From assembly GCA_905479495.1 (NCBI GenBank), contig CAJQMR010000007.1, positions 62,001 through 126,000 of the forward strand: a stretch of 64,000 bases of DNA, given 5' to 3'. Numbering within the stretch: the stretch's first letter is position 1; every line of letters begins with the position of its first letter. The stretch comes from an uncultured Anaerolineae bacterium. Lineage in GTDB: Bacteria > Chloroflexota > Anaerolineae > Promineifilales > Promineifilaceae. The translations under genes were made by a program, and so were the position numbers. Shown one piece after another: positions 1 through 64,000 of the stretch. The notes below the pieces were generated by a model. That model made no database searches. It saw only the letters and a program-made list of their open reading frames with translations, and was not told the DNA's origin.

Positions 1-680
1 ACGCCGTCAGCATCAATGCCTAAGACGTAGCGGTCGTATTCTTCATCGTAATTGGCATTGGGGTCAAATACGCCGGTGCAGTTGGAATTTGCCGACATGA
101 AGCTGTCAAAGGTGGTCGGGGCCACGAGGGTGTTGCCGTTTTTGTCGTAGATTTCAAAAGCGACGTTAACGACGGCAATCACATGGCTGGGACCAACGGC
201 CAGTTCTGGATCAGGGGGGACGTTGCCACCACCACCGCAGCATTCGGTGTAGTCCAGGCTATCAAAGCTGGCTCCAGAACTGGGTGCTGCTAAAGATGGT
301 CCACTAGCAGCAAGTTGCACATTGGTGCTGGGGGCCAGTTCCAGGGCGCGGGCCTGCATAGCAGCCATTTCTGCCTCGCCGCGAATCCCTTCAACTTCAT
401 CAATATCAATCTCGCCACGACGCCAGCGGTCTAATTGGCTGTTATGGTCACGTACGCCGGCAGGGATGTCACGCAGATTGACGGTGACGGGGCTGGCTGA
501 ACTTGTTCGCGCAGCCTGTACGTCTGCTGCCTGTTCTACCCCGGCTGGGGCGAAGGATTGAATGGCTTGCTCTCGAACGGCCGTTTCTGCACCAGGGCCA
601 GAACTAAAGCTTAGCAGCCACGCGCCTAATACCAGCACAGCGGCAACCAATATCACCCGACTTATCTTTGAAAACTTCAT
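1..680 (-). CDS. secreted protein, C-terminus cut by window edge
   Basis: An open frame of at least 226 codons runs leftward from an ATG at 678-680 off the window, so no stop is visible. A strong ribosome site (GGAGGAAG) lies just upstream of the ATG. Residues 1-25 are a signal peptide or membrane anchor (a basic start, then a hydrophobic run). Residues 30-130 are Ala/Ser/Glu-rich and look like a propeptide or linker. C147-C148 and a Gly run precede V-G-P-S-H-V-I-A-V-V-N (162-172) and F-E-I-Y-D-K-N-G, a pattern common at the start of the main extracellular domain of large secreted bacterial proteins. Function unknown; export is well supported, the fold only suggested. Confidence 0.75.
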   Translation of the reverse strand, partial: MKFSKISRVILVAAVLVLGAWLLSFSSGPGAETAVREQAIQSFAPAGVEQAADVQAARTSSASPVTVNLRDIPAGVRDHNSQLDRWRRGEIDIDEVEGIRGEAEMAAMQARALELAPSTNVQLAASGPSLAAPSSGASFDSLDYTECCGGGGNVPPDPELAVGPSHVIAVVNVAFEIYDKNGNTLVAPTTFDSFMSANSNCTGVFDPNANYDEEYDRYVLGIDADG

Positions 681-730
681 GTACACTTCCTCCTTTGGAG
701 ATGTAGGGTTTTGGGATAGTGATAAACACC

Positions 731-760
731 AAAAAATGCGCCATTTGCGTGGCGCATTTT
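731..760 (-). terminator. hairpin terminator or leader stem in a 350-base gap
   Basis: A perfect 10-bp stem, AAAATGCGCC (733-742) and GGCGCATTTT (751-760), encloses an 8-base loop. On the minus strand it is followed by further T residues. It sits in the 681-1032 gap, 270 bases after the DUF2339 gene and 50 bases before the secreted-protein gene, so it either ends the upstream transcript or is a leader element. Apart from this hairpin the gap is AT-rich and no gene is visible in it. Confidence 0.6.
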
Positions 761-1032
761 AGAAAACAAGGGTTTAAGTGTCAGTCAGGCAGAATAATTT
801 TAAGTTGGGGAAATTTGCCTGGGATTCGAGTTTAAGTTGTGAGCGATCAGCAAAAAGATACATTTTTTTGATTTGATTATAGCAAGTTGATGCAGACTTC
901 TGTTAGGTGTTTGCTGGCTTATTTTGATACAAAGTTGCGAAAATAGCAATAGGCAAAATTGAAATTAGAATCCCAGGCAGGGGAAGATAGTGTAAAGAGG
1001 AACCCCTTTCACACGCGCAATCAAGATGTGGT

Positions 1033-3336
1033 TTACTCCGCGAGTTCGGGTAGGCCTAGCCAGGAGCCGTAAAAGTAGCTGATGAACAGAAAGAGACCTC
1101 CAAATCCGGCAAAGAGCAGAATCCGCCAGACGGTTTCTACCGCGACCAAGTCTACCAGGAACAGTTTACCGACTAGCACAAATAGAGTTGCCAGGGCGAC
1201 CAGTCGCAGGCGTTGGTGGTGGAAGTAAAGGGCGACGCTTAGCAAAATAACAGCGTAAATGCCCCACACCAAGGTTACCAAGCCTTGACCGCTGAGCTGG
1301 TTGAGTTCTTGCCAGAACCAGGTAAGCAGCGCCACATGGGTGCCCAGACGATACCCGATGCGAACATAGATCTCCTCTGCATCCGTGAAAAGGTAGGAGG
1401 TGATAAAGATGAGCCCAATAATGGCCAGGCTGAAGAAGGATTGTAGGTTGAGAACGGCCGTTACCGATCGATGCCATAACATTTGGTTAAACAACAAAAT
1501 CATGACAATCATGGATAGTAAATGAGGCAGCCAACGCATCAGTTCTTGCTCCTGGCGGCGGGCATCCCAATGGAGCAAAACAGCATGAATGGCCCAGCTC
1601 ATGGTGACCAGACCAGGAATGTAAAATGGCTGCAGCTCGCGTCGCCACCAGAGCAGCATGGCAATATGGGCAATGAGCCAATAGGCCAGGCGAAATGGCG
1701 AGTTCTTTCCAGTTTGGAGGAAATACGCAATCATAAAAAGCAGGCTAATGATGGTGAGGTCGATGAGGGAATCCAGATTCAAAATCTGGATGTGCCTACC
1801 CGTCACGATGAATCTCTCAAAGAGTCTTTCAAACAAGAAGGCCGTGACTATCAGCGATAAAACATGGGCACCTATCTGTAAGGATGGGAATTTGACATAA
1901 CGTTTGCCCACATGAAGGAACGTAGCTTCCAGGGCAAAGGCCAATAGGAGCCAACTGCCATCAAAAAGTTGAATAAGGGCGATGTTGACAAAGAGAACGG
2001 CCGTTACCCCATGTAAATACCAAATAGCATCCCGCCCTGGCCTGGTACTGATTCCTAGGGCGACCAGGCCAAATAAACAAGCGGCTCCCAGTGTGATTAA
2101 ACCCTCGCTAACATCTGAAAGATGCCACAGCTGCCAGGTGAGCCACAAAGCCATCAGGGGATTTAGCAAAATGGTGAAGCGTGGATGAACTTGTAAGGGT
2201 AGCTGACCTATCTGCGACAAATACGAATCGGCAATACCAAATTTGACGGGCGGCAGGCGGTGGGGGTCTTCTAGCCAATCCAAATGACGCAAAACAGGCA
2301 TGGCCCAAAACATGAGCAGGCCAAAGAGAATGCCTCCTTGCATGGTTAAATTTTCGGCATTGACTATGCGGCTTTCAATCAGGCCCGCCGTCCACATGAC
2401 GCCAAGCAGGATGCCCCAGCCACCGACATTGGCCAGCCAGAGCAGAATTTGCCATCCCTGGAAAAAGTAAATCAGCACCAGACTGCCGCAAATTAAACAG
2501 GTATAGATGATGAGACCAATAATGTTGCCCTGGCCTGTGTAAAGTAGAAACGGTGTGGCCAATCCACCCAAACCGCCAATTAAGGACAGCATTGCTTCCT
2601 TTTGCCGCAGTGAAAGCGTAAAGGCCAAAATCGTCACCAGGAACATAAAGCCAAAGGCAACGGGGAAAGAAACAAGGTCATACAGACGGAAGGCGGCAAA
2701 ACCAGTGATGTAGTAAGCGGCAATGCCCCCACCTTGTACTGCCTGGCCAAAATGCGGCCGTTTTTTTGCTGTTCTATACCCAATGCCTAACAAACTGGTG
2801 CCCAACATTAAGCCAATGGCCACGCGCTCTGGCGGACCAATCCAGCCCTGGTCCACTGCATAATTAAACAAAAATGCCAGCGCCAACAGCAGCAGGCCCA
2901 GACCTATCTTGTTAAACCAGAAATCGCTACGCCAGATGTTTTCTGGCAGGTTCAAGCGCGGCAATTCAGATTGTGGTGGCGTTGGTGGTGGTGTTGTTGC
3001 TGGTTGGGCTGACCATTGCGCGGGGGGGAGGGTGACTGGTGGTGGGGTTGGGCTGGGAACGGCCGTTGCTAATGGTGTGTCTGATGTCGGTGGTTCTGGT
3101 GGTGGGTGAACGGCCGTTTTCGGCAAAGGTCGTGGCCGCTGGGGCGGAGGTGGTTCGGGCGGTTTGCCGGAGCGTTCGCGGTAATGATCAGCCACGATGG
3201 TTTCCAGGCGGGCCAGCCGTTGGGCCAGCGCCCTAAACATGTCAGCCTGGCGGAAGTTGGTCTGGCAGTGGCGGCAGGTGATGCGGCCAGCTTCGTTTTC
3301 AGTGCCACAAAATGGACAAATGATTTTCTCACTCAT
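1033..3336 (-). CDS. DUF2339 multi-pass membrane protein with N-terminal zinc ribbon
   Basis: A 767-residue protein. Residues 1-30 hold a zinc ribbon with Cys at 7, 10, 21 and 24. A short helix and a Pro-rich linker (about 50-125) follow. From about 135 to the end it is a long series of hydrophobic helices, including a G-I-G-Y-R-T segment and an A-x-Q-G-G-G-I-A-A-Y-Y-I-T-G motif, as in the DUF2339 family of predicted membrane proteins. The family has no settled biochemical role. The ATG at 3334-3336 follows GGGGAGATACC. The gene is separated by about 100 bases from the dihydrouridine synthase upstream and probably has its own promoter. Confidence 0.85.
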   Translation of the reverse strand: MSEKIICPFCGTENEAGRITCRHCQTNFRQADMFRALAQRLARLETIVADHYRERSGKPPEPPPPQRPRPLPKTAVHPPPEPPTSDTPLATAVPSPTPPPVTLPPAQWSAQPATTPPPTPPQSELPRLNLPENIWRSDFWFNKIGLGLLLLALAFLFNYAVDQGWIGPPERVAIGLMLGTSLLGIGYRTAKKRPHFGQAVQGGGIAAYYITGFAAFRLYDLVSFPVAFGFMFLVTILAFTLSLRQKEAMLSLIGGLGGLATPFLLYTGQGNIIGLIIYTCLICGSLVLIYFFQGWQILLWLANVGGWGILLGVMWTAGLIESRIVNAENLTMQGGILFGLLMFWAMPVLRHLDWLEDPHRLPPVKFGIADSYLSQIGQLPLQVHPRFTILLNPLMALWLTWQLWHLSDVSEGLITLGAACLFGLVALGISTRPGRDAIWYLHGVTAVLFVNIALIQLFDGSWLLLAFALEATFLHVGKRYVKFPSLQIGAHVLSLIVTAFLFERLFERFIVTGRHIQILNLDSLIDLTIISLLFMIAYFLQTGKNSPFRLAYWLIAHIAMLLWWRRELQPFYIPGLVTMSWAIHAVLLHWDARRQEQELMRWLPHLLSMIVMILLFNQMLWHRSVTAVLNLQSFFSLAIIGLIFITSYLFTDAEEIYVRIGYRLGTHVALLTWFWQELNQLSGQGLVTLVWGIYAVILLSVALYFHHQRLRLVALATLFVLVGKLFLVDLVAVETVWRILLFAGFGGLFLFISYFYGSWLGLPELAE

Positions 3337-3434
3337 GGTATCTCCCCTTGGCTAAAAAGTGGCAAGCTTTTTTAGCCCAATTGTTAAGAGACAGGGTACG
3401 GAAACGGCCGTCTGGCGTCAAACACTTGAGTGCG

Positions 3435-4460
3435 TTAAGTGATGTTTCGTTTGGTTGGGAGAGGAAAGAAGGGGGTTTTGCGTAACTCGGCGATGGGGAG
3501 ATGGGCGGAAACGGCCGTTTCCATCTCATCTAGCAATTCTTGAAACGCCGGTACAGTTTCAGTTGTTTGAAAAGCCCGTAAAAAGGGCTTGAGGGCCAGT
3601 CCAGAAAGATATTTTTTCAGATGGCGATTCATGTTTTGCAGACCGTCAGTGGGTCCGTAGTAGGCCAGGGCTTCGTGTAGATGGTGGCGCAGAACGGCCG
3701 TAACTTGCCTAAACGTCAACTGCTCCCGATCTTGCCGGGCAAACAGCCACGGATTTCCCAACGCTGCCCGACCAATCATCACGCCGTCGCAGCCCGTGTG
3801 CGCTTTGAGCTGGTCGATGTCGGCCGCGGTGCGCACATCACCATTGCCCAGCACTGGCACCGAGACCGCCTGCTTGAGCCGGGCAATTGCCTCCCAATCT
3901 GCCTGGCCGCGATACTTTTGGCTGCGAGTACGGCCGTGCAGGGCCAGCAGTGTCGCGCCGTTGTCCACCATGATTTTGGCAATCTCCAGATAGTTTTGGC
4001 TGGATTCGTCCCAACCCAGGCGCAGCTTGCCCGTTACCGGCACGCTGAGGTGTTTGCTGAGCAGGCGAAACGTTTCCGCTACCAGCTTTGGCTGGCGCAT
4101 CATGCCCACCCCTGCCCCTTTTTCGCTAATTTTGGGTACAGAGCAGCCCAGATTGATGTCGATGATGGTTGGTCCCCACGTTTCAATGCGCTGCGCCGCC
4201 TGCAAAATTTGCTGAGCATCATGGCCAAAAATTTGGAACACCATCGGATTTTCGCCATCTGGATGAATGTCCAGCCGTCGCCACAGCGGATTTGGATCAT
4301 GCAGCAGCGCTTCGGTGGGAACAAACTCAGTGTAGTGCATGGCCGCGCCAAACCGGCGGCAAATCGCCCGGAACGGCACATCGGAGTACGCGGCCATCGG
4401 GGAGAGGATGGTGTCGCCGTAAACGGGCACATCGCGGACGAAAAAGGTGGGAGATGGCAT
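3435..4460 (-). CDS. dusB: tRNA-dihydrouridine synthase
   Basis: An FMN-dependent TIM-barrel enzyme that reduces uridine to dihydrouridine in tRNA D-loops; 341 residues. The family landmarks appear in order: S-P-M-A-A-Y-S-D near the N-terminus, D-I-N-L-G-C-S-V-P-K-I with the catalytic Cys (S replaces the usual Pro after it), V-T-G-K-L-R-L-G-W, L-A-L-H-G-R-T-R-S-Q-K-Y, L-G-N-G-D-V, and G-V-M-I-G-R-A-A-L-G-N-P-W for FMN phosphate binding. The ATG at 4458-4460 is preferred over a TTG one codon earlier. It lies 15 bases after the Nudix gene, so the two are probably co-transcribed. The subtype (DusB) is less certain than the family. Confidence 0.93.
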   Translation of the reverse strand: MPSPTFFVRDVPVYGDTILSPMAAYSDVPFRAICRRFGAAMHYTEFVPTEALLHDPNPLWRRLDIHPDGENPMVFQIFGHDAQQILQAAQRIETWGPTIIDINLGCSVPKISEKGAGVGMMRQPKLVAETFRLLSKHLSVPVTGKLRLGWDESSQNYLEIAKIMVDNGATLLALHGRTRSQKYRGQADWEAIARLKQAVSVPVLGNGDVRTAADIDQLKAHTGCDGVMIGRAALGNPWLFARQDREQLTFRQVTAVLRHHLHEALAYYGPTDGLQNMNRHLKKYLSGLALKPFLRAFQTTETVPAFQELLDEMETAVSAHLPIAELRKTPFFPLPTKRNIT

Positions 4461-4475
4461 CAAGGGTGATTGGCT

Positions 4476-4961
4476 TTAGCTAAGGTCAAACGGCCGTTCC
4501 GCAAAATACGCTTTAAACGGTTCGGGCCAATGCTGCCGCATAAATTCGGCCCGCGCAACGACGGGGAGCAGCCAATGATTTTCCGGCAAAAATTCGACAA
4601 GCTCGGTGGTCGTGAACCAATGATGGGCATCATGTTCGGCGCTGAGCTGGATGGCGCTGGCTGTGGGAATGGTGCAGGCGTAAGCCATGCCCAGCAGATC
4701 CGTCTCCGGGCTGGCCGGGCCGCGATAAAAATGGGTGGTGCCCAGAATAAATTCGATTTCGGGGCGCACGCCCAGCTCTTCTTCCACTTCGCGGTAAAGG
4801 GCTTGCTCAAAACTTTCTCCCTGGTCCACGCGCCCGGTGACACATTCCCAGGTACCGGCACCTACGTCTTTGCTGCTGGCGCGCTGGAGGAGGAGGTAAC
4901 GGCCGTTTTCCAATTCGCGCACCAGAGCCATAATGCCACCTAAAAATCGTCCGACACTCAT
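4476..4961 (-). CDS. Nudix hydrolase
   Basis: A 161-residue single-domain Nudix protein, predicted to hydrolyse a nucleoside-diphosphate-linked substrate that the sequence does not identify. The Nudix box is complete: G-R-V-D-Q-G-E, seven residues, then R-E-V-E-E-E-L-G, at about 48-70. The ATG at 4959-4961 is chosen because GGAG lies six bases upstream; an in-frame TTG four codons earlier lacks a suitable site. It precedes the dihydrouridine synthase gene on the same strand with a 15-base gap. Confidence 0.88.
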   Translation of the reverse strand: MSVGRFLGGIMALVRELENGRYLLLQRASSKDVGAGTWECVTGRVDQGESFEQALYREVEEELGVRPEIEFILGTTHFYRGPASPETDLLGMAYACTIPTASAIQLSAEHDAHHWFTTTELVEFLPENHWLLPVVARAEFMRQHWPEPFKAYFAERPFDLS

Positions 4962-4984
4962 ACTTTTCTCCAAAGAAATTCAAC

Positions 4985-5034
4985 ATGTCACGCAAAGACG
5001 CCAAGATTTTCCCCTTCGCGCCTTTGCGTGACAT
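4985..5034. repeat. intergenic inverted repeat, CGCAAAGRCGC family
   Basis: TGTCACGCAAAG and CTTTGCGTGACA form arms around a short AT-rich centre and could fold into a stem of about 16 bp. Related CGCAAAGGCGC or CGCAGAGGCGC strings recur at about 16461, 18251 and 35610. It fills the gap between the Nudix and methyltransferase genes and may end the methyltransferase transcript. Confidence 0.7.
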
Positions 5035-5057
5035 TTCTTATTTCCATTATTTATTCT

Positions 5058-5810
5058 CTAATTCATAGAATTGTTGGCCGGGCGGACGGCACTGTAAATG
5101 ACGTGTCCGGCCAGTGCCCAATGGAGATCAACGGCCGTAAAGCCCGCCTGCTCTAGCCATTTTAGCTGGTCCAATAAGCTGCTCGGCTTGTCGATGGCCG
5201 TGTCTGGGTCTTCTGGGTAGCGGTAAAGGTTCCACTTGAGTCGTTCAAATTGGGTCAGGGCCTCATCGTTGCCATCGAGCTGCTGGCTGCGCTGGCGCAC
5301 GGCTTCATCCCACGCTTTGGCAGCAACGGCCGTTCCCAATTCCCGCGTCGGCGCAATCAGATCCGCAATCACCAGCACGCCGCCCGGCTGCAGCATTTGG
5401 CACACATCCAGGAACAGTCGCAGCTTGTCTGGGCCATCCAGGTGGTGAATGGTGAGCGAGCTGACCACGGCGTGGAAAGTTGGTTCTGCTGTGCGCCATT
5501 CCGTTTCTCCCAAATCAAACTGACGAGGCACAAAGCGGTCACCAAATCGGGCCAGGCGGTTTTGTGCCTGGCTCAGCATGGCGGAGGACAGGTCGTAGCC
5601 ATGCAGCGTCGCGTCGGGGAAGCGCGTCAGCAGCAGTTCGGCCAACAGCCCCTCGCCACAGCTCAGCTCCAAAATGCGGGCCGGGCCATCGGGCGGCGGA
5701 ATGAGGTCGGCGATGGTTTGCAGCTGGTATTCACGTTGGGGAACGAAGTAACGGCCGTAATCAATAAAATCTTGCGAATCAGACTCTTGCCAGGAAACTG
5801 TTTGGGCCAT
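5058..5810 (-). CDS. class I SAM-dependent methyltransferase
   Basis: A 250-residue Rossmann-fold methyltransferase. Motif I is I-L-E-L-S-C-G-E-G-L-L-A at about 46-57 (Cys replaces the usual first Gly). It is followed by D-A-T-L-H-G-Y-D-L-S-S-A-M and by F-H-A-V-V-S-S-L-T-I-H-H-L, where the active site typically lies, and then L-Q-P-G-G-V-L-V-I-A-D-L. This resembles the UbiE/trans-aconitate-type group that acts on small molecules; the substrate is unknown. The ATG follows AGGAGGAATC. The MFS gene upstream ends about 35 bases away on the same strand. Confidence 0.88.
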   Translation of the reverse strand: MAQTVSWQESDSQDFIDYGRYFVPQREYQLQTIADLIPPPDGPARILELSCGEGLLAELLLTRFPDATLHGYDLSSAMLSQAQNRLARFGDRFVPRQFDLGETEWRTAEPTFHAVVSSLTIHHLDGPDKLRLFLDVCQMLQPGGVLVIADLIAPTRELGTAVAAKAWDEAVRQRSQQLDGNDEALTQFERLKWNLYRYPEDPDTAIDKPSSLLDQLKWLEQAGFTAVDLHWALAGHVIYSAVRPANNSMN

Positions 5811-5846
5811 GATTCCTCCTTCAAAAAAACGGGACGCAGATAAAAA

Positions 5847-7016
5847 TCAAGTCGTCAACCTTGCGGCTTTGGCTTCTTGGTGCAGCCGCGCCTGCCAGAT
5901 AAGCAGGCCAAAAACGGCCACGGCCACCAGCAGTGTGGCCAGAATAATCAGCATGGTCACCACGGGGCCAATTGTTTCAAAGAGCTGGCCGATGAGCCAG
6001 GGAATGGACATACCGCCCAGGGCTGCCCCAACAAAAAAGTAGCTGGTAATTTGTCCACTGAGCGACAGGGTGTGCTCGGCCAGGGCAATCGTGGTCGGGA
6101 AGATGACCGACATGGACAGGCCCAGGCCAATGGTGCCTGCCCACAGCGCCACAGCGCTGCTTTGCCCCATGATTAGCACGGCCATGCTAAGCAAACAGCC
6201 AGCCAGGGCACCGCTCAGCAGCGTCTTGGGATGCAGCTTGGCTGTGATCGGAATAGAGATCAGTCGCCCCACGGTGAGTGATCCCCAAAAGAAGGAGGTG
6301 AGGTAGGCAGCCACGGTGGCGCTGCTGAGGTCCAGGGTGATGGCATAGGTGTAGATCCAGCCACCGTAGGCAACCTCTGCCCCTACATAGAGAAAGAGAA
6401 AGGCTGCGACCAACACAACCAGAAACCAGTTGGCTTTGCCGCCGTGAACGGCCGTATCCCGTTGGCGAATGGGCAAACTGGGAAAGCGAACAAAAGCGAA
6501 TGCCGCCGGCAGCACCATCAGGGCCAAAACCCAGTACGCCAGCCGAATGCCACCATCGGTGGCCAGCATCGTTTGGGCAATGATAATGGGGGAGAGAAAG
6601 GCCCCCAAGCCAAAAAAGAAGTGCAGGCTGTTCATGTACGGCCCCACTTTTTCACCAAAGCGCCAGACCAGTAGCGTGTTGCTGCCCACGTCAACGCCAG
6701 ATTCTACAAAACCGGCCACAAACATGAGAATGGTCAGCAGCCACAGCTGGTTAACCAGCGGCACCAGCGCCAGCGAGACTCCGATGAGCAGCAGCAAACT
6801 CATCAACAGGGGATGGCCAGGCAAACGATCATAGACGCGCCCGGCCAGAATAGCGCCAGCTAAAAAGCCCAAAGAGCGGGTAGCAAACAAAAAGCTGATG
6901 CCGCTGAGTTGCGTACCGGTCTGCTCAGCCAGCCCCGGTAATGTGGGTCCTAACGCTGCCGAAGTCATGCCCAAGGCGATAAAGGCAAGAAAGTAGGCAA
7001 TGATTTTTTTGTGCAC
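5847..7016 (-). CDS. MFS transporter
   Basis: A 389-residue protein with about 12 membrane helices, of the major facilitator superfamily. The segment N-T-L-L-V-W-R-F-G-E-K followed by L-H-F-F-F-G-L-G-A-F-L-S-P-I is typical of the branch that includes FucP-like and sodium-glucose MFS carriers, so a sugar substrate is possible but unproven. The GTG start at 7014-7016 has AGGAG seven bases upstream. It lies 26 bases after the mechanosensitive channel gene and may share its transcript. Confidence 0.88.
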   Translation of the reverse strand: MHKKIIAYFLAFIALGMTSAALGPTLPGLAEQTGTQLSGISFLFATRSLGFLAGAILAGRVYDRLPGHPLLMSLLLLIGVSLALVPLVNQLWLLTILMFVAGFVESGVDVGSNTLLVWRFGEKVGPYMNSLHFFFGLGAFLSPIIIAQTMLATDGGIRLAYWVLALMVLPAAFAFVRFPSLPIRQRDTAVHGGKANWFLVVLVAAFLFLYVGAEVAYGGWIYTYAITLDLSSATVAAYLTSFFWGSLTVGRLISIPITAKLHPKTLLSGALAGCLLSMAVLIMGQSSAVALWAGTIGLGLSMSVIFPTTIALAEHTLSLSGQITSYFFVGAALGGMSIPWLIGQLFETIGPVVTMLIILATLLVAVAVFGLLIWQARLHQEAKAARLTT

Positions 7017-7042
7017 GTAATGGCTCCTGACGTATCTTAACC

Positions 7043-7849
7043 CTAATTTTGTTGGAAAAGATGAATATCCCGCTGCGGGAAGGGGATGGAGATGCCTTCC
7101 TGGTCAAAGCGCAGCTTCACACGCTCGGGCATATCGAGCAAGATGTCCCAGTAATCCTCAATTTTTACGTGCGGCCGTACCGCAAAGTTAACGCTGCTAT
7201 CGGCCAGCTCCAGCACTGCCACTCGGGGGGCTGGTTCAGCCAAAACCCGATCATCTTCAGCAACCAGTTCCTCTAAAATGCGCTTGGCTTTTAATAAATC
7301 ATCCCCGTAGCCGATGCCAAAAACCATGTCGGCCCGAATGAAGCCCAGCTTGGAGTAATTAACAATCTTGTCGCTAATAATGAGCCCATTCGGAATAATA
7401 ACGGTTTTCTTATCACGCGTCTGCATCACCGTATTAAAGATTTTTATATCTTTTACTTGGCCAAAAGAGTCGCTAATTTCGACGTAATGGCCAATTTCGA
7501 ATGGTTTAAACAGCAGAATCATGACGCCGGAGGCAAAGTTTGACAATGCGCCTTCTAGCGCCAGGCCAACGGCCAGGCCAGCCGCACCAAGTACCGCAAT
7601 AAATGAAGCGGTTTGGATGCCCAGGCGGGCCAGAGCCGCCACCACGGCAAAGGCAAAAATGGCATAATAAGCTAGGTTGCTTAAAAAACGGGACAATGCC
7701 TCATCTTTGGTCGTTTTGGCGAGAGCTTTTTTGCTCCAGCCCGAGACAATGCCAGCTACCCACCGGCCAACAAAAATGATAACGATTGCCCCTAAAATGT
7801 TGAGGCCAGAAGTTAAAATTAATTCTTGCGCTTGTGCCAAAATATCCAT
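7043..7849 (-). CDS. MscS-family mechanosensitive channel
   Basis: A 268-residue small-conductance mechanosensitive channel, close to the size of E. coli MscS, expected to release solutes when membrane tension rises. Three N-terminal membrane segments end in the pore helix, rich in Ala and Gly (A-G-L-A-V-G-L-A-L-E-G-A-L-S-N, about 90-105). The beta domain contains F-E-I-G-H-Y-V-E-I and T-V-I-I-P-N-G-L-I-I, both conserved in the family. The ATG is preceded by AGGAAGTGAGAG. First gene of a probable three-gene minus-strand run with the MFS and methyltransferase genes. Confidence 0.93.
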   Translation of the reverse strand: MDILAQAQELILTSGLNILGAIVIIFVGRWVAGIVSGWSKKALAKTTKDEALSRFLSNLAYYAIFAFAVVAALARLGIQTASFIAVLGAAGLAVGLALEGALSNFASGVMILLFKPFEIGHYVEISDSFGQVKDIKIFNTVMQTRDKKTVIIPNGLIISDKIVNYSKLGFIRADMVFGIGYGDDLLKAKRILEELVAEDDRVLAEPAPRVAVLELADSSVNFAVRPHVKIEDYWDILLDMPERVKLRFDQEGISIPFPQRDIHLFQQN

Positions 7850-8011
7850 TTTCTCTCACTTCCTTGTCTATTCTTTTTCCGTACAGTTGGGACCCCAAAA
7901 GATTTTCTTGGATTGGGGAAAATGCTTAGGGTCTGATCTATTTGGTATCTATATTCAACTATAGATGAATTGGGTGAGATGGCAACGGTGGCAGGGTAAA
8001 CAGAGAGTGTG

Positions 8012-10540
8012 TTAGGTGAGGGGGAGCCACAGGGTGAAGGTGCTGCCTTGGCCTAAACGGCTTTCTAATGTAATACGGCCGTTGTGCGCCTGAGCAATTA
8101 ATGAAACGATATTTAACCCCAGGCCGGTACCCGGAATATGGCCTGTTGCTGCTTGCTGACCACGATAGAAGCGGTCAAAAATACGAGGCTGTTCACTGGG
8201 GGCAATGCCTGGGCCGTTGTCGCGTACGGTAAGTGTCAGCCATTTTTGATCATCGTCGGTTTGGACTGTACCCGTCACGATAACCTCGCCGCCCTGTTGG
8301 GTAAAGCTCAGCGCATTGCGGATGAGCTCATACAGGGCCTGCGTGATTTGCTGTGGATCACCAATAATCATAGGCAAATCTGCCAGTTCTGGACAAAATT
8401 GGAGGTCAATATTTTTTTCCAAAGCGTGGGGGCGCAGGCGAGTTTGTAAATCTTCGCTTAATATTTCCCACTGAACCGGCTGCCTCAACAGCTTCCGTTG
8501 CGTATCTTCCAATGAAATGATTTCCACAGAATTTTGAATGATGCCTTCCAAACGGTCAATTTGCTCGTGAAGCGTTGTGAAATATTGTTCCTGACGCACT
8601 GCATTGTAGTGGCGTTGGAGCAAGTCAACATACAGTTTAAGATTGGTGACCGGGGTGCGCAGCTCATGCGAGATGTTGGTAATAAAGCGGCGGCGCGACT
8701 CTTCTAACTGTTTGGCCTGCGTAACGTCACGATGGCTGGAAACATAGCCAATAAGGTTGCCCAGGCCGTCACGCATGGGGGCGATGAGGATAGCTGCGTC
8801 GTAAGCTGAGCCATCCTTCCGCCTGAACTGCAATTCTCCCTCCCACACGACCTGGTTCAAGAGCGCTTTCTGTATAGCGTCCATGATATGTTTGGGGATA
8901 CGGCCGTTTAAAATGAACGTAGCGTGCCTGCCTAAAATCTCTTCCAGAGAATAACCGGTAATTTGGGAAAAAGCGTGATTGACAAAAACTGTCCTCCCCT
9001 CTAAATCGCTGACGGCAATGGCATCATTCACACTTTGTAAAATTATGGCGCTTCGCTCCTGTTCTCCTCGGACTGCAAGCTCTAAATCGGCCGCCCGCTG
9101 TTGCAGCAACTGCTCTGCTAATTTATGGTCAGTGATGTCTATTAAGGAAGCAATGCTAATGGTTGAATCGGGTATTAAGGCAACTGAGACATATGCATTT
9201 ATGATCTCATCGGCTCGATTCAGAAACCGGAATTCATATTCATCGGGCACATCAGATTGATTGCCGTTCGCTTGGCGTCTTGCCTGATGATAGGCTTGCA
9301 TCTGTGTCAGATCGTCGGAATGAACAAATTCCGTCCATTTTTTCTTGCCTTCAATTTCCCGACGAGTATAGCCAGAAAGGCTGGCAAAGCGGTCATTGGC
9401 CAGCGAGATGGTCATATCTTCTTCCAAAATAATTGTAGCAGCCGTGCTTGACTCGAAAATCGTGCGGTATCGATCCTCTGACAACTGCTGCATTTTTTCT
9501 GCCAGCATGCGGTCAGTAACATCATATAAGATCAGCACATGACCCATTGGAAGGTTGCTGGCATTGACAATGTTGCCAGTATGCACTTCTAAATAACGAT
9601 ATTGCCCGCCCGCCTCGTAATAAAGTTCCAGGGTTCCGGTTTTGTCAGGCGGCGCGCCATACAAGGCAGATTGATCCCACTCAGGGAATATTTGGGCAAT
9701 GGGTTGGCCTATCAGAGCGTTTTCTTTGTAGCCCAGCAAGCGTAATGCCGCCGGATTTGATTCTGCAATGTGGAAATCATCATCCAAAATTAAAATGCCA
9801 TCTCGAATGCTGGAAAAAACGGCCGAATACACCACCGGCATTATTCCCAAAAAATGATACCGTAGAAATCCCCAGACAATCAGCATGCCTGAAATGGGAA
9901 ACACAAGCGGTGTCACATCGAAGAGTTCCAAATGCCACAGGCCCAGGAGTGACAAAACCCCGGCTAGCCACGGCAGCAAGATGCCACTCAATATCAAAAT
10001 GAGCTGCTTGCGATACACCGTATTCGCTCCTGGCAGCTGCGCCAGTAAAATCATTGTCGAGACAGCAAATAGCAAATATCCTGCAAAAATACTAATCCAA
10101 AACCAGGAACTATAATCAAAAACAAGCAGAGGAAATGCCACTATATCGGTCACCAAAGACGGTGTGCCTGCCCAGCCTAACTGAGCATTGGTCCAGTAAA
10201 TAATTTGGGCAAGGATCGGCTCGATGAACAGTGCGGCATAAAGGAGGCGTGGATAATTTATCCGACGGTTGCTGTACTCCAGGGCAAAAATAAGGAGACA
10301 TGGACCCAATAGGGAGGAAAACAATCGCTTAATGTTGAACCATAACAACTTACCTTCCAGGGAAAGTGTCATGAGTTCCAATCCATAAAATACGGCCCAA
10401 AGCCCGGCAAATAGCATCAAAGTGCCAAAAGCCAAAGCGGCTCTGGTGTGACGTCTACGCCATGTATAAAAGGCTAAGAACCAACAAGCAGAAACTGAAA
10501 GGTAAATTGTGAGGAGATAGGGGGCCAGGGCTAAATTCAT
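8012..10540 (-). CDS. 7TM-PAS-PAS-PAS sensor histidine kinase
   Basis: About 842 residues from the ATG at 10538-10540; an in-frame TTG at 10643-10645 would add 35 residues that do not look like part of the domain. Residues 1-240 form an N-terminal 7TM domain (histidine-kinase N-terminal 7TM type). Three PAS domains follow at about 245-350, 360-480 and 500-610, each with an N-P/N-D/N-H and G-Y core. The HisKA helix carries S-H-E-L-R-T-P with the phospho-accepting His. The ATPase domain has the N box (E-L-I-R-N-A), D-N-G-P-G-I and G-T-G-L-G-L. No response regulator is adjacent, so it is an orphan; the signal is unknown. Confidence 0.92.
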   Translation of the reverse strand: MNLALAPYLLTIYLSVSACWFLAFYTWRRRHTRAALAFGTLMLFAGLWAVFYGLELMTLSLEGKLLWFNIKRLFSSLLGPCLLIFALEYSNRRINYPRLLYAALFIEPILAQIIYWTNAQLGWAGTPSLVTDIVAFPLLVFDYSSWFWISIFAGYLLFAVSTMILLAQLPGANTVYRKQLILILSGILLPWLAGVLSLLGLWHLELFDVTPLVFPISGMLIVWGFLRYHFLGIMPVVYSAVFSSIRDGILILDDDFHIAESNPAALRLLGYKENALIGQPIAQIFPEWDQSALYGAPPDKTGTLELYYEAGGQYRYLEVHTGNIVNASNLPMGHVLILYDVTDRMLAEKMQQLSEDRYRTIFESSTAATIILEEDMTISLANDRFASLSGYTRREIEGKKKWTEFVHSDDLTQMQAYHQARRQANGNQSDVPDEYEFRFLNRADEIINAYVSVALIPDSTISIASLIDITDHKLAEQLLQQRAADLELAVRGEQERSAIILQSVNDAIAVSDLEGRTVFVNHAFSQITGYSLEEILGRHATFILNGRIPKHIMDAIQKALLNQVVWEGELQFRRKDGSAYDAAILIAPMRDGLGNLIGYVSSHRDVTQAKQLEESRRRFITNISHELRTPVTNLKLYVDLLQRHYNAVRQEQYFTTLHEQIDRLEGIIQNSVEIISLEDTQRKLLRQPVQWEILSEDLQTRLRPHALEKNIDLQFCPELADLPMIIGDPQQITQALYELIRNALSFTQQGGEVIVTGTVQTDDDQKWLTLTVRDNGPGIAPSEQPRIFDRFYRGQQAATGHIPGTGLGLNIVSLIAQAHNGRITLESRLGQGSTFTLWLPLT

Positions 10541-10785
10541 TATCCAGCTAATCTGGCTTGTGAATAGCCAGCACGGAAGTGGAGAAACCTTTTGAGGAAA
10601 AATAGATTTACCATTACAAATGTGATTGCCCCAAAACGTAACCAATATTAAGAAAGTATTTTAGCAGAGATAGAGCGGTTTACGCTACTACGTTGACTAA
10701 TTTCCCAGGGTGAGGGTTTTATTTGGATGCCAAAAATGATGGCGGCAGCCGGTTAAGATAAATTGGAAATCTTTGTATGATTTGT

Positions 10786-12216
10786 TTAAGGGGCTGGTGT
10801 CAGGGCCGCTTTGAGTAAGGCAATGCCCTCGGGGTTATCGAGCAGCCAGCGGGCAAATTCGTCGTGGGCCAGGGTGTTGCGCCATTCGCGGTAGCTGCTA
10901 CCAGGTAAATCATGAAAAAAGAGGATGACAACGGTTGGCGTTACTTCGCCGATGGGGTAGGCATAGTAGGCTGTGTTGAGGATGCCGGGCAGGGAGCCGT
11001 TTTTGTAGCCAAGGTTGCTAAATCGTTCCTGGTTGGCTGGAAAAATCATGGGCCATTCCAGGTAGCGACGGGCTAAAAAGCTGCTTTCTGGGTTGCTCAG
11101 GCCATTCTGGGCGATTTGGGCCATGAGGGCGGCGTATTCGCGTGGGGTGCCGTGGGCATTGAGATTGTGGCTAAAGTAGCGCTGATCTTGGGTAGACGGC
11201 CGTCTCTCTTCCCGGTGATAGGCTTGTTCAGCATTACGAAAGGTGCTGTCTTGCACATACGTTTCGGCCAACTGGACAACCTCTGCGCCATAGGTGGCTG
11301 GATTGTCCAGATAAGCTTGAATGGCTGCCCGATCGCTTTTGCCCAGCCGGGTTTGGTTGCTCATGGCCAGAAATTGGCCTAAAAAGGTGCAAGGGGCTGT
11401 TTGTTGGGTAAGGTTGAGGGAAACGGCCGTTTCCTCAATGACATCCTGTCCCAAAAGAGTATGCAAATAATCGGTGGCGGCATTGGCGCTGTGGCGTATC
11501 ATCATCCAGGGCACATCTTCTAATCGGATGCGGTCCGGGTTGGCCAGCACCAGACCGGCCTCTGCCAGTTCATCAATGGCCCGGTTGTGGGAGCCAAGAT
11601 CGTAGCCGGGCAAATAGTAATGGTCTAGCGTGTCCAGGTTAACGTAGCTGGTGGGGTCCAATTGGCCAGCGGCGACGGCTTCAGCATAGGCCACCAGATG
11701 AATGATCTTCACCACGGAAGCAAGGGGCATGGGCACATCGGCGTTGTGGTAAACGCCGTTGGCTTCATCCCCCACGCGATAAACAGCCAACCCCACGCTG
11801 CCAGGATCGGCCAGCAGTTGTTCCCAGGCGGGAAGTGCTGCTTCGGGCAGTTGGGCCAGTAGAGCCGCCACAGCGGTGGGATCAGGGGAGAGGTTGGTGA
11901 CGATGGGTGTATTGTGGCTGGGCAGCAGCGGCAGCTTTTGACCGCAGGGCGGGCTGTCGTTTTCGGCAAAAAAGGGGCTGGGCGTGATGGTGGGTGTCGT
12001 GACTGGGGTGGGCGGCACGGCCGTTTCTGTTACAGGCATAGGGGGAACGGCCGTATTGGCCAGGGTTGGCGTGGCTGACTGCGCGGCAACGGCTGCGGGG
12101 TTGCTTTGCAGCTGGGTAAGCGTGTTGGTATCGGCGGCAGACGGCCGTTCACAAGCCACCGTTAGCCACAACAGCAGGATAAAAAAGAAGGTGAGCTTGA
12201 GTCCTTTAGGCCACAT
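10786..12216 (-). CDS. class A beta-lactamase-fold serine hydrolase lipoprotein
   Basis: A 476-residue protein with a lipoprotein signal (hydrophobic core, then L-T-V-A-C, lipidated Cys 22), followed by a long Thr/Pro linker (about 25-90) and a serine beta-lactamase/transpeptidase-like domain. Active-site motifs: S167-V-V-K170 (SxxK), S243-A-N245 (SxN) and K405-N-G407 at the KTG position, a Thr-to-Asn change. No obvious Glu166 equivalent was seen, so it may be a peptidoglycan-related or inactive relative rather than an antibiotic hydrolase. The ATG at 12214-12216 gives a proper lipoprotein signal; the GTG at 12250-12252 would add 12 poorly fitting residues. Confidence 0.85.
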   Translation of the reverse strand: MWPKGLKLTFFFILLLWLTVACERPSAADTNTLTQLQSNPAAVAAQSATPTLANTAVPPMPVTETAVPPTPVTTPTITPSPFFAENDSPPCGQKLPLLPSHNTPIVTNLSPDPTAVAALLAQLPEAALPAWEQLLADPGSVGLAVYRVGDEANGVYHNADVPMPLASVVKIIHLVAYAEAVAAGQLDPTSYVNLDTLDHYYLPGYDLGSHNRAIDELAEAGLVLANPDRIRLEDVPWMMIRHSANAATDYLHTLLGQDVIEETAVSLNLTQQTAPCTFLGQFLAMSNQTRLGKSDRAAIQAYLDNPATYGAEVVQLAETYVQDSTFRNAEQAYHREERRPSTQDQRYFSHNLNAHGTPREYAALMAQIAQNGLSNPESSFLARRYLEWPMIFPANQERFSNLGYKNGSLPGILNTAYYAYPIGEVTPTVVILFFHDLPGSSYREWRNTLAHDEFARWLLDNPEGIALLKAALTPAP

Positions 12217-12393
12217 GGCGCGGGATTGTATCGTGAACGGCCGTAAGCACACACGAATCCCTTTAAATTTTAATCCGACAGTAAGGCCACCAAATCAGGG
12301 GCATGATAAAATCAGGCAAGTGCAAAAAAACGGGTGAAACGTAATTCTAAAAAGAAGACCCACCGTTAATATTATTATGTAAAGGAATTTTCC

Positions 12394-13971
12394 ATGACTA
12401 GACGACTTCCTCTCCTTTTAACCGCTTTAACCTTACCATTGCTGCTCATTGGCACCCTGATGTTTGCCACCCAAATTCGTGCCGGTACCCCCACGTATGA
12501 TATTTGTGCCACCTGTATGTACCCTACCATCCAGGCTGCTGTGGATGATAACAACAATGTGGGCGCAACATTAACCATTGCCCCTGAAACTTTTACCGAA
12601 ACAGTGGAAATCACCCGTTCGGTGACGCTGGTAGGTGCCGGGTCTGGCCAAACCATTATTGATGGCCTGGCGGTTGACAGCGTCATCTTGATTAGTGGCG
12701 GTCCCACAGTTTCCATTTCTGGTGTCACCATCCAAAATGGAGATGCCAGTTTGGATGGCGGTGGTCTGCTGGTAGAAGATGGCACTATTTCGTTGGCTGA
12801 TAGCATTGTGGAAAATAATGTTGCCCTAAGTGGTGCGGGTATTGCTAACAACGGAACAGCAACTTTAGAAAATGTGACTGTGCGCAACAACGTGGCTAAT
12901 GATCTCTTAAACGGTTTTTGTGGCGATTGTGCCGGGGGTGGCATCCTTAATTTTGGGGTAATGACGCTTACTAACAGCACTATTCATGGCAATACAGCCA
13001 ACTTTGGTGGCGGAATTGACAATGCGTTTATGGGCACTTTGGTGGCAACCGGCATTGAAGTTTATGGCAACAGCGTCAGCAACGACATCGAACCCGCAGA
13101 TAGCTTTGGCGGCGGTATTGAGAACCTAAACACGATGACCCTTACCAACAGCATTGTGCGCGATAATAGTGCACAGTTTGGTGGTGGTATCTACACTGAC
13201 GGCAACCTCACGGTGAGCGGCAGCGATTTATACGGCAACATGGCCACTACGCGTGGCGGCGGGATTCACAATTTGTTTAACCTGACGGTGCAAACCAGCA
13301 CTATTCATGACAATCAAGCTGGCTCCGGTGGGGGCGGTGGGGTTAGTTCAGAAGGGGGGGAAGTGGTTGTGGAAAGAACGGCCGTTTACAACAATAGTGC
13401 CGCAGGTTCTGGCGGCGGCATCGTGCATAACGTCACGGTCGGGAGCAACAGCTTTGCCATTACCAACAGCACCATCAGTGGCAACAGCACCAGCGGTGCG
13501 GGTGGCGGCATACGCAATGCAGGCGTTGCCAACACCACGTTGAATAATGTGACGTTGAGTAATAATTCCTCTATTGTGGCGGCAGGGCAATCAGTTTCTA
13601 TTTTGGGAGGCACACTTTCAGGCCAAAATAGCATTGTTAACGGCCCAAATCTTGGCGGTTCTAGAACGAATTGCAGCGGTACCATTAGTTCCAATGGCTA
13701 TAACATTGCCAATGACAACAGCTGTGGGCTAAACGGCCCGGCCGATTTATCTAACACCAATCCGCTGCTGGGACCGCTGCAAAACAACGGCGGCGGCACG
13801 CTGACCCATGCGCTGCTAATTGGCTCGCCAGCCATCGACAGCGGCAGCGGCTGTCCAGCTGTAGATCAGCGGGGTGTTGCCCGTCCCTTTGGCAATGAAT
13901 GTGACCGGGGCGCTTACGAATATGATGTGGCTTCGCAATCTGTTTATTTGCCGTTTGTGATACGGCCGTAG
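12394..13971 (+). CDS. secreted right-handed beta-helix repeat protein
   Basis: A 525-residue exported protein. A signal peptide (1-31) is followed by a short segment with paired Cys and T-I-Q-A-A-V-D-D-N, the usual entry into a parallel beta-helix. From about 100 to 430 there are repeated turns of the form N-S-x-I-x-x-N-x-A-x-x-x-G-G-G-I (Pmp/choice-of-anchor-like). The end reads D-R-G-A-Y-E-Y-D, then Y-L-P-F-V-I-R-P, a C-terminal tail type that recurs in Chloroflexota secreted proteins and may be a sorting signal (inference). Role probably surface binding or polysaccharide contact; substrate unknown. The start follows AAAGGAATTTTCC. Confidence 0.88.
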   Translation: MTRRLPLLLTALTLPLLLIGTLMFATQIRAGTPTYDICATCMYPTIQAAVDDNNNVGATLTIAPETFTETVEITRSVTLVGAGSGQTIIDGLAVDSVILISGGPTVSISGVTIQNGDASLDGGGLLVEDGTISLADSIVENNVALSGAGIANNGTATLENVTVRNNVANDLLNGFCGDCAGGGILNFGVMTLTNSTIHGNTANFGGGIDNAFMGTLVATGIEVYGNSVSNDIEPADSFGGGIENLNTMTLTNSIVRDNSAQFGGGIYTDGNLTVSGSDLYGNMATTRGGGIHNLFNLTVQTSTIHDNQAGSGGGGGVSSEGGEVVVERTAVYNNSAAGSGGGIVHNVTVGSNSFAITNSTISGNSTSGAGGGIRNAGVANTTLNNVTLSNNSSIVAAGQSVSILGGTLSGQNSIVNGPNLGGSRTNCSGTISSNGYNIANDNSCGLNGPADLSNTNPLLGPLQNNGGGTLTHALLIGSPAIDSGSGCPAVDQRGVARPFGNECDRGAYEYDVASQSVYLPFVIRP

Positions 13972-13981
13972 ACAGTTCCCA

Positions 13982-14028
13982 TCAGATGCCAAGGGTTTGC
14001 CTGTGAATAAAACCCTTGGTGTCTGATT
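13982..14028. terminator. bidirectional terminator between convergent genes
   Basis: ATCAGATGCCAAGGGTTT (13982-13999) pairs with AAACCCTTGGTGTCTGAT (14011-14028) as an 18-bp stem with two G-U pairs and an 11-base loop. It lies between the ends of the beta-helix gene and the helical-repeat gene, where it can serve both strands. Confidence 0.8.
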
Positions 14029-14031
14029 CGT

Positions 14032-15180
14032 TTAGGAAAGATTTCCTGCGTTCATTCGGGGAGGCGGGTTGTCCGATTGTGAGGTGAACCAGCTGAACAT
14101 GCTGCGCCAACGGGCGATATGATACAGCTTGTGCACCGGCTGTTCATCACGCTTGTACTCGGGGCGAAGGGAGATAATTTGGCCAAATAGCTGCGCTGCT
14201 GTTTCCCACTGTTTTTGGTTGAATGCCTCTAGGCCTTGTGCGTATAGAACATTGAGCTTGTGCTCTTCCGCGCAGCGATTGGCGGCGTCTTGCCATTGGG
14301 AACGGCCGTTTTCATCGTAGTAGAGGGTGCACAGGTATTTGTATTTGGCCGCAGCCTCTTGCCACTTCCCTGCCGCTTCCAATTGTTGTGCTCCCTCTTC
14401 TTCATGCTGGCGCAGCCGCAAGAATTCGACGACATTTTCAATGCGGCTCAGATGCCCCACCTCGCGGTAAGCATCGAGAGCGGCTTGCACCTGGCCCTGC
14501 CGCAGCTGTTGATCCGCTTGTAGCACGACTTCTTTGCGGGCTATTTCAGACAAAACGGCGGCGGAACGGCCGTCCTGACGAAAATACGGATCAGTTACCA
14601 ACACCTGGGCAAAAGCGTTGTATGCCGTACGCCATTGTTTATTTTCTAATGCCTGCACGCCAATTTGGAAGTAAGGCAGCAGTTCGGCCTCCCAGCAGCT
14701 TTCCTTTTTGATTTGCCAGGTTGTTTCATTGGCGTGCGTGGGAAATTTGTTGAGCAAATGGTCATAAATCCAGGCGGCTTCTTGATAATTGGCAACGGCC
14801 GTTGCTTGTTCAGCTTTGTCTTGCAGCTCCTGGATAGTGAGCAATTCATGCACTTCTTTGGCCTGCTCAAAATCATCAGCTTTCTTAAAAGCCTTCAGAG
14901 CCGTCTCTAATTTACCGGCTGCCAGGGCGGCTGCGGCTTTGCGTTCATAGTGCGCTTTTTGGCGCAGATGGCTGGCACGCTGGCCACCTTGCTCATAATG
15001 AGAATTGTATGTTTCGATTTGGGCAAAGATTTCTTCGGCGTGCTGCCACCGCTGGTTAAGGAGGTGTTCCCACCCCTGATTAAACAAAACGGTGAGGCGT
15101 TCTGGTTGCTTGGTTGATTGTGGAACGGCCGTTTCTGACTTGTCAGAGGCGACGGTTGGCTCAGTGTGCGTATCGTCCAT
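14032..15180 (-). CDS. TPR-like helical-repeat protein
   Basis: A 382-residue soluble protein without signal peptide or membrane segments. After a Thr/Glu-rich start it is built of repeated helix pairs of about 34-60 residues with the pattern W-x(4)-Q-W-x-x-A-x-x-x-F-x-Q-[IV], for example near residues 35, 170 and 330 (Q-R-W-Q-H-A-E-E, K-Q-W-R-T-A-Y-N, K-Q-W-E-T-A-A-Q). Such tetratricopeptide-like solenoids bind other proteins. No enzyme domain is present and the partner is not evident from neighbours. The ATG is at 15178-15180. Confidence 0.8.
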   Translation of the reverse strand: MDDTHTEPTVASDKSETAVPQSTKQPERLTVLFNQGWEHLLNQRWQHAEEIFAQIETYNSHYEQGGQRASHLRQKAHYERKAAAALAAGKLETALKAFKKADDFEQAKEVHELLTIQELQDKAEQATAVANYQEAAWIYDHLLNKFPTHANETTWQIKKESCWEAELLPYFQIGVQALENKQWRTAYNAFAQVLVTDPYFRQDGRSAAVLSEIARKEVVLQADQQLRQGQVQAALDAYREVGHLSRIENVVEFLRLRQHEEEGAQQLEAAGKWQEAAAKYKYLCTLYYDENGRSQWQDAANRCAEEHKLNVLYAQGLEAFNQKQWETAAQLFGQIISLRPEYKRDEQPVHKLYHIARWRSMFSWFTSQSDNPPPRMNAGNLS

Positions 15181-15413
15181 GATTCTCTTTTGGTTTGTTT
15201 ATGTTGGTGGTCTCCCCGGCATCATGTCGCGGCTGTTGCCTGACCACAGTTGACTTCTCTTTCCACTGTCAGGCTAGAGCAAAATTCTTAAATCGTATCT
15301 TACACTTCAGTACCACAACGAGGGCGGTTTAAATTGTTGCCCCAAAGCAAAGAGACGTTAAAGATCTCGCTTTGTTTTATAGCGTTGTTCCTGATTAAAA
15401 ATATAAAGAGCTT

Positions 15414-15475
15414 GGGACACAGATTCACGCAGATAAACGCAGATTTTGGTTTTTATCTGTGAAAATCTGTGTCCC
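15414..15475. repeat. intergenic inverted repeat, CACAGATT family
   Basis: GGGACACAGATT at the left and AATCTGTGTCCC at the right are perfect arms around a centre with two more CGCAGAT strings. A relative lies at 31388-31452, and a fragment (GGGACGCAGATAAAAATC) at about 5829. The surrounding 341-base gap (15181-15521) shows no gene. Confidence 0.8.
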
Positions 15476-15521
15476 GTTTCTTCCTAAATTTTATTGCGGA
15501 ACAAGATTTATGGATAGATGC

Positions 15522-16427
15522 TTATTTCGCCAATGAATGAAAGCGGGTGGGTTGGATTTGGGGTGTGCCGTTGCTGGCCATTTGCTGATGCTGGGGATTT
15601 AGAGAGACGGTGTCGTTGTCGGGGGAAAACCAGGCCAATGAAGCGCCGCTGGCTTGCGGGAGGTCCCCAACTGGGTTTGCGGTGAAGATGAGGGTGAGCT
15701 GGTTGCCTTTGGGTCCAAGATAGACATCGCTGAGGTGGTGTGGGCGTAGCTGGCTGCCGGTTTGCTGTTGGGCCAGCTGTACGGCCGTTTGCCACGGAGC
15801 CACCAGGCCAGAAGCAGCGCCGCCCGGCAGTTGCCAGGAGCCATCCGCCTGTGGCCGGTGCCACAGATAGGCACCCACTTCATTGCGACAAAGAAAATAA
15901 GTGGCCACCTCCCAGGTCGGCGGCGGTTGGTAGGGTGGTTGGCCTTGCAGCTTGCGCTTCACATCCAGCCAGCGGTAAACCACATGTTGCAGGACAAAAC
16001 GTGCCGCTTTGGTGAAGGTGGAGACTTGATGCTGGAAGAATAACGGCCGTTCCTCCGCGTGAGCCAGACCTTTTTCCAGGCGTTCCCGATGAAAGCCACT
16101 CATGCGGCGCGGCAGCGGGGTTGTCTTAAAAAAACCAACCACGGGAGATTCCTCCGAAGAGGTGATTTCGCCGCCGCGCAGCAGGCAGCGAAACGTGAAA
16201 CCTAAAAAGCCAGAGGGGGACAGCGGTAGATAAGTCAGCGCCGCCAGCCGAACAGGCAGGACAATCAGGCCGGTTTCTTCACGTACTTCGCGGGCTGTAC
16301 CGTCTGGTGGCAGTTCGCCTGCATCCAGCGCGCCGCCCGGCGGGGCAAAGGTGCGCGTGTCGTTTCGCTTAATCAGCAAAACGTTGCCATGTTGGTCTAC
16401 GACAATGCCATTGGTGCCTACATTCAT
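15522..16427 (-). CDS. double Nudix-domain protein with a dead second Nudix box
   Basis: 301 residues in two Nudix-like halves. The first half has an intact box: G-A-L-D-A-G-E, seven residues, R-E-V-R-E-E-T-G (about 31-55), with G-F-L-G-F-T-F-R-C afterwards. The second half (about 175-290) keeps the fold signature W-Q-L-P-G-G, but every catalytic Glu of the box is replaced (V in place of E; Q-L-A-Q-Q-Q-T-G in place of R-E-x-x-E-E-x-G), so it should not bind metal as usual. It is a paralogue of the gene at 16719-17648, where both boxes are intact. Substrate unknown. Confidence 0.85.
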   Translation of the reverse strand: MNVGTNGIVVDQHGNVLLIKRNDTRTFAPPGGALDAGELPPDGTAREVREETGLIVLPVRLAALTYLPLSPSGFLGFTFRCLLRGGEITSSEESPVVGFFKTTPLPRRMSGFHRERLEKGLAHAEERPLFFQHQVSTFTKAARFVLQHVVYRWLDVKRKLQGQPPYQPPPTWEVATYFLCRNEVGAYLWHRPQADGSWQLPGGAASGLVAPWQTAVQLAQQQTGSQLRPHHLSDVYLGPKGNQLTLIFTANPVGDLPQASGASLAWFSPDNDTVSLNPQHQQMASNGTPQIQPTRFHSLAK

Positions 16428-16449
16428 TTCTAAATCCCTGAGCTTTAAG

Positions 16450-16716
16450 TCATTGAAAAACCTTGACGCAAAGGCGCAAAGGGGTAATGTTGCAACCGAT
16501 TATAGCGTGTCGGGACGGGTTTGGCTGGCGGGCACAAAGAGAAAGTTGATAAGGTAGCCACAGAAGCAGCAGGCCGCCGCTTAACGGCAGCAAGGCCATC
16601 AGGTTAGCCCAAATGAGCACCATCCACTGTGGGTATCGATCCTGGGAATCCCAATCAGAAAAAAGCGGCCGTAAATGAATGCAGCCAGGAGGTGCCTGTG
16701 GCTTTCTTGCTGCCAT
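16450..16716 (-). CDS. possible small membrane protein, doubtful
   Basis: An 88-codon frame starting at an ATG two bases after the stop of the double-Nudix gene upstream. It encodes one convincing membrane segment (W-M-V-L-I-W-A-N-L-M-A-L-L-P-L-S then G-G-L-L-L-L-W-L) near residues 33-57. No clear ribosome site precedes it, and its last 15 codons run through a CGCAAAGGCGC intergenic repeat. It could be a translationally coupled membrane peptide or chance. Confidence 0.25.
   Translation of the reverse strand: MAARKPQAPPGCIHLRPLFSDWDSQDRYPQWMVLIWANLMALLPLSGGLLLLWLPYQLSLCARQPNPSRHAIIGCNITPLRLCVKVFQ
16461..16483. repeat. short CGCAAAGGCGCAAAG repeat copy
   Basis: TTGACGCAAAGGCGCAAAGG, a single-arm copy of the family also seen at 4985, 18251 and 35610. 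Confidence 0.6.
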
Positions 16717-16718
16717 GT

Positions 16719-17648
16719 TTACTGATTTGGAGGAAGACGGCCGTCTTGCTTCCGAAACACGACGCCAGCCGAAGCGCTGCAAGCATCAGCGACACGCTGG
16801 CAGTGCTGGGGGATGCTGTTGGCTGGTTCCTCGCCCGGCAGGAACCAGGCGAAGGCGGCGGCCTCTGGCCCTGTTGTCAACTGTCCGCTTACAATTTTGG
16901 CGGTGTAGGTGAAGGTAAGATTGGCCTCATTTGTGTAGCTGTTGATGCTGGTGAGGTCACACAGTTGAACCTGGCAGCCGGTTTCTTCAGCAGTTTCGCG
17001 TACGGCCGTTTGCCAGGGCGGTTCCTCGTTTTCCACACCACCGCCAGGCAAATTCCACAGATCTTTATCAGTCCGTTTGACCCACAGCACGGCACCCGCC
17101 TCGTTACGAATAATGGTAAATGCACCCATGCGCCAGGTTTCCGCTTCTGGCCAGGGTGGTTGGCCGTTACGCCGTCGCCGCCAACGCTGGATGGGGAAGA
17201 GGATGCGACCGAGTACTTTTTTACCCGCTTTGTGGGTAAGGGTCATCGGCTGGGCCAGTTGGAGCGGTTGGGTTCCTTTATGGGCCAGGCTGTGGCGAAT
17301 GCGCTGGCGGTGCATGGGCAGGATGCGTTTGGGCAGGGCGTCTGGGTTAAAAAAGGCAACGGTGGGTGTTTCTTCAGACGGCCGTAACGTTCCGCCCAAC
17401 AGTTCACAGCGAAAATAAAATGAGAGAAAAGCGTGGGGTTCATTGGGCCAATGGTAAACGCCAAGCAGGTGCGACGCTCGTACCCTTAGCCCGGTTTCTT
17501 CAAACGTTTCACGAACGGCCGCTTCTGTAGGCAGTTCGCCAGTTTCCACACCGCCACCAGGCACATCAAAGGTGCGAATATCGTGCCGCTGAATTAGCAG
17601 CAGTTCTCCTGCCTCATTTGTAACGATGCTGCTGGCCGTCATGCGCAT
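16719..17648 (-). CDS. double Nudix-domain hydrolase, both boxes intact
   Basis: 309 residues with two complete Nudix domains. Box 1 is G-G-V-E-T-G-E, seven residues, R-E-T-F-E-E-T-G (about 32-55). Box 2 is G-G-V-E-N-E-E, seven residues, R-E-T-A-E-E-T-G (about 200-222). It shares layout and linker style with the gene at 15522-16427, which looks like a duplicate that lost its second active site. Predicted hydrolase of nucleotide-like compounds; substrate not identifiable. The ATG at 17646-17648 is used. Confidence 0.88.
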   Translation of the reverse strand: MRMTASSIVTNEAGELLLIQRHDIRTFDVPGGGVETGELPTEAAVRETFEETGLRVRASHLLGVYHWPNEPHAFLSFYFRCELLGGTLRPSEETPTVAFFNPDALPKRILPMHRQRIRHSLAHKGTQPLQLAQPMTLTHKAGKKVLGRILFPIQRWRRRRNGQPPWPEAETWRMGAFTIIRNEAGAVLWVKRTDKDLWNLPGGGVENEEPPWQTAVRETAEETGCQVQLCDLTSINSYTNEANLTFTYTAKIVSGQLTTGPEAAAFAWFLPGEEPANSIPQHCQRVADACSASAGVVFRKQDGRLPPNQ

Positions 17649-17669
17649 AAAAAAGTCCTGAATTGTAGC

Positions 17670-18197
17670 TTATTTGAAATCTTTTTCTCCGGCACGGATG
17701 GGGACAGAGAGCCAGTTTTCGCGTGGGGGGAGCGGGCAGCTATAGTAGGATGAATAGGCGCAATAGGGATTGTAACTGTAATTAAAGTCGATTTTGAAAC
17801 GGCCGTCTCCCAAATCCGCCAATCCTGGCCGGTGATTATCCAGATAGCGCCCTGCGCCGTAGGTTTCTTGGCCGCTGGTGGCATCACGGAAGGGGAGGAA
17901 GAACTCCTGGCCGTAGGTGTCGCTGTAAATGGTCAGGCTGGCTGGCTCCCCATTAACTTCAAAAGAAATTCGGCCCCAGCGGCGATACGGCCGTTGCTCC
18001 CCCGTGCTGGTTTCCATCTCAATCATCGGTTCAGTGGAGGCAAAACGCTCAACCGGTACCACAAGGTTCAGTGCCTCGTTTGCTTCAAAGTAACTTAGTC
18101 CAGCAAAATTTTCTCGCTGTGCCTCATCCAGTGGCGACTGCGGATGGAATGCCATAAATTGGTCGATTTCGTTACGAAAATGTATGAGTTCGTTCAT
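17670..18197 (-). CDS. DUF1684 family protein
   Basis: A 175-residue cytosolic protein whose C-terminal two thirds match DUF1684: F-R-D-A-T-S-G-Q-E-T-Y-G-A-G-R-Y-L-D, then D-F-N-Y-S-Y-N-P-Y-C-A-Y-S and C-P-L-P-P-R-E-N-W-L with P-I-R-A-G-E near the end. The invariant acidic, Tyr and Cys residues suggest a conserved pocket, but no activity is established. It ends 21 bases before the double-Nudix gene and is probably co-transcribed with it. Confidence 0.88.
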   Translation of the reverse strand: MNELIHFRNEIDQFMAFHPQSPLDEAQRENFAGLSYFEANEALNLVVPVERFASTEPMIEMETSTGEQRPYRRWGRISFEVNGEPASLTIYSDTYGQEFFLPFRDATSGQETYGAGRYLDNHRPGLADLGDGRFKIDFNYSYNPYCAYSSYYSCPLPPRENWLSVPIRAGEKDFK

Positions 18198-18250
18198 GTG
18201 TATGGCTCTATTGAAAAAATCGCAGATTGGCGTAAGGGTCCCTTTCAGGT

Positions 18251-18281
18251 TTTTCTCTGTGTCTCTGTGCCTCTGCGTTAG
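18251..18281. repeat. short CTCTGTGCCTCTGCGTTA repeat copy
   Basis: A GTCTCTGTGCCTCTGCGTTA string between the DUF1684 gene and the DsbA-like gene, the complement of the AACGCAGAGGCGC type seen at 35610. Confidence 0.5.
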
Positions 18282-18288
18282 TTTTGGA

Positions 18289-18963
18289 TTAATTGTTCAA
18301 AATCTGGCTAATTGTAGCAGACATCGCTTCGTAGGAGGGAAATACCTGCTGGCCGTTAACGAGAAACGTGGGCGTGCCGCGTGCCCCATCTGCCTGCGCC
18401 CGGCGAATGGCCTGTGTCACAAAATCACCATATGTGCCTGAATCTAGACAGTTATCAAACGCCTCTCGATCTAGATTGACGGCCGTTGCAATCTCTTTCA
18501 CCCGACTGTTGCCTAAATCAGGGTATGCTTCTAGATTTTCAAAAATGTAGTCGTGAAATTCCCAGAAGGCATTCTGTTCAGCGGCACATTGGGCGGCTTC
18601 GGCACCGGTGGGAGAAGTGGCTGTAATCACTGGGAAGTGTCGGTATTCAAAACTGATTTGCTCGCCGAATTGGGCTTGCAGTTGCTCCTTAATGCCCAGG
18701 TTATGCCACTGTTTACAGGAAGAGCAGGCCAAATCAGCATATTCCACAATTTGCACCGGGGCATCAGCTGGCCCGTCCAGATTTGGCTCCACCAGGGCTG
18801 CCAGCTCATCGGCGGGAACCATGTCCGCATTGCGCCACAGCGCCAGCCCGACGATGGCCAAAACGATGATAACGGCAATTGCGCCCAAACGAATTTGCTT
18901 CAGGCGTTGCGCCTGGACTTTAGCTTGCTGCCGCTGCTGCTTGCGTGAGGGTTGTTTGCTCAT
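18289..18963 (-). CDS. DsbA-like membrane-anchored thiol oxidoreductase
   Basis: A 224-residue protein: a basic, Gln-rich cytosolic start, one membrane anchor (about 24-44), then an extracytoplasmic thioredoxin domain of the DsbA/Thioredoxin_4 type. The redox motif is C-S-S-C within Y-A-D-L-A-C-S-S-C-K-Q-W-H. The cis-Pro loop is G-T-P-T-F-L-V-N-G. It probably forms or shuffles disulfides in exported proteins and could be reoxidised by the VKOR-like protein at 32925-33611. The ATG at 18961-18963 follows GGAGGTAAG. A longer frame reaching 19176 is an artefact of translating through the tRNA gene. Confidence 0.9.
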   Translation of the reverse strand: MSKQPSRKQQRQQAKVQAQRLKQIRLGAIAVIIVLAIVGLALWRNADMVPADELAALVEPNLDGPADAPVQIVEYADLACSSCKQWHNLGIKEQLQAQFGEQISFEYRHFPVITATSPTGAEAAQCAAEQNAFWEFHDYIFENLEAYPDLGNSRVKEIATAVNLDREAFDNCLDSGTYGDFVTQAIRRAQADGARGTPTFLVNGQQVFPSYEAMSATISQILNN

Positions 18964-19055
18964 CTTACCTCCAATTTTGTTGATTTGGAGGGATGGTAAC
19001 ACGGCCGTTTCCCTACAACTGTAAGCCGCCTCACCCAGCAGATGCATCCGCAAGA

Positions 19056-19086
19056 AAAAAGGACATCCGGTCTGGATGTCCTTTTT
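19056..19086 (-). terminator. terminator of the tRNA-Ser gene
   Basis: GGACATCC and GGATGTCC enclose a 5-base loop, flanked by A and T runs that extend the stem and give a minus-strand T tract. It starts ten bases past the 3' end of the tRNA gene. Confidence 0.85.
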
Positions 19087-19095
19087 CTGTTTAGG

Positions 19096-19182
19096 CGGAG
19101 AGGGTGGGATTCGAACCCACGGTGACCGCAAGGCCACAGTGCTTTTCGAGAGCACCCCAATCGTCCACTCTGGCACCTCTCC
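19096..19182 (-). tRNA. tRNA-Ser (anticodon CGA)
   Basis: An 87-base gene with acceptor arms GGAGAGG and CCTCTCC, discriminator G, and a D-arm region GCCAGAGTGGA. The anticodon stem GTGCT/AGCAC holds the loop CTCGAAA (anticodon CGA). A long class II variable arm precedes the T-arm GTGGGTTCGAATCCCAC. CCA is not encoded. The long variable arm and anticodon identify serine. Confidence 0.97.
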
Positions 19183-19186
19183 GTTT

Positions 19187-19262
19187 CGGTAATCAGTATT
19201 CGGTAGTCGGTATTCGGTAAGCTTTTACTGTTTACCGATAACGGATAACCGATTACCGTTTA
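19187..19262. repeat. CGGTAATC-type intergenic repeat
   Basis: Tandem TATTCGGTA/TAGTCGGTA strings on the left face ACCGATAACGG/ACCGATTACCG on the right, a partly self-complementary element. It overlaps the last codons of the deaminase gene. Similar elements lie at 26180-26228 and 44686-44752. Confidence 0.7.
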
Positions 19263-19759
19263 CGCAAATTTTGAAAGAACTGCTGCAACAAAGCCGCTGC
19301 TTCATCCTCTAGCACGCCGCTGGTGATGCTGACGCGGTGATTAAACTGTGTTTCATCCAGTACGTTGACGATGGAGCCGTGTGCGCCAAAGCGGGTATCT
19401 TTGGCTCCGTACACCAGCCGGGGCAGCCGCGCCTGGATCATCGCCCCGGCACACATGGGGCATGGTTCTAAGGTGCAGTAGAGCGTGACGCCCAATAGCC
19501 GCCAGTTTTGTACGGCAACGGCCGTTTCCTTCAAGGCAATCATCTCAGCGTGGGCCGTTGGGTCCTGGTCGCTTTCTTTGCGGTTGAAACCCTGGCCCAC
19601 GATACGGCCGTCCAACACCGCCACGGCACCCACCGGCACTTCACCCAGGGCTGCGGCTTCTGCCGCCAGCGCCAGCGCCACCCGCATCCATTGTTGATCT
19701 AGCGCTAACTGTACAGCCTCTTGGGCCTCGTCTGGATTTGTAACGTTCAATTCATTCAC
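19253..19759 (-). CDS. tadA: tRNA adenosine(34) deaminase
   Basis: A 168-residue zinc deaminase that converts wobble adenosine to inosine in tRNA-Arg. The motif H-A-E-M gives the zinc His and catalytic Glu; P-C-P-M-C-A-G-A supplies the two Cys ligands. The segment W-M-R-x-A-L-x-L-A near residue 24 aligns with the known N-terminal helix. The start is a GTG at 19757-19759, with a weak ribosome site. The stop codon sits inside an intergenic repeat, so the final Arg-Lys-Arg may derive from it. Confidence 0.92.
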   Translation of the reverse strand: MNELNVTNPDEAQEAVQLALDQQWMRVALALAAEAAALGEVPVGAVAVLDGRIVGQGFNRKESDQDPTAHAEMIALKETAVAVQNWRLLGVTLYCTLEPCPMCAGAMIQARLPRLVYGAKDTRFGAHGSIVNVLDETQFNHRVSITSGVLEDEAAALLQQFFQNLRKR

Positions 19760-19827
19760 AGCGCCAGAATTATAACAAACTCACCCCAGCCAAGCGAACA
19801 AAACTCAGCAAACGACTTGAAATAGAT

Positions 19828-19908
19828 TTTATACAAAGGAACAAAGGATGGAAGAAACAAAGAAAAAACATTCTTTGTCACTTTGTTCCTTCGTTTCTTC
19901 GTATAAAC
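19828..19908. repeat. AACAAAG-rich inverted repeat in a 330-base gap
   Basis: TTATACAAAGGAACAAAG on the left and CTTTGTTCC...TATAA on the right form an imperfect hairpin with Lys/Glu-like AAG strings in the centre. The gap 19760-20091 between tadA and the macroglobulin gene otherwise contains only AT-rich sequence with no gene. Confidence 0.65.
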
Positions 19909-20091
19909 CAAATATTTTGCGTAGCCTAAACAGTGAACAATAGCATGGATGTTGTGATGTTGAGTTTGTGGGCTGTGCTATTATTATGGAGTGGTAAGCT
20001 GTTAAAATTATAAAGCAGGGGCGGAACCTAATAATCCTTTTTCCCGTTTTCCCTGTATGTCTTGCACATGTATTGGAGAGAGAAACACGCC

Positions 20092-23000
20092 ATGCGTAAA
20101 AATCGACCATTTGCTATTTTTGTGATTGTAATTGCTATTTTGGTAGCCTGCCGGAAAGAGGAGCCATTGCCCACCCCGGTGCCTACCGTTACCATGCCAA
20201 CCGCCATCCCGACGGAAACACCCATTGCCACGGAATCCGGGACGGAAACGGCCGTTGCCACCCCCGCCCCCATCCAAATCGATCCCGCCGACATCGACTG
20301 GGCACCGCAGGTGCTGTACAGCAGTCCCGCGCCCGGTGAAGAAGTGTTGCTTGATGGCGCGATTACCGTTCGTTTTGACCAGCCGATGAACCAGCAGGCG
20401 GTGGAATCTGCTTTTGCAGTCGCCTCAGCCGATGATGGTCAAAAAGTGAACGGCAACTTCTCCTGGCCGCGCCCGGACACGGTTGTCTTCACGCCGCAAA
20501 CCGATTACCAGCGGCGGCAAACCTACCGCGTAGAAATTGGTGATACCGCCGCTTCCGCCAATGGCCTTACCCTGGAGGTGCCCGTTGAGCTTGTGCTGCA
20601 AACCGTAGGCGCGCTGCAAGTCAGCCAGCTTATTCCCAGCGATGGCAGCACTGATGTGCAAACCGACGGCGCAATCACCGTGTTGTTCAATCGACCCGTG
20701 GTGCCGTTGGTAAGCAGTGGACAGCAAGCTGCTCTGCCCCAGCCGCTAAACTTTGACCCGCCGGTAAGCGGGCAGGGGGAATGGACCTCAACCAGTATTT
20801 ACCGCTTTGTGCCAGATGAACCATTGGCAGGTGCAACCACTTATCGCCTAGCCATTGATGATGGTTTAACCGATCTGCTAGGTGTGGGGTTAGAGCAGCC
20901 GTTTTCGGCCCAATTTACCACGCTCAATCCCGATATCGTTACCGTTGAGCCGGATGGCAGCGCTGACTTGGTGCCTTCGGCACCCATCACCATCACCTTC
21001 AACATGCCGATGGACCGCGCTACTACCGAGGCCGCCATTTCCCTTAGCGGCACGGATGCGCCCGAGGCGGACTATGCTTTTGAATGGCTAGAAGGTGATC
21101 GGATAGTTCAGCTCACCCCGCAAGAGTTGTTGGCACTCGATACCACTTATCAATTGCAAATTAACGGCTCTGCTCGTGCCGCCAATGGCGAAGCCAGCTT
21201 GGGCGATAGTGAAACGTTTGCCTTCCAGACGGTGCCCTTCCCTGGCATTATTCGCACAGTCCCGGCGGCGGGTGGTGTGCCGGAACGGTTCCAACGTGGC
21301 GTTGTCATCCAGTTTGCCTCGCCAATGGATTGGGATACGGTGGAAGGCAATATTCGCATCGATCCCGAACCAGAACGGATGACAAGCTACATCAACCAAT
21401 ACAGCAATGAAATCTCGCTCGATTTCAACCTGGAATTGAACACCACCTACACTATCATTGTGCCTGGCTTTGTGGCTGATCCGTATGGCAACACGTTGGG
21501 TGAACCGTACACTTTCCGCTTCACGACGCAAGGCCGCGTGCCCATTGCCTCGCTGGGGCTACCGCCGCGCCTGAGCCAGTTCAGCACCAACTTTTCGACC
21601 AATGTGGACGTGATTCACGTGAACGTGTCCCGGCTGGATTTGGCGCTTTATGATTTGGGCCTGCCGCTTAATTTGCTCAATCGGCCGTATGATGTGACCG
21701 ATTACCGCCCGGCGGCTGCCCCCCTCCGCACCTGGTCGCTGCCGCAGGATACACCGCGCGATGAAGTAGGAACGGCCGTTGTGCCATTAGCCGGAGAAGG
21801 CGGCGGCGCGCTGGCTCCTGGTGTTTATCTGCTCACATTGGATGCGCCAGAGACCAACGAGGAAGTGCGCTTCTGGCAAAATCAGCGCAGCCTGCTGGTG
21901 GTGGCCGACACCAATATCGTGGTGAAAGAGATGTTTGGTGCGGTGCACGTTTGGGTGACTGATTTGCAGACCGGTCAGCCGGCGGCTAACCGTAACTTGA
22001 CCCTGTACAGCGAGCAGGGCGTGCCTTTGGGCACGGCCGTTTCCGACAACAACGGCTTTGCCCAGTTTGAGTACAACCCAACCAACAATTACCTGGAAGG
22101 CGCAACCGTGGTGAGCGGTCAGCCGGGTCAGGCGGGCTTTGGCATCGGCAGCAGCATCTGGGATGACGGTGTGCGGCCCTGGGAATTTGATGTTCCAGCC
22201 ACCAGCGGTGATGAAGTGGAAACCCTGGCCTACATTTACACCGACCGGCCCATTTATCGCCCTGGCGACACAATTTATTACAAAGGTATTGTGCGGGACA
22301 CCAATTACGGCCGTTACAGCCAGCCTGATATCACCACCCTCGATTTGCGCCTGGCCAGCAACAACTTCTTTGGCGGCGAAACGTTCGAGCGCACTTTCAC
22401 TGTGGAGGTTGGGCCAGATGGCACTTTCAGTGGCGACTATCAGCTGCCACAAGATGTGGGGCTGGGTTCTTACCAGTTCTTTGTGCAAAGCAACACTGTG
22501 GAAGCGTATCGCCAATTCACCGTGGCTGAATATCGCACGCCGGAATTCCTGGTCAACATGACCCCCGACGAGCCGGAACAATTGCGCGGTGAAACTGTCA
22601 CCGTGGAATTAAGCGCTGAGTATTTCTTTGGCGGTCCGGCCACTGATTTACCGGTGGAATGGACCGTGTACGAAGAAGCGTATCAACCCACGCCAGTTGA
22701 TGGCCCGTTTTACAGCTTTGGCGATGCAGGCGGCTTCTTGTACCAAGACCCTGGCCTGTTCGGTGGCTTTGGTGGGGGTGGCGGTTTTGGTAACTATCTG
22801 CTCAATGGCAACGGCCGTACCGATGAAAACGGTCGTCTCCTCATCGAACTACCTGCCGACCTGCTCAAAGATGTAGACGAAGGCAGTCGGGTTATCACTG
22901 TGGAGGCCAACGTCCTTGACTTGTCCGAGTTCCCCGTGAGCAGCCGTACCCGCGTCGTCCTACACGCGGCAGAAACATACGTCGGTGTCGAACCGGATGA

Positions 23001-26000
23001 TTTCATTGGCCGGGCCAACACCGAATCCACCGTCAATTTGCAGACGATTGATTGGGACGGCCGTTCCGTGGCCAATCAGCAAGTAGAAGTTGTCTTTTAC
23101 CGGCGCGAATGGATTCCCAACCGCAACCAAGATTACGGTGTTTACTACACCAGATGGGACACCGTCGATACCGAGGTAGCCCGCGCCCGCGTCACCACCG
23201 ACGCCCAAGGGCGGGCTGCGGCCAGCTTCACGCCCGAGGAAGGCGGCACCTACATCGCCGTGGCCACCGTCACTGACGACGGCGGGCGGGAGCAGTTTAG
23301 CAGCACCACCATCTGGGTGGCGGACGCGGGCCAGATTGGCTGGCAGATTGATCCGCGCGACAAAACGATGACCCTCACGCCCGATAACACCAGCTATGCT
23401 CCTGGCGACACGGCGCGCGTGCTGGTTCAGTCGCCCTTCAGTGAGCCGGTGCAGGCGTGGCTCACCATCGAGCGTGGTCAGCTGCTGGAGCAGCGGGTCA
23501 TCACCATAAACGGCAGCAGCGACGTGCTGGATATTCCCATTACCGCCGCCATGTCGCCCAACGCCTTTGTCACCGTCACGGCCATCAAAGGCGTGGATGA
23601 CAGCAATAATCCGTATCCCGAAATGCGGCTGGGCATTGCCGAACTGCCTGTTTCCACCGAGCAGCAGGCGCTTACCGTCACCTTGACGCCGCAGCAGGAT
23701 ACGTTTGGTCCGGGGGAAACGGCCGTTTACACCATTAACGTCACGGACTACCAGGGCAATCCTGTCCAGGCAGAGGTGTCGCTGGCGCTGGTTGATCTGG
23801 CCGTGCTGACACTGAAAGATGACAACGCGCCCAATATTTTGGATGCGTTTTATGCCGAGCAGCCGTATCGCAGCCGCATCGGTTCTGGCCTCATTTTCTC
23901 CGGCGAAGGCTACCCCATCGAGATTCCGGTAGAGCAGCTGGGTCTGGGCGGCGGCGGTGGCGGTGAAGCGGCCGATACGGCCCTGGCCCGCTCCACCAGC
24001 AACGATGATGAGGGCGTGCGCCAGGACTTCCCCGACACGGCGTTCTGGCAGGCCAGCCTGGCAACCGATGCCGATGGTCAGGCCACGGTAGAGATTCCGT
24101 TGCCGGACAATTTGACCACCTGGCGCTTGAGCAGCAAGGCGGTCACGCCAGATACCTTGGTGGGTCAAAGCTCCGTCGATATCGTGACAACGCTGCCGCT
24201 GCTGGTGCGCCCCGTCACGCCGCGTTTCTTCACCATGGGCGATCAGGTGGAGTTGGGAGCGATTGTGAATAACAATACGGGGACTGAATTGGAAACGGCC
24301 GTTACCCTCGAAGCCACCGGCGTCACGCTGAATGGTCCAGAAACACAAACCGTCACCGTGCCGGCCAATGGGCAGATGCTGGTGCGCTGGCCCGTCACCG
24401 TGGGCAATGTGGCTGGTGTTGACCTGACTTTCCGCGTAGAAGGTGGCGAATACAGCGATGCCAGCAAACCCACCTTTGGCGATGGCGGCGACATCCCCGT
24501 TTACCGCTACACAGGCGATGACGTGGTGGCCACTGCCGGACAATTGGACGAAGTGGGCAATCGTGTGGAAGCCATCTTGCTGCCGCCCGGCGTCGATCCG
24601 GCACAGGGTGAAGTGGCCATCACCCTCAGTCCATCCCTGGCAGCGGCGCTGGTGGACAGCATCAAACTCAACAACGATCTGGATTACTCAACGCTGTGCG
24701 CCTACGCCGTCACTGACAGGCTGCTGCCCAACGCGGCGCTTCTTGGCCTGGCGCAGCAACTGCCTGCGGCCGATCTGGACGCCGCCGACGTAGCCGAATC
24801 AGAAACAATTGTGCAGCGTAGTGTTTCCCAATTGGAAGAGCTGGTTTTGGCCGATGGCGGCTGGGGTTGGTGCAGCAGCGTGGAAAGCGATCCCTGGCTG
24901 ACGGCCTATGCTTTGTTTGGCTTAGCGCAGGCGCGCGAATTGGGTTACTCGGCGCGGGCCAGCGTGCTAGAAAACGCCGCCAACTACTTGGTGGCCCAGC
25001 TGGTAATACCCTCGCCGCAGGTGACTGCCTATGAGGTCAATCGTCAGGCGTTTTTCCTCTATGTGCTGGCCCAGCTAGACGCCGACATCGTGCCCGATCT
25101 GGATCGGCTGGTGGAAGAAAATCGCAGCCTGCTGGACCCGTACGCTCGGGCGCTGGTGGCCTCAGCCTATGCTGATTTGGGCATCATGGATGACCGGGTA
25201 GACACGCTGCTGAACGATCTGAACGACAGCGCCGTGGTGAGCGCCACCGGCACCCATTGGCAAGACGCCAGCCGCGACATCCGCAACCTGAACAGTGATG
25301 TGCGCGGTACGGCCGTTGTCCTACACACGTTAGCGCAGCTCGATCCTGAAAATCCGCTGCTGCCGGGCGCGGTGCGCTGGCTAATGAGCAGCCGGACGGC
25401 CCAACTTTGGTCTACCTCGCACGAAACAGCCTGGACCATCTTCTCCCTGACGGAGTGGATGGTGGCGTCGGGCGAATTGGATGCCAATTATGACTACAAC
25501 CTGGACGTGAATCTGCAGCCGGTGACAGACGGCCGTTTCACCACCAACACTATCACCGACAGCCGCAACATCTCTTTGCCGATTAGTGATTTGTTTCAGG
25601 AAGATGCTAACTTCTTTAATTTTGGGCGTGGCGCGGGAGACGGCCGTCTCTACTACACCATGCACTTAGAGAGCGCCATCGACATGAACTTTGTCGCGCC
25701 GGTCAACCGGGGTGTGTCCGTGGAGCGCGTTTATTATGACGCTGATTGCGATCCGGAAACAGAAACCTGCGAACCCATTACTGAGATTGAAGCGGGGCAG
25801 CAGGTACGGGTTGTGCTGACCATCATCGCCGAAAACGATCTGGTTTACGCCATGGTCGAAGATCCAATTCCGGCCGGAACGGAAGCCATCGACCCAGGGC
25901 TGAACATTAATTCGCCCACGCAGGGCGGCGAGGTGAATCGGGTGGATGAAGATTATCGTTACGGCTACTGGGGCTGGTGGTTCTTTAATCAGATCGAATA

Positions 26001-26181
26001 CCGGGATGAGCAAGTGGTCTTCCTGGCGAACTTCTTGCCTGCGGGCACCTACCAATACAGCTACTTCCTGCAAGCGACCATCCCTGGCGAATACCAGGTG
26101 CGTCCTACCTTTGCCCGCCAGACGTTTTTCCCGGAGGTGAACGGCCGTTCCGCTGGTATGGTCTTCACGATTAGCCCGTAA
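20092..26181 (+). CDS. alpha-2-macroglobulin-like lipoprotein without thioester
   Basis: 2029 residues. The lipoprotein signal ends in I-L-V-A-C, with lipidated Cys 21; a Thr/Pro linker follows. Four Ig-like (Big_5) domains occupy about 60-480, each with an I-T-V-x-F-x-x-P-M-like strand. The macroglobulin core starts near 720 (Y-T-D-R-P-I-Y-R-P-G-D-T). A Gly-rich bait-like segment lies near 1285, and L-P-D-N-L-T-T-W-R marks the central MG domain. At the thioester position the sequence is S-T-L-C-A-Y-A, not C-L-E-Q, so no thioester should form, as in E. coli YfaS-type proteins. Likely envelope protease trap or structural factor. The ATG at 20092 fits the signal; an upstream ATG adds ten polar residues. 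Confidence 0.92.
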   Translation: MRKNRPFAIFVIVIAILVACRKEEPLPTPVPTVTMPTAIPTETPIATESGTETAVATPAPIQIDPADIDWAPQVLYSSPAPGEEVLLDGAITVRFDQPMNQQAVESAFAVASADDGQKVNGNFSWPRPDTVVFTPQTDYQRRQTYRVEIGDTAASANGLTLEVPVELVLQTVGALQVSQLIPSDGSTDVQTDGAITVLFNRPVVPLVSSGQQAALPQPLNFDPPVSGQGEWTSTSIYRFVPDEPLAGATTYRLAIDDGLTDLLGVGLEQPFSAQFTTLNPDIVTVEPDGSADLVPSAPITITFNMPMDRATTEAAISLSGTDAPEADYAFEWLEGDRIVQLTPQELLALDTTYQLQINGSARAANGEASLGDSETFAFQTVPFPGIIRTVPAAGGVPERFQRGVVIQFASPMDWDTVEGNIRIDPEPERMTSYINQYSNEISLDFNLELNTTYTIIVPGFVADPYGNTLGEPYTFRFTTQGRVPIASLGLPPRLSQFSTNFSTNVDVIHVNVSRLDLALYDLGLPLNLLNRPYDVTDYRPAAAPLRTWSLPQDTPRDEVGTAVVPLAGEGGGALAPGVYLLTLDAPETNEEVRFWQNQRSLLVVADTNIVVKEMFGAVHVWVTDLQTGQPAANRNLTLYSEQGVPLGTAVSDNNGFAQFEYNPTNNYLEGATVVSGQPGQAGFGIGSSIWDDGVRPWEFDVPATSGDEVETLAYIYTDRPIYRPGDTIYYKGIVRDTNYGRYSQPDITTLDLRLASNNFFGGETFERTFTVEVGPDGTFSGDYQLPQDVGLGSYQFFVQSNTVEAYRQFTVAEYRTPEFLVNMTPDEPEQLRGETVTVELSAEYFFGGPATDLPVEWTVYEEAYQPTPVDGPFYSFGDAGGFLYQDPGLFGGFGGGGGFGNYLLNGNGRTDENGRLLIELPADLLKDVDEGSRVITVEANVLDLSEFPVSSRTRVVLHAAETYVGVEPDDFIGRANTESTVNLQTIDWDGRSVANQQVEVVFYRREWIPNRNQDYGVYYTRWDTVDTEVARARVTTDAQGRAAASFTPEEGGTYIAVATVTDDGGREQFSSTTIWVADAGQIGWQIDPRDKTMTLTPDNTSYAPGDTARVLVQSPFSEPVQAWLTIERGQLLEQRVITINGSSDVLDIPITAAMSPNAFVTVTAIKGVDDSNNPYPEMRLGIAELPVSTEQQALTVTLTPQQDTFGPGETAVYTINVTDYQGNPVQAEVSLALVDLAVLTLKDDNAPNILDAFYAEQPYRSRIGSGLIFSGEGYPIEIPVEQLGLGGGGGGEAADTALARSTSNDDEGVRQDFPDTAFWQASLATDADGQATVEIPLPDNLTTWRLSSKAVTPDTLVGQSSVDIVTTLPLLVRPVTPRFFTMGDQVELGAIVNNNTGTELETAVTLEATGVTLNGPETQTVTVPANGQMLVRWPVTVGNVAGVDLTFRVEGGEYSDASKPTFGDGGDIPVYRYTGDDVVATAGQLDEVGNRVEAILLPPGVDPAQGEVAITLSPSLAAALVDSIKLNNDLDYSTLCAYAVTDRLLPNAALLGLAQQLPAADLDAADVAESETIVQRSVSQLEELVLADGGWGWCSSVESDPWLTAYALFGLAQARELGYSARASVLENAANYLVAQLVIPSPQVTAYEVNRQAFFLYVLAQLDADIVPDLDRLVEENRSLLDPYARALVASAYADLGIMDDRVDTLLNDLNDSAVVSATGTHWQDASRDIRNLNSDVRGTAVVLHTLAQLDPENPLLPGAVRWLMSSRTAQLWSTSHETAWTIFSLTEWMVASGELDANYDYNLDVNLQPVTDGRFTTNTITDSRNISLPISDLFQEDANFFNFGRGAGDGRLYYTMHLESAIDMNFVAPVNRGVSVERVYYDADCDPETETCEPITEIEAGQQVRVVLTIIAENDLVYAMVEDPIPAGTEAIDPGLNINSPTQGGEVNRVDEDYRYGYWGWWFFNQIEYRDEQVVFLANFLPAGTYQYSYFLQATIPGEYQVRPTFARQTFFPEVNGRSAGMVFTISP

Positions 26182-26228
26182 TCGGTAATCGGTTAACTGA
26201 TTACCGATTACCGTTCACTGTTTACCCA
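26180..26228. repeat. CGGTAATC-type inverted repeat
   Basis: TAATCGGTAATCGGTTAAC and the complementary ACTGATTACCGATTACCG run end to end straight after, and including, the stop codon of the macroglobulin gene. Confidence 0.8.
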
Positions 26229-26234
26229 TAACTG

Positions 26235-26280
26235 CAAAGCAGGTGATGGGCAGCTTGAAAGCTGTCTGCCACCTGCTTTG
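26235..26280 (+). terminator. terminator after the macroglobulin gene
   Basis: CAAAGCAGGT and ACCTGCTTTG form a perfect 10-bp base. An inner, partly paired GGCAGCTT/AAGCTGTC stem sits on top, and TTAATTTGTT follows. Confidence 0.75.
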
Positions 26281-26461
26281 TTAATTTGTTAACAGTTCCA
26301 TATTTTTTCACGTCACCTTAACTTCCTATTGTTTTTGTTTGTTTAATATAGCAAGTAGCAGAATTTTCGTTAGAAGCAGGCAGTAGTATGGGTAGTTGTA
26401 AGGTACGGCCGTATCGTTTGTTTGTAGTGTCGTATTGGTATGGTTTAGCAAGGTGGCGTGT

Positions 26462-27886
26462 ATGGAAGCGTATATCGAAGGCAATTTTACGGTTGGTGAG
26501 CAGCAAATTCATTACGTAGAAGCGGGTAAACAAGGGCGGCAAATTGCTCTGCTTATTCATGGCTGGTCCAGCTCCTGGTATGCCACCTCCCCGCTTTTAG
26601 GCCAGCTGGCCCAGCGCTTTCACGTCATTGCTATTGATCTGCCTGGTTACGGGCAATCCCCTCCATTAGAAGAAACCACAACGATTCCTAAATATGTTGA
26701 TCTGTTGGCTGGCCTCATTGGCCAGATTAGCGATGGCCCCGTTGTGCTGGTGGGGCATTCGATGGGCGGCATGATTAGCCTGGCGCTGGCCTTGAGCTAT
26801 CCTGTTTTGGTGGAGCGCATGGTGTTGCTGAGTCCGACGATAAGCGGCCGTTTATCCACAGCCATCAACTTGTTTATCAGTCCCATTACGATGATGGAAC
26901 GATTTGGCCTGGGTAGCCTGGTGGTTTCAGCCACGGAACGGGCCTTTGTGGGGCTGACGGACCGGCTGATGCGCCCGGTTTCTTTTGCTGAGCGGACGGG
27001 CATCACCAAAGCTGATTACGAGCGGCTGCGCATGGACGCGCGGCGTCCGGGCCAGGGGCGGGTGCGGGCTGAATGTTATCGGGCGATGCTGGACAATGAT
27101 TTAAGCGGCCGTTTAGGTAAAATCGAAACGCCTTCCCTGGTAATTTGGGGGGCAGAAGATAACACTGTGCCGCTGCGCGATGCGGGCGTGGTGGCTGATG
27201 AATGGCCCGCCGCCGATTTGCGCATCTTGCCTAAAGCTGGGCACTGGCCCCAGTTTGAATCCCCCGACGTAACGCGCCGTATGGTGGCCGCTTTCCTGGG
27301 GCTGCCGCTGCACAGCAGCGCCCTCTTTAAGCCGGTTGAAGAAGATGAACTGGCCCAAATTAACGAGATTGCTCAATTTTTAGTCAGCTCCGATGTGGGC
27401 AATGATTTAACTTTGCCGCAGCGGACACGTCTGGCAGCACAGTGCCAGGTGCGTGTCTTTGAGCCGGGCGACACCATTGCTGAGGCAACCGAGACCAGTG
27501 ACGAATTATTTATTATTCAGAAAGGGTATGTGGAGGTCTGGAAAGATCCCGAGAGCAATACTGGCGCTCATAACCACGAAAAAATCGAGCATGTAGCGAA
27601 CCTTCGGGCCGGACAAATTACCGGCGAACTGGCCATGCTGGATCGGGGTGGGCGCAGTGCAGATCTGATTGCTGGGAGTGAAGGGGCTATTTTGCTGGTG
27701 TTGAGTCGCCAACGGCTGCTGGCCCTGGTGGAAGATGATTCGGAGCTGGGTGCGCGCTTTTTGTGGAATATGTCTACGGCGATGTCTAACCGGGTGCGCT
27801 TCGTGCTGTGGCAGCTCAATCAGGAGCGTCGTCAGGGCGTAGCCGAGCAGGATGCTGCGTTTGGCAAGCTGCCAGTAAGAAGCTAA
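26462..27886 (+). CDS. alpha/beta hydrolase fused to a cNMP-binding domain
   Basis: 474 residues in two parts. Residues 1-285 are an alpha/beta hydrolase: oxyanion H-G-W, nucleophile S100 in G-H-S-M-G-G, acid D233 in W-G-A-E-D and H261 in A-G-H-W-P. Residues about 310-450 are a cyclic-nucleotide-binding (CAP/Popeye-like) barrel with F-E-P-G-D-T-I and I-T-G-E-L-A-M-L-D-R-G-G-R-S-A-D. The latter resembles the phosphate-binding cassette G-E-x-A-L-x(3)-x-R-x-A, with Arg four residues off the usual pattern. The fusion suggests a hydrolase controlled by a nucleotide ligand (inference). The ATG at 26462 follows AAGGTGG; an upstream TTG would add nine residues. Confidence 0.88.
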   Translation: MEAYIEGNFTVGEQQIHYVEAGKQGRQIALLIHGWSSSWYATSPLLGQLAQRFHVIAIDLPGYGQSPPLEETTTIPKYVDLLAGLIGQISDGPVVLVGHSMGGMISLALALSYPVLVERMVLLSPTISGRLSTAINLFISPITMMERFGLGSLVVSATERAFVGLTDRLMRPVSFAERTGITKADYERLRMDARRPGQGRVRAECYRAMLDNDLSGRLGKIETPSLVIWGAEDNTVPLRDAGVVADEWPAADLRILPKAGHWPQFESPDVTRRMVAAFLGLPLHSSALFKPVEEDELAQINEIAQFLVSSDVGNDLTLPQRTRLAAQCQVRVFEPGDTIAEATETSDELFIIQKGYVEVWKDPESNTGAHNHEKIEHVANLRAGQITGELAMLDRGGRSADLIAGSEGAILLVLSRQRLLALVEDDSELGARFLWNMSTAMSNRVRFVLWQLNQERRQGVAEQDAAFGKLPVRS

Positions 27887-27912
27887 CCAAAACGAGCAAC
27901 CGATCTGTTTGG

Positions 27913-27948
27913 AAACGCTGGCTCTGCTTTTGGGCCAGCGTTTTTTTT
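27913..27948 (+). terminator. intrinsic terminator after the hydrolase gene
   Basis: AACGCTGGC (27914-27922) and GCCAGCGTT (27934-27942) are followed by a run of eight T residues. The rest of the 340-base gap to 28226 holds an octamer copy and the hairpin at 28124. Confidence 0.92.
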
Positions 27949-28123
27949 GGGTGAGGGAGACGGCCGTATGTCACTTTTTCCTTACCTGAATATCACCTCA
28001 TATCTGTGACATTTGCCACCCGAATTTTTTCGCCAACATAACTACACTTTAACCTAACTTGATAGAGAGGTGATCAGCAAAATTTTTGCATAAAATCCCA
28101 GGCGATTGGGCCGATTACTTGGA

Positions 28124-28174
28124 TAAAAGTGGGCTAATCAAGTTCTCTTAAATTCGAAAACTTCCCCACTTTTA
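28124..28174 (+). other. leader hairpin upstream of the CBS gene
   Basis: TAAAAGTGGG and CCCACTTTTA form a 10-bp outer stem with an inner AAGTT/AACTT pairing. It ends about 50 bases before the CBS-protein start. It could be a regulatory leader or part of an operator; no known riboswitch is recognisable. Confidence 0.4.
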
Positions 28175-28226
28175 CAGAAGTGCTTTAATGTCTCTATAAA
28201 CCTGTCACACGCTTAGGAGAGACGCC

Positions 28227-28646
28227 ATGCTAACCACAAATGATCTAATGACAATCGATCCCGAAACTGTTCCCCATGATGCGCCGCTGCGTAAAGTGGT
28301 GACAGCCATGAACCGCGCGAACATCCGCCAGGTTTTGGTTGTTGATGGCAAGAAACTGGTTGGGATTGTGACAGACCGCGACGTGCGCCTGGTCGTGAAT
28401 TCCCCGTTGACCACAGAAGAACCCCTGGATCGTCTGGAACTGCTTAATGACTTTACGGCACAAGATTGTATGACGCCCAATCCACGGTGCGTTTCGCCGG
28501 AAACGCCCATTCATAAGGTGGCTGAACTGTTGAGCATGTATAAGTTTGGTGCGCTGCCCGTAGTGAAGAATGAGGAGTTGGTAGGCATTATTACGGTGAC
28601 GGACTTACTGAACCAGATGGCGCTGATACCAGAAAAAGAAGAATAA
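28227..28646 (+). CDS. tandem CBS-domain protein
   Basis: A 139-residue stand-alone Bateman module of two CBS domains (about 5-65 and 78-135). Each has the V-x-x-V-V-x-x-M or V-A-E-L-L start, a L-V-V-D-G/L-P-V-V strand and a G-I-V-T-D-R-D or G-I-I-T-V-T-D-L turn. Such proteins sense adenine nucleotides and modulate a partner; the partner is unknown. A clear AGGAGAG ribosome site lies eight to nine bases ahead of the ATG. Confidence 0.92.
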   Translation: MLTTNDLMTIDPETVPHDAPLRKVVTAMNRANIRQVLVVDGKKLVGIVTDRDVRLVVNSPLTTEEPLDRLELLNDFTAQDCMTPNPRCVSPETPIHKVAELLSMYKFGALPVVKNEELVGIITVTDLLNQMALIPEKEE

Positions 28647-28682
28647 TCCCTATCCTCTGGATAAAAGTGTTTGACAATAAAT

Positions 28683-28714
28683 ACCAGGTATCCCCACGCC
28701 TGGTGTTTTCTTTT
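28683..28714 (+). terminator. weak terminator after the CBS gene
   Basis: A short ACCAGG/CCTGGT stem with a 10-base loop, followed by GTTTTCTTTT. Confidence 0.6.
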
Positions 28715-28794
28715 GGCTGGTGGTCTGTGAGCGTTTGCTTAACAGTCATTTAGATCAGGCTGGTTATTCACTACTTAATCTTTACAATGGAATT

Positions 28795-29889
28795 ATGTCT
28801 CCATTGAACTTTTTTGCTTCGGCAACGAAACCTACCCCTAAAACACCACAATCTTTCATACTACCCCTGGTAGAACCGGTGACTGTTACACGCTCGGATG
28901 ACAATTTTATTCATTTTCAGTGGCAAGAGGTTGCTGAGCGGACCGTTATTTTTGCGGGCAGCAATCCGTACAAGTTTGCTGAGATGGCACCGGTGATCAC
29001 GGTGGGGAGCGCGCGAGAAGCGCTGGTGGCTGGATTGAACACGGCCGTTCGTCATTATTTTCGCCTAGAATTCCGGGGTGGGGCGTGGGACGGCCGTTCG
29101 CTGCTGGTGGCCGAACGCGTGCTGCCCATGCAAAAAGGGGTCAACCTGCGAGACGCGGGGGGCTATTACACCAAAGATGGCCAGATGGTGCGCTGGGGAT
29201 TGCTGTATCGTTCAGGCAGCCTGTCCCGCTTGACGCAAGGCGATCTGGCTTATTTGCAGCGTTTGGGCGTTCAACTGGTGTGTGACTTGCGCACAATGGA
29301 TGAGCGTCAGAAGCAGCCGGATCGATTGCCTGATGTGCCGGGTTTGGTGGAACGGCCGTTGCCTATGGAAAGCGTGGACCGCTGGGAACGGCTGCGTGGT
29401 GCCTTTACCGTCTTCTTCCGCAAGGGGCGCATTGATGATTTTTTGCTTAAAGGTTACAAGCGGGTGATGATCGATGGTAATGCTCACGTGATTGGCGAGA
29501 TTTTTCAGCGGCTGGCCGATCCCGATCAACTGCCTGCGCTTATTCATTGCACTGCAGGTAAAGATCGCACCGGGCTGGTGGTGGCGCTGCTGCTGCTAAC
29601 GCTGGGCGTGCCGGAAGAAACTGTGCTGGCTGACTACACTTTGAGCAATTTGTTTTATGCCCATTTTCGCAAAGCCATTGCCGCTGATCTAAAACAGGTA
29701 GCCCCCTGGGGTGTTTCCGTGGATGATTTGCAAGATTTATTTTTGGTGAAGGCCAAAACACTGCAAGGCGCGTTGGACCACTTGCGGCAAACGTATGGTT
29801 CGCTGGACAACTACTTGCGCAACCAGGCAGGTGTTTCCGATGAAACGATTGCCAAGCTGCGGCAAAATTGGCTAATTGACAACTCGTAA
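28795..29889 (+). CDS. tyrosine/serine protein phosphatase
   Basis: 364 residues. An N-terminal beta-sandwich-like region (about 20-100) leads into a tyrosine-phosphatase-type domain. That domain starts with G-V-N-L-R-D-A-G-G-Y and L-L-Y-R-S-G-S-L-S and has the loop H251-C252-T-A-G-K-D-R258 (HCx5R), with an Asp in C-D-L-R-T-M-D. This is the Y_phosphatase3 family, which dephosphorylates protein or phosphoinositide substrates. No signal peptide was seen. A GTG at 28720 would add 25 residues overlapping the preceding terminator, so the ATG at 28795 is preferred, although its ribosome site is weak. Confidence 0.85.
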   Translation: MSPLNFFASATKPTPKTPQSFILPLVEPVTVTRSDDNFIHFQWQEVAERTVIFAGSNPYKFAEMAPVITVGSAREALVAGLNTAVRHYFRLEFRGGAWDGRSLLVAERVLPMQKGVNLRDAGGYYTKDGQMVRWGLLYRSGSLSRLTQGDLAYLQRLGVQLVCDLRTMDERQKQPDRLPDVPGLVERPLPMESVDRWERLRGAFTVFFRKGRIDDFLLKGYKRVMIDGNAHVIGEIFQRLADPDQLPALIHCTAGKDRTGLVVALLLLTLGVPEETVLADYTLSNLFYAHFRKAIAADLKQVAPWGVSVDDLQDLFLVKAKTLQGALDHLRQTYGSLDNYLRNQAGVSDETIAKLRQNWLIDNS

Positions 29890-29950
29890 TTGGGTAATTA
29901 TGTAATTGAGTAATTGAACAGCCAATTACCCAATTACTCAGTTACTCGAA
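29887..29950. repeat. AATTGGGTAATT-type inverted repeat
   Basis: TAATTGGGTAATTATG and GAGTAATTG are answered by CCAATTACCCAATTACTC. The element starts at the phosphatase stop codon. A second copy lies at 48638-48693. Confidence 0.8.
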
Positions 29951-29971
29951 TACTGATGTAAACTTCCCCCT

Positions 29972-31381
29972 ATGTTTCACGTTACCCTTATTTCCACCTA
30001 TGATTTGGGCCACCAGCCGTTTGGGCTGGCCTCGCCAGCAGCCTGGCTGCAAGAAGCGGGGGCAGAGGTGACCTGTGTGGATGTGTCGCTACGGCCGTTC
30101 TCCCCCAAAACCGTGCAAAATGCCAACCTGATTGCCTTTTATCTGCCCATGCACACCGCCACCCGGCTGGCCGTCGGACTCATCAAGCGGGTGCAGCGAA
30201 TTAACCCGGAGGCCCACATCTGTGCCTATGGTCTCTACGCGCCCGTCAACGAAGCGTATTTGCGTCAGCTTGGCGTGCAATCCATTTTGGGCGGCGAATT
30301 TGAGCAGGGATTGGTCGATCTGGCAGGGACTCTGCGCGATGGTACGCCCTTGCCTAACCTGCCTTCGGTTTCGCTCATGCGGCAGCAGTTTAAACGGCCG
30401 TCCCGCACCAGCCTGCCCCCTCTGACCGAATACGCTTACCTGGATACCCCCGCTGGACGGCGCATTGTCGGCTATACGGAAGCAACGCGGGGCTGCAAAC
30501 ATTTGTGCCGCCATTGCCCGATCGTGCCGGTGTATAACGGCCGTTTCCGCATCATCCAACCAGAAGTGGTGCTGGCTGACATTCGCCAGCAGGTGGCCGC
30601 CGGGGCGCAGCACATCACCTTTGGCGACCCCGACTTTTTGAACGGTCCCGGCCATGCCCTGCCGCTGGTGCAGGCCATCCACGACGAATTTCCTGACCTC
30701 ACCTACGATGTCACCATCAAAATTGAGCATCTGCAAAAGCACGCCGAGGCGCTGCCGCTGCTGCGTGACACTGGCTGTCTTTTTGTGGTGAGCGCCGTGG
30801 AAGCGGTGGACGACGACATCCTGGCCATTTTGGATAAGGGACACACGCGGGCTGATTTTGGGCAGGTGGTGCAACAGATGCGCCAGCTTGGCCTGCCGCT
30901 GACGCCTACTTTTGTCACCTTCACACCGTGGACCACGCTGCGTGGCTATGCCGATTTTCTGGCGCTGATGGCCGAGCTGAACCTGGTAGAAGCGATCAGT
31001 CCGATTCAGTACGCCATTCGATTGTTGATTCCAGAGGGGTCGCGTTTGTTGGAACTGGAGGAGGTACAGGGATTGGTACGGCCGTTCGACGAAGCCGCCC
31101 TTGTTTATCCTTGGAGCCACCCAGACCCGGCCGTGGACGGCCTGTACGAAACCGTATTCAAGCTGGTGAAAGCCAGCCAAAACGCAGGCGAACCGCGCCA
31201 AACGCTCTTCATGCGCATCTGGCAGGCAGTGATGGAACTGCTGCCCCAGGAGGAGCGGGTGGCATGGGCGAATCGGCTGCCTGTCCTGAGTAAAACGGCG
31301 CAAGCTGTGCCCACGCTCAGTGAAGATTGGTACTGATGAGCGGAGCCATTTGCGGAGCAGTTTGCTTCCGACCTCGTTTAG
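29972..31381 (+). CDS. B12-binding radical SAM protein, CUAEP-type tail, probable selenoprotein
   Basis: A standard-code reading ends after 454 residues at TGA 31334-31336. A B12-binding-like domain (1-130) carries L-G-H-Q-P-F-G-L-A-S-P, F-Y-L-P-M-H-T-A-T and G-G-E-F. The radical SAM barrel follows with C175-x3-C179-x2-C182 for the 4Fe-4S cluster. This is the layout of the CUAEP/CCAEP-tail radical SAM family. The last residues are S-E-D-W-Y, then two TGA codons; the same frame continues A-E-P-F-A-E-Q-F-A-S-D-L-V to a TAG at 31379-31381. Reading both TGA as selenocysteine gives W-Y-U-U-A-E-P, which matches the family tail. The substrate is unknown. If recoding fails, the protein ends at 31336. 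Confidence 0.82.
31341..31370 (+). promoter_or_regulatory. candidate SECIS hairpin after the tandem TGA
   Basis: CGGAGC (31341-31346) pairs with GCTTCCG (31364-31370, one bulged T). An apical TGC/GCA mini-stem (31351-31353 and 31357-31359) carries a GGA loop that begins 14 bases after the second TGA. This spacing and a purine-rich apical loop are in the range of bacterial selenocysteine insertion elements, though pairing in the middle is poor. Confidence 0.45.
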
Positions 31382-31387
31382 AATTTA

Positions 31388-31452
31388 TCCACAGATTACA
31401 CAGATTTCGCAGATTGATTTAAAAATCTGTGTTAATCTGCGAAATCTGCGGA
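31388..31452. repeat. CACAGATT-family inverted repeat between convergent genes
   Basis: CAGATTTCGCAGATT (31400-31414) and AATCTGCGAAATCTG (31434-31448) are perfect complements, with further ACAGATTACACAGATT and AAATCTGTGTTAATC flanks. It lies between the radical SAM and MFS gene ends, where it may act as a terminator. Confidence 0.85.
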
Positions 31453-31455
31453 TTT

Positions 31456-32688
31456 TCACCTTCGGCCATTTGCCAGTCGAGATGCGGCGGGGGAGTGTCG
31501 CAAGCGCCACATCGCCCAGATGCCTACGATGGGGCCAATGGCCAGAAAGGCAAAGGCATAACGCCAGGTTACGGCCGTTTCCAGCGGTGGAATCAGGCGA
31601 ATGGTGAACAGCGTCAGCAAAAAGCCCAGACTGGTTTGCAGCGTCAGTGCCGTGCCCAGATATTCACGAGGCGCCAGTTCGCTGACGGCAGCGGAAAATT
31701 GAGCCGAATCGGCCGGGACGGCAAAGCCCCAAACCAGGCAAACAGCAGCCAGCAGCAGCGGATTGCCGCCAAACAAAAAGCCGACCCCCACGGCACAGGT
31801 GCCCGAAATGATCAGAGACGCAATGGTAATGGTGGTACGGCCGTAGCGATCCGCTAACCGCCCGGCCCACAAACTGCCCAGTCCGCCAATCGCTATGACG
31901 CCAAAGGCCGTCAGGCTGGCCCAACTTGAGGACACGTTTACGGCCGTAAAGCTGGCCAGCAAAAAGAGTGGAATCCAGGCCCACATGGCGTACAGCTCCC
32001 ACATATGCCCCAGATAACCCAGATTAGCCAGCACCACTTCTCGCTGGCGCAAAATTTGGCCTACCTGCCGCCAGTCAAACGGCGGGGATGGGCTGCGATA
32101 CGGCCCTTCTTGCACAAACAGCGCGCCAATCAGCCCGCCCAGCAGCGCCGATCCGCCCGCCAAATAGAGTACCGGCTGCCACGGGCCAATACCACCAAAC
32201 ACATTTAGCAAATGAGGCGCGGCAGAGCCAATCGTTAGCGCGCCAACCAACAGGCCAATGCCCAGCCCGCGATCCTTTTGGGTCCAGGTAGCCATGATTT
32301 TCATGCCAACGGGATAGACACCCGCCAGCAGCATACCGGTGAGAAAACGCAGCAGCAGGGCCAGGGCCAAACCATTGGCCAGCAGGGGAATGAGCAGCGT
32401 GGCTACCCCGGCCAGCGTGGCTGACCCCGCCATAAACCAGCGGGTCGGCAGCCGGTCGGCCAGGTTGAGCATGGCTGAGCCAAGCGCGCCCACCACAAAA
32501 CCAATCTGCACCGACATGGTGAGCCAGGCACGCCCGCCTTCGCTCAGGGTCCACGCTTCGGTAAGGGCAGGCACTACGGCCGAAGCCGAAAACCAAACAG
32601 CCATGCCCAGCAGTTCGGCCAGGGAAAGCAGCAGCAGCGTGCGCCATTTCTGTTTGGCTTGGGCTGAAGACATTGTTTGAGCGTTCAT
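31456..32688 (-). CDS. MFS transporter
   Basis: 410 residues, about 12 membrane helices; the early segment L-A-E-L-L-G-M-A-V-W-F-S-A-S-A-V follows a cytosolic start, and the A-like loop G-R-L-A-D-R-Y-G-R is in the second half. It resembles the cyanate/nitrate-nitrite permease-like branch, but the substrate is unknown. The ATG at 32686-32688 begins a normal N-terminus; a longer frame to 32880 would translate through a repeated leader hairpin. The leader has AGGTAATAAAC before the ATG. Confidence 0.88.
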   Translation of the reverse strand: MNAQTMSSAQAKQKWRTLLLLSLAELLGMAVWFSASAVVPALTEAWTLSEGGRAWLTMSVQIGFVVGALGSAMLNLADRLPTRWFMAGSATLAGVATLLIPLLANGLALALLLRFLTGMLLAGVYPVGMKIMATWTQKDRGLGIGLLVGALTIGSAAPHLLNVFGGIGPWQPVLYLAGGSALLGGLIGALFVQEGPYRSPSPPFDWRQVGQILRQREVVLANLGYLGHMWELYAMWAWIPLFLLASFTAVNVSSSWASLTAFGVIAIGGLGSLWAGRLADRYGRTTITIASLIISGTCAVGVGFLFGGNPLLLAAVCLVWGFAVPADSAQFSAAVSELAPREYLGTALTLQTSLGFLLTLFTIRLIPPLETAVTWRYAFAFLAIGPIVGIWAMWRLRHSPAASRLANGRR

Positions 32689-32710
32689 GTTTATTACCTG
32701 ATTGAGCCCC

Positions 32711-32767
32711 TTTTCCCCGGAAACTTTGTAAAGGCCAAATAGCTTGGCGAACAGTTTCTGGGGAAAT
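32711..32767 (-). repeat. TTTCCCC-GGAAAC leader hairpin, copy 1
   Basis: On the minus strand, ATTTCCCCAGAAACTGTT begins the element and AGTTTCCGGGGAAA ends it; the arms pair over about 14 bp. It lies 22 bases upstream of the MFS start in the direction of transcription. A second copy in the same relation to its gene is at 56763-56816. Confidence 0.75.
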
Positions 32768-32924
32768 TGAGATAGTTTAAATTGTTTTGGATTGAGTTGT
32801 TGTGCGGATATTGTAATGGGAAACGGCCGTTTCCCGCAGTGTGAATCCTTACAAGACGTTAGCAATTGCTCAAAATGCATTTATTGTAAGTCTGCTTGCC
32901 GCAGAATTGGGCTAAAATAGGAAC

Positions 32925-33611
32925 ATGGTTGATTTTTGGCGGCGCAAGGAAATTGTTTGGCTTGTCGGGGGCATTGGCAGTTTGGCCGCGCTGCTGCTGG
33001 CCTGGGAATGGGTCATTTTTGAGGCGACGGTCTGGCAGCAACGGGTGGGGGGAACGGCCGTTCTCGAACGCCTCACGATGGATCCCATTGGCAATACCCT
33101 GGCCATTGTTGCTTTGGTGAGCATGGTTTGTGTGGTGGCATTGACCATTTACCGGCTCAATAAGCAGGCGATTATTCCTGTTTCTGGTTGGTGGGCTATC
33201 CCCTTGCTGGCTGTAGCGGGACTGGGCATCATGGTGTACCTCACCTCAATCCCCGAAACCAATATTTGCTATCCCAACGGAGCCTGCCAGATCATCCAGC
33301 AAAGCGAATATGGCGAAATTTTAGATGTTCCAGTGGGGCTGTGGGGGGCGCTGGGCTACTTGGCCATTCTGGTGACCTGGAGCGCCAGCTTGTTTGGCTC
33401 CTCCCGATTGTTGAGCATGGTGCCCTGGGCACTGTTGGCCCTGACCCTGTTGGGCGTGCTTTTTTCACTCTACTTTACTTTTTTGGAACCGTTTGTCATT
33501 GGTGCTACCTGCCCCTGGTGCCTCACCTCCGCCATCTTGATGACCATCTTGTTCTGGTTAAGCGCCGAGACGGTGCAGAGTTTGCGGCTGGAAAATTTAC
33601 TGATCGGTTAA
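32925..33611 (+). CDS. VKOR-like disulfide-generating membrane protein
   Basis: 228 residues with about five membrane helices. It has the four Cys of the vitamin K epoxide reductase family: C115 and C121 in an extracytoplasmic loop (N-I-C-Y-P-N-G-A-C), and C196-P-W-C199 in the membrane-edge redox motif. Bacterial homologues oxidise DsbA-like partners and pass electrons to quinone. The DsbA-like protein at 18289-18963 is a candidate partner, although the genes are not linked. The first 50 residues are an unusual extra segment before the canonical start of the fold. The ATG is at 32925 with no strong ribosome site. Confidence 0.92.
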   Translation: MVDFWRRKEIVWLVGGIGSLAALLLAWEWVIFEATVWQQRVGGTAVLERLTMDPIGNTLAIVALVSMVCVVALTIYRLNKQAIIPVSGWWAIPLLAVAGLGIMVYLTSIPETNICYPNGACQIIQQSEYGEILDVPVGLWGALGYLAILVTWSASLFGSSRLLSMVPWALLALTLLGVLFSLYFTFLEPFVIGATCPWCLTSAILMTILFWLSAETVQSLRLENLLIG

Positions 33612-33634
33612 CCGGTTGTCTGTATCCGTGAATT

Positions 33635-33755
33635 TGTCATTCTGAATGGAGCGCAGCGCAATGAAGAATCCTTTGCAAGCCGAAACCTTCGTTTGCAGAC
33701 CAGGCGAGCTTTATTGTTGTGGTGTAGGGATTCTTCGCTTCGCTCAGAATAGCAA
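33635..33755. repeat. CATTCTGA...GAAGAATCC inverted repeat
   Basis: CATTCTGAATGGAGCG and CAATGAAGAATCC on the left are mirrored by GGGATTCTTCGCTTCG and CTCAGAATAGC on the right. The 55-base centre is not self-complementary. The type is common in gaps of many unrelated bacteria. Confidence 0.75.
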
Positions 33756-33827
33756 TTTTTCAAAATGATGAATTGCTATTGAAACAATGAAATGAACCGG
33801 TTAACTGCCAAAAAGTGACAGACATCT

Positions 33828-34268
33828 ATGGGCACATCATTTACACAATACAACAAAAAAGGATTCTGGGCGAGAGATGCTTGCCTGGAGGTTTGGCTTC
33901 ATTTTTTAACGCTTGAAATCGAACAGATGGATCGCGTTCCAAAATGGTTAGAAAGTGCAAAGGAGCATTGGCATATTCAGGCAACGGTTGGTTTTGTTGG
34001 ATGTATATCCCCTGATCTTGATAGGATCGCTGATAATCCGGAACGGAGAAATCTGATAATTCATATCAGCAAGAATGCTTTAGAACGACTTTATGCGCAG
34101 GGAAATATACTTGAACAAGGCTATTTGAATTCGTTGGGAATAGGCGGTGAAGGCTCCTATTTTGCAAAGGATTGTCAAACAAGCGTTTTTACAGTAATTG
34201 GCCAGAAATTTGTTGATTTACTGGAAGGTAATTTGTCAACTGACGCAAGTAATTCACCAGTTTTCTAG
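33828..34268 (+). CDS. hypothetical protein, possibly acquired
   Basis: A 146-residue soluble protein without signal peptide or membrane helix; not recognised. Visible features: G-T-S-F-T-Q-Y-N-K-K-G-F-W-A-R-D at the start, a Trp-rich helix (W-L-H-F-L and W-L-E-S-A-K-E-H-W), and F-V-G-C-I-S-P-D-L-D in the middle. It is more AT-rich than most neighbours and has no ACGGCCGT octamer, which would fit recent transfer. No strong ribosome site. It could be an immunity-type protein, but nothing confirms that. The methyltransferase begins 20 bases downstream. Confidence 0.6.
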   Translation: MGTSFTQYNKKGFWARDACLEVWLHFLTLEIEQMDRVPKWLESAKEHWHIQATVGFVGCISPDLDRIADNPERRNLIIHISKNALERLYAQGNILEQGYLNSLGIGGEGSYFAKDCQTSVFTVIGQKFVDLLEGNLSTDASNSPVF

Positions 34269-34288
34269 GTAAAACGAAACGATGGGAA

Positions 34289-35089
34289 ATGTCTGAGAGA
34301 GCAAGCAAACCTATTGATTGGAAAAAAGATAGCCAAAGTTTTGATGGCGTTGCGAAACTATATGAGACTTATCGCCCCAGTTATCCTGCTGAACTAATTG
34401 ATGATATTGTCAATTTGTCTGGCATCCAGGCAGATGGGGAGATTTTGGAAGTTGGCAGTGGCACAGGCAAGGCCACGCGCCTGTTTGCCCAACGGGGATT
34501 TTCAATGCTGTGCCTGGAGCCGGGCCAAAACCTGATTGATGTGGCCAAAACACAACTCAATGATTATCCGCAGGTTCAGTTTGAGTGCAGCCGTTTTGAG
34601 GAATGGGAAGCCAACCAAAGAAAGTTTGACCTGCTCATTTCGGCGCAGGCGTTTCATTGGGTGCCGCAAGAAGTGCGCTTTGTTAAAGCAGCCAGCATCT
34701 TGAAGCCACAGGGTCATATGGCCCTCTTTTGGAATATGTATCCTGGCATGAACGGGGCCATTGGGCATGAGCTGGATGAGATTTACCGCAAACATGCTCC
34801 TGAATTGGTTAAAGAAAAGGTTCCCCTGGAAAAAATAATTCAAGAACGCGCTGCCTCTTTGGCAGCAGAGAGGGAATTTGAGAAGGTGATTGTGCGAACG
34901 TATTCTTGGGCACAGCATTACGAGACGGGCGCGTATTTGGGGCTGCTCAACACGTATTCGGATCACCTGCGTTTGTCGGAGCAGCGACGCCAGATGCTTT
35001 TTGCGGCGATTGCGGATTTGATTGAACAGCATGGTGGCCAGATTGAACGGCCGTATCTGGCAGCACTCTATTTTGCACGGCGTAAATAG
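34289..35089 (+). CDS. class I SAM-dependent methyltransferase
   Basis: A 266-residue methyltransferase. Motif I is I-L-E-V-G-S-G-T-G-K-A-T at about 50-61, followed by C-L-E-P-G and the segment F-D-L-L-I-S-A-Q-A-F-H-W-V typical of the Methyltransf_11/trans-aconitate-type branch. L-K-P-Q-G-H-M-A-L-F-W-N is the next strand. Substrate unknown. The start G-G-x-x-Y-x-x-Y-R-P-type segment (A-K-L-Y-E-T-Y-R-P-S-Y-P) is characteristic. The upstream hypothetical gene is close enough to share a transcript. Confidence 0.9.
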   Translation: MSERASKPIDWKKDSQSFDGVAKLYETYRPSYPAELIDDIVNLSGIQADGEILEVGSGTGKATRLFAQRGFSMLCLEPGQNLIDVAKTQLNDYPQVQFECSRFEEWEANQRKFDLLISAQAFHWVPQEVRFVKAASILKPQGHMALFWNMYPGMNGAIGHELDEIYRKHAPELVKEKVPLEKIIQERAASLAAEREFEKVIVRTYSWAQHYETGAYLGLLNTYSDHLRLSEQRRQMLFAAIADLIEQHGGQIERPYLAALYFARRK

Positions 35090-35113
35090 AAAATCTTCTG
35101 TGTAAACAATAGT

Positions 35114-35159
35114 TGGTGGTTAGTAGCTGGTTGCTAGTACAAGCCACTAACCACCAGCC
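35114..35159. repeat. TGGTGGTTAGT inverted repeat
   Basis: TGGTGGTTAGTAGCTGG and the complement ACTAACCACCAGCCA surround a short unpaired centre between convergent genes. Confidence 0.7.
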
Positions 35160-35165
35160 ACTTGC

Positions 35166-35585
35166 TCAAACAACGGCCGTTCGTATCTTTGTCTCGCTGG
35201 TGAGGGTGCGGTGTACCGGACAGCGGTCGGCAATTTCCGCCAGGCGTTTGATTTGTGCCTCGTCTAATTCCCCCTCAAAGTTAATTTCACAGTCGATGAT
35301 GTCTACCTTGGCCAGCCCTTCGGTTTCGCAATCTTCGCATTCGTTGGCGGACACTTTGCGGTGGTTGAGGGTGATCGAGACAGTTTCCACAGGCCACTGC
35401 TTGCGCCGGGCGTAGAGGTGAACGGTCATTACTTTACAGGCGGCCAACGCACTGAGCAGCAGATCGTACGGGTTTGGTCCTTGGTCTTCCCCGCCGGCGC
35501 TTTCTGGCTCATCGGCCAGGATGTGGTGGTTGCTGGCTTGAATTTGTACTTGCAGGTTTTGGAGGCTGTGGGCAGTTACGGTCAT
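35166..35585 (-). CDS. OsmC-family peroxide-reductase-like protein
   Basis: 139 residues with the two family cysteines, C50 in S-A-L-A-A-C-K and C122 in D-R-C-P-V-H-R-T-L, as used for thiol-based hydroperoxide reduction. It also has a C83-x2-C86 pair and C99, which are not typical. G-P-N-P-Y-D-L-L-L marks the dimer helix. The ATG at 35583-35585 has AGGAG eight bases upstream. It is the last gene of the DUF427-glk-pgl run on the minus strand, about 50 bases after pgl. Confidence 0.92.
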   Translation of the reverse strand: MTVTAHSLQNLQVQIQASNHHILADEPESAGGEDQGPNPYDLLLSALAACKVMTVHLYARRKQWPVETVSITLNHRKVSANECEDCETEGLAKVDIIDCEINFEGELDEAQIKRLAEIADRCPVHRTLTSETKIRTAVV

Positions 35586-35609
35586 GAAAGGTCTCCTTGA
35601 ATATATTTT

Positions 35610-35636
35610 AACGCAGAGGCGCGGAGGCGCAGAGAT
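35610..35636. repeat. CGCAGAGGCGC repeat copy
   Basis: AACGCAGAGGCGCGGAGGCGCAGAG-type string between pgl and the OsmC gene, related to the copies at 4985, 16461 and 18251. Confidence 0.6.
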
Positions 35637-35637
35637 T

Positions 35638-36384
35638 TTAGCTGAGTTGGCTCAGGTGTTGGGCTGCGGCCGTGTCGGTGAGCCAGGTGAGCGTGCCGTT
35701 GATAGGCTGAATGCGCTGAGCGGGCAATGTTTCTGGCTGATGTGGCCCGTAAAGCACTTTTTGCAATGTATCGGCTTTGCTGCTGCCGGTTACCAGGAAG
35801 ATGATGTGCCGTGCTTGATTGATAACGGTTGGCGTAAGGCTGAGCCGCTGAGCGGGACGGCCGTCATAATCCGCCGTTACGCCAATGACCCAATCCGCTT
35901 CCTGCACAGGTGAACCAGGAAAGAGCGAGGCGGTGTGGCCATCGCTGCCCATGCCCAGCAGCATCACGTCCAAAACAGGGATTTCTCCGTCACTGGCAAA
36001 GGCTTGCAGCTGGCTGGTGTAGTCGGCAACGGCCGTTTCCATTGCCAATTCGCCACGGGCACGATGAATATTCTCTGGGGGAATAGGCACCTTGTTGAGC
36101 AGCAGTTCAGCGACCTGGCCGTAATTGCTGCCGGGATCATCTGGTGGCACCAACCGTTCATCCCCCCAAAAGAGGTGGGTTTGTGGCCAGGGCATTTGTT
36201 GGCAAAACGGCCGTTCCGCCAACAGCCGATACAGGCCAGCCGGTGTGCCTCCCCCAGAAAGCGCCAGGCTAAAACGGCCGTTTTGTGAGACCGCTTCTTG
36301 GGCCAATGTGGTTATTAATTGGGCCGCTGCCTGGTTAAAAGCGTCATGGGTGGCAAAGATGTGCAGCGTCACTGGCTCAGGCAT
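35638..36384 (-). CDS. pgl: 6-phosphogluconolactonase
   Basis: 248 residues. It hydrolyses 6-phosphogluconolactone to 6-phosphogluconate in the pentose phosphate route. Conserved segments are A-L-S-G-G-G-T-P in the phosphate loop, F-W-G-D-E-R-L-V-P-P-D-D-P-G-S-N-Y, and L-L-G-M-G-S-D-G-H-T-A-S-L-F-P-G with the catalytic His. The ATG at 36382-36384 overlaps the last eight bases of glk, so the two are translationally coupled. No glucose-6-phosphate dehydrogenase gene is in the window. Confidence 0.95.
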   Translation of the reverse strand: MPEPVTLHIFATHDAFNQAAAQLITTLAQEAVSQNGRFSLALSGGGTPAGLYRLLAERPFCQQMPWPQTHLFWGDERLVPPDDPGSNYGQVAELLLNKVPIPPENIHRARGELAMETAVADYTSQLQAFASDGEIPVLDVMLLGMGSDGHTASLFPGSPVQEADWVIGVTADYDGRPAQRLSLTPTVINQARHIIFLVTGSSKADTLQKVLYGPHQPETLPAQRIQPINGTLTWLTDTAAAQHLSQLS

Positions 36385-37369
36385 GTAGCAAATCCAGTCC
36401 GCCCCAGGCGGCTCCCAGCAGTGCCGTTTGTGGATTGCAAATCACGTGCAGCGGCATGTTGAGCAGCAGGTTGGTAAAGCGCCCTTTGTCGCTAAACTTG
36501 GAAATGAAGCGGTCTGTTTGCAGCAAATTGAGCAGGCGCGGCGGAATGCCGCCCCCCAGAAAAACGCCGCCGGTGGCCAATACTTTCAGGGCCATGTTGC
36601 TGGCTTCGCCTGCCAAAATATCGACAAACATCTGCACGGTAGCGGCGCAAATTTCGGCCGTTTGGGCCAATCCCGCTTCCACGATAACCGGTGTGGGATC
36701 GGCTGCCTGGTCGAGTTGCTCGCGCAGCCAGTCGGGTTCCGGGAAACGGCCGTCTTGCCGCCAAAAGGCGTACAAATTGGGAATACCGCTGCCAGAACAG
36801 ACGCGTTCAAAGCTGATGTGATGATATTTTTCTCCAAGAAAGGCAAGCAAGGCACATTCATCGGGGGTGGTGGGGGCGAAGGAAGCATGTCCCCCTTCAG
36901 ACGGATGGGCCTGATAGCGCTGCCCATCCCAAATGAGGAATCCTTCGCCTAAACCGGTGCCGGGCGCGATCACCGCAATGGCCCCCCCAGATTCAGCATT
37001 TCCTTCATTAATGGTGGCCAGATCGTTGGCCTGTAAATGGGGAACTGCGTTGGCAATAGATTCCAGGTCGTTGAGGAGGATTACTTGTTCAATCTGGTGT
37101 CTTTGGCCAATAGCTGCAGAATCGATTACCCAGGGTAAATTGGTTATTTGGGAACGGCCGTTCACCACCGGCCCGGCTACGCCAAAACTAGCCGCTTCGA
37201 TGGGTTCGTCTTTGTCTTCTAAAAATTGCGCAATAATGGCTTCCAGCGAAGAAAACTGGCCGCTAGGAAAAGTTTGTAAATGAAGCGGATGCAGTGGCGC
37301 ATTTGTCACTGAAGACGAAAAGAGTGCCAGTACTGTTTTGGTGCCGCCAATATCACCGGCTAATAACAT
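36377..37369 (-). CDS. glk: glucokinase
   Basis: 330 residues, of the ATP-glucokinase (Glk) family. Motifs: L-L-A-G-D-I-G-G-T-K-T (phosphate 1), G-V-A-G-P-V near 67, L-N-D-L-E-S-I-A with the catalytic Asp (about 102), A-P-G-T-G-L-G-E-G-F-L and S-E-G-G-H-A-S-F-A-P. It phosphorylates glucose to feed glycolysis and the pentose phosphate route with pgl, which overlaps its end. GGGGGAG precedes the ATG. It begins 9 bases after the DUF427 gene. Confidence 0.95.
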   Translation of the reverse strand: MLLAGDIGGTKTVLALFSSSVTNAPLHPLHLQTFPSGQFSSLEAIIAQFLEDKDEPIEAASFGVAGPVVNGRSQITNLPWVIDSAAIGQRHQIEQVILLNDLESIANAVPHLQANDLATINEGNAESGGAIAVIAPGTGLGEGFLIWDGQRYQAHPSEGGHASFAPTTPDECALLAFLGEKYHHISFERVCSGSGIPNLYAFWRQDGRFPEPDWLREQLDQAADPTPVIVEAGLAQTAEICAATVQMFVDILAGEASNMALKVLATGGVFLGGGIPPRLLNLLQTDRFISKFSDKGRFTNLLLNMPLHVICNPQTALLGAAWGGLDLLHA

Positions 37370-37378
37370 GGCTCCCCC

Positions 37379-37663
37379 TTATGATTCGATTTTTACGCCG
37401 CGCCAAAAAGCCACGTGATCTTTAATGTTGCTGGCCGCATCTTTGGGATTAGGGTAGTACCAGGCGGCATTTTCGTTTTTTTGTCCGTTGACTTCAATGG
37501 TGTAATAGCTCGCGGTTCCTTTCCAGGGACAAATGGTGTTGTGGCTGTTCTCCTTAAAATATTCGCGGTTAATTGTTTGTGGGGGGAAATAATGGTTCCC
37601 TTCGACCATTTCAGTTTGGTCACTTTCGGCCAGGACAGCACCATTCCAGATTGCTTTTGTCAT
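37379..37663 (-). CDS. DUF427 domain protein
   Basis: 94 residues, nearly all the DUF427 fold: A-I-W-N-G-A-V-L-A-E-S near the start, E-G-N-H-Y-F-P-P, C-P-W-K-G-T-A-S-Y-Y and A-W-Y-Y-P-N-P near the end. These small proteins are widespread and usually without assigned function. It leads the DUF427-glk-pgl run and may share its promoter. Confidence 0.92.
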   Translation of the reverse strand: MTKAIWNGAVLAESDQTEMVEGNHYFPPQTINREYFKENSHNTICPWKGTASYYTIEVNGQKNENAAWYYPNPKDAASNIKDHVAFWRGVKIES

Positions 37664-37741
37664 CTTTGTTGCTCCTATTCCAGTTTGTAAAAGGGGTAAG
37701 CGTTTGGGGTGAAAATAGCCGAGCGCTTAGGCGAATGAGGC

Positions 37742-38074
37742 TTATTCGGATTCGGCCGATTTTAAGACGTGCAGCAAAACTTCGTATTCGTCACGACAAT
37801 CTACACACATATCGAGATGATTTTTTACCAGAGGCATCAGCAGCTTGGCATCCTCATCATCTGCAACCAGCTCTACATATTCATCTAACAGCGCAAATAC
37901 CTCATCACAGCAGTAGGCATTTTCTGTTGTTTTTTCCAGACGCAGCATCAAATCAACCATCAGTTCCTGGGTGAGTGCGCCCGGCGTGGGTTCAGTCACC
38001 ACTGCCTGGCTTGTTTCATCCACAGCTGGTTTTGAGCGGCTAAAAAAGTTTTTGATCTGGTTCCAAATAGTCAT
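37742..38074 (-). CDS. putative zinc-binding anti-sigma-type protein
   Basis: 110 residues. A basic N-terminus and a Pro/Thr linker lead to a helical region (about 45-105) with C-C-D-E-V-F-A-L-L-D-E-Y, then H-L-D-M-C-V-D-C, the H-x3-C-x2-C of zf-HC2-like anti-sigma domains. No membrane helix is visible, so it would be a soluble regulator. It lies about 100 bases behind the sigma factor gene on the same strand and could bind that sigma factor (inference from family and position). The start is the ATG at 38072-38074; a TTG two codons upstream is less likely. Confidence 0.75.
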   Translation of the reverse strand: MTIWNQIKNFFSRSKPAVDETSQAVVTEPTPGALTQELMVDLMLRLEKTTENAYCCDEVFALLDEYVELVADDEDAKLLMPLVKNHLDMCVDCRDEYEVLLHVLKSAESE

Positions 38075-38178
38075 AATCAATGCAAATGTGCCTTAGGTAG
38101 ACGATACCTTGTTCCAAACGTGATTCGCTTTCTTTGATGGTTTTGTTGCTGTCGTTCTTACCTCAACGCGATTTATGA

Positions 38179-38814
38179 TTAATCGAATACTTGTAAAATG
38201 TCGCCTGGCGTGTAGCCATCCTGGGCCAAACTTTTTTTCAACTTCACCCGGGCATCGTGCAGCAGCTTGTAAACGGCGTTGGGCTTCATTTCTAGCTTCT
38301 TGGCAATTTGGCCGGTCGTTTTACCCCCAATGACTGAATCGACCAGGGCGGTACGCTGACGTTCAGTTAGATCGTTTTCGATCAATTTTTGCACATATTT
38401 AAGCAACTCCGCGCGGGCGGTTCTGTTTTCTGGCGTGGGTGCTTCATCGGCCACAAAGCTGGGCGTGTAATCGCCGCTTTCCGTTTCTGTCAAACCGTTG
38501 AGGGAGCTGTCTTGCCATCGTTTGCGCCGCAGTTCAGTGAGGGCCACGGAGATGGCAATTTTATGAGCCCAAGTGGTAAATTTGCTGCGCCCGGCAAACG
38601 TATCAATCTTTTCCAGCACTTTTAGCACGGCTTCCTGGGCAAAATCTTCTGCCTGGGTGTCAAATTCCGGGGCGGAGGTTTTTACTTGTGCCAGTAAGCC
38701 TCGTCGAAGCCCATTGGTTAAAATCTGGCTTAAATCAGCAACGGCCGTTTCATATTGGGGATGTTCTGGCCGAAGCTCAGCCAGCCATTGTTCATTCGTT
38801 CGTTTGGTAGTCAC
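38179..38814 (-). CDS. sigma-70 family (ECF-type) RNA polymerase sigma factor
   Basis: 211 residues with sigma regions 2 and 4. Region 2 (about 30-95) carries A-E-D-F-A-Q-E-A-V-L-K-V-L and F-T-T-W-A-H-K-I-A. Region 4 (about 135-195) carries T-E-R-Q-R-T-A-L and a helix-turn-helix with A-K-K-L-E-M-K-P-N-A-V-Y-K-L-L-H-D-A-R. There is an extra acidic linker between them. The GTG start at 38812-38814 has no ribosome site, and a TATAAT lies seven bases away, so the message may be leaderless. The zinc-binding gene downstream is the candidate anti-sigma. Confidence 0.9.
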   Translation of the reverse strand: MTTKRTNEQWLAELRPEHPQYETAVADLSQILTNGLRRGLLAQVKTSAPEFDTQAEDFAQEAVLKVLEKIDTFAGRSKFTTWAHKIAISVALTELRRKRWQDSSLNGLTETESGDYTPSFVADEAPTPENRTARAELLKYVQKLIENDLTERQRTALVDSVIGGKTTGQIAKKLEMKPNAVYKLLHDARVKLKKSLAQDGYTPGDILQVFD

Positions 38815-38821
38815 GCCGCAT

Positions 38822-38827
38822 ATTATA
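38822..38827 (-). promoter_or_regulatory. candidate -10 box for the sigma gene
   Basis: TATAAT on the minus strand, seven bases before the GTG. A TGGCT-GGT-AGCCA palindrome at 38844-38856 covers the expected -35 area, where no TTGACA-like box is seen. Confidence 0.5.
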
Positions 38828-38920
38828 CAGAAATTTTGTTATGTGGCTGGTAGCCAGACCAATTTTGGCTATCATTACGCTATTAATTTCCCCATACATT
38901 GTGGGTCTGGAGAAGTAAAG

Positions 38921-39187
38921 ATGAACAACGCAGAAAACAAGGATGCTCAAATAATTATGTACACCACAAGCTGGTGTTCAGACTGTCATCGGGCCAAGTA
39001 TTTGCTGGATGAATACGGCGTTACTTATGTCAATATAGATGTTGATGAAAACCCTGAAGGTCTGGCATTTGTAAAGCAGATGAACGGTGGTAACCGAGTT
39101 GTACCCACCATTGTCTTTCCAGACAGCACAATTTTGGTTGAACCTTCAAACGCGCTTTTGGCAGAAAAAGCTGGCATTGAGCTTTAA
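38921..39187 (+). CDS. glutaredoxin/mycoredoxin-like thiol reductase
   Basis: 88 residues with the thioredoxin-fold redox motif W-C19-S-D-C22, then Y-V-N-I-D-V-D-E-N and the cis-Pro loop V-P-T-I-V-F. This matches the mycoredoxin/NrdH-like subgroup that reduces mixed disulfides or supports ribonucleotide reduction. The ATG at 38921 follows GGAGAAGTAAAG. It diverges from the sigma factor gene with a 106-base gap, which leaves room for shared control. Confidence 0.9.
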   Translation: MNNAENKDAQIIMYTTSWCSDCHRAKYLLDEYGVTYVNIDVDENPEGLAFVKQMNGGNRVVPTIVFPDSTILVEPSNALLAEKAGIEL

Positions 39188-39405
39188 AGACCTGCAAATT
39201 GGCTGCAATTTTAATTTAAAGCAAGAAATTTTAGGCAAAATGCCAGTGCAATTGTTGATCATTTCAATTATAATGAACGGTATTATTCAGGCTTTTACTA
39301 TCATGTGTCGGCATATGCATTTAACATAGATGTAGACACCTGGAGTTTCCGACCGACTCGCAGCAGATGGTATAGCTCAGTAGTGTGCAGGAGATATGAC
39401 CGATT

Positions 39406-39570
39406 ATGAAAGAGTCTATGTCGATCAACAAGTTCAACGAGTTGTTAAAAGCTGGTAAGTCTGAAGATTCCTTGCTGGCCACCTTGCTCCAATTAACGAA
39501 AGTATCCAACCACAAAGATTTATCCGAACTGCGTAAGACAGAGGTTTGGGGCTGGTATTGGGACTGGTAG
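39406..39570 (+). CDS. short Trp-rich peptide, putative ComX-like precursor
   Basis: 54 codons. The N-terminal 40 residues are a polar, Leu-rich, Lys/Ser leader (M-K-E-S-M-S-I-N-K-F start, then L-L-K-A-G-K-S-E-D-S). The C-terminus is E-V-W-G-W-Y-W-D-W, with four Trp and one Tyr in the last seven residues. No signal peptide. The size and C-terminal aromatic core resemble precursors such as ComX, whose Trp is prenylated by the adjacent ComQ. The next gene (39778) is a prenyl-synthase-like protein. AGGAG lies 12 bases before the ATG, a little long, and another ATG is closer in a different frame. The homology to ComX is by size, core and neighbour, not alignment. Confidence 0.65.
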   Translation: MKESMSINKFNELLKAGKSEDSLLATLLQLTKVSNHKDLSELRKTEVWGWYWDW

Positions 39571-39635
39571 TTCATTGGCGCTAGAGGGGGGGATGGCTAC
39601 GGCCGTATTCCCTTCTTGTTTTCCCTTCTCTTCCT

Positions 39636-39666
39636 GATTGTGTGCAGGGGTCGGCTGTACACAATC
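39636..39666 (+). other. strong hairpin between peptide and prenyl-synthase genes
   Basis: GATTGTGT-GCAG (39636-39647) pairs with CTGT-ACACAATC (39655-39666) as a 12-bp stem (one G-U) with a 7-base loop. No T run follows, so it is more likely an mRNA stabiliser or processing point that sets peptide-to-enzyme ratio than a terminator. Confidence 0.6.
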
Positions 39667-39777
39667 ATGCTCCCAACGCTGCTAAATGCAAATTGAATAG
39701 CAGGACCATTGGCCTTTCATCAACCACAACTGTGGTGCCCGGTATTATGCGATCACAGCTTAAGAAGGTGGAGCCTT

Positions 39778-40749
39778 ATGATTGATGTTACCCAAATGAG
39801 CACGTATTTTTTGCAGCAACCGGAAGTGGCTGCCTGGCCCGAATTGGTTGAGGTATGGCACCATTATGCGCAAAATGCGCACTCCTGGCACCTGCCGGAA
39901 CTGGCTTGCCAGGCTGTGGGCGGGGCTGTGGCGCGTGTGGTGCCGATGATAACGGCCGTTGGCTGCTGCCATATTAGCATTGTGCTGGTGGATGATATTT
40001 TGGATGATGATCCCAAAGGATTGTATCAGCGGCTGGGGGCGGGGGTCGCGGCAAACTTTGGCTTGGCGTTTCAATCGATTGCCTACCGTATTGTGCAGCA
40101 GGCAGCGGCAGAAATGGGGTGGGGAACGGCCGTAACGCAGCAAATGTTGGCCGAATTGATCCATCTCAACCTAAAAACCGCCTACGGACAGCATTTGGAC
40201 GTCCAAGAAATTCTTACCGAAGCGCATTATTGGGACACAGTGGAGGCCAAAAGCACGCCATATTACGGCGCTGGTTTTTATCTCGGTGCCCTGGCTGGCG
40301 GGGCTGACGAAGCAGTGGCCACTCAACTGCGCCAATTTGGTGGCCTTATTGGCAAACTCATTCAAATAAGCGACGATCTGGCCGATGTGTATCAAACTCC
40401 AGCTTGCCCTGATTGGCAGCGTGGAACTGGGAACCTGGCCATTTTGTATGCCCGGTTAGCAGAGTATTCTGGAAAAACCCGATTTGAAGAACTGTTGCCT
40501 AAAATTGCCGATCTATCACTGTTAGAAGAGGCGCAGCAGCTGCTGTTGCAAAGCGGAGCCGTTAGTTATTGCATTTACCATTTATTACAGACCGCCAGGG
40601 AGGCAAGGGCTGTCTTAAATGATTGTGTCTTAGAAAACCCGTTGCTGCTACAAAAATTTTTGGCCGAACGTATTTCCCATCTGTTTGAGTTAATGGAAAC
40701 CAGCAAGATGCCACTGCCAGCCGAACTGGCGGCTGAATTGTTGGCTTAG
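39778..40749 (+). CDS. polyprenyl-synthase-fold protein, putative ComQ-like isoprenyl transferase
   Basis: 323 residues of the isoprenyl diphosphate synthase fold. The first Asp-rich motif is D72-D-I-L-D76 followed by D-D-P-K-G-L-Y, and the second is D199-D-L-A-D203. G-Q-H-L-D (137-141) and an E-A-K-S-T segment match the substrate loops. The N-terminal 50 residues lack the usual long-chain synthase start, and length is close to ComQ-type proteins. Beside a Trp-rich peptide gene, a role in attaching an isoprenyl group to Trp is more likely than chain elongation (inference). The ATG follows AAGGTGGAGCC. It ends 25 bases from the convergent response regulator. Confidence 0.78.
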   Translation: MIDVTQMSTYFLQQPEVAAWPELVEVWHHYAQNAHSWHLPELACQAVGGAVARVVPMITAVGCCHISIVLVDDILDDDPKGLYQRLGAGVAANFGLAFQSIAYRIVQQAAAEMGWGTAVTQQMLAELIHLNLKTAYGQHLDVQEILTEAHYWDTVEAKSTPYYGAGFYLGALAGGADEAVATQLRQFGGLIGKLIQISDDLADVYQTPACPDWQRGTGNLAILYARLAEYSGKTRFEELLPKIADLSLLEEAQQLLLQSGAVSYCIYHLLQTAREARAVLNDCVLENPLLLQKFLAERISHLFELMETSKMPLPAELAAELLA

Positions 40750-40774
40750 CGCTTTTTTGGAGAAGGGAGCAAGC

Positions 40775-41497
40775 TTACATTGAGGAATCGGCGGTGGAGG
40801 TGAAGCGGTAGCCTGTGCCTCGTTCGGCGACGATGTAGGTTGGTTCGTTGGGATTGACCTCGATTTTGCGCCGCAGCCGATGCACATGTACATGCAGGCG
40901 ATCTTCTTGAGCTTCTTCCATAGGCCAGATGCGGTTGAGTAAAAAGTCAGTGGTGACAATGCGGCCAGCATTGCGCACGAGAATGTAGAGCAGTTTTGTT
41001 TCTGTAGGGGTAAGGGAAACGGATTCGCCTTCTACTAAGGCTTCTCGATTGGGGAAATTCACCATGAGCCGGTCATCAATGCGGGTGGTTGACTCAAGCG
41101 TATAGCTGTAATCACCCATGCGGCGCAGCACCCGGCTTACCCGGGCTTTTAGCTCTTCCGGGTTAAATGGCTTCACGATGTAATCTTCGGCGTACTGTTC
41201 CAAGCCTTCGATGATAGTTTCTTCGGTGTTAACGGCCGTAAGCATAATAATCGGCATATCGCTGAATTCCCGTACCGCGTGACAAAACTCAAAGCCGCTC
41301 ATTATAGGCATGTGTAGATCCACAATAGCCAAATGGGGCATGCCATACCGATTAATGAGCTTGAGGGCATCTTGCCCTGAAGCGGCCGTCATTACCTGAT
41401 ACCCTGCCTGTTCCAGGGTATGCTGGACAATGCGCAAGGTAAAGGCATTATCGTCAACGGCAATGATTTTTTGGGATTCAATTGGGGAGTCAAACAT
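40775..41497 (-). CDS. OmpR/PhoB-type response regulator
   Basis: 240 residues. The receiver domain (8-125) has an acidic pocket (V-D-D-N), phospho-acceptor D60 in I-V-D-L-H-M-P, and conserved T and K (I-M-L-T-A, I-V-K-P-F). A winged-helix DNA-binding domain (about 145-235) has L-T-P-T-E-x-x-L-L, V-H-V-H-R-L-R-R-K-I and G-T-G-Y-R-F. No histidine kinase is adjacent; the nearest kinase in the window is at 8012-10540. The gene faces the prenyl-synthase gene end to end, so a shared function is possible but not shown. Confidence 0.92.
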   Translation of the reverse strand: MFDSPIESQKIIAVDDNAFTLRIVQHTLEQAGYQVMTAASGQDALKLINRYGMPHLAIVDLHMPIMSGFEFCHAVREFSDMPIIMLTAVNTEETIIEGLEQYAEDYIVKPFNPEELKARVSRVLRRMGDYSYTLESTTRIDDRLMVNFPNREALVEGESVSLTPTETKLLYILVRNAGRIVTTDFLLNRIWPMEEAQEDRLHVHVHRLRRKIEVNPNEPTYIVAERGTGYRFTSTADSSM

Positions 41498-41841
41498 AGG
41501 TTATTTCTTTACTGTACTGCAATGTATTAAGGTGATTTACTGAATTGAGGCTCAGATTTTTATTCTTACTCTTTGTCAGAATTGTAGAAAGTATAACTGA
41601 ATACGGCCGTAAGATAAAGGGAAAAAAGGCGTGAATAGTACTAATATAATCCTTGCTCTGGTGAATCGTTGCCCCATGCTTCATTTCTGTTAGAATTTTA
41701 TACTATAGGAATCATTGACAGATGTTTAGTGCATCGGGTACCTGTTTGACGACGGAAAATTTAAGAATAAATCCCATAAATCCCACCTGAAAAAGACCCC
41801 TTTTCCAGCGTTGGTATACCATTGTGAAACATGGTCTAAAA

Positions 41842-41883
41842 TTGACAGTTAACTTTGCCCTTGTTATCTGCATGTGTTATAAC
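41842..41883 (+). promoter_or_regulatory. overlapping promoter candidates for the nuo cluster
   Basis: TTGACA (41842-41847), 17 bases, TATCTG; and TTGCCC (41855-41860), 17 bases, TATAAC (41878-41883). Both point to nuoA. Upstream, the gap from 41498 to 42059 contains AT-rich sequence with an octamer copy and no supportable gene. Confidence 0.55.
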
Positions 41884-41944
41884 AGAGTTGGTAAATGGGA
41901 TATATTTCACAAATAGTTTGTGAACATTAAAAGGCAACTTCAAC

Positions 41945-41998
41945 AAAAACCCACAGACGGTGTCAAATAGTTCAGCGACGCTAATCTGTCGGGTTTTT
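41945..41998 (+). terminator. terminator-like hairpin in the nuo leader
   Basis: AAAAACCCACAGA and TCTGTCGGGTTTTT pair with one bulge around a 27-base loop, followed by ATTATCGG. It lies between the candidate promoters and nuoA, so it may attenuate the operon rather than end an upstream transcript. Confidence 0.5.
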
Positions 41999-42059
41999 AT
42001 TATCGGCTGTAAACTGAACCATTTACGTTCCCATCTTATCGAGTGGAGGAAGAACACCT

Positions 42060-42416
42060 GTGCAAAGTGAGTGGCAATTCATCGTTTTATTTGTGCTGCT
42101 GGCCCCTATATTCCCAGTGGCACCAATTCTCATAAACCGCCTTCTTGGTCCCCATAAACCAAATCCCATTAAGCAGCAAACCTACGAGTGTGGTGTAGAA
42201 ACTGTAGGTGATGCCTGGGTGCAGTTTAAAGTCCAGTACTATATTTACGCCCTTGTTTTTGTCATTTTTGATATTGAAGCCGTCTTTCTGTTTCCGATTG
42301 CTGCTGCCTACGATAATTTAGGTTTGTTTGCTGTGGGCGCTGCCGTATTGTTCATTTTCTTGCTGGCAGATGGGTTGCTTTATGCCTGGGGTCGTGGCGT
42401 TCTGGAATGGATTTAA
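42060..42416 (+). CDS. nuoA: NADH-quinone oxidoreductase subunit A
   Basis: 118 residues with three membrane helices, a core proton-pumping-arm subunit of complex I. The conserved loop K-Q-Q-T-Y-E-C-G-V-E (quinone-site region, ending in the invariant Cys) and F-K-V-Q-Y-Y-I-Y-A-L-V-F-V-I-F-D-I-E-A-V-F segment are present (helix 2 with the invariant Asp/Glu). The GTG start at 42060 has GGAGG nine bases upstream. First gene of nuoA-H-J-K-L-M-M-N; nuoB, C, D, I and the NADH-binding subunits are absent from the window. Confidence 0.95.
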   Translation: MQSEWQFIVLFVLLAPIFPVAPILINRLLGPHKPNPIKQQTYECGVETVGDAWVQFKVQYYIYALVFVIFDIEAVFLFPIAAAYDNLGLFAVGAAVLFIFLLADGLLYAWGRGVLEWI

Positions 42417-42428
42417 GAGGAATAGACA

Positions 42429-43739
42429 ATGAGTTTTAACATTGTTGAGTTTTTATCAAGCATTTTTGATTTGACCGCCGGAGATTATTTGGCTGGTGTT
42501 TGGGGGGATGCTCCGTGGGTTAGTATTGTCCTGGATATTATCGGCATTCTCCTGGTAGCAACGATTCCTTTGCTGGCCGTCTTTGTGGTTGGTTGGGTAG
42601 AGCGCAAGGTTCTGGCGCGTATGCAGGATCGCATTGGTCCGAACCGGGTGGGTGGCAAGTATGGCTTGTTGCAAATGGTAGCCGATGTGGTCAAGATGAT
42701 GACCAAAGAAATGATTGTGCCTGCAGGTGCTGATAAGGTTGCTTACTTTATAGCACCGGGTTTGGCTGTTGTTACGTCTGCGCTATTGTTTGCCGTTTTG
42801 CCATTTGCCCCTGGCGTGATTGGCGTTGATCTGAACGTGGGTGTTTTTTATATTCTGGCTATTAGTTCTGTTTCGGTTGTTGCTATTTTACTAGCCGGTT
42901 GGGGTTCTAATAACAAATATGCGCTGTTGGGAGCATTTCGGGCCGTAGCTCAGTTGGTGAGTTATGAAGTACCCATGATACTTTCCCTGTTAGTGCCTAT
43001 CATTCTGGCCCGCTCCCTCTCTACTATGGATCTAGTCGAAGCTCAGACGATCCCTTTTATAGTTTTTGTGCCCATCTCTGCCCTCATCTTTTTCATATCG
43101 TCTTTGGCTGAAACGGGGCGGTCCCCCTTTGACTTGCTGGAAGCCGAGTCTGAAATTGTAGCTGGATTCCATACCGAATATACTGGTATGGTTTTTGGCT
43201 TGTTTATGGCTGGTGAATATATGGCCATCATGTTTATGTGTGGTCTATTCTCTACAGTCTACCTGGGTGGTTATCAACTCTTTGGCCTGGAAGATTGGGT
43301 TCTAGCCAACGGCTTTGCTATTGGACGGGGCCTAGGGCTTCTCATTTTGTTGATCAAATCTTCTTTAGTGTTCTTTGTCTTTATGTGGATTCGAGCAACG
43401 CTGCCACGTTTTCGCATTGACCAATTGTTGAACTTCAATTGGAAGTTTATGGTGCCGCTAACCTTAGTTATCCTGCTGTCGGTTGCTTTGCTAGACCGTG
43501 TGATTGTGGATTATTTGCCTGGTGTTGGTGAAGCAGGGCGGGCGGGCATTCATTTTGTTGTCAATATGCTCATTGGTGTTGCCGGTGTGGAGGTGTTACG
43601 CCGTTCAGCACGACGCCAGCGGCAGCATCATAATGACCTTAGCCCCATTTTGGCCATTGCTGAAAACGAGGGAGACCCGATTGTGGTTGCTGAAGTAGAA
43701 CCAGCACACGATCATCATGAGCCTGTTCCGGCTCACTAA
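42429..43739 (+). CDS. nuoH: NADH-quinone oxidoreductase subunit H
   Basis: 436 residues, longer than the usual ~330. About eight helices form the quinone-binding core: E-R-K-V-L-A-R-M-Q-D-R-I-G-P-N-R-V-G near the first loop, and E-T-G-R-S-P-F-D-L-L-E-A-E-S-E-I-V-A-G-F-H-T-E-Y. The extra length is mostly a hydrophilic, His-rich C-terminal tail (about 390-436). It is 12 bases after nuoA. The tail is unlike E. coli NuoH and may be a clade feature. Confidence 0.95.
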   Translation: MSFNIVEFLSSIFDLTAGDYLAGVWGDAPWVSIVLDIIGILLVATIPLLAVFVVGWVERKVLARMQDRIGPNRVGGKYGLLQMVADVVKMMTKEMIVPAGADKVAYFIAPGLAVVTSALLFAVLPFAPGVIGVDLNVGVFYILAISSVSVVAILLAGWGSNNKYALLGAFRAVAQLVSYEVPMILSLLVPIILARSLSTMDLVEAQTIPFIVFVPISALIFFISSLAETGRSPFDLLEAESEIVAGFHTEYTGMVFGLFMAGEYMAIMFMCGLFSTVYLGGYQLFGLEDWVLANGFAIGRGLGLLILLIKSSLVFFVFMWIRATLPRFRIDQLLNFNWKFMVPLTLVILLSVALLDRVIVDYLPGVGEAGRAGIHFVVNMLIGVAGVEVLRRSARRQRQHHNDLSPILAIAENEGDPIVVAEVEPAHDHHEPVPAH

Positions 43740-43823
43740 ATTTGAAACTTTTGGTGATTTGCCGAAGCGATAAATGATGCACGGCATTTCAATAATCTTA
43801 TTCGCCTTCACAGGAGTAGACTT

Positions 43824-44363
43824 GTGACGCTTGAGCAAGTAGTTTTTATTTTAGTCAGTTTGCTGACATTGGGAACAGGGCTTGTGGTCGTAACGAACCG
43901 CAATTTGTTCCATGCGGCCTTGGCGATGATGGCCTCGTTTTTTGGTGTTGCCGGGCTGTACATTTTGCTAGACGCTGGTTTTTTGGCGGCAGCGCAGCTG
44001 TTGGTATATATCGGGGCGATTTCGATTTTGATCATCTTTGCCATCATGTTAACCCGGCGGATGATGCAAGCGCGGGAAGCTCCGTTTAATTCGCAAAGTG
44101 GGTTGGGCTTGTTTACGGCCGTTGCCACTTTTGCCCTCCTCGCCGCTGTGATTACCCGCTGGTGGGGTGTGGAAGCTGTAAGCGGCCGTCCGGATGTGCC
44201 CGACACTGTTCTACAGGGTGCTGTCAGCGCTTTGGGTGAGGCCTTTGTGAGTGCCAATGGGTACGTGATTCCTTTCATCATGGCTTCTGTTTTGTTACTG
44301 GCTGCGCTGATTGGATCCATTTACATCGCCTGGCCAACTCAATACACGGAGGATGAAGCATGA
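43824..44363 (+). CDS. nuoJ: NADH-quinone oxidoreductase subunit J
   Basis: 179 residues, five membrane helices of complex I. Helix 3 carries A-Q-L-L-V-Y-I-G-A-I-S-I-L-I-I-F-A, the family signature. The GTG start at 43824 follows AGGAGTAGACTT. It ends with a 4-base ATGA overlap with nuoK, so the two are coupled. An 84-base gap separates it from nuoH. Confidence 0.94.
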   Translation: MTLEQVVFILVSLLTLGTGLVVVTNRNLFHAALAMMASFFGVAGLYILLDAGFLAAAQLLVYIGAISILIIFAIMLTRRMMQAREAPFNSQSGLGLFTAVATFALLAAVITRWWGVEAVSGRPDVPDTVLQGAVSALGEAFVSANGYVIPFIMASVLLLAALIGSIYIAWPTQYTEDEA

Positions 44364-44680
44364 TTCCCTTATCCTGGTACCTCCTTGTAGCAGCCCTTTT
44401 ATTTTGCATTGGTTTATACGGTGTGGTCGCGCGGCGTAATGCCGTGGCCATCTTAATGTCAGTTGAGCTGATGCTAAACGCAGTCAATATTAATTTGGTC
44501 GCATTTTGGCGCTACGGTTCGGTCCTTAACCCAGATTCGGCTCCCATTGGTTGGGCATGGGCCATTTTTGTGCTTACCGTGGCTGCGGCTGAAGCGGCCG
44601 TTGGTTTAGCCCTCATCATTTCCATTTACCGCCGCCGAGATTCAGTCATCGCGGAAGAGTTGGATTTACTAAAGAACTAA
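44360..44680 (+). CDS. nuoK: NADH-quinone oxidoreductase subunit K
   Basis: 106 residues, three membrane helices. The two conserved glutamates appear in M-S-V-E-L-M-L-N-A-V-N-I-N (about 36) and A-A-E-A-A-V-G-L-A (about 75), which belong to the proton path. The start overlaps the nuoJ stop. Confidence 0.95.
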   Translation: MIPLSWYLLVAALLFCIGLYGVVARRNAVAILMSVELMLNAVNINLVAFWRYGSVLNPDSAPIGWAWAIFVLTVAAAEAAVGLALIISIYRRRDSVIAEELDLLKN

Positions 44681-44685
44681 CGACA

Positions 44686-44752
44686 GTAATCGGTGAACGG
44701 TAAACCGTAATCGGCATTTTGACTGATTACTGACGACCGATTACCGAAACAA
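44686..44752. repeat. CGGTAATC-type repeat inside the nuo operon
   Basis: AGTAATCGGTGAACGGTAAACC is answered by GATTACTGACGACCGATTACCG. It fills most of the nuoK-nuoL gap, showing that these elements are tolerated inside an essential operon. Confidence 0.75.
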
Positions 44753-44770
44753 CGGGAAGAGTTTCGCCTT

Positions 44771-47062
44771 ATGTCACAAGAAACATTACAAACTTTAACC
44801 TGGCTGATTCCGGCTGGCCCCTTGCTCGTGTTTTTCCTGATTGTGCTGTTTACGAAGCATAATCGCACCCTGAGTTGGGTATTGGCCTGGGCAGGTGTCA
44901 TTGGGGCCCTGGTCTTGAGCTGGACAATTGCCTTCAATATGTTTGGCACTTATCTGAGCCATGATATTAGCCATCCGGAAGAGCTGCTGGAGCATCCCGT
45001 TCAAGTGGCCAGCAGCATTGATTGGTTGCCGATTGGTGATTTTGCCAACGGTACCTGGCTGAAAATGGGCGTTGCGGTTGATCCGTTTACGGCCGTTATG
45101 CTCTTCATGGTGCCTTTTGCTGTCTTTATGATTTTTATTTACAGCGTAGGCTACCATAACTACGGCAAGCCACCGGGCACCGAACGTGGCACGCCCAACC
45201 ACGGCAAGGAAGAGCCAATGTTCTCCCGCTTCTTTGCCTTGATGAGTTTGTTCGCCGGCGCGATGCTGCTGCTAGTGGTATCAGACAATCTCCTGATGCT
45301 CTTTATTGGTTGGGAGATCATGGGCTTTTGCTCTTACTCCCTCATTGGTTTCTGGTATGCGCGTGATTACCAGCTTGTCCCCGGTGCCATTCCACACATT
45401 TCTCCTCGACGAGCAGCGATTAAAGCATTTATGACCACGCGTGTTGCCGACGTCGTCATGCTGCTGGGGATTGTTTATTTTTACAGTGTCTTTGGCACCC
45501 TCAACTTTAGCCAGGCGTTAAGCGCGGGCAGTCTGGAACATGCTGCGATGGAAATTGGCGTGGGCATGTTGGGCGTCATGGCTCTGCTCATCTTCGCGGG
45601 CACGGTGGGTAAATCGGCCCAATGGCCGCTGCACGTTTGGCTGCCAGACGCGATGGAAGGCCCGACACCGGTCAGCGCCACGATCCATGCCGCCGCGATG
45701 GTTTCCGCTGGTGTTTATCTGATTGTGCGCATCTTCCCGCTGATTGCCGTAGCTATCGAGGGGAATCCGGGAGTGAGCTGGGTGATTGCGGGCATTGGCG
45801 CGTTTACGGCGCTGATGGCGGCAACGATTGCCATGGCCCAAAATGACGTGAAAGGTGTGTTGGCCTATTCAACCATTTCCCAGCTTGGTTTTATGGTAGC
45901 GGCTGTGGGCATTGGCGCTTACGTTGCTGCTGCGTTCCATCTCATTACCCATGCTTTCTTCAAGGCGCTGCTCTTCCTGGCTTCTGGGTCTGTGATTCAC
46001 GGCATGGAACATGGGGCAGAGCATGTACACGACCACCATACTGACCCGCAGGACATGCGTTACATGGGTGGCTTGCGCCACAAAATGCCCATCACCTTCT
46101 GGACGTTTTTAATCGGTGGTATGTCCCTTTCTGGTTTGCCCTTGATTACCGCTGGCTTTTGGTCTAAAGATGAAATCTTTGCCGATGCCTGGTATCTCTG
46201 GAGCCATGATACGAACGCTACCGGGTTGTTTGTTTTTGTGATGCTGGCGGTCGCCGCCTTTTTGACGGCTTTTTACACCATGCGCCAGATCAGCCTGACT
46301 TTCCTGGGTAAGCCGCGCACGCCGCTGGCAGAACACGCCCACGAGAGCAATGGCTTTATGACGGTGCCTCTGGTGCTGCTGTCTGTTTTGGCAGCCATTG
46401 CTGGTTTTGTCGGTATTCCCGACAATTTCCTGGGTACGGAAGGCGTGTTTGTCAATATGTACCATCACTTTGTGGGGGCGACGATTGAAGAGCCAATTGC
46501 GGAGTTGTACGATTTGCATCTTGTGGGGCATAAGATCGAGACATTGCCTTGGAGTTGGACGCCGCTGGCTACATCGGTAGTGGTAGCGCTGGGTGGTTTG
46601 TTGGTGGGCTATTTGATTTACGGCCGTAAACCGCTCACGAAAGAGCAGGATGACCCGCTTATTCGTCCACTTGGCCCCCTGCACGGCTTTTTTCAAAACA
46701 AATGGTATTGGGACGAGCTGTATCAGGTTGTGTTCATTCGCCCGGTTGTTTACTTCTCCGAAGTCATTGTGTTCGAGGTGATGGACAAGGGCATCATTGA
46801 TGGCATTTTGCATCTGGTGGCTCGCACCTTCTATGCTATCGGGCGCGGAGCTAAGGCCACAGAAGAAGCCGTCTTTGGCCGGGCAGTAGATTGGGTAAAG
46901 GATCAATTCTTGGCAATGACCAAGGAAGTACGGCAGCTGCAAACCGGTAAGGTGCAGGAATATGTGCTGGTTTCTGGTCTCATTGCGGCTGCTTTGGCCT
47001 TTATGATTATCTTCTTGATCAACTTTGGTTGGTCGGAGCAAATCATGAGTTGGTTCCAATAA
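44771..47062 (+). CDS. nuoL: NADH-quinone oxidoreductase subunit L, long form
   Basis: 763 residues, about 150 longer than E. coli NuoL. Antiporter-like core signatures: F-I-G-W-E-I-M-G-F-C-S-Y-S-L-I-G-F-W (with the key Glu), W-P-L-H-V-W-L-P-D-A-M-E-G-P-T-P-V-S-A (and H-A-A-A-M-V-S-A-G-V-Y-L) in helices 7-8, plus C-terminal lateral helix material. The C-terminal 200 residues contain a long amphipathic region and a last helix. The extra length fits a complex with an added NuoM. A GGGAAGAG ribosome site precedes the ATG. Confidence 0.95.
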   Translation: MSQETLQTLTWLIPAGPLLVFFLIVLFTKHNRTLSWVLAWAGVIGALVLSWTIAFNMFGTYLSHDISHPEELLEHPVQVASSIDWLPIGDFANGTWLKMGVAVDPFTAVMLFMVPFAVFMIFIYSVGYHNYGKPPGTERGTPNHGKEEPMFSRFFALMSLFAGAMLLLVVSDNLLMLFIGWEIMGFCSYSLIGFWYARDYQLVPGAIPHISPRRAAIKAFMTTRVADVVMLLGIVYFYSVFGTLNFSQALSAGSLEHAAMEIGVGMLGVMALLIFAGTVGKSAQWPLHVWLPDAMEGPTPVSATIHAAAMVSAGVYLIVRIFPLIAVAIEGNPGVSWVIAGIGAFTALMAATIAMAQNDVKGVLAYSTISQLGFMVAAVGIGAYVAAAFHLITHAFFKALLFLASGSVIHGMEHGAEHVHDHHTDPQDMRYMGGLRHKMPITFWTFLIGGMSLSGLPLITAGFWSKDEIFADAWYLWSHDTNATGLFVFVMLAVAAFLTAFYTMRQISLTFLGKPRTPLAEHAHESNGFMTVPLVLLSVLAAIAGFVGIPDNFLGTEGVFVNMYHHFVGATIEEPIAELYDLHLVGHKIETLPWSWTPLATSVVVALGGLLVGYLIYGRKPLTKEQDDPLIRPLGPLHGFFQNKWYWDELYQVVFIRPVVYFSEVIVFEVMDKGIIDGILHLVARTFYAIGRGAKATEEAVFGRAVDWVKDQFLAMTKEVRQLQTGKVQEYVLVSGLIAAALAFMIIFLINFGWSEQIMSWFQ

Positions 47063-47098
47063 ATTGGAGCTATAACCTTCTAAAATTAGGTATTTCAC

Positions 47099-48637
47099 AT
47101 GGATTTTATTCAAGACAACCTGCTGAATTTAATCATTTTCTTTCCAACGCTAGTAGCCTTGATCATTTTTGTGCTGCCAGAGGATGAAAAGAATCTGATT
47201 CGCCGCCTGGCCTTTGTGCTGAGCTTAGTGCCCATTGTGTTGGTGCTCATCATGTGGTTCAACTATGATCGCGTCGCCGCCAACATCCAGTTTGAGGTGC
47301 AGGCTGAATGGTTCCCGGCGATTGGTGCTAGCTATCATCTGGGTATCGACGGTATCAGCCTGGCTATGTTCTTTTTGACCGTCATTTTGACCCCGCTGGC
47401 GATTCTGGCGTCCTTTAGCATTGAAGAAAAGGTGCGGATGTACATGGTGCTTTTCCTCATTATGGAAACCGCCATGCTGGGCTTGTTTGCCTCAATGGAC
47501 CTGATGATCTTCTTTGTCTTTTGGGAGTTTGGTTTGGTGCCGATGTATTTCCTCATCAAGCTGTGGGGCGGCAAGGACCGGGATTATGCGTCGTTTAAGT
47601 TCTTTATTTATACGATGGCCGGAAGTTTGGGTTTGCTGCTGTCGATTCAGGTGATTGGTCTGTCGATGGGCACATTTGACATTCCTACTTTGATGGACAG
47701 CTGGGTTAACATGACAAGCGGCACACTAGCAGGCACTGGCCTGGATGTGGAAGTGGTGAAGTCGATTGCCTACTGGGCGTTCTTCATTGCCTTTGCTATC
47801 AAAGTCCCCATCTGGCCGTTCCACACCTGGCTGCCAGATGCCCATACGCAGGCGCCCACGGCTGGCTCGATGATCTTGGCTGGTGTTTTGCTGAAACTGG
47901 GCGCTTATGGGTTCATCCGGTTGGTGATTCCGTTGTTCCCGCAGCAGGCTAACCAAACGGCCGTTATCCTGGCGTGGCTTGGGGCGGCAAGCATTGTGCT
48001 GGGCGGCTTTGCGGCTTTTGGACAATGGGACTTTAAACGGTTGGTCGCTTACTCCTCTATTAACCACATGGGGTTTGTGGTGTTGGGCATTGCGGTGATG
48101 GCCTTTGCTTACGGCCGTTCCTTCTCTGGCTTGGGCACATCCACAGACGCTATCATGGCCACCAGCGGTGCTGTCTTCCAAATGGTGAATCATGGTTTGT
48201 CAGCGGCAGGGATGTTCTTCCTGGTGGGTGTCATCTACGACCGGGCGCATACCCGCGATCTCAAACAGTTTGGCGGCATTTGGACCATCATGCCAGTATT
48301 TGGCACAATTTTGATCTTTACTAGCATGGCGTCACTCGGGTTGCCTGGCTTAAACGGCTTCGTTAGTGAATTCATGATTGTGCGTGGCAGTTGGAACATC
48401 TTCACGGTGCAGTTGGCCATTTCTATGGTGGGCTTGCTCATGACCGGTGCCTACATTTTAAAGGGCATCGGCGAAACGCTGCATGGCCCAGTGAAAAAAG
48501 AATGGATCAAGCTGCCAGACATGACGCTGCGCGAACATCTGGTGATTTGGCCACTCATGGCCCTTATGCTCAGCCTGGGCATTTGGCCACAGTGGATTTT
48601 GGTCTTTATCAACGATACGATTACAAAACTTTTTTAG
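47099..48637 (+). CDS. nuoM: NADH-quinone oxidoreductase subunit M, copy 1
   Basis: 512 residues, about 14 helices. It keeps the canonical F-F-V-F-W-E-F-G-L-V-P-M-Y-F-L-I (key Glu) and W-P-F-H-T-W-L-P-D-A-H-T-Q-A-P-T-A-G-S-M motifs with K in L-L-K-L-G-A-Y-G. It is the more standard of the two consecutive NuoM genes. It begins 36 bases after nuoL. Confidence 0.95.
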   Translation: MDFIQDNLLNLIIFFPTLVALIIFVLPEDEKNLIRRLAFVLSLVPIVLVLIMWFNYDRVAANIQFEVQAEWFPAIGASYHLGIDGISLAMFFLTVILTPLAILASFSIEEKVRMYMVLFLIMETAMLGLFASMDLMIFFVFWEFGLVPMYFLIKLWGGKDRDYASFKFFIYTMAGSLGLLLSIQVIGLSMGTFDIPTLMDSWVNMTSGTLAGTGLDVEVVKSIAYWAFFIAFAIKVPIWPFHTWLPDAHTQAPTAGSMILAGVLLKLGAYGFIRLVIPLFPQQANQTAVILAWLGAASIVLGGFAAFGQWDFKRLVAYSSINHMGFVVLGIAVMAFAYGRSFSGLGTSTDAIMATSGAVFQMVNHGLSAAGMFFLVGVIYDRAHTRDLKQFGGIWTIMPVFGTILIFTSMASLGLPGLNGFVSEFMIVRGSWNIFTVQLAISMVGLLMTGAYILKGIGETLHGPVKKEWIKLPDMTLREHLVIWPLMALMLSLGIWPQWILVFINDTITKLF

Positions 48638-48693
48638 TAATTCAGTAATTAGGTAATTGGGAAATTACTTAATTACGCAATTACCCAATTACA
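48638..48693. repeat. AATTGGGTAATT-type repeat between the nuoM genes
   Basis: AGTAATTAGGTAATTGGG is answered by AATTACGCAATTACCCAATTAC. It starts at the copy 1 stop codon and ends 23 bases before the copy 2 start. Confidence 0.8.
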
Positions 48694-48716
48694 CTCTTTA
48701 CGCGGGAAGAGAATTT

Positions 48717-50357
48717 ATGGAATTTCCCTTTTTATCAATCATTACGCTGTCACCGATAGCGGCGGCCATCATTATCCTCATGCTGCCCAAAGAGCGAGGG
48801 GAGAATGCGCGCATGATGGCGCTGGCGGCCATGATTATCGGCTTGATCTTGTCGGCCTATGTCTATTTTTCCTACCAGGCCAACTTGCCGGTAGCGGGGA
48901 CCCCTTGGGGGAATACGCTGCAATTTACGGAAAAACATGACTGGATTCCCAGCATTGGCATTAGCTATTCGCTGGGGGTGGACGGGCTTAGCGCCACGCT
49001 GGTTTTCTTGACGGCGATTGTGGGCCTGGGCGGTACGCTCATTTCCTGGAGTATTTCAGATCGGCCGCGCGAATTTTTTGCCTTCTTCATGCTGCTGGTA
49101 GCGGGTGTACATGGCGTGTTTGTGGCGGTGGATGCCTTTTTGCTCTTCTTCTTTTATGAGCTGGCCGTGCTGCCCATGTATGTCATGATTGTCATCTGGG
49201 GCTGGAAGGAACGGCGCGAATACGCGGCGATGAAGCTGACGCTGTATTTGCTTATCGGCAGTTTTATCTCCTTTATCGCTTTCCTGGTGCTTTATTTCCA
49301 ACTACCGGAACCGACCTTTGACCTGACGGTGTGGGCTGAAGCGGATTTTGCCACGAACTTGCAGATTGTCTGGTTCATGCCGTTGTTTCTTGGTTTTGCG
49401 GTATTGGCGGGTACCTTCCCCTTCCACAACTGGTCACCGGATGGGCATGTGGCGGCACCAACGGCCGTTTCTATGATTCATGCCGGGGTCTTGATGAAGT
49501 TGGGGGCTTACGCCTCCATGCGCGTCGGTATCCAGATTTTGCCCGAAGGGACCGTTTACTGGATGCCCTTTATCATCTTGTTGACGTTGATAAACGTCCT
49601 GTACGGTTCATTTATTGCCATGCGCCAGCGGGATATGAAATATCTAATTGGCTACTCCAGCGTTAGCCACATGGGGCTGGTGGCAATGGGTTTTGCCGCC
49701 ATGAACATGAACGGCTTTATTGGTGCCGGTGTGCAGATGGTGAGCCACGGTGTCATGACAGCCCTCTTCTTCTCTGTGGTGGGAATGATGTACGACCGGG
49801 CTCACACGCGCAACATGGATGACTTGAACGGCATGAGCAAGGTGCTGCCTTGGCCTGCTGTGGCCTTCGTAATAGGTGGTTTGGTTTCCATGGGTATGCC
49901 GGGGCTTTCTGGCTTCGTAGCTGAGTTCCCCATCTTCCTGGGCGTGTGGGGTGGTAATGGTTTGAGCTTGAGCGGTACGGTCTTTGGCCTCAACCCGGCG
50001 GATTACTACCGTTGGATAGCGATTCTATCTGCCCTGGCTATTGTGATTACGGCCGCATATATTCTGCGGGCTGTCGGCAAGGTATTCTTTGGTGATTATG
50101 ATGGAGAGCGATGGCATGACATGCGGCCAATTTTGCCCATCGACAAGCTGGTTTTAGTTGGTTTTGTCGTGATCTTAATCGTCATCGGTGTGTATCCCCA
50201 AATCATCGTTCCCATGGTGGAATCTGGGGTGCAGCCCGTCGTGGCAAGGATACAAGAAGCGCAGCAAGCATTTACGATAATAGATACTGTGCAGGTTGGA
50301 GCTCACAATCTCTTGATTGGTGCCCACGACCTGTTACTTTGGTTGGGAGGCGCATAA
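48717..50357 (+). CDS. nuoM: NADH-quinone oxidoreductase subunit M, divergent copy 2
   Basis: 546 residues from the ATG at 48717; a frame extending further upstream would translate through the repeat. It is a NuoM/antiporter-type subunit with F-F-Y-E-L-A-V-L-P-M-Y (key Glu). Helix 7-8 reads F-H-N-W-S-P-D-G-H-V-A-A-P-T-A-V-S-M-I-H-A-G-V-L-M-K, unlike the W-L-P-D-A-H-T-Q-A-P-T of copy 1. The C-terminal 45 residues are extra. It is probably a second proton-channel subunit of one enzyme, as in 2M-type complex I, or else belongs to an alternative assembly. Confidence 0.92.
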   Translation: MEFPFLSIITLSPIAAAIIILMLPKERGENARMMALAAMIIGLILSAYVYFSYQANLPVAGTPWGNTLQFTEKHDWIPSIGISYSLGVDGLSATLVFLTAIVGLGGTLISWSISDRPREFFAFFMLLVAGVHGVFVAVDAFLLFFFYELAVLPMYVMIVIWGWKERREYAAMKLTLYLLIGSFISFIAFLVLYFQLPEPTFDLTVWAEADFATNLQIVWFMPLFLGFAVLAGTFPFHNWSPDGHVAAPTAVSMIHAGVLMKLGAYASMRVGIQILPEGTVYWMPFIILLTLINVLYGSFIAMRQRDMKYLIGYSSVSHMGLVAMGFAAMNMNGFIGAGVQMVSHGVMTALFFSVVGMMYDRAHTRNMDDLNGMSKVLPWPAVAFVIGGLVSMGMPGLSGFVAEFPIFLGVWGGNGLSLSGTVFGLNPADYYRWIAILSALAIVITAAYILRAVGKVFFGDYDGERWHDMRPILPIDKLVLVGFVVILIVIGVYPQIIVPMVESGVQPVVARIQEAQQAFTIIDTVQVGAHNLLIGAHDLLLWLGGA

Positions 50358-51935
50358 GTGAGCATAGAACCAACACTTTCCTGGTATCTGGCCCTTGCGC
50401 CAGAAATTGCTCTGGCCATTTTACTCGTCGCCATTCAGGTTTATAGCCGGGCGTTACCCTCTGACAAACAGCGTGGTGTCGGTTTAATGACGGGTTGGGG
50501 TGCCCTCATCATTTTGCTGCTGACCCTGGGCCTGTGGTTCTTTGCTGATGAGCCAAATGGTGAGTTAAGCCGCGATTTAGGTCAATCCCTTATCTGGGGC
50601 GGTATGATCCGGCACGATCTTATTACGTTAGTTTTTCGCGTTATCTTCCTGGCCTCGTTAATGACCACCAGTTTGGTTTCGCTGGATGTGAAGCGGCTGC
50701 AAGCGGTTGAGTTTTTTGCCTTGCTGATTATGGCCACGATGGGCTTCAGCCTGATGGCTGCCTCGGCCGACTTGATTATGCTGTACATTGGTCTGGAAAT
50801 GGCCAGTATCTCCTCCTACATTTTGGCTGGTTTTCTCAAGAATGAGGATCGCTCGCCGGAAGCGGGGATGAAATATTTTGTCTATGGTGCCTTTGCCACC
50901 GGTCTCATGCTTTATGGGATGAGTCTGATTTATGGTCTGACAGGACAAACGAATTTATACGTCATTGGCAGCATGGTAGTTCAAGTTCCTTCCGCCGCAG
51001 ATGCGGCAGGGAATGCGGCCTTGTTTGCCGATGTACAGAATATTAATGCCGTGCTGCTGATCGCGGCGGCAATGATCATCGTGGGTTTCGGCTTTAAGAT
51101 TTCGGCCGTGCCCTTCCACTTCTGGACACCAGATGTGTACGAAGGCAGCCCCACGCCGTTTACAGCCTTTGTTTCCACTGCTTCCAAGGCGGCTGGTTTT
51201 GCCGTTTTCATGCGTGTTTTCACCTCTGGCATGTTGAGCTTTACGCCGGGCAATTTGGGGCAGCCGGGGCAAGGGAGTGCCTGGTGGCCTATGCTGGTTT
51301 CCATGTGCATCATCACGATGACCATTGGTAACTTTGCTGCCATCTACCAGCGCAACATCAAGCGTATGCTGGCTTATTCCAGTGTGGCTCAAGCTGGTTA
51401 CGCCATGATTGGCCTGGTGACCTTAACCCCTGATGGCTCTGGGGCCACGATGTTCTACCTGCTCATGTATGCTTTCACCAACGTCGCCGCTTTTGGCGTC
51501 ATCATTGTGATTAGCAATGTCTCTAAATCAGAGCAGATGGAAGATTTCTACGGCCTAAACAAGCGCTCGCCTTATCTGGCTTTGGTCATGCTGTTTGCCT
51601 TGCTTTCTCTCGGTGGTATTCCCCCGACGGCTGGCTTTTTGGGTAAGTTCTTTATTTTTAGAGCGGCCGTGGATGCAGGTTACTGGTGGTTGGCGCTGAT
51701 TGGCATTTTGAATGCGTTTGTAGCTTTGTACTACTATCTTGGCATTATTAAATATATGTATTTGTATGATTCGGATCAGGAAGAAGTGGCGATTCCCGTG
51801 TCTCGGGGTGCCTGGGTAGGACTTGGTTTATCCACCCTGGGTATTATTTACTTGGGTGTTTTTGCCGGGCCTGCTTTTGAGTGGACACGAGAAGCGGCCG
51901 TTGCCTTCTTTTCCCTTGTTGGTGTTGGCGGATAA
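50358..51935 (+). CDS. nuoN: NADH-quinone oxidoreductase subunit N
   Basis: 525 residues, 14-helix antiporter-like subunit at the hinge side of the membrane arm. L-Y-I-G-L-E-M-A-S-I-S-S-Y-I-L-A-G (key Glu) and K-I-S-A-V-P-F-H-F-W-T-P-D-V-Y-E-G-S-P-T-P are present. The GTG start abuts the stop codon of nuoM copy 2. Last gene of the nuo run. Confidence 0.95.
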   Translation: MSIEPTLSWYLALAPEIALAILLVAIQVYSRALPSDKQRGVGLMTGWGALIILLLTLGLWFFADEPNGELSRDLGQSLIWGGMIRHDLITLVFRVIFLASLMTTSLVSLDVKRLQAVEFFALLIMATMGFSLMAASADLIMLYIGLEMASISSYILAGFLKNEDRSPEAGMKYFVYGAFATGLMLYGMSLIYGLTGQTNLYVIGSMVVQVPSAADAAGNAALFADVQNINAVLLIAAAMIIVGFGFKISAVPFHFWTPDVYEGSPTPFTAFVSTASKAAGFAVFMRVFTSGMLSFTPGNLGQPGQGSAWWPMLVSMCIITMTIGNFAAIYQRNIKRMLAYSSVAQAGYAMIGLVTLTPDGSGATMFYLLMYAFTNVAAFGVIIVISNVSKSEQMEDFYGLNKRSPYLALVMLFALLSLGGIPPTAGFLGKFFIFRAAVDAGYWWLALIGILNAFVALYYYLGIIKYMYLYDSDQEEVAIPVSRGAWVGLGLSTLGIIYLGVFAGPAFEWTREAAVAFFSLVGVGG

Positions 51936-51960
51936 CGTTTGCAAAATAATAAATTTTCCG

Positions 51961-51988
51961 TTGCCCGCCGTTTTAATTGTGATATAAT
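51961..51988 (+). promoter_or_regulatory. promoter of the atp cluster
   Basis: TTGCCC (51961-51966), a 16-base spacer and an extended -10, TGATATAAT (TATAAT at 51983-51988), lie about 30 bases before the first atp gene. The same TTGCCC -35 string occurs at the second nuo promoter candidate. Confidence 0.7.
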
Positions 51989-52018
51989 GCGCAAACTCGC
52001 GCTCATAAATGAGGCATT

Positions 52019-52282
52019 TTGAAACAAGATAAACAACAAACCAGTGTCCCTACCACTGTGGCACTTGTCGTAAGTCAAGTTGGTTGTGTCTCTGTCCTCA
52101 TTATTGGTCTTGCCTTGGGCGCAGGCTTGTTACTTAACGAATTCCTGGGTACTCAAATATTTACAGTGTTGTTTATATTAGGTAGCTTCCCACTTGTCTT
52201 GTACTTGACAATGCGGGTAGCAATCCGTGCACAACGTCAATTGACGAGTGCCTCTTCTACGGAGGAAGAAAATAAGGTATGA
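52019..52282 (+). CDS. AtpZ/AtpI-like ATP synthase accessory protein
   Basis: 87 residues with two membrane helices (about 18-40 and 45-65) joined by a short loop (L-N-E-F-L-G-T) and a polar tail, matching the small AtpZ/AtpI group encoded before subunit a, thought to help c-ring assembly or Mg transport. The start is a TTG at 52019 with GAGG four bases upstream. It overlaps atpB by four bases (ATGA). Confidence 0.75.
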   Translation: MKQDKQQTSVPTTVALVVSQVGCVSVLIIGLALGAGLLLNEFLGTQIFTVLFILGSFPLVLYLTMRVAIRAQRQLTSASSTEEENKV

Positions 52283-53370
52283 AAAAACGGTATGTCATCT
52301 ACCTTTCTCTGCTTGGGTTAATAGCCCTTCAGATTTTTGCTCCCCCTGCTCTACCCGTTATTCAGCTGCCGGGTGAAGTTGTTTTTCGCTGGTCAGAGGG
52401 TAGAGAGTTTCTCAATGGATGGTTTGCAGCTGGTATTACCAACACGTTCATTGGTTCTGTGTTGGCAGCGATTATTGTGCTGATTATTGCCTTCGCTGCT
52501 AGAGCTCGTTCCCGAACGGCCGAAGAAGTTCCCACTGGTTTCTACAACTTCATTGAAATGATCATTGAGTTGGCTTATGGCTATGTGGAAGGTTCTGTTG
52601 GCAAGTGGGCCAAAACGTTTTTCCCTTTCTTTATGACCTTCATTTTATGGATTGTCATTGCCAACTGGATGGAATTGGTTCCCGGTGTAGACGCTATTGG
52701 TAAATGGGAAACTTCCGGTGAGTTGGCTCTTCATGCAGCTGAATTGGAAACTGGTCACCATCTTGAAGGTGAAGAAGCTGAGCAAATTGAAGAAGCGGCT
52801 CTGGAAGCGAACAGTTTAGGGTTGCGTTCCTGGCCTTTCTTGTTGGCTGGTAGCCAAGCGGATGAAGAAGCTCCCCTGGGTGAAGAGGTTCATCATGTAC
52901 CTACAGGGAAAAACCCGGAAGCCGCTGACTGGACCATTGTGCCCTATGTTCGTGCGGCCGCAACCGATCTGAACTTCACACTGGCTCTAGCCATTATTTC
53001 TGTTGTCATGACACAATATTATGGCATGAAGGCGCAAGGTGGGAAGTATTGGTTAAAATTCTTCCCCTTCTATTCCGGCAAGGGTGATGAAATTGCCAAA
53101 AACCCGCTGGCCATTATGGACATTGGTGTGGGGCTTCTGGAGTTCATCAGTGAAATCTTCAAGATAGTCTCGTTTGCCTTCCGGCTTTTGGGTAACATCT
53201 TTGCCGGGCAGGTTTTGCTATTTGTGATTGCTTCACTACTGCCAATTGCAAACTTGTTGTTCTGGCATCTTGAATTTGGTGTGGGTTTGTTGCAAGGTGT
53301 GGTATTTGCCTTGTTAACCTTAACCTTTATGAAGGGTGCTACAGAATCGCATCATGGTGAAGAGCACTAA
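52279..53370 (+). CDS. atpB: ATP synthase Fo subunit a
   Basis: 363 residues, with the a-subunit core helices. The essential Arg is in F-R-L-L-G-N-I-F-A-G, with a preceding E-I-F-K-I-V-S-F-A and a following F-M-K-G-A near the end. An acidic, hydrophilic insert of about 85 residues (140-225, rich in Glu/His) lies after the W-M-E-L-V-P-G-V-D helix, unlike standard a subunits. The start overlaps the accessory gene. Confidence 0.93.
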   Translation: MKKRYVIYLSLLGLIALQIFAPPALPVIQLPGEVVFRWSEGREFLNGWFAAGITNTFIGSVLAAIIVLIIAFAARARSRTAEEVPTGFYNFIEMIIELAYGYVEGSVGKWAKTFFPFFMTFILWIVIANWMELVPGVDAIGKWETSGELALHAAELETGHHLEGEEAEQIEEAALEANSLGLRSWPFLLAGSQADEEAPLGEEVHHVPTGKNPEAADWTIVPYVRAAATDLNFTLALAIISVVMTQYYGMKAQGGKYWLKFFPFYSGKGDEIAKNPLAIMDIGVGLLEFISEIFKIVSFAFRLLGNIFAGQVLLFVIASLLPIANLLFWHLEFGVGLLQGVVFALLTLTFMKGATESHHGEEH

Positions 53371-53384
53371 GGAGTAATCCTTAG
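53367..53384 (+). other. small stem-loop between atpB and atpE
   Basis: CTAAGGA and TCCTTAG enclose a GTAA (GNRA) tetraloop directly at the atpB stop. Intercistronic stems like this can protect the downstream c-subunit message, which is needed in excess. Confidence 0.5.
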
Positions 53385-53470
53385 GGTCTGAAGAATTGTT
53401 TTATAAACGACGGCTTTTTAAGCCATTTCAATAAAGTAAAAAACACAAACATGTTTGGAGGATATACATC

Positions 53471-53719
53471 ATGGATTTAGCAGCAGCTCAAGCAATTGCT
53501 GAAGGTCTGAAATTTCTTGGTGCAGGTTTGGCCATGACAGGTGCTATTGGTGCCGGTGCTGGTGTAGGTATTGTTGTGGGTGGGGCTGTACAGGGTATTG
53601 CTCGGAACCCAGATGCGGCCGGTACAATTACGGGTAACATGATTTTGGGTGTGGCTCTGGCGGAAGCGGTAGCTATTTATGCTCTGGTTGTCGCCCTGAT
53701 TCTGATCTTTGTTGCTTAA
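53471..53719 (+). CDS. atpE: ATP synthase Fo subunit c
   Basis: 82 residues, two helices joined by the polar loop R-N-P-D-A-A. Helix 1 has the Gly-repeat [11 protein letters not shown]. The ion-binding carboxylate is E65 in A-L-A-E-A-V-A-I-Y, and the surrounding residues look proton- rather than sodium-specific. A strong TTGGAGGATATACATC ribosome site precedes the ATG, in keeping with high expression. Confidence 0.95.
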
Positions 53720-53776
53720 TAATTGGAAGATTCATTGCCTGTTACAAAGACAAGGATGGATTAGGAGAGAATATAA

Positions 53777-54481
53777 ATGGACGCATTAGGTATTAATTTA
53801 GGCTACATCTTGATGCAGATTCTTCTCTTCATCATTTTGTTTATGGTTTTGCGTGGTTATTTGTATAACCCCATCATCAACAATTTGGAAGAGCGGAAAA
53901 CAAAGATTGCTAAAGGTTTAGAAGATGCCCGGCAGGCTGCCATTGCTCGCGACAGTGCGGATGCAGAGGCCAAAAAGATCATGGATGCAGCACGAGCTGA
54001 AGCGGCTCAGCAGCGTATTGATGCCACGGCTCAGGCTGAGGAAGCGGCTAACAGCATCCAAGCGCAGGCCAAACAGGAAGCTGCAGAAATTGTGGCCGCG
54101 GCACGGGAAGAGGCTGAAGAAGAACGGAACGCGATTATGGCCGGTGCCCGTGGGCAGATTGCTTCAATTGCTATTGCGGCAGCGAATAAGCTGGTTGGTG
54201 AATCGATGGATGAGAGCCGTCAGCGTGCTATTATTGCTGACTTCTTTGCCAAGGTTCCGGCAGATGCAGCGACATTGTCTGGCACTTCGGGTGATGTTAC
54301 CAGCGCTGTGCCTTTGACAGATGCTGAGCAGACAGAAGTAAAGAAGACACTGAATTTAGAACAGGTAACCTTTAAGGTGAACCCTAGTATTTTAGGCGGC
54401 CTGATTATACGCGTGGGCGACAAGGTTGTGGATAGCAGTGTTGCTTCCCGTATGACTGCCATGCGTGATTCTTTGCAATAA
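53777..54481 (+). CDS. atpF: ATP synthase subunit b fused to a delta C-terminal domain
   Basis: 234 residues. An N-terminal membrane helix (10-28) and a long Ala/Glu/Arg coiled coil (about 30-160) are the b subunit. Residues about 175-234 (V-P-L-T-D-A-E-Q-T-E-V, then N-P-S-I-L-G-G-L-I-I-R-V-G-D-K-V-V-D-S-S-V) are the C-terminal domain of delta, without the N-terminal delta helices. The normal order would continue with atpH and atpA, but the gene is followed by a terminator, so F1 genes lie elsewhere. A GGAGAGAATATAA ribosome site precedes the ATG. Confidence 0.9.
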   Translation: MDALGINLGYILMQILLFIILFMVLRGYLYNPIINNLEERKTKIAKGLEDARQAAIARDSADAEAKKIMDAARAEAAQQRIDATAQAEEAANSIQAQAKQEAAEIVAAAREEAEEERNAIMAGARGQIASIAIAAANKLVGESMDESRQRAIIADFFAKVPADAATLSGTSGDVTSAVPLTDAEQTEVKKTLNLEQVTFKVNPSILGGLIIRVGDKVVDSSVASRMTAMRDSLQ

Positions 54482-54585
54482 GCACTCTTTTTGAGGACAA
54501 CCCTCGTTAAGGTGTGAGAAGCGTGCGGCGTTGTTTGGAGCTGCATGAATGGGCCGTTGAGAAACGGCCGTAACTTAATAAGCCG

Positions 54586-54617
54586 AAAAAAAAGCCAGGG
54601 TTTTCCCTGGCTTTTTT
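54586..54617. terminator. bidirectional terminator between atpF and AIM24 genes
   Basis: AAAAAAGCCAGGG and CCCTGGCTTTTTT form a 13-bp stem with a 4-base loop and T runs on both strands, between two convergent genes. Confidence 0.92.
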
Positions 54618-54627
54618 CTTGATTGTG

Positions 54628-55311
54628 TTAGCTCGTTTTCATAGGCATATATTGCATCAATTTGGAAGCCAGATTCGATAGCGGCAAGCTTTGCAGCCAG
54701 ATGCGGCCTGGGCCAGTCAGCGTAGCCAGGAAAAGCCCTTCGCCACCAAATAGCATATTCTTGACGCCCTTAACACGTTGAATGTCGTAGTTGACTGATG
54801 GTTCGTACATGGCAATATGGCCCGGATCAACCTGCATGGTTTCACCGGGTTGCAAGGTGTATTCGCGTACTTCACCAGCAATTTCTACCCAGGCCAAACC
54901 GGGGCCGGTAATCTTTTGCAGAATGAACCCCTCGCCGCCGAACAGCCCGCTGCCCAACTTGCGTCGGAAATGTATTTCCAACGTAACAGAATCCTCAGCC
55001 ACCATAAAGGCATCTTTTTGGCAAATGCGGCTCTCGCCACTGCCCAAGGGGACGGGGACGATGGAGCCAGGCGCTTCTGGGGTAAAGGTAACCATGCTTT
55101 GGCCCCCTTTGCAAGTGTACGTGGTCAGGAAGAGGGATTCGCCAGAGAGGCTGCGGGCGAGTCCTTTGAGCAAACCGCCGCGCGTGTTTGTAGACATTTC
55201 GACGTTTCCTTTCATCCAGGCCATGCCACCAGATTCGGTGAAGAGAGATTCGCCGCTGTCCAGGTAGACATCCAGCGTTTGTAAGGTCGTGCCGTTTATT
55301 TCGTAACGCAT
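54628..55311 (-). CDS. AIM24/TIGR00266-family protein
   Basis: 227 residues of beta-rich AIM24-like fold: Y-E-I-N-G-T-T-L-Q near the start, G-G-L-L-K-G-L-A-R-S-L-S-G-E-S-L-F, G-G-E-G-F-I-L-Q-K-I-T-G and G-G-E-G-L-F-L-A-T-L-T-G-P-G. The family is widespread with no known enzyme activity. The ATG at 55309-55311 has AGGAG just upstream; a longer frame starting at 55641 runs into the region shared with the divergent phosphatase gene and is not credible. Confidence 0.9.
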   Translation of the reverse strand: MRYEINGTTLQTLDVYLDSGESLFTESGGMAWMKGNVEMSTNTRGGLLKGLARSLSGESLFLTTYTCKGGQSMVTFTPEAPGSIVPVPLGSGESRICQKDAFMVAEDSVTLEIHFRRKLGSGLFGGEGFILQKITGPGLAWVEIAGEVREYTLQPGETMQVDPGHIAMYEPSVNYDIQRVKGVKNMLFGGEGLFLATLTGPGRIWLQSLPLSNLASKLMQYMPMKTS

Positions 55312-55409
55312 TTTGAAACTCCTTATTGATGAGCCAATTGATTGTTTCTGTACAAAATGATTTTGCTGCCTAAAATTATAGCAAATCTGAAAGGTTAAAG
55401 AGTGATTTG

Positions 55410-56669
55410 ATGAACGTAAAAGATGCCAAAAAGTTAAATTTACCTGTGCCAGAAGCGTTTTGTTTACCCAATTATGATGAAGGATCGATTGCCAATGTGC
55501 CGGCAACGGTGGCGCAGTTGCTTGGGGCGCGGATTCGTGGGCTGTCTGGATTGCCAGAACCCTTGTGGCAGCCATTGGGTGACGTGAAGCGGGTGGTGTT
55601 GCTAACGCTGGATGGATTTGGCTGGAATTTATTTCAGGCAAGACAGGCGTTGCTAACGGCCGTTTCCCACAAAGCTACCATCACTGGCCAACTGACTTCT
55701 ATTTTTCCCTCCACGACCGTGGCCGCGCTTAGCAGCCTGTGGACCGGGTCTGCCCCGGCACAGCATGGGTTGGTGGGGCTGCGGTTGTTTTTCCCCGAAT
55801 TTGCCGTTTCTGCCGGGATGCTCGATTTTTCGCCGCTGTTTTTCAAGGCACGGGATGCCCTGGTCGATGCCGGGCTGGATCCCCAAACGTTTTTGCAGCA
55901 TCCTGGCGTAGGCGAGCAGTTAGCCGCTGCCGGGATTCCTACCTTTGCCTTTAAGGGGTACGAAATTGTCGATTCCGTGTTGAGCAAGATGCACGGGCGT
56001 GGGGTGGCAGAATCGTTTGGCGTAATGAGCTTTGCCGACATGCTGGTGCAGATGCGGGAACTGCTCGATAAGCGGGCTGGTGAATCGTTGTTTATCAATG
56101 CTTACTGGCCGTCGATCGATACCTTGAGTCATTATCACACCTGGCAGGGAACGGCCGTTTCTGCTGAGGTTCGCGCCATTTTTTACCAGCTGCAAACCGA
56201 GTTTCTGGATGCCCTGACTGACGCGGCTCGCCAGGACACCGCTTTCTTCATTGTGGCCGATCATGGGCAGGAATTGACGCCCGTTTCCCAGCAAATTTTT
56301 CTGTCCAGTCATCCCCAGTTGGAACAAATGCTGTTTATGCGGCCGACGGGTGAACCGCGCGTCCTCTATTTGTACACCAAACATGGCTGCCATCAGGCTG
56401 CTATTGAGTACATCAATACACATTTGGGCGAGGCGATGACGGCCGTTTCCACCCAAGAGGCGCTTCATGCCGGACTTTTTGGGCCAGAACCGTTTGCCGC
56501 CAATGTGGCGGATCGACTGGGCGATGTGGTGGTTATTATGCGTGGGGGGTATACGCTGTTTAGCGAAGCTGAGCGGCCCAAAGCGCACAAAATGATTGGG
56601 CGGCATGGTGGCATGAGCTACGCTGAAATGCAGGTGCCCTGGTTGGGCTTCCGCCTGGATGGTTGGTAG
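55410..56669 (+). CDS. alkaline-phosphatase-superfamily (NPP-type) phosphodiesterase
   Basis: 419 residues. The nucleotide pyrophosphatase/phosphodiesterase pattern is visible: L-L-T-L-D-G-F-G (first metal Asp), catalytic Thr in F-P-S-T-T-V-A-A-L, W-P-S-I-D-T-L-S-H-Y-H and V-A-D-H-G-Q-E for the second metal, and G-R-H-G-G near the end. No signal peptide, so probably cytosolic. Substrate could be a nucleotide or phospholipid-type diester; unknown. The ATG at 55410 is preferred over a TTG just upstream. It diverges from the AIM24 gene. Confidence 0.9.
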   Translation: MNVKDAKKLNLPVPEAFCLPNYDEGSIANVPATVAQLLGARIRGLSGLPEPLWQPLGDVKRVVLLTLDGFGWNLFQARQALLTAVSHKATITGQLTSIFPSTTVAALSSLWTGSAPAQHGLVGLRLFFPEFAVSAGMLDFSPLFFKARDALVDAGLDPQTFLQHPGVGEQLAAAGIPTFAFKGYEIVDSVLSKMHGRGVAESFGVMSFADMLVQMRELLDKRAGESLFINAYWPSIDTLSHYHTWQGTAVSAEVRAIFYQLQTEFLDALTDAARQDTAFFIVADHGQELTPVSQQIFLSSHPQLEQMLFMRPTGEPRVLYLYTKHGCHQAAIEYINTHLGEAMTAVSTQEALHAGLFGPEPFAANVADRLGDVVVIMRGGYTLFSEAERPKAHKMIGRHGGMSYAEMQVPWLGFRLDGW

Positions 56670-56762
56670 ATTTGGGGCAAATGTGCCTTGCTTGACAGCA
56701 ATCCACAGTTTAGATAGCATCCGACTGCTGCTGAAAGCAGTAAACGTAAATGAAGCAACTAA

Positions 56763-56816
56763 TATTTCCCCGGAAACTGTTTGAGAGCTTGGCTGTTGGA
56801 GCGTTTTCGGGGAAAT
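56763..56816 (+). repeat. TTTCCCC-GGAAAC leader hairpin, copy 2
   Basis: ATTTCCCCGGAAACTGTT and TTTTCGGGGAAAT are the arms. The copy at 32711-32767 (minus strand) shares the first 18 bases almost exactly and also precedes a membrane-protein gene in the same orientation. It sits 46 bases before the phosphatidyltransferase start. Confidence 0.75.
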
Positions 56817-56862
56817 GATAAAAAGAGAAAATGTCCGGATTGTTGGGACGATGTGAGCATCT

Positions 56863-57513
56863 ATGGATACTAAAACTGTTCCCCCAGTAAAAGAACGAAA
56901 AACATTGACCGACTTTATGCGGGCGAATACCAAATTTATCATCGATCCCGTGGTGACTTATTTGGCACGTTACCGCTTTTCACCCGATGCGCTGACCGTT
57001 GTTGGCATGCTGTCCCATTTTTTATTTGCCTGGCTTATTGCCGAAGGCCACATGACCTGGGCCGCAGTAGCCATTTTTGCCATTGCCCCGCTGGATGCAT
57101 TTGATGGGGCGCTGGCCCGCAAATTGGGTCGTAAACAGGGTGGCTTTGGCGCGTTTTTGGATTCCACGCTGGACCGGCTGGCAGAAATTATTTTGTTTGG
57201 CGGCTTTATTCTGTTTTACGTGAATGAGGAAAATGCCCTCATGCTGGGCATCGCTTATCTGGCTATTACCGGATCGATTATGGTGAGCTATGCTCGCGCC
57301 AGGGCCGAGGCGCTAGGATACAATTGCAAAGTGGGCATCGCCAGCCGCGTTGAGCGGTATTTTGTGATGATTGGCTTTCTCTTTTTCAATTTGCCTGATG
57401 TCGCTCTGATTATTTTGGCAGCGGCTACTTACATCACTCTGGGGCAGCGTATGTACCACGTCTGGCTGCAAGCATACCCGGCTGGGGAAGAGGCACGGGC
57501 CAGTAATGAGTAA
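56863..57513 (+). CDS. CDP-alcohol phosphatidyltransferase
   Basis: 216 residues, about six membrane helices. The family active-site motif is complete: D-A-F-D-G-A-L-A-R, eight residues, G-A-F-L-D-S-T-L-D (about 86-112), binding the metal and CDP-alcohol. Product could be phosphatidylglycerolphosphate, phosphatidylinositol-phosphate or another phospholipid; not resolvable here. It overlaps the start of lgt by eight bases, so membrane-lipid and lipoprotein genes are coupled. Confidence 0.93.
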   Translation: MDTKTVPPVKERKTLTDFMRANTKFIIDPVVTYLARYRFSPDALTVVGMLSHFLFAWLIAEGHMTWAAVAIFAIAPLDAFDGALARKLGRKQGGFGAFLDSTLDRLAEIILFGGFILFYVNEENALMLGIAYLAITGSIMVSYARARAEALGYNCKVGIASRVERYFVMIGFLFFNLPDVALIILAAATYITLGQRMYHVWLQAYPAGEEARASNE

Positions 57514-58714
57514 GGCCACAGATGCTCAATTGAAGTTGCTGCGTCGCCCCAAAATTGAGCCCTATTGGATTATCATCGTCTTGTGGGTGGCTGCGCTTGC
57601 TGTGCTGTTTGGTTACCATATGTGGACCAATAAGATGCCCAGTTCAGAAGCATTTTCGCTGCTGGGTTTGCCGGTGTACTGGTACGGCATTTTGATTGTT
57701 GGGGGGATTGGTCTGGGCGCATTTGTGGTGTCCCGGCTGGCCTGGGAACGATGGCGGCGCGCTTTTTTGATGGTTGTACCAGATGAATTGATGATGATGC
57801 CGATAACGGCCGTTTCCCTTCCTGAATCACTCCAAAGCAAACTCAACAAACAAAACGTGCAAACCGTAGGTGAACTCTTGCTGCTGTGGGGCAGTGACCC
57901 GCGTAACCTGCGCCTCAAAAATGACGAACAGACAGATGTGCAAACCGCTTTGGCTGACTTGCCAGACGTTGACCCCACCTGGTTGGAGGATGCCCCGTGG
58001 CGTATTTGGAATCCTGATTTTGTCTGGAACGGCATCATCATTTGCCTGATTTTGGGGCTGATTGGCGCGCGGCTGTACCATGTGTTCACGCCGTCGCCCA
58101 GCATGGCGGCGCTGGGGATTGAGTCGGCGCGTGATTACTTTGCCAATCCGCAGATGTTGTTTAATTTGCGCAATGGGGGGCTGGGCATTTATGGCGGTCT
58201 GGCTGGTGGTGCGCTGGGGCTATTTTACTTTACCTGGCGTAACCGGCTGCCGCTGCTGCCCTGGGCAGACATGGCCGCTGTGGGTGTGGCCTTGGGGCAG
58301 GGGTTTGGCCGTTGGGGCAACTTTATGAACCAGGAACTATACGGCCGTCCCACCAATGTTCCCTGGGCTGTCTACATCGATCCAGTCCACCGGCTGCAAT
58401 CGTTTGCTGACTTTGGCTACTTCCATCCCGCCTTTTTGTACGAATCGCTGTGGAACTTCCTCACCTTTGGCTTGCTGATGCTCCTGTGGCGGCGGCGGCA
58501 AAAATTATTAGCGGGGGAGATGACGGCCGTTTACCTGATCATGTATGCCATTGGTCGGACGCTGTTGGAAACGGTTCGCCTGGACAGCCGCGTCGTGTCG
58601 CTGGGCAATATGCAGTTGCCGCTGGCCTGGGCCACGCTTGTTTCTCTGGTGGTGGCGCTGAGTATGGTTCTGTGGATTGTGATTCGACGCTGGCGAGCTA
58701 GCGCAAATTCATGA
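57506..58714 (+). CDS. lgt: prolipoprotein diacylglyceryl transferase with inserted helix-hairpin-helix-like region
   Basis: 402 residues, about 110 longer than typical Lgt. Lgt hallmarks: V-Y-W-Y-G-I-L-I-V near residue 57, G-A-R-L-Y-H-V, N-G-G-L-G-I-Y-G-G-L-A-G-G, and the active-site G-R-W-G-N-F-M-N-Q-E-L-Y-G-R-P-T. Between the second and third membrane helices (about 90-165) is an insert whose residues 105-151 (L-P-E-S-L-Q-S-K-L-N-K-Q-N-V-Q-T, then V-G-E-L-L) resemble the RNA polymerase alpha C-terminal HhH fold. It transfers diacylglycerol to lipobox Cys residues, for example on the two lipoproteins in this window. Confidence 0.93.
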   Translation: MSKATDAQLKLLRRPKIEPYWIIIVLWVAALAVLFGYHMWTNKMPSSEAFSLLGLPVYWYGILIVGGIGLGAFVVSRLAWERWRRAFLMVVPDELMMMPITAVSLPESLQSKLNKQNVQTVGELLLLWGSDPRNLRLKNDEQTDVQTALADLPDVDPTWLEDAPWRIWNPDFVWNGIIICLILGLIGARLYHVFTPSPSMAALGIESARDYFANPQMLFNLRNGGLGIYGGLAGGALGLFYFTWRNRLPLLPWADMAAVGVALGQGFGRWGNFMNQELYGRPTNVPWAVYIDPVHRLQSFADFGYFHPAFLYESLWNFLTFGLLMLLWRRRQKLLAGEMTAVYLIMYAIGRTLLETVRLDSRVVSLGNMQLPLAWATLVSLVVALSMVLWIVIRRWRASANS

Positions 58715-59511
58715 GACAAGAAACGTTAGCTTCTATTGAGGCAAATATACGGGATGTGGGTCGCCAAGAGCGGGTGGTGGTGGAACGGCCGTATTTCCAC
58801 ATCTTCATCTCCCCGCAAACCCTGGACCATCTCACCTTTGCCACGCCGCTGCCGGGGGAACCGGCCGACTGGACGGAGGCGGTGGCTGATATGGCGGCCG
58901 TTTTTACTCAGCACGGCAAACGGCCGCGCTTGGAATTCATTGCCGATCTGCACCCCAACCTGGCAGCGGCGCTGGAGCGGGCCGGGCTGGTGTGTGAACG
59001 GCGCGATCCGGTGATGGTGTTACAAACGGCCGAATTGGCTCCAGCCCCAAAACCACAACCGCAAATGGTTTATCGGCGGCTTACGGCCGAAAACGAAACG
59101 CTGCTCCAGGCACATTTAACCCAGCAAAGCATTGCCTACGGCGGCAGTGGCGAGGATGAAGATGCGTTGGGCTGGCTGCCAAATTTACAGCGCGGCCTGA
59201 CAACGGGTTCGGTCATGGGTGCAGTATTTGAGCAAGCGACCCAGCTTCAGCAGGGGGGCGAACTGCTGTCCGGTGCAGTCATCCAGATGGGGGCAGGGCC
59301 GGGCGAACTGGCTGGCGTGTGGACAGCACCCCAATGGCGGGGGCGTGGCCTGGCGTTTGCCCTGTGCCAGCAGCTTTTGGCGGAGTATGCTGCTTTGGGC
59401 CACAAAACCTGCTGGCTTTCCGCCGCAGAAGGCGCTCAGCGTCTCTATGAAAAGCTGGGGTTTGTTTGCGTAGGTACGCAGCTCAACTATGGCGGGATGC
59501 TTGAAAAATAG
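58711..59511 (+). CDS. GNAT-family N-acetyltransferase
   Basis: 266 residues. The C-terminal half (about 125-266) is a GNAT domain: G-V-W-T-A-P-Q-W-R-G-R-G-L-A-F-A-L-C is the acetyl-CoA loop (Q/R-x-x-G-x-G/A) and Y-E-K-L-G-F-V-C-V-G is the last strand. The N-terminal half has a weaker GNAT-like look, so it could be a tandem protein with a degenerate first domain. Substrate unknown. The ATG overlaps the lgt stop by four bases (ATGA), so the lgt transcript probably includes it. Confidence 0.87.
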   Translation: MRQETLASIEANIRDVGRQERVVVERPYFHIFISPQTLDHLTFATPLPGEPADWTEAVADMAAVFTQHGKRPRLEFIADLHPNLAAALERAGLVCERRDPVMVLQTAELAPAPKPQPQMVYRRLTAENETLLQAHLTQQSIAYGGSGEDEDALGWLPNLQRGLTTGSVMGAVFEQATQLQQGGELLSGAVIQMGAGPGELAGVWTAPQWRGRGLAFALCQQLLAEYAALGHKTCWLSAAEGAQRLYEKLGFVCVGTQLNYGGMLEK

Positions 59512-59515
59512 GAAA

Positions 59516-59554
59516 TTGACAAGCCGGGCAAGCGTGTATTACAATTTGTAATAC
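59516..59554 (+). promoter_or_regulatory. promoter with palindromic operator for the toxin-antitoxin pair
   Basis: TTGACA (59516-59521), 18 bases, TACAAT (59540-59545). The -10 falls inside GTATTAC-AATTT-GTAATAC (59536-59554), a perfect 7-bp inverted repeat. This is the layout expected for autorepression by a ribbon-helix-helix antitoxin. Confidence 0.75.
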
Positions 59555-59578
59555 ATCTATTCATTCAGGAGATTGTGT

Positions 59579-59818
59579 ATGATTACTTTACGGTTGGACC
59601 CACAGCTTGAACAATCAATTAATGAGTTTGCCCGGCAAATGGGTGTGAGCCGATCAGAATTGATCAGAAGAAGCATTGCCGAATATATCGATAAATTAGA
59701 AAAGCCATCTGCCTGGGAGTTGGGCAAAGATGTTTTTGGTAAATATGCCAGCGAAAACAGCAATTTAGCTGCAGATCGAAAAAAGCTGGTTAAGGAAATT
59801 ATCGAAGCAAAACGATGA
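59579..59818 (+). CDS. ribbon-helix-helix antitoxin
   Basis: 79 residues. The N-terminal ribbon I-T-L-R-L-D-P and helices (E-Q-S-I-N-E-F-A-R-Q-M-G-V-S-R-S-E-L-I-R-R) form a CopG/Arc-type DNA-binding domain. The C-terminal 30 residues (A-W-E-L-G-K-D-V-F-G) would wrap the toxin. AGGAG is eight bases upstream of the ATG at 59579. It overlaps the PIN gene by four bases. Confidence 0.9.
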   Translation: MITLRLDPQLEQSINEFARQMGVSRSELIRRSIAEYIDKLEKPSAWELGKDVFGKYASENSNLAADRKKLVKEIIEAKR

Positions 59819-60225
59819 ACAGAATTTTGATTGATTCTGGTCCGTTGATCGCCCTATTTAATGGAAATGATACATATCATGCCGCCTCTGTCGCGTTCAT
59901 TCGGGCAAATCAAAGCGAGTTGGTCTCAACAATCGCTTCGCTTACAGAAACGCTGCATTTGTTAAATTTCAGTCGGAAGGCGCAGATAGATTTCTTGGAG
60001 TGGGTGTCTGCTGCGGCTGTTACCATCGAGCCGATAGAAAATGCTGATTTGCCAAGAATTATAGAACTTACAAAAAAATACGCTGATTTGCCGATGGATT
60101 TTGCCGACGCCTGTCTGGTCTTTTTGGCCGAAAAGCTGGATATTGATACGATTGCCACCATAGATAGAGATTTTGATGTATACCGAATAGAAGGGAAACG
60201 GCCGTTTACAATCCTCATCAAATAA
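59815..60225 (+). CDS. PIN-domain ribonuclease toxin, VapC-like
   Basis: 136 residues of PIN fold. Acidic active-site candidates: D in L-I-D-S-G-P, E in L-T-E-T-L, D in M-D-F-A-D-A and D in I-D-R-D-F. Such toxins cleave tRNA or rRNA when freed from the antitoxin encoded immediately upstream. Together they form a compact type II toxin-antitoxin module, probably horizontally acquired; codon use is AT-richer than neighbours and the octamer occurs only near its very end. Confidence 0.9.
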   Translation: MNRILIDSGPLIALFNGNDTYHAASVAFIRANQSELVSTIASLTETLHLLNFSRKAQIDFLEWVSAAAVTIEPIENADLPRIIELTKKYADLPMDFADACLVFLAEKLDIDTIATIDRDFDVYRIEGKRPFTILIK

Positions 60226-60418
60226 GTTCCTCATTCTTAATTACCTGAACCGCCAATGAAAAAATTGATAACAGGTCTCTTTTCCCAGTGAAAATGGGGC
60301 ATATTCATTTACAATGTCACAATTCTTCTTAGAATGGTGTTTAGCAAATCAAAGAGAGTTTACAAGAAATGCGTTTGGGCTGTGATTTGCTTTAAGCTAG
60401 AGGGGCAAGGAACAAACC

Positions 60419-61351
60419 ATGATCGAAGCAAACAACTTAGGCAAAAATTTTGAAGAATTTACGGCCGTTCACAGTCTCAGCTTAAATGTACCGCCAGGGG
60501 AGCTGTTGGCCCTGCTGGGGCCAAACGGGGCCGGTAAAACCACCACCGTGCGCATGTTGGGGGCCATCTTGCGGCCCAGCAGCGGCGAGGCACGCATCAA
60601 CGGCTACGACGTGGTGCGTGAAGCCGACAAGGTGCGGCACGACATCGGCATGTTGACGGAACAGCCCGGCTTGTATTTGCGCATGAGTGGGCTCGAATAT
60701 TTGCTGTTTTACGGCCGTCTCTATGGCCTGAGCGATGAAGAAATCAAACAACGTGGCCTGGAAATGTTTGAGCGTTTCGACATGGCGGGCCAGGCTGACC
60801 GGCGACTGGGCCAATATTCCAAAGGGATGCGGCAAAAGGTGGGGCTAATTCGGGCCATGCTGCACAATCCATCGGTGCTGCTGCTGGATGAACCCACTTC
60901 GGCGATGGACCCGCACAGCGCCAAGCTGGTGCGCGATGCCATCCGCGCCTTGCGCAATGACCGGCGGACCGTGATTCTGTGTACTCACAACTTGGCCGAA
61001 GCGGAACTGCTGGCCGACACCATTGCCATCATCAAAAAGGGAACGATTGTGGCCCAGGGCAGTACGGCCGTTCTCAAACAAAAGTTGCTTGGACAGCCCC
61101 AGCTGGAAGTGCGCGTTGATCGCCCGCTGAATGGCGAAATCCGCGAATTGGAAAAGCTGGTCACCATTGAAGCGGTAGAGGGGAATGTAATTCGTTATCG
61201 AACGGATGATCCCAACGTGACCAACCCACAGCTGGTGCGCTGCCTGGGTGGGCTGGGGCTGGGCGTCATTTCCTTGCAGCCCATTTCGCAAAGTTTAGAA
61301 CAAGTCTACCTGCGCGTAGTTGCTGAAAAAGAAGAGGAGCCTCAATTATGA
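60419..61351 (+). CDS. ABC transporter ATP-binding protein
   Basis: 310 residues. Walker A G-P-N-G-A-G-K-T-T (34-42), Q-loop T-E-Q-P-G, signature Y-S-K-G-M-R-Q-K-V, Walker B V-L-L-L-D-E-P-T-S-A, and switch His in C-T-H-N-L-A-E-A. The layout and a C-terminal domain of about 80 residues are those of DrrA/NatA-type exporters. It pairs with the ABC-2 permease that overlaps its stop codon. The substrate is unknown; a drug, sodium or lipid-like substrate is possible. A GAGGGGCAAGGA region precedes the ATG. Confidence 0.95.
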   Translation: MIEANNLGKNFEEFTAVHSLSLNVPPGELLALLGPNGAGKTTTVRMLGAILRPSSGEARINGYDVVREADKVRHDIGMLTEQPGLYLRMSGLEYLLFYGRLYGLSDEEIKQRGLEMFERFDMAGQADRRLGQYSKGMRQKVGLIRAMLHNPSVLLLDEPTSAMDPHSAKLVRDAIRALRNDRRTVILCTHNLAEAELLADTIAIIKKGTIVAQGSTAVLKQKLLGQPQLEVRVDRPLNGEIRELEKLVTIEAVEGNVIRYRTDDPNVTNPQLVRCLGGLGLGVISLQPISQSLEQVYLRVVAEKEEEPQL

Positions 61352-62814
61352 CCGCACTGACTCCCTCAACACATCCCAATAAACGTGATTTTCAGATGGC
61401 GATGGTCGTCGCCCGCCGCGAGATTCGCGATTCTTTCCGCGACTGGCGCATCATCATTCCTATCTTCTTGCTCACGCTCATCTTCCCCGCGTTGATGAAC
61501 TTTACGGCTTCCCGTCTGCTCAACTTTGTCTCCGATTATGGTGCGGAGATTGTAGGCAACCAGTTGATTCCCTTTTTACTGTTGGTGGTGGGTTTTTTCC
61601 CCATGTCGTTTTCGCTCATCATTGCTCTGGAAACGTTTGTGGGTGAGAAGGAGCGCAAAAGCATGGAGCCGCTGCTCTCTACCCCGTTAAGCAATGGACA
61701 GCTGTATGCGGGCAAGATGGTGGCGGCGCTGGTGCCCCCGCTTTCGGCCAGTTATTTAGGCATGTTGGTTTACATGGTAGGCCTCTATTTCAGCGTCGAT
61801 TGGCGGCCTGAGCTTCAGCTGGTGGCCCAAACGTTGTTGCTGACAACGGTTCAGGGGATCATCATGGTGGCCGGGGCGGTGGTGGTTTCTAGCCAGGCGA
61901 CCAGCGTACGGGCGGCCAATTTGCTGGCCAGTTTCATCATCGTGCCGATGGCTATTTTGATTCAGGCAGAGGCGGCGGCGCTGTTTTGGGGTAACCATGA
62001 TGGGTTGTGGTGGCTGCTGCTCGGTCTGGCGATTACGGCCGTTGTCCTTATGCGCATGGGGCTTTCCTTGTTTAACCGGGAGGAACTGCTGGGTCGGGAT
62101 ATCGATCAGATTCGCCTGGGCTGGATGGTGCGCCAGTTTTGGGGTTATTTTTCGGGGAAGACGCAGCTGGGAAACGGCCGTTACCCCAACCCAATCACCT
62201 GGTACCGGCAAACCAAGGCCATCGTGCCCCAACTGTTGCCCGGGATGGGCGCTTTGTTGCTTGCCCTGGTCGGTGCGGCCGTTGTGGGGGTTGTTATGGC
62301 CCAATGGTTTCCCTTTCCCGAAGATTTAAAAAACCAGCTGAGCGGCCAAAATATGCTCACCAACCTGGCCGGGCTGGAAGTATACATGTCGGCACTGCCG
62401 CTTTTTATTCTGGGCCAAAACGTGCGTGCGCTGCTGCTGCAAACGATTTTGGGCATTTTTACCCTGGGTGTGCTGGGCGTTCTCGTTTTTATGCTGCCTT
62501 GGGGCGTGATTAGCTTTATCGCGATGCAGTTTTATATGGCAGGAGAGAATCCCTTTCAGTTTTTGTTAGGCACAATTATCCCCCACGCTATTTTTGAGCT
62601 ACCCGTGCTGCTGCTGATTGGCGCGGCGGCGCTGCGTTGGCAAACAGTCACGTTTGCTCCGCTGCCCAACCGCTCTTTAAGCGAGATGTTTATTCTGCGC
62701 GCAGCCGAATTCTGGCGCATCTTTCTGGGACTTGGCATTCCGTTTCTCTTCCTGGCGGCGCTGGTAGAAGCATATGTAACTCCTCAGATATTGCAGCTGG
62801 TATATGGTGGTTGA
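61348..62814 (+). CDS. ABC-2 type transporter permease
   Basis: 488 residues with about 8-10 membrane helices. An N-terminal cytosolic segment (V-V-A-R-R-E-I-R-D-S-F-R-D-W-R) leads into the first helix, and E-K-E-R-K-S-M-E-P-L-L-S-T-P-L-S is the ABC-2 coupling motif. Its start overlaps the ATP-binding gene by four bases, so they form one exporter. A soluble loop of about 60 residues lies in the middle (about 240-305). Confidence 0.93.
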   Translation: MTALTPSTHPNKRDFQMAMVVARREIRDSFRDWRIIIPIFLLTLIFPALMNFTASRLLNFVSDYGAEIVGNQLIPFLLLVVGFFPMSFSLIIALETFVGEKERKSMEPLLSTPLSNGQLYAGKMVAALVPPLSASYLGMLVYMVGLYFSVDWRPELQLVAQTLLLTTVQGIIMVAGAVVVSSQATSVRAANLLASFIIVPMAILIQAEAAALFWGNHDGLWWLLLGLAITAVVLMRMGLSLFNREELLGRDIDQIRLGWMVRQFWGYFSGKTQLGNGRYPNPITWYRQTKAIVPQLLPGMGALLLALVGAAVVGVVMAQWFPFPEDLKNQLSGQNMLTNLAGLEVYMSALPLFILGQNVRALLLQTILGIFTLGVLGVLVFMLPWGVISFIAMQFYMAGENPFQFLLGTIIPHAIFELPVLLLIGAAALRWQTVTFAPLPNRSLSEMFILRAAEFWRIFLGLGIPFLFLAALVEAYVTPQILQLVYGG

Positions 62815-62840
62815 TGTTTCACCGAACAAATTTGACGGTT

Positions 62841-62895
62841 AAGCTGAAGCAACTTTCCCGTAGTTTGCCATCAAAAGAAAGTTGCTTCAGTTTAT
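62841..62895 (+). terminator. terminator after the ABC exporter genes
   Basis: CTGAAGCAACTTTC (62844-62857) and GAAAGTTGCTTCAG (62877-62890) form a perfect 14-bp stem with a 19-base loop, followed by TTTAT. The rest of the gap 62815-63146 contains AT-rich sequence with a TATAAT at 63076-63081 and no gene. Confidence 0.75.
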
Positions 62896-63146
62896 AGCCG
62901 CCGCCAATGGGTAATTTTGTCATTGCTCAATTCCCCTAAATTTTAATGATAACTCCTTCATAATCCTCGTTTTTTACGACCTTTTCCACGTTTTGCCCGA
63001 ATTAGTCAACTTTTGTCAAAGCACCTTGGTAAAAACTGACAACAATTACCCCTCCGGTTTCAGCAATGTTGCCTATATAATGAGGCCATTCGGAAGAGAG
63101 AGACCCACAATCGATAGAAAGTAGGTAACAGACCATTATTGAGTCA

Positions 63147-64000
63147 ATGATTTCGCTGACGACACGCCAACGGGATTTACTTCACTATCTGCTAACGGCG
63201 GAAACGGCCGTTGTCACCGCAGATGTAGGTCGCCAAATCGGGCTAACGCCGCGCCAGGTCACTTACAGCTTGAAGCCAATCAAGTTGTGGCTGGTTGAAC
63301 ACAACGCCGATCTGGACATGATTCCCGGTGTTGGTGTACAGGTAGCCTGTTCGCCTGAGTATCGTGAAAGCTTACTGTCTGAACTGGCGGCTCAAGAAAA
63401 CATTCGTTTACAGCTTACACCAGGACAACGGCAACAGTTGTTGGCCTTGAACCTGCTTACGGTGGCCGAACCTTTAATTTTGTATCAACTCCAGCAGGAG
63501 AGTGGGGTATCGCGTACCACGCTGCTAAAAGATTTGGATCTGGTTGAAGCATGGATTAAAGCATTTGATCTGACGCTGGAGCGGCGACCCAATTTTGGCT
63601 TTATGCTGGCAGGCACTGAACACCAGCAGCGGCAGGGAATTGCAGCTATTGCTTGGGGAGACACGTCATTTAGCGATCCCCTCATGCAAACGTCTCATTC
63701 AGCCGGGCTGGTATATGAGCTGGCCAATGATGCTGATCTGATGCCGCTTGCCAACCATGTTAAGCAGTTAGTAGACCAATGGGACACCAAACAGGCGATG
63801 GCCCTGGTAGGGTATGCAGAGATGGCGTTGAACGGCCGTTTCACTGACAACGCTGTTCTTTACCTGGCATTGGTCATTGCCATACAAAAGCAGCGCATTC
63901 TAAACGGGCAAGTTGCCAATACAATCCATCCCAACTTTAACAAACAGGTACATAATCAAGTGTGGCAGGTTGCGGCCGAGATGTTGGCGCAGCTAGAGAT
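63147..64000 (+). CDS. BglG/PRD-type transcriptional regulator, cut by window edge
   Basis: At least 284 codons from an ATG at 63147, no stop before the end. Two N-terminal helix-turn-helix domains (about 5-60, with R-Q-R-D-L-L-H-Y-L-L and G-L-T-P-R-Q-V-T-Y-S-L; and about 90-150, with S-G-V-S-R-T-T-L-L-K-D-L) are followed by the start of a PRD-like helical domain. This matches BglG/MtlR-type activators or antiterminators, which respond to phosphotransferase-system phosphorylation. No phosphotransferase gene is in the window. The ribosome site is weak. Confidence 0.75.
   Translation, partial: MISLTTRQRDLLHYLLTAETAVVTADVGRQIGLTPRQVTYSLKPIKLWLVEHNADLDMIPGVGVQVACSPEYRESLLSELAAQENIRLQLTPGQRQQLLALNLLTVAEPLILYQLQQESGVSRTTLLKDLDLVEAWIKAFDLTLERRPNFGFMLAGTEHQQRQGIAAIAWGDTSFSDPLMQTSHSAGLVYELANDADLMPLANHVKQLVDQWDTKQAMALVGYAEMALNGRFTDNAVLYLALVIAIQKQRILNGQVANTIHPNFNKQVHNQVWQVAAEMLAQLE

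Follow-up and report, generated by a model that had tools for sequence, protein, structure and literature searches.

Tandem in-frame TGA codons in a CUAEP-type radical SAM gene of an uncultured Anaerolineae bacterium point to two adjacent selenocysteines

The radical SAM gene and its surroundings

The window, by which the whole analysed stretch of 64,000 nucleotides is meant, carries at positions 29972-31336 an open reading frame for 454 amino acids of a radical SAM protein, which ends in SEDWY (last codons TGG TAC) and then meets two adjacent in-frame TGA codons. The codons following SEDWY are TGA TGA GCG GAG CCA TTT GCG GAG CAG TTT GCT TCC GAC CTC GTT TAG, and with TGA read as selenocysteine (Sec, U) the sequence continues as ...SEDWY-UU-AEPFAEQFASDLV, giving a protein of 469 amino acids with the end UUAEPFAEQFASDLV. 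The first-pass annotation of this DNA had described a tandem TGA followed by an A-E-P tail up to a TAG, and reading of the frame confirmed this, with the TGA codons at 31334-31339 and the stop at 31379-31381. The features of the gene are listed below, the states of the two tail positions in relatives being abbreviated by residue (C for Cys, U for Sec).

29972-31381, forward strand: CUAEP-tail radical SAM selenoprotein gene (NF040546, 631 bits); predicted read-through product of 469 amino acids with U455 and U456
30494-30517, forward strand: CxxxCxxC radical SAM cluster motif (C175, C179 and C182)
31334-31336, forward strand: first TGA (putative Sec455); Cys in CU and CC relatives, the sole TGA in the UC clade
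31337-31339, forward strand: second TGA (putative Sec456); TGA in 95 CU relatives, Cys in UC and CC relatives
31340-31378, forward strand: tail AEPFAEQFASDLV, conserved at the protein level in all UU and UC genes
31354-31368, forward strand: SECIS-like hairpin GGAGCA-GUU-UGCUUC, its loop 20 nt past the second TGA and 23 nt past the first
31379-31381, forward strand: TAG, the true stop codon by frame reading

Profile comparison placed the product in the CUAEP/CCAEP-tail family NF040546 at 631 bits (cut-off 500), in agreement with the family proposed in the first pass; residues 4-465 align to profile positions 1-467 of 468, and the match therefore runs beyond both TGA codons. PF04055 (Radical_SAM) was matched with 43.9 bits (cut-off 29.5), and PF02310 (B12-binding) scored 20.4 bits against a cut-off of 32.1. 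The CxxxCxxC motif that had been read from the letters stands, as C175, C179 and C182 show no variation in 38 aligned homologues, and the two tail positions are likewise invariant there when U is shown as C. With NF040546 the window gene has in common the whole protein, the WY-x-x-AEP-Q tail and position 2 as the canonical Sec position. The A-E-P motif and both Cys/Sec positions of the family name are present, but as the variant U-U: the name allows CU or CC only, whereas the window gene has UUAEP and its close relatives have UCAEP, with Sec at position 1 only. ArsL, a radical SAM protein of arsinothricin biosynthesis (NF040542), was the second-best family and shares the architecture with CxxxCxxC, but its 280.9 bits lie below the curated cut-off of 450 and the match stops at residue 396, so that the tail is not in common.

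The AlphaFold model of the protein has a mean pLDDT of 90, with the last six residues below 50. Its best fold matches were AprD4, OxsB, MgmA and TsrM, radical SAM enzymes of known structure that carry a B12-type domain and share the overall fold (VIA Z 24-26 over 355-421 residues), but at only 16-19% identity and with the UU tail outside most of the aligned parts. The model thus resembles B12-type radical SAM enzymes, but also AprD4, which is not known to use B12.

An ATP-grasp/L-amino-acid-ligase-like gene adjoins the radical SAM gene in 39 of the 121 homologous loci listed, which hints at small-molecule or peptide biosynthesis, and a YggX-type iron-trafficking gene is close by in 26 of them; among the neighbours of these 121 loci, neither was found near the UU or UC genes, the window gene included. 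In L066, L099 and others, mostly Acidobacteriota, a CUAEP radical SAM gene, an ATP-grasp/LAL_C2 ligase and a YggX-type Fe(2+) trafficking protein form a conserved neighbourhood.

Immediately after the window gene, at 31385-31460, lies an AT-rich palindrome (ACAGATTTCGCAGATT...AATCTGCGAAATCTGCGG) that resembles a small repetitive element or a terminator, and a similar repeat stands behind the gene in L054/L140. Two copies of another palindromic intergenic repeat, at 29891-29948 and 48642-48695, are built on CAATTACCCAATTACTCA, for which seven matches with at most three mismatches were counted against 0.04 expected by chance.

Selenocysteine machinery and the downstream hairpin

Assignment of both TGA codons to Sec, as suggested in the first pass, calls for the corresponding decoding genes, and all of these were found in the genome of the window (G000; 7.28 Mb, 95% complete, 52 contigs, 7.4% contamination): selA (577 bits), selB (345 bits), selD (377 bits, with one in-frame TGA) and one tRNA-Sec (67 bits, anticodon UCA). 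The selD gene (G000:C16:331251-332186, L010) is itself a selenoprotein gene, with its TGA at YASCAG-U-ASK, where SelD proteins usually carry Sec, and it bears a strong GGA-loop hairpin whose 3-nt loop starts 20 nt past the TGA. More than 40 other tRNA genes found in G000 have ordinary anticodons, among them tRNA-Cys with GCA and tRNA-Trp with CCA; apart from tRNA-Sec, no UCA anticodon was found in the tRNA-family search of G000, in which 150 of 217 candidates were scored and which a very divergent tRNA could escape. Typing of the tRNAs found thus argued against another UGA-reading tRNA. General reassignment of UGA was rejected as well, since TGA ends other long open reading frames of the window and most UC genes; in the window it terminates 8 of 42 long open reading frames, that of the radical SAM gene included.

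Among the UU and UC genomes checked, selA is present in all except G335, a fragmented assembly of 630 contigs in which selB and tRNA-Sec are present and selA was not found. The CC genomes that have neither selA nor selB are those of the actinobacteria G417 and G418, plus G419, as would be anticipated with Cys in place of Sec; both genes are kept in other CC genomes.

With regard to the SECIS-like element, the first-pass annotation had proposed a hairpin with a GGA apical loop starting two nucleotides past the second TGA. This is the minimum-energy fold of the window sequence taken by itself, which folds ambiguously and no more stably than shuffles (z -0.87), and the other three UU genes fold with a GUU loop instead; it was replaced by the GUU-loop hairpin common to the relatives, which starts 14 nt past the second TGA. 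All tails are gap-free in the alignment, and with the start of the first codon set to 0 the stem pairs follow i+j=54. Among the listed homologues, the six core base pairs are intact in 100% of cells for UU, 97% for UC, 76% for CU and 45% for CC genes, and every other register tested gave lower pairing in the Sec types. Pairing in the CU genes was 0.744 as compared to a mean of 0.555 and a maximum of 0.621 in 1000 shuffles of the 3' halves, relatedness being uncorrected. Moreover, all 105 Sec genes have a G at the start of the loop, as compared to 9 of 16 Cys-Cys genes (p=1.8e-7), and Gln at this place is encoded by CAG in 101/101 Sec genes but by CAA in 6/15 CC genes. In L137, one of the UU genes, the stem is longer and A-U pairs stand at sites that are G-U or mismatched in the window. 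As seen from these comparisons, the hairpin is conserved in UU, UC and CU genes and degraded in CC genes.

The spacer of 20 nt between the second TGA and the loop is as long as the one in the selD gene of G000, and since UC genes carry the hairpin in the same place, the spacing of 23 nt must work in them. A search of Rfam yielded no family matching the hairpin. In Escherichia coli the upper stem-loop lies 11 nt from the UGA, with special sites at U17, G23 and U24 (PMC8659212); compared with these, the loop G described here would, by counting, correspond to position 24 from the second TGA and to position 27 from the first.

Homologues, tail constraint and order of change

Homologues were drawn from the class (396 genomes), the family (52 genomes) and public-genome loci, the latter being the best 80 of 432 relatives. 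All 121 distinct homologues with a readable tail have W-[YF]-x-x-A-E-P, with Cys-Sec at the two positions in 95, Cys-Cys in 16, Sec-Cys in six and Sec-Sec in four. A homologue that ends at W-Y, which would have spoken against the earlier proposal, does not occur among them; all run on as xxAEP with x being Cys or TGA. The listed UU genes are that of the window, L054/L140 from an independent assembly of a congener (G404; about 90% protein identity to the window gene), and L137 (G399) and L141 (G335) from two other genera of the same family, which also have TGA TGA. The six UC genes listed all belong to one genus (g11) of this family, together with their public copies. The recurrence of the W-[YF]-x-x-A-E-P tail, and of TGA TGA in four homologues, shows that the tail in the window is not due to chance. 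Each TGA is used singly in relatives, position 2 in the 95 CU and position 1 in the six UC genes, and the window gene has both. No W[Y/F]-UU-AEP was found in 396 genomes of Acidobacteriota, the phylum of L066, and UU therefore appears, within the genomes sampled, to be uncommon outside this lineage.

The codons for A-E-P are identical, GCG GAG CCA, in all four UU genes (L137, L021, L054 and L141) and vary in UC genes; given small counts, this uniformity may reflect the 3' context of the second UGA. Among the listed homologues, the first codon after the pair is preferentially GCG in CU genes (61/95) and GCC in CC genes (9/16).

Constraint on the tail bears on whether ribosomes pass the TGA codons. 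In the four UU genes pN/pS of the tail was 0.42 (0.21 without the divergent L137) as compared to 0.90 in the DNA past the stop, counts being small, and the last codons beyond the hairpin show mainly synonymous changes, with SDxV retained. Low tail pN/pS relative to about 0.9 downstream, together with synonymous changes past the hairpin, indicates that the second TGA is passed by the ribosome. UC genes, with Cys at position 2 and the same tail retained, imply reading of the TGA at position 1, and CU genes imply the same for position 2. Taken together, these patterns argue that translation passes both codons in the UU genes.

The order of change was followed in a large tree of 92 rows, from which the tail columns were left out, and in a careful tree of 36 rows. 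In the former, UC forms one clade inside UU, and UU/UC lies inside CU. In the latter, the nine UU/UC rows without L137 had 100% support, UC together with the UU gene L141 95%, and the UC clade 96/98, while UU as a single clade appeared in 0% of bootstraps (AU p=0.0375). All ten UU/UC rows formed one clade in 63% of bootstraps, and the AU test was not decisive on L137, which may have branched off first within this UU/UC lineage or represent an independent second origin of UU. With either placement, CU to UU to UC takes the fewest single-codon steps. As Sec-Cys is nested among Sec-Sec, Sec seems to have moved by one residue through a double-Sec stage. Following this, we propose that the ancestral pair would have been Cys-Sec, that a change of the Cys codon (TGY) to TGA may have produced Sec-Sec here, and that in the derived sister clade the second TGA may have become TGY, giving Sec-Cys; double Sec would thus have been the bridge by which Sec shifted one position.

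Readings of the tandem TGA and comparison with known systems

The reading that both adjacent UGA codons are Sec, decoded by SelB and the single tRNA-Sec under one hairpin, with the order CU to UU to UC, is very probably correct: each TGA is used alone in relatives and the machinery is present, which supports the double-Sec tail proposed in the first pass. The one short hairpin would serve both codons, each UGA presumably being decoded by the same SelB and tRNA-Sec. That one bacterial SECIS drives two consecutive Sec insertions, yielding a vicinal diselenide site, and that double Sec was the migration bridge from CU via UU to UC, is likely. Against this, just four UU sequences are known here, and double recoding should be inefficient. 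A single UGA in E. coli is recoded at about 30-40% (PMC4513850), which would leave little full-length UU product unless the organism does better.

CC genes are found on several branches of the family tree, which would fit a different history with both TGA codons still being Sec, namely loss (CC), regain of position 1 (UC) and repeated regain of position 2 (UU). However, about five steps would be needed, as compared to two or three for CU to UU to UC, the UC genes form a single nested clade with UU basal to it, and the UU/UC lineage has no CC gene among the listed homologues, so that we regard such an order as improbable. It is rather improbable, too, that only the first TGA is Sec and the second a stop, with a protein ending in ...WY-Sec and the tail as a relic. 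TGA is a normal stop in this genome, as in the window, and with inefficient UGA recoding (PMC4513850) a WY-Sec form probably exists as a by-product. However, in every UU gene the part of the tail past the hairpin is constrained as protein, and the alignment places the second TGA at the Sec position of 95 CU genes and at the Cys position of UC relatives that have the same tail.

Reading of UGA as Cys, by a tRNA of the ReC type, or as Trp would be in line with Cys at both positions in CC relatives, and Cys-tRNAs that read UGA are known in some bacteria. It is nevertheless very unlikely, because the sole UCA tRNA found is tRNA-Sec, the genome encodes SelA, SelB and a Sec-containing SelD, and the hairpin is linked to TGA-bearing genes. 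Finally, although the assembly is of metagenome type, with the fragmentation and contamination given above, a pseudogene or assembly error in which the 454-amino-acid frame just ends at an accidental double TGA is hardly credible, since TGA TGA recurs in the independent congener assembly and in two genera with tail and hairpin conserved, and the remaining protein is conserved with a confident fold.

With respect to function, two neighbouring Cys/Sec residues close to the C terminus would fit a redox relay or the binding of a metal or metalloid. On chemical grounds, the UU pair would probably act as a reversible diselenide/selenolate pair, with a selenenylsulfide in the relatives, and might reduce an enzyme intermediate or bind substrate or metal.

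Returning to double Sec as the preferred reading, two recoded stops under one hairpin would test the limit of the SECIS-UGA distance and the reloading of SelB between consecutive codons. The occurrence of CU, UU, UC and CC in one family represents a natural series that shows how the Sec position can move without a selenium-free stage, and offers matched enzymes for measuring the contribution of Sec at each position. Furthermore, annotation pipelines that expect a single Sec may truncate UU genes.

The family is already known in NCBI; new are the UU variant and a notable evolutionary series. The open-access literature searched contained nothing on adjacent or tandem Sec in bacteria, and a 2026 review that tabulates 119 prokaryotic selenoprotein families, UxxU and UxxxxU included, lists neither a CUAEP family nor an adjacent UU (PMC13188914). 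The double-Sec proteins of its Table 1, i.e., the UxxU metal-binding protein, the Prx-like UxxU protein, TsoB with UxxxxU and MbdU, resemble the predicted window product in having two Sec per protein, and the window gene differs from all of them, as listed there, in placing the two side by side.

Follow-up and report, generated by a model that had tools for sequence, protein, structure and literature searches.

Does a short open reading frame that ends in a cluster of tryptophans, lying upstream of a gene of the prenyl synthase fold, belong to a system for a prenylated peptide in an Anaerolineae bacterium? The question is raised by one locus in a stretch of 64,000 nucleotides (called the window here). 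The initial annotation had read this locus as a ComX/ComQ-like pair in a phylum from which it knew of no described example.

The system used for comparison is ComQXPA of Bacillus and its relatives, which consists of the prenyltransferase gene comQ, the pre-pheromone gene comX, the kinase gene comP, and the regulator gene comA (PMC4008528). Prenylation of a Trp in the ComX precursor by ComQ, our model for the pair described here, is taken from PMC5331326. A census of 9,590 genomes in 2013 found comQXPA only in Firmicutes and none outside (PMC4008528), and a recent review of Trp peptide prenyltransferases lists only ComQ, ChrPC, and PalQ (PMC13290415). In another review, Chloroflexi are said only to contain the ComP–ComA pair (PMC8895600). 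Searches of the open-access literature, as far as its text was available, turned up no ComX/ComQ pair or prenyltransferase RiPP for Chloroflexota.

The Peptide Gene

39336–39405, + strand: conserved 5′ leader of X, with the ribosome-binding site AGGAG at 39389–39393
39406–39570, + strand: X, gene of a 54-residue precursor peptide (ATG at 39406, TAG at 39570), a leader followed by a Trp-rich C-terminus
39541–39567, + strand: presumed core of X, EVWGWYWDW, with W48, W50, W52, and W54; the modified residue has not been determined

The 54-codon frame was placed correctly in the initial annotation, and three results indicate that it is a real gene. A hold-out HMM, trained on 20 peptides that all came from outside the genus of the window, ranked X first of the 723 open reading frames in the window with an E value of 5e-9 (runner-up, 0.25). 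The ratio dN/dS was 0.07–0.23 in all six pairs among four congeneric species; judged by these values, X is under purifying selection. As a control, the surroundings of canonical prenyl synthases (1757 open reading frames) were searched with the peptide profile, and nothing comparable was found (best E value, 0.3). From the sequence evidence, we thus judge that X is a real gene, beyond chance.

The tail WGW[Y/N]WDW is kept in the four species, and all four tryptophans that had been named as candidates are retained. Three congeneric genomes carry X beside the same enzyme neighbor, and these enzymes are 85, 72, and 71% identical to that in the window (Q). The last residue of X is a Trp (..DW), which is not general among relatives.

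As in ComQXPA, a precursor of around 55 amino acids with a Trp near the C-terminus lies beside an enzyme of the isoprenoid synthase fold. The 54 residues of X fit the layout of a ComX-like precursor of about 50–60 residues with a prenyltransferase-type gene adjoining. Unlike ComX, X is not matched by the Pfam ComX family (PF05952): neither the window peptide nor five relatives gave a match, whereas two Bacillaceae ComX sequences passed the cut-off. A search of the window's own genome with PF05952 also gave no match. In the PalQ/PalX/PalP cluster of Paenibacillus alvei, a trans-IDS-like enzyme that acts on a C-terminal Trp occurs together with a histidine kinase, and PalX has an NHLP leader (PMC10853753). 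X resembles PalX in ending in Trp beside a trans-IDS-like enzyme. It differs in its leader, since no NHLP match was found in X or in two relatives from the same enzyme clade.

The Neighboring Enzyme

39778–40749, + strand: Q, ComQ-like presumed tryptophan prenyltransferase of 323 residues (Pfam polyprenyl_synt, E value 3e-16)
39991–40005, + strand: FARM of Q, D72-D73-x-x-D76
40363–40365, + strand: Gln196 of Q
40372–40386, + strand: SARM of Q, D199-D200-x-x-D203

Q has the isoprenoid synthase fold with the first Asp-rich motif, and both Asp motifs are present as annotated (D72/D76 and D199/D203). The AF2 model has a pLDDT of 95. Its best structural matches are polyprenyl synthases (GGPP synthases), and Ord1 is matched as well. 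When solved structures were searched with the single sequence, Ord1 was nearest to Q (E value 3e-7), with canonical synthases scoring nearly equally. Ord1 is a free-tryptophan farnesyltransferase (PDB ID: 9v4g; PMC13290415). It shares the fold of Q but acts on free Trp, and no partner peptide gene is described for it in the sources consulted.

Compared with canonical GGPP, FPP, and polyprenyl diphosphate synthases, Q shares the fold, the FARM, and the SARM, but it lacks the IPP-binding Lys, the Arg-Arg that follows the FARM, and the His that precedes it. The Lys is absent from all 27 enzymes of the Q clade and present in 21 of 21 canonical synthases; the same counts hold for the Arg-Arg. The Asp residues of the FARM and SARM and the Gln are kept in the Q clade. 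According to a review, the second Asp-rich motif serves Trp recognition in Trp peptide prenyltransferases (PMC13290415). The Gln indicated by the same source was given no weight because canonical enzymes carry it too. Gln196 and the SARM were considered as a Trp-specific signature and dropped as diagnostic; canonical enzymes have both.

In the enzyme tree, which does not include PalQ, the canonical synthases fall into a starred group (98/99) from which the Q clade (100/99), Bacillus ComQ, and an NHLP-type group are left out. The best tree keeps the Q clade and Bacillus ComQ separate. Under the AU test, neither a union of these two (p 0.30) nor one of the Q clade with the canonical synthases (p 0.27) is rejected. 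The distinction of the Q clade from carotenoid and quinone chain synthases is thus supported in the tree, although the AU test alone does not exclude their joining. The initial annotation had left open which of these enzymes Q would group with, and had named a position firmly within the carotenoid or quinone synthases as a refutation. In the tree, Q lies outside the canonical group, and a grouping with Bacillus ComQ is neither supported nor rejected. The B. subtilis ComQ sequence that served as a search seed was used solely to locate genuine ComQ records.

The synthase-like fold, the two Asp-rich motifs, the structural matches to GGPP synthases, and the AU value for the canonical enzymes would also suit an ordinary short-chain prenyl diphosphate synthase with X as an unrelated frame. 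We consider this very improbable in view of the lost IPP site and the 98/99 group, and because the genome encodes canonical synthases elsewhere. The latter could also supply the prenyl donor.

A different chemistry at X is also improbable. Q could transfer a prenyl group that is then cyclized, or it could be a terpene cyclase with X as a regulatory peptide. Isoprenoid synthase folds are varied in their chemistry, and ChrPC couples prenylation with cyclization of the prenyl group (PMC13290415). Against this, no second cyclase gene was seen beside X and Q, and the conservation of Trp at the end of X fits Trp as the acceptor.

Flanking Genes and Intergenic Elements

38921–39187, + strand: glutaredoxin gene, the left flank of the X–Q site; not part of the system
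39635–39667, + strand: hairpin in the spacer between X and Q
40775–41497, − strand: OmpR-type response regulator gene, converging on Q; judged not to be part of the system

The converging response regulator noted in the initial annotation is present, but it is a bystander. Orthologues with 82–86% identity are found in genomes of relatives that have no X–Q pair. In one such genome (G004), the glutaredoxin and OmpR regulator genes lie approximately 90 bp apart with nothing between them, and the gene order otherwise matches. These two observations rule out the regulator as a partner of X and Q. The empty site also implies, on comparison of gene order, that the X–Q pair was gained or lost as a unit, which speaks against an ordinary synthase next to an unrelated frame.

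From the stop codon of X to the ATG of Q there are 207 nt, in agreement with the initial annotation. The hairpin in this spacer, previously given as 12 bp, has a stem of 13 bp (−19.3 kcal mol−1, z −2.9). Its columns are 73% invariant, compared to 34% over the entire spacer. The 5′ leader of X (70 nt) is 84% invariant across the four species, compared to 40% in the upstream intergenic stretch. We infer from the conservation of both elements that control of X–Q expression is probably conserved too. Rfam gave no match for the leader or the hairpin, and promoter and terminator scans found nothing exceeding shuffled sequences.

The 5′ leader is single-copy in the genus, with no further copy found. 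The stretch at 39336–39405 is a possible regulatory RNA.

Related Loci

A class-wide search of 396 genomes gave around 25 loci, and 66 were found when named genomes were scanned. The 66 named loci come from Anaerolineae and a few Acidobacteriota MAGs, and three species of the window genus are included. A sample of 400 genomes from across the phylum yielded only six strong matches, five of them in Anaerolineae. A match to the peptide profile lies upstream of the enzyme in 61 of the 66 loci (the frame at L115 is doubtful), and 52 of these 61 peptides contain W-x-x-W. The profile was trained partly on the same genomes, and weak matches (E values up to 1) were counted if correctly placed; only the window genus is a clean hold-out. 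Enzyme homologues without a Trp-rich upstream frame would have refuted the initial reading, and this is not the pattern observed. The upstream matches also argue against an ordinary synthase.

The peptides of relatives have around 50–60 residues. Their leaders are of the type MTIxEFNxLLxS..LLxxLRQLT, and their ends are rich in Trp (for example, WVGWR, SWMGWGY, AWTGWW, or TWSVWG). The tail in the window genus, V-W-G-W-Y/N-W-D-W, differs from the W-x-x-W of these relatives.

Four of the named loci (L101, L106, L134, and L138) are from Acidobacteriota MAGs. Their enzymes belong to the Q clade too and have a ComP-type kinase adjoining, and L134 and L138 form their own subclade in the enzyme tree. 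This suggests transfer between phyla or, for the short contigs L101 and L106, misbinning, which is not excluded.

Sensor Kinases and Regulators

In 59 of the 66 loci, the pair adjoins a large kinase whose sensor is of the ComP type, a feature that goes beyond the initial annotation. It lies downstream in 30 and is divergent in 29, and a convergent NarL-type regulator follows Q in every one of the latter. The kinase and receiver domains were verified with Pfam. No kinase adjoins at the remaining seven loci, namely those of the three window-genus species, L145, and three at contig ends. A sensor-half profile for which no bacteria other than those of these loci were used finds Anoxybacillus ComP over approximately 400 collinear residues with an E value of 7e-24, whereas the best of 200 shuffles gave 0.06. 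Priestia ComP is found with 9e-12.

By gene content, the loci of relatives are ComQXPA-like: they share the adjoining ComP-type kinase, and about half of them have a NarL-type regulator as well. They differ from ComQXPA in gene order, which is either X-Q-P or an arrangement where P diverges from X-Q and the regulator is convergent. The enzyme has a complete DDxxD as its second motif and forms a separate clade, and the phylum is a different one. The window genus differs further in that its locus is without P and A. The window contains no ComP-type kinase, and its X–Q locus has no adjoining ComA/NarL-type regulator, the neighbor being of the OmpR type. As far as gene content can tell, the window has a reduced form of the locus, from which P and A are missing.

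Outside the window, the genome encodes two ComP-type sensors. One is in a locus on contig 46 (L006) that consists of an enzyme, a ComP-type kinase, and two NarL-type regulators; it has its own candidate peptide, which lacks Trp, and for that reason the locus could not be taken as the partner. The other belongs to a family-wide kinase of around 1340 residues on contig G000:C3 (L189, G000:C3:218000–234000), in which the ComP-like sensor, of PDZ and multi-TM type, lies at 225286–226434. Its role as the cognate receptor of X is unsupported, as it is present in many genomes of the family that lack the pair. Because no receptor adjoins the pair and both ComP-type sensors belong elsewhere, a signaling role, which is well supported for relatives, is only plausible at the window locus.

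The product in the window genus might then be prenylated without being a signal, for example, a membrane-active lipopeptide against competitors or a cell-surface molecule, the receptor having been lost as the role changed. In the genomes of the genus that were examined, the pair is flanked by neither a ComP-type kinase nor a NarL-type regulator, and no kinase dedicated to the product of X was found elsewhere in the window genome. The core is also unusually rich in Trp (W-x-W-x-W-x-W compared to W-x-x-W). However, the pair and ComP-type kinases are closely associated in relatives, neither an immunity gene nor a dedicated export gene was seen beside X and Q, and orphan or shared sensors remain possible. 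We therefore hold this change of role to be possible but rather unlikely.

Proposed Function

The conserved pair, the distinct enzyme clade, and the adjacent ComP-type kinases of relatives support the ComX/ComQ-like reading of the initial annotation. X and Q quite probably form a cassette for a Trp-prenylated peptide of this kind, in which the prenylation itself, the Trp site, the chain length, cleavage, export, and sensing are inferred. The loci appear to work like ComQXPA, yet X is not a member of the ComX family by sequence and the window locus is without P and A.

By analogy to ComQ/ComX and PalQ/PalX, a Trp in the core of X should be prenylated by Q; no chemistry has been observed. The first Asp-rich motif of Q would bind a prenyl diphosphate together with Mg2+, the prenyl group probably being geranyl, farnesyl, or geranylgeranyl. 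With its IPP site gone, Q should not elongate chains. Guided by the leader of X, it would move the prenyl group onto a Trp in the C-terminal core, and proteolysis of the prenylated peptide would free a short lipopeptide. In most relatives, this product would be sensed by the adjacent ComP-type kinase, which in about half of the loci would relay to the adjacent NarL-type regulator, completing a pheromone circuit. In the window genus, the lack of a dedicated receptor nearby suggests that the product may have its sensor at some other locus, or that the signaling role was lost or changed.

A broader proposal remains speculative. Anaerolineae and some Acidobacteriota may share a branch of signaling by Trp-prenylated peptides that is old and spans phyla, with its own leader, prenyltransferase clade, and ComP-type receptors, in which the window genus would be a receptor-less 'sender' whose core is perhaps prenylated at more than one Trp.

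If the cassette reading is right, prenylated-Trp peptide signaling is spread through Anaerolineae, whose members here are almost only MAGs and whose cell–cell signaling is nearly unstudied. The loci would then offer dozens of predicted cores and enzymes for experiments, along with sensor kinases that could be matched to them.

Other ComQ-like Genes

In genome G003, a candidate peptide ending in NAVWPFGWY (L046, 6632–6760, − strand) is encoded in antisense where Q ends, ahead of P. Its layout resembles the opposite-strand comX reported in some Bacillus cereus strains (PMC4008528).

A second ComQ/PalQ-like group occurs in the same bacteria (L006 at 2778–6366 on contig 46 of the window's own genome, L047, L049, L050, L051, L077, L078, and L192). 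Several of these loci have full sets of peptide, enzyme, ComP-type kinase, and NarL regulator. As in PalX, the leader at L078 is of the NHLP clan, passing the cut-off (Os1348), and that at L077 matches more weakly; the other leaders of this group that were tested gave no NHLP-clan match.

No relative of Q was found on plasmids at an E value of 1e-10. ComQ-like genes were seen on two. One plasmid, labeled Stenotrophomonas rhizophila and possibly mislabeled (L197, CP065518.1), carries a gene with 31% identity to the B. subtilis ComQ seed. The other, pREC3 of Acaryochloris marina, is a cyanobacterial plasmid predicted to be conjugative, with a ComQ-like 'polyprenyl synthetase family' gene at 3333–4280 (L199).
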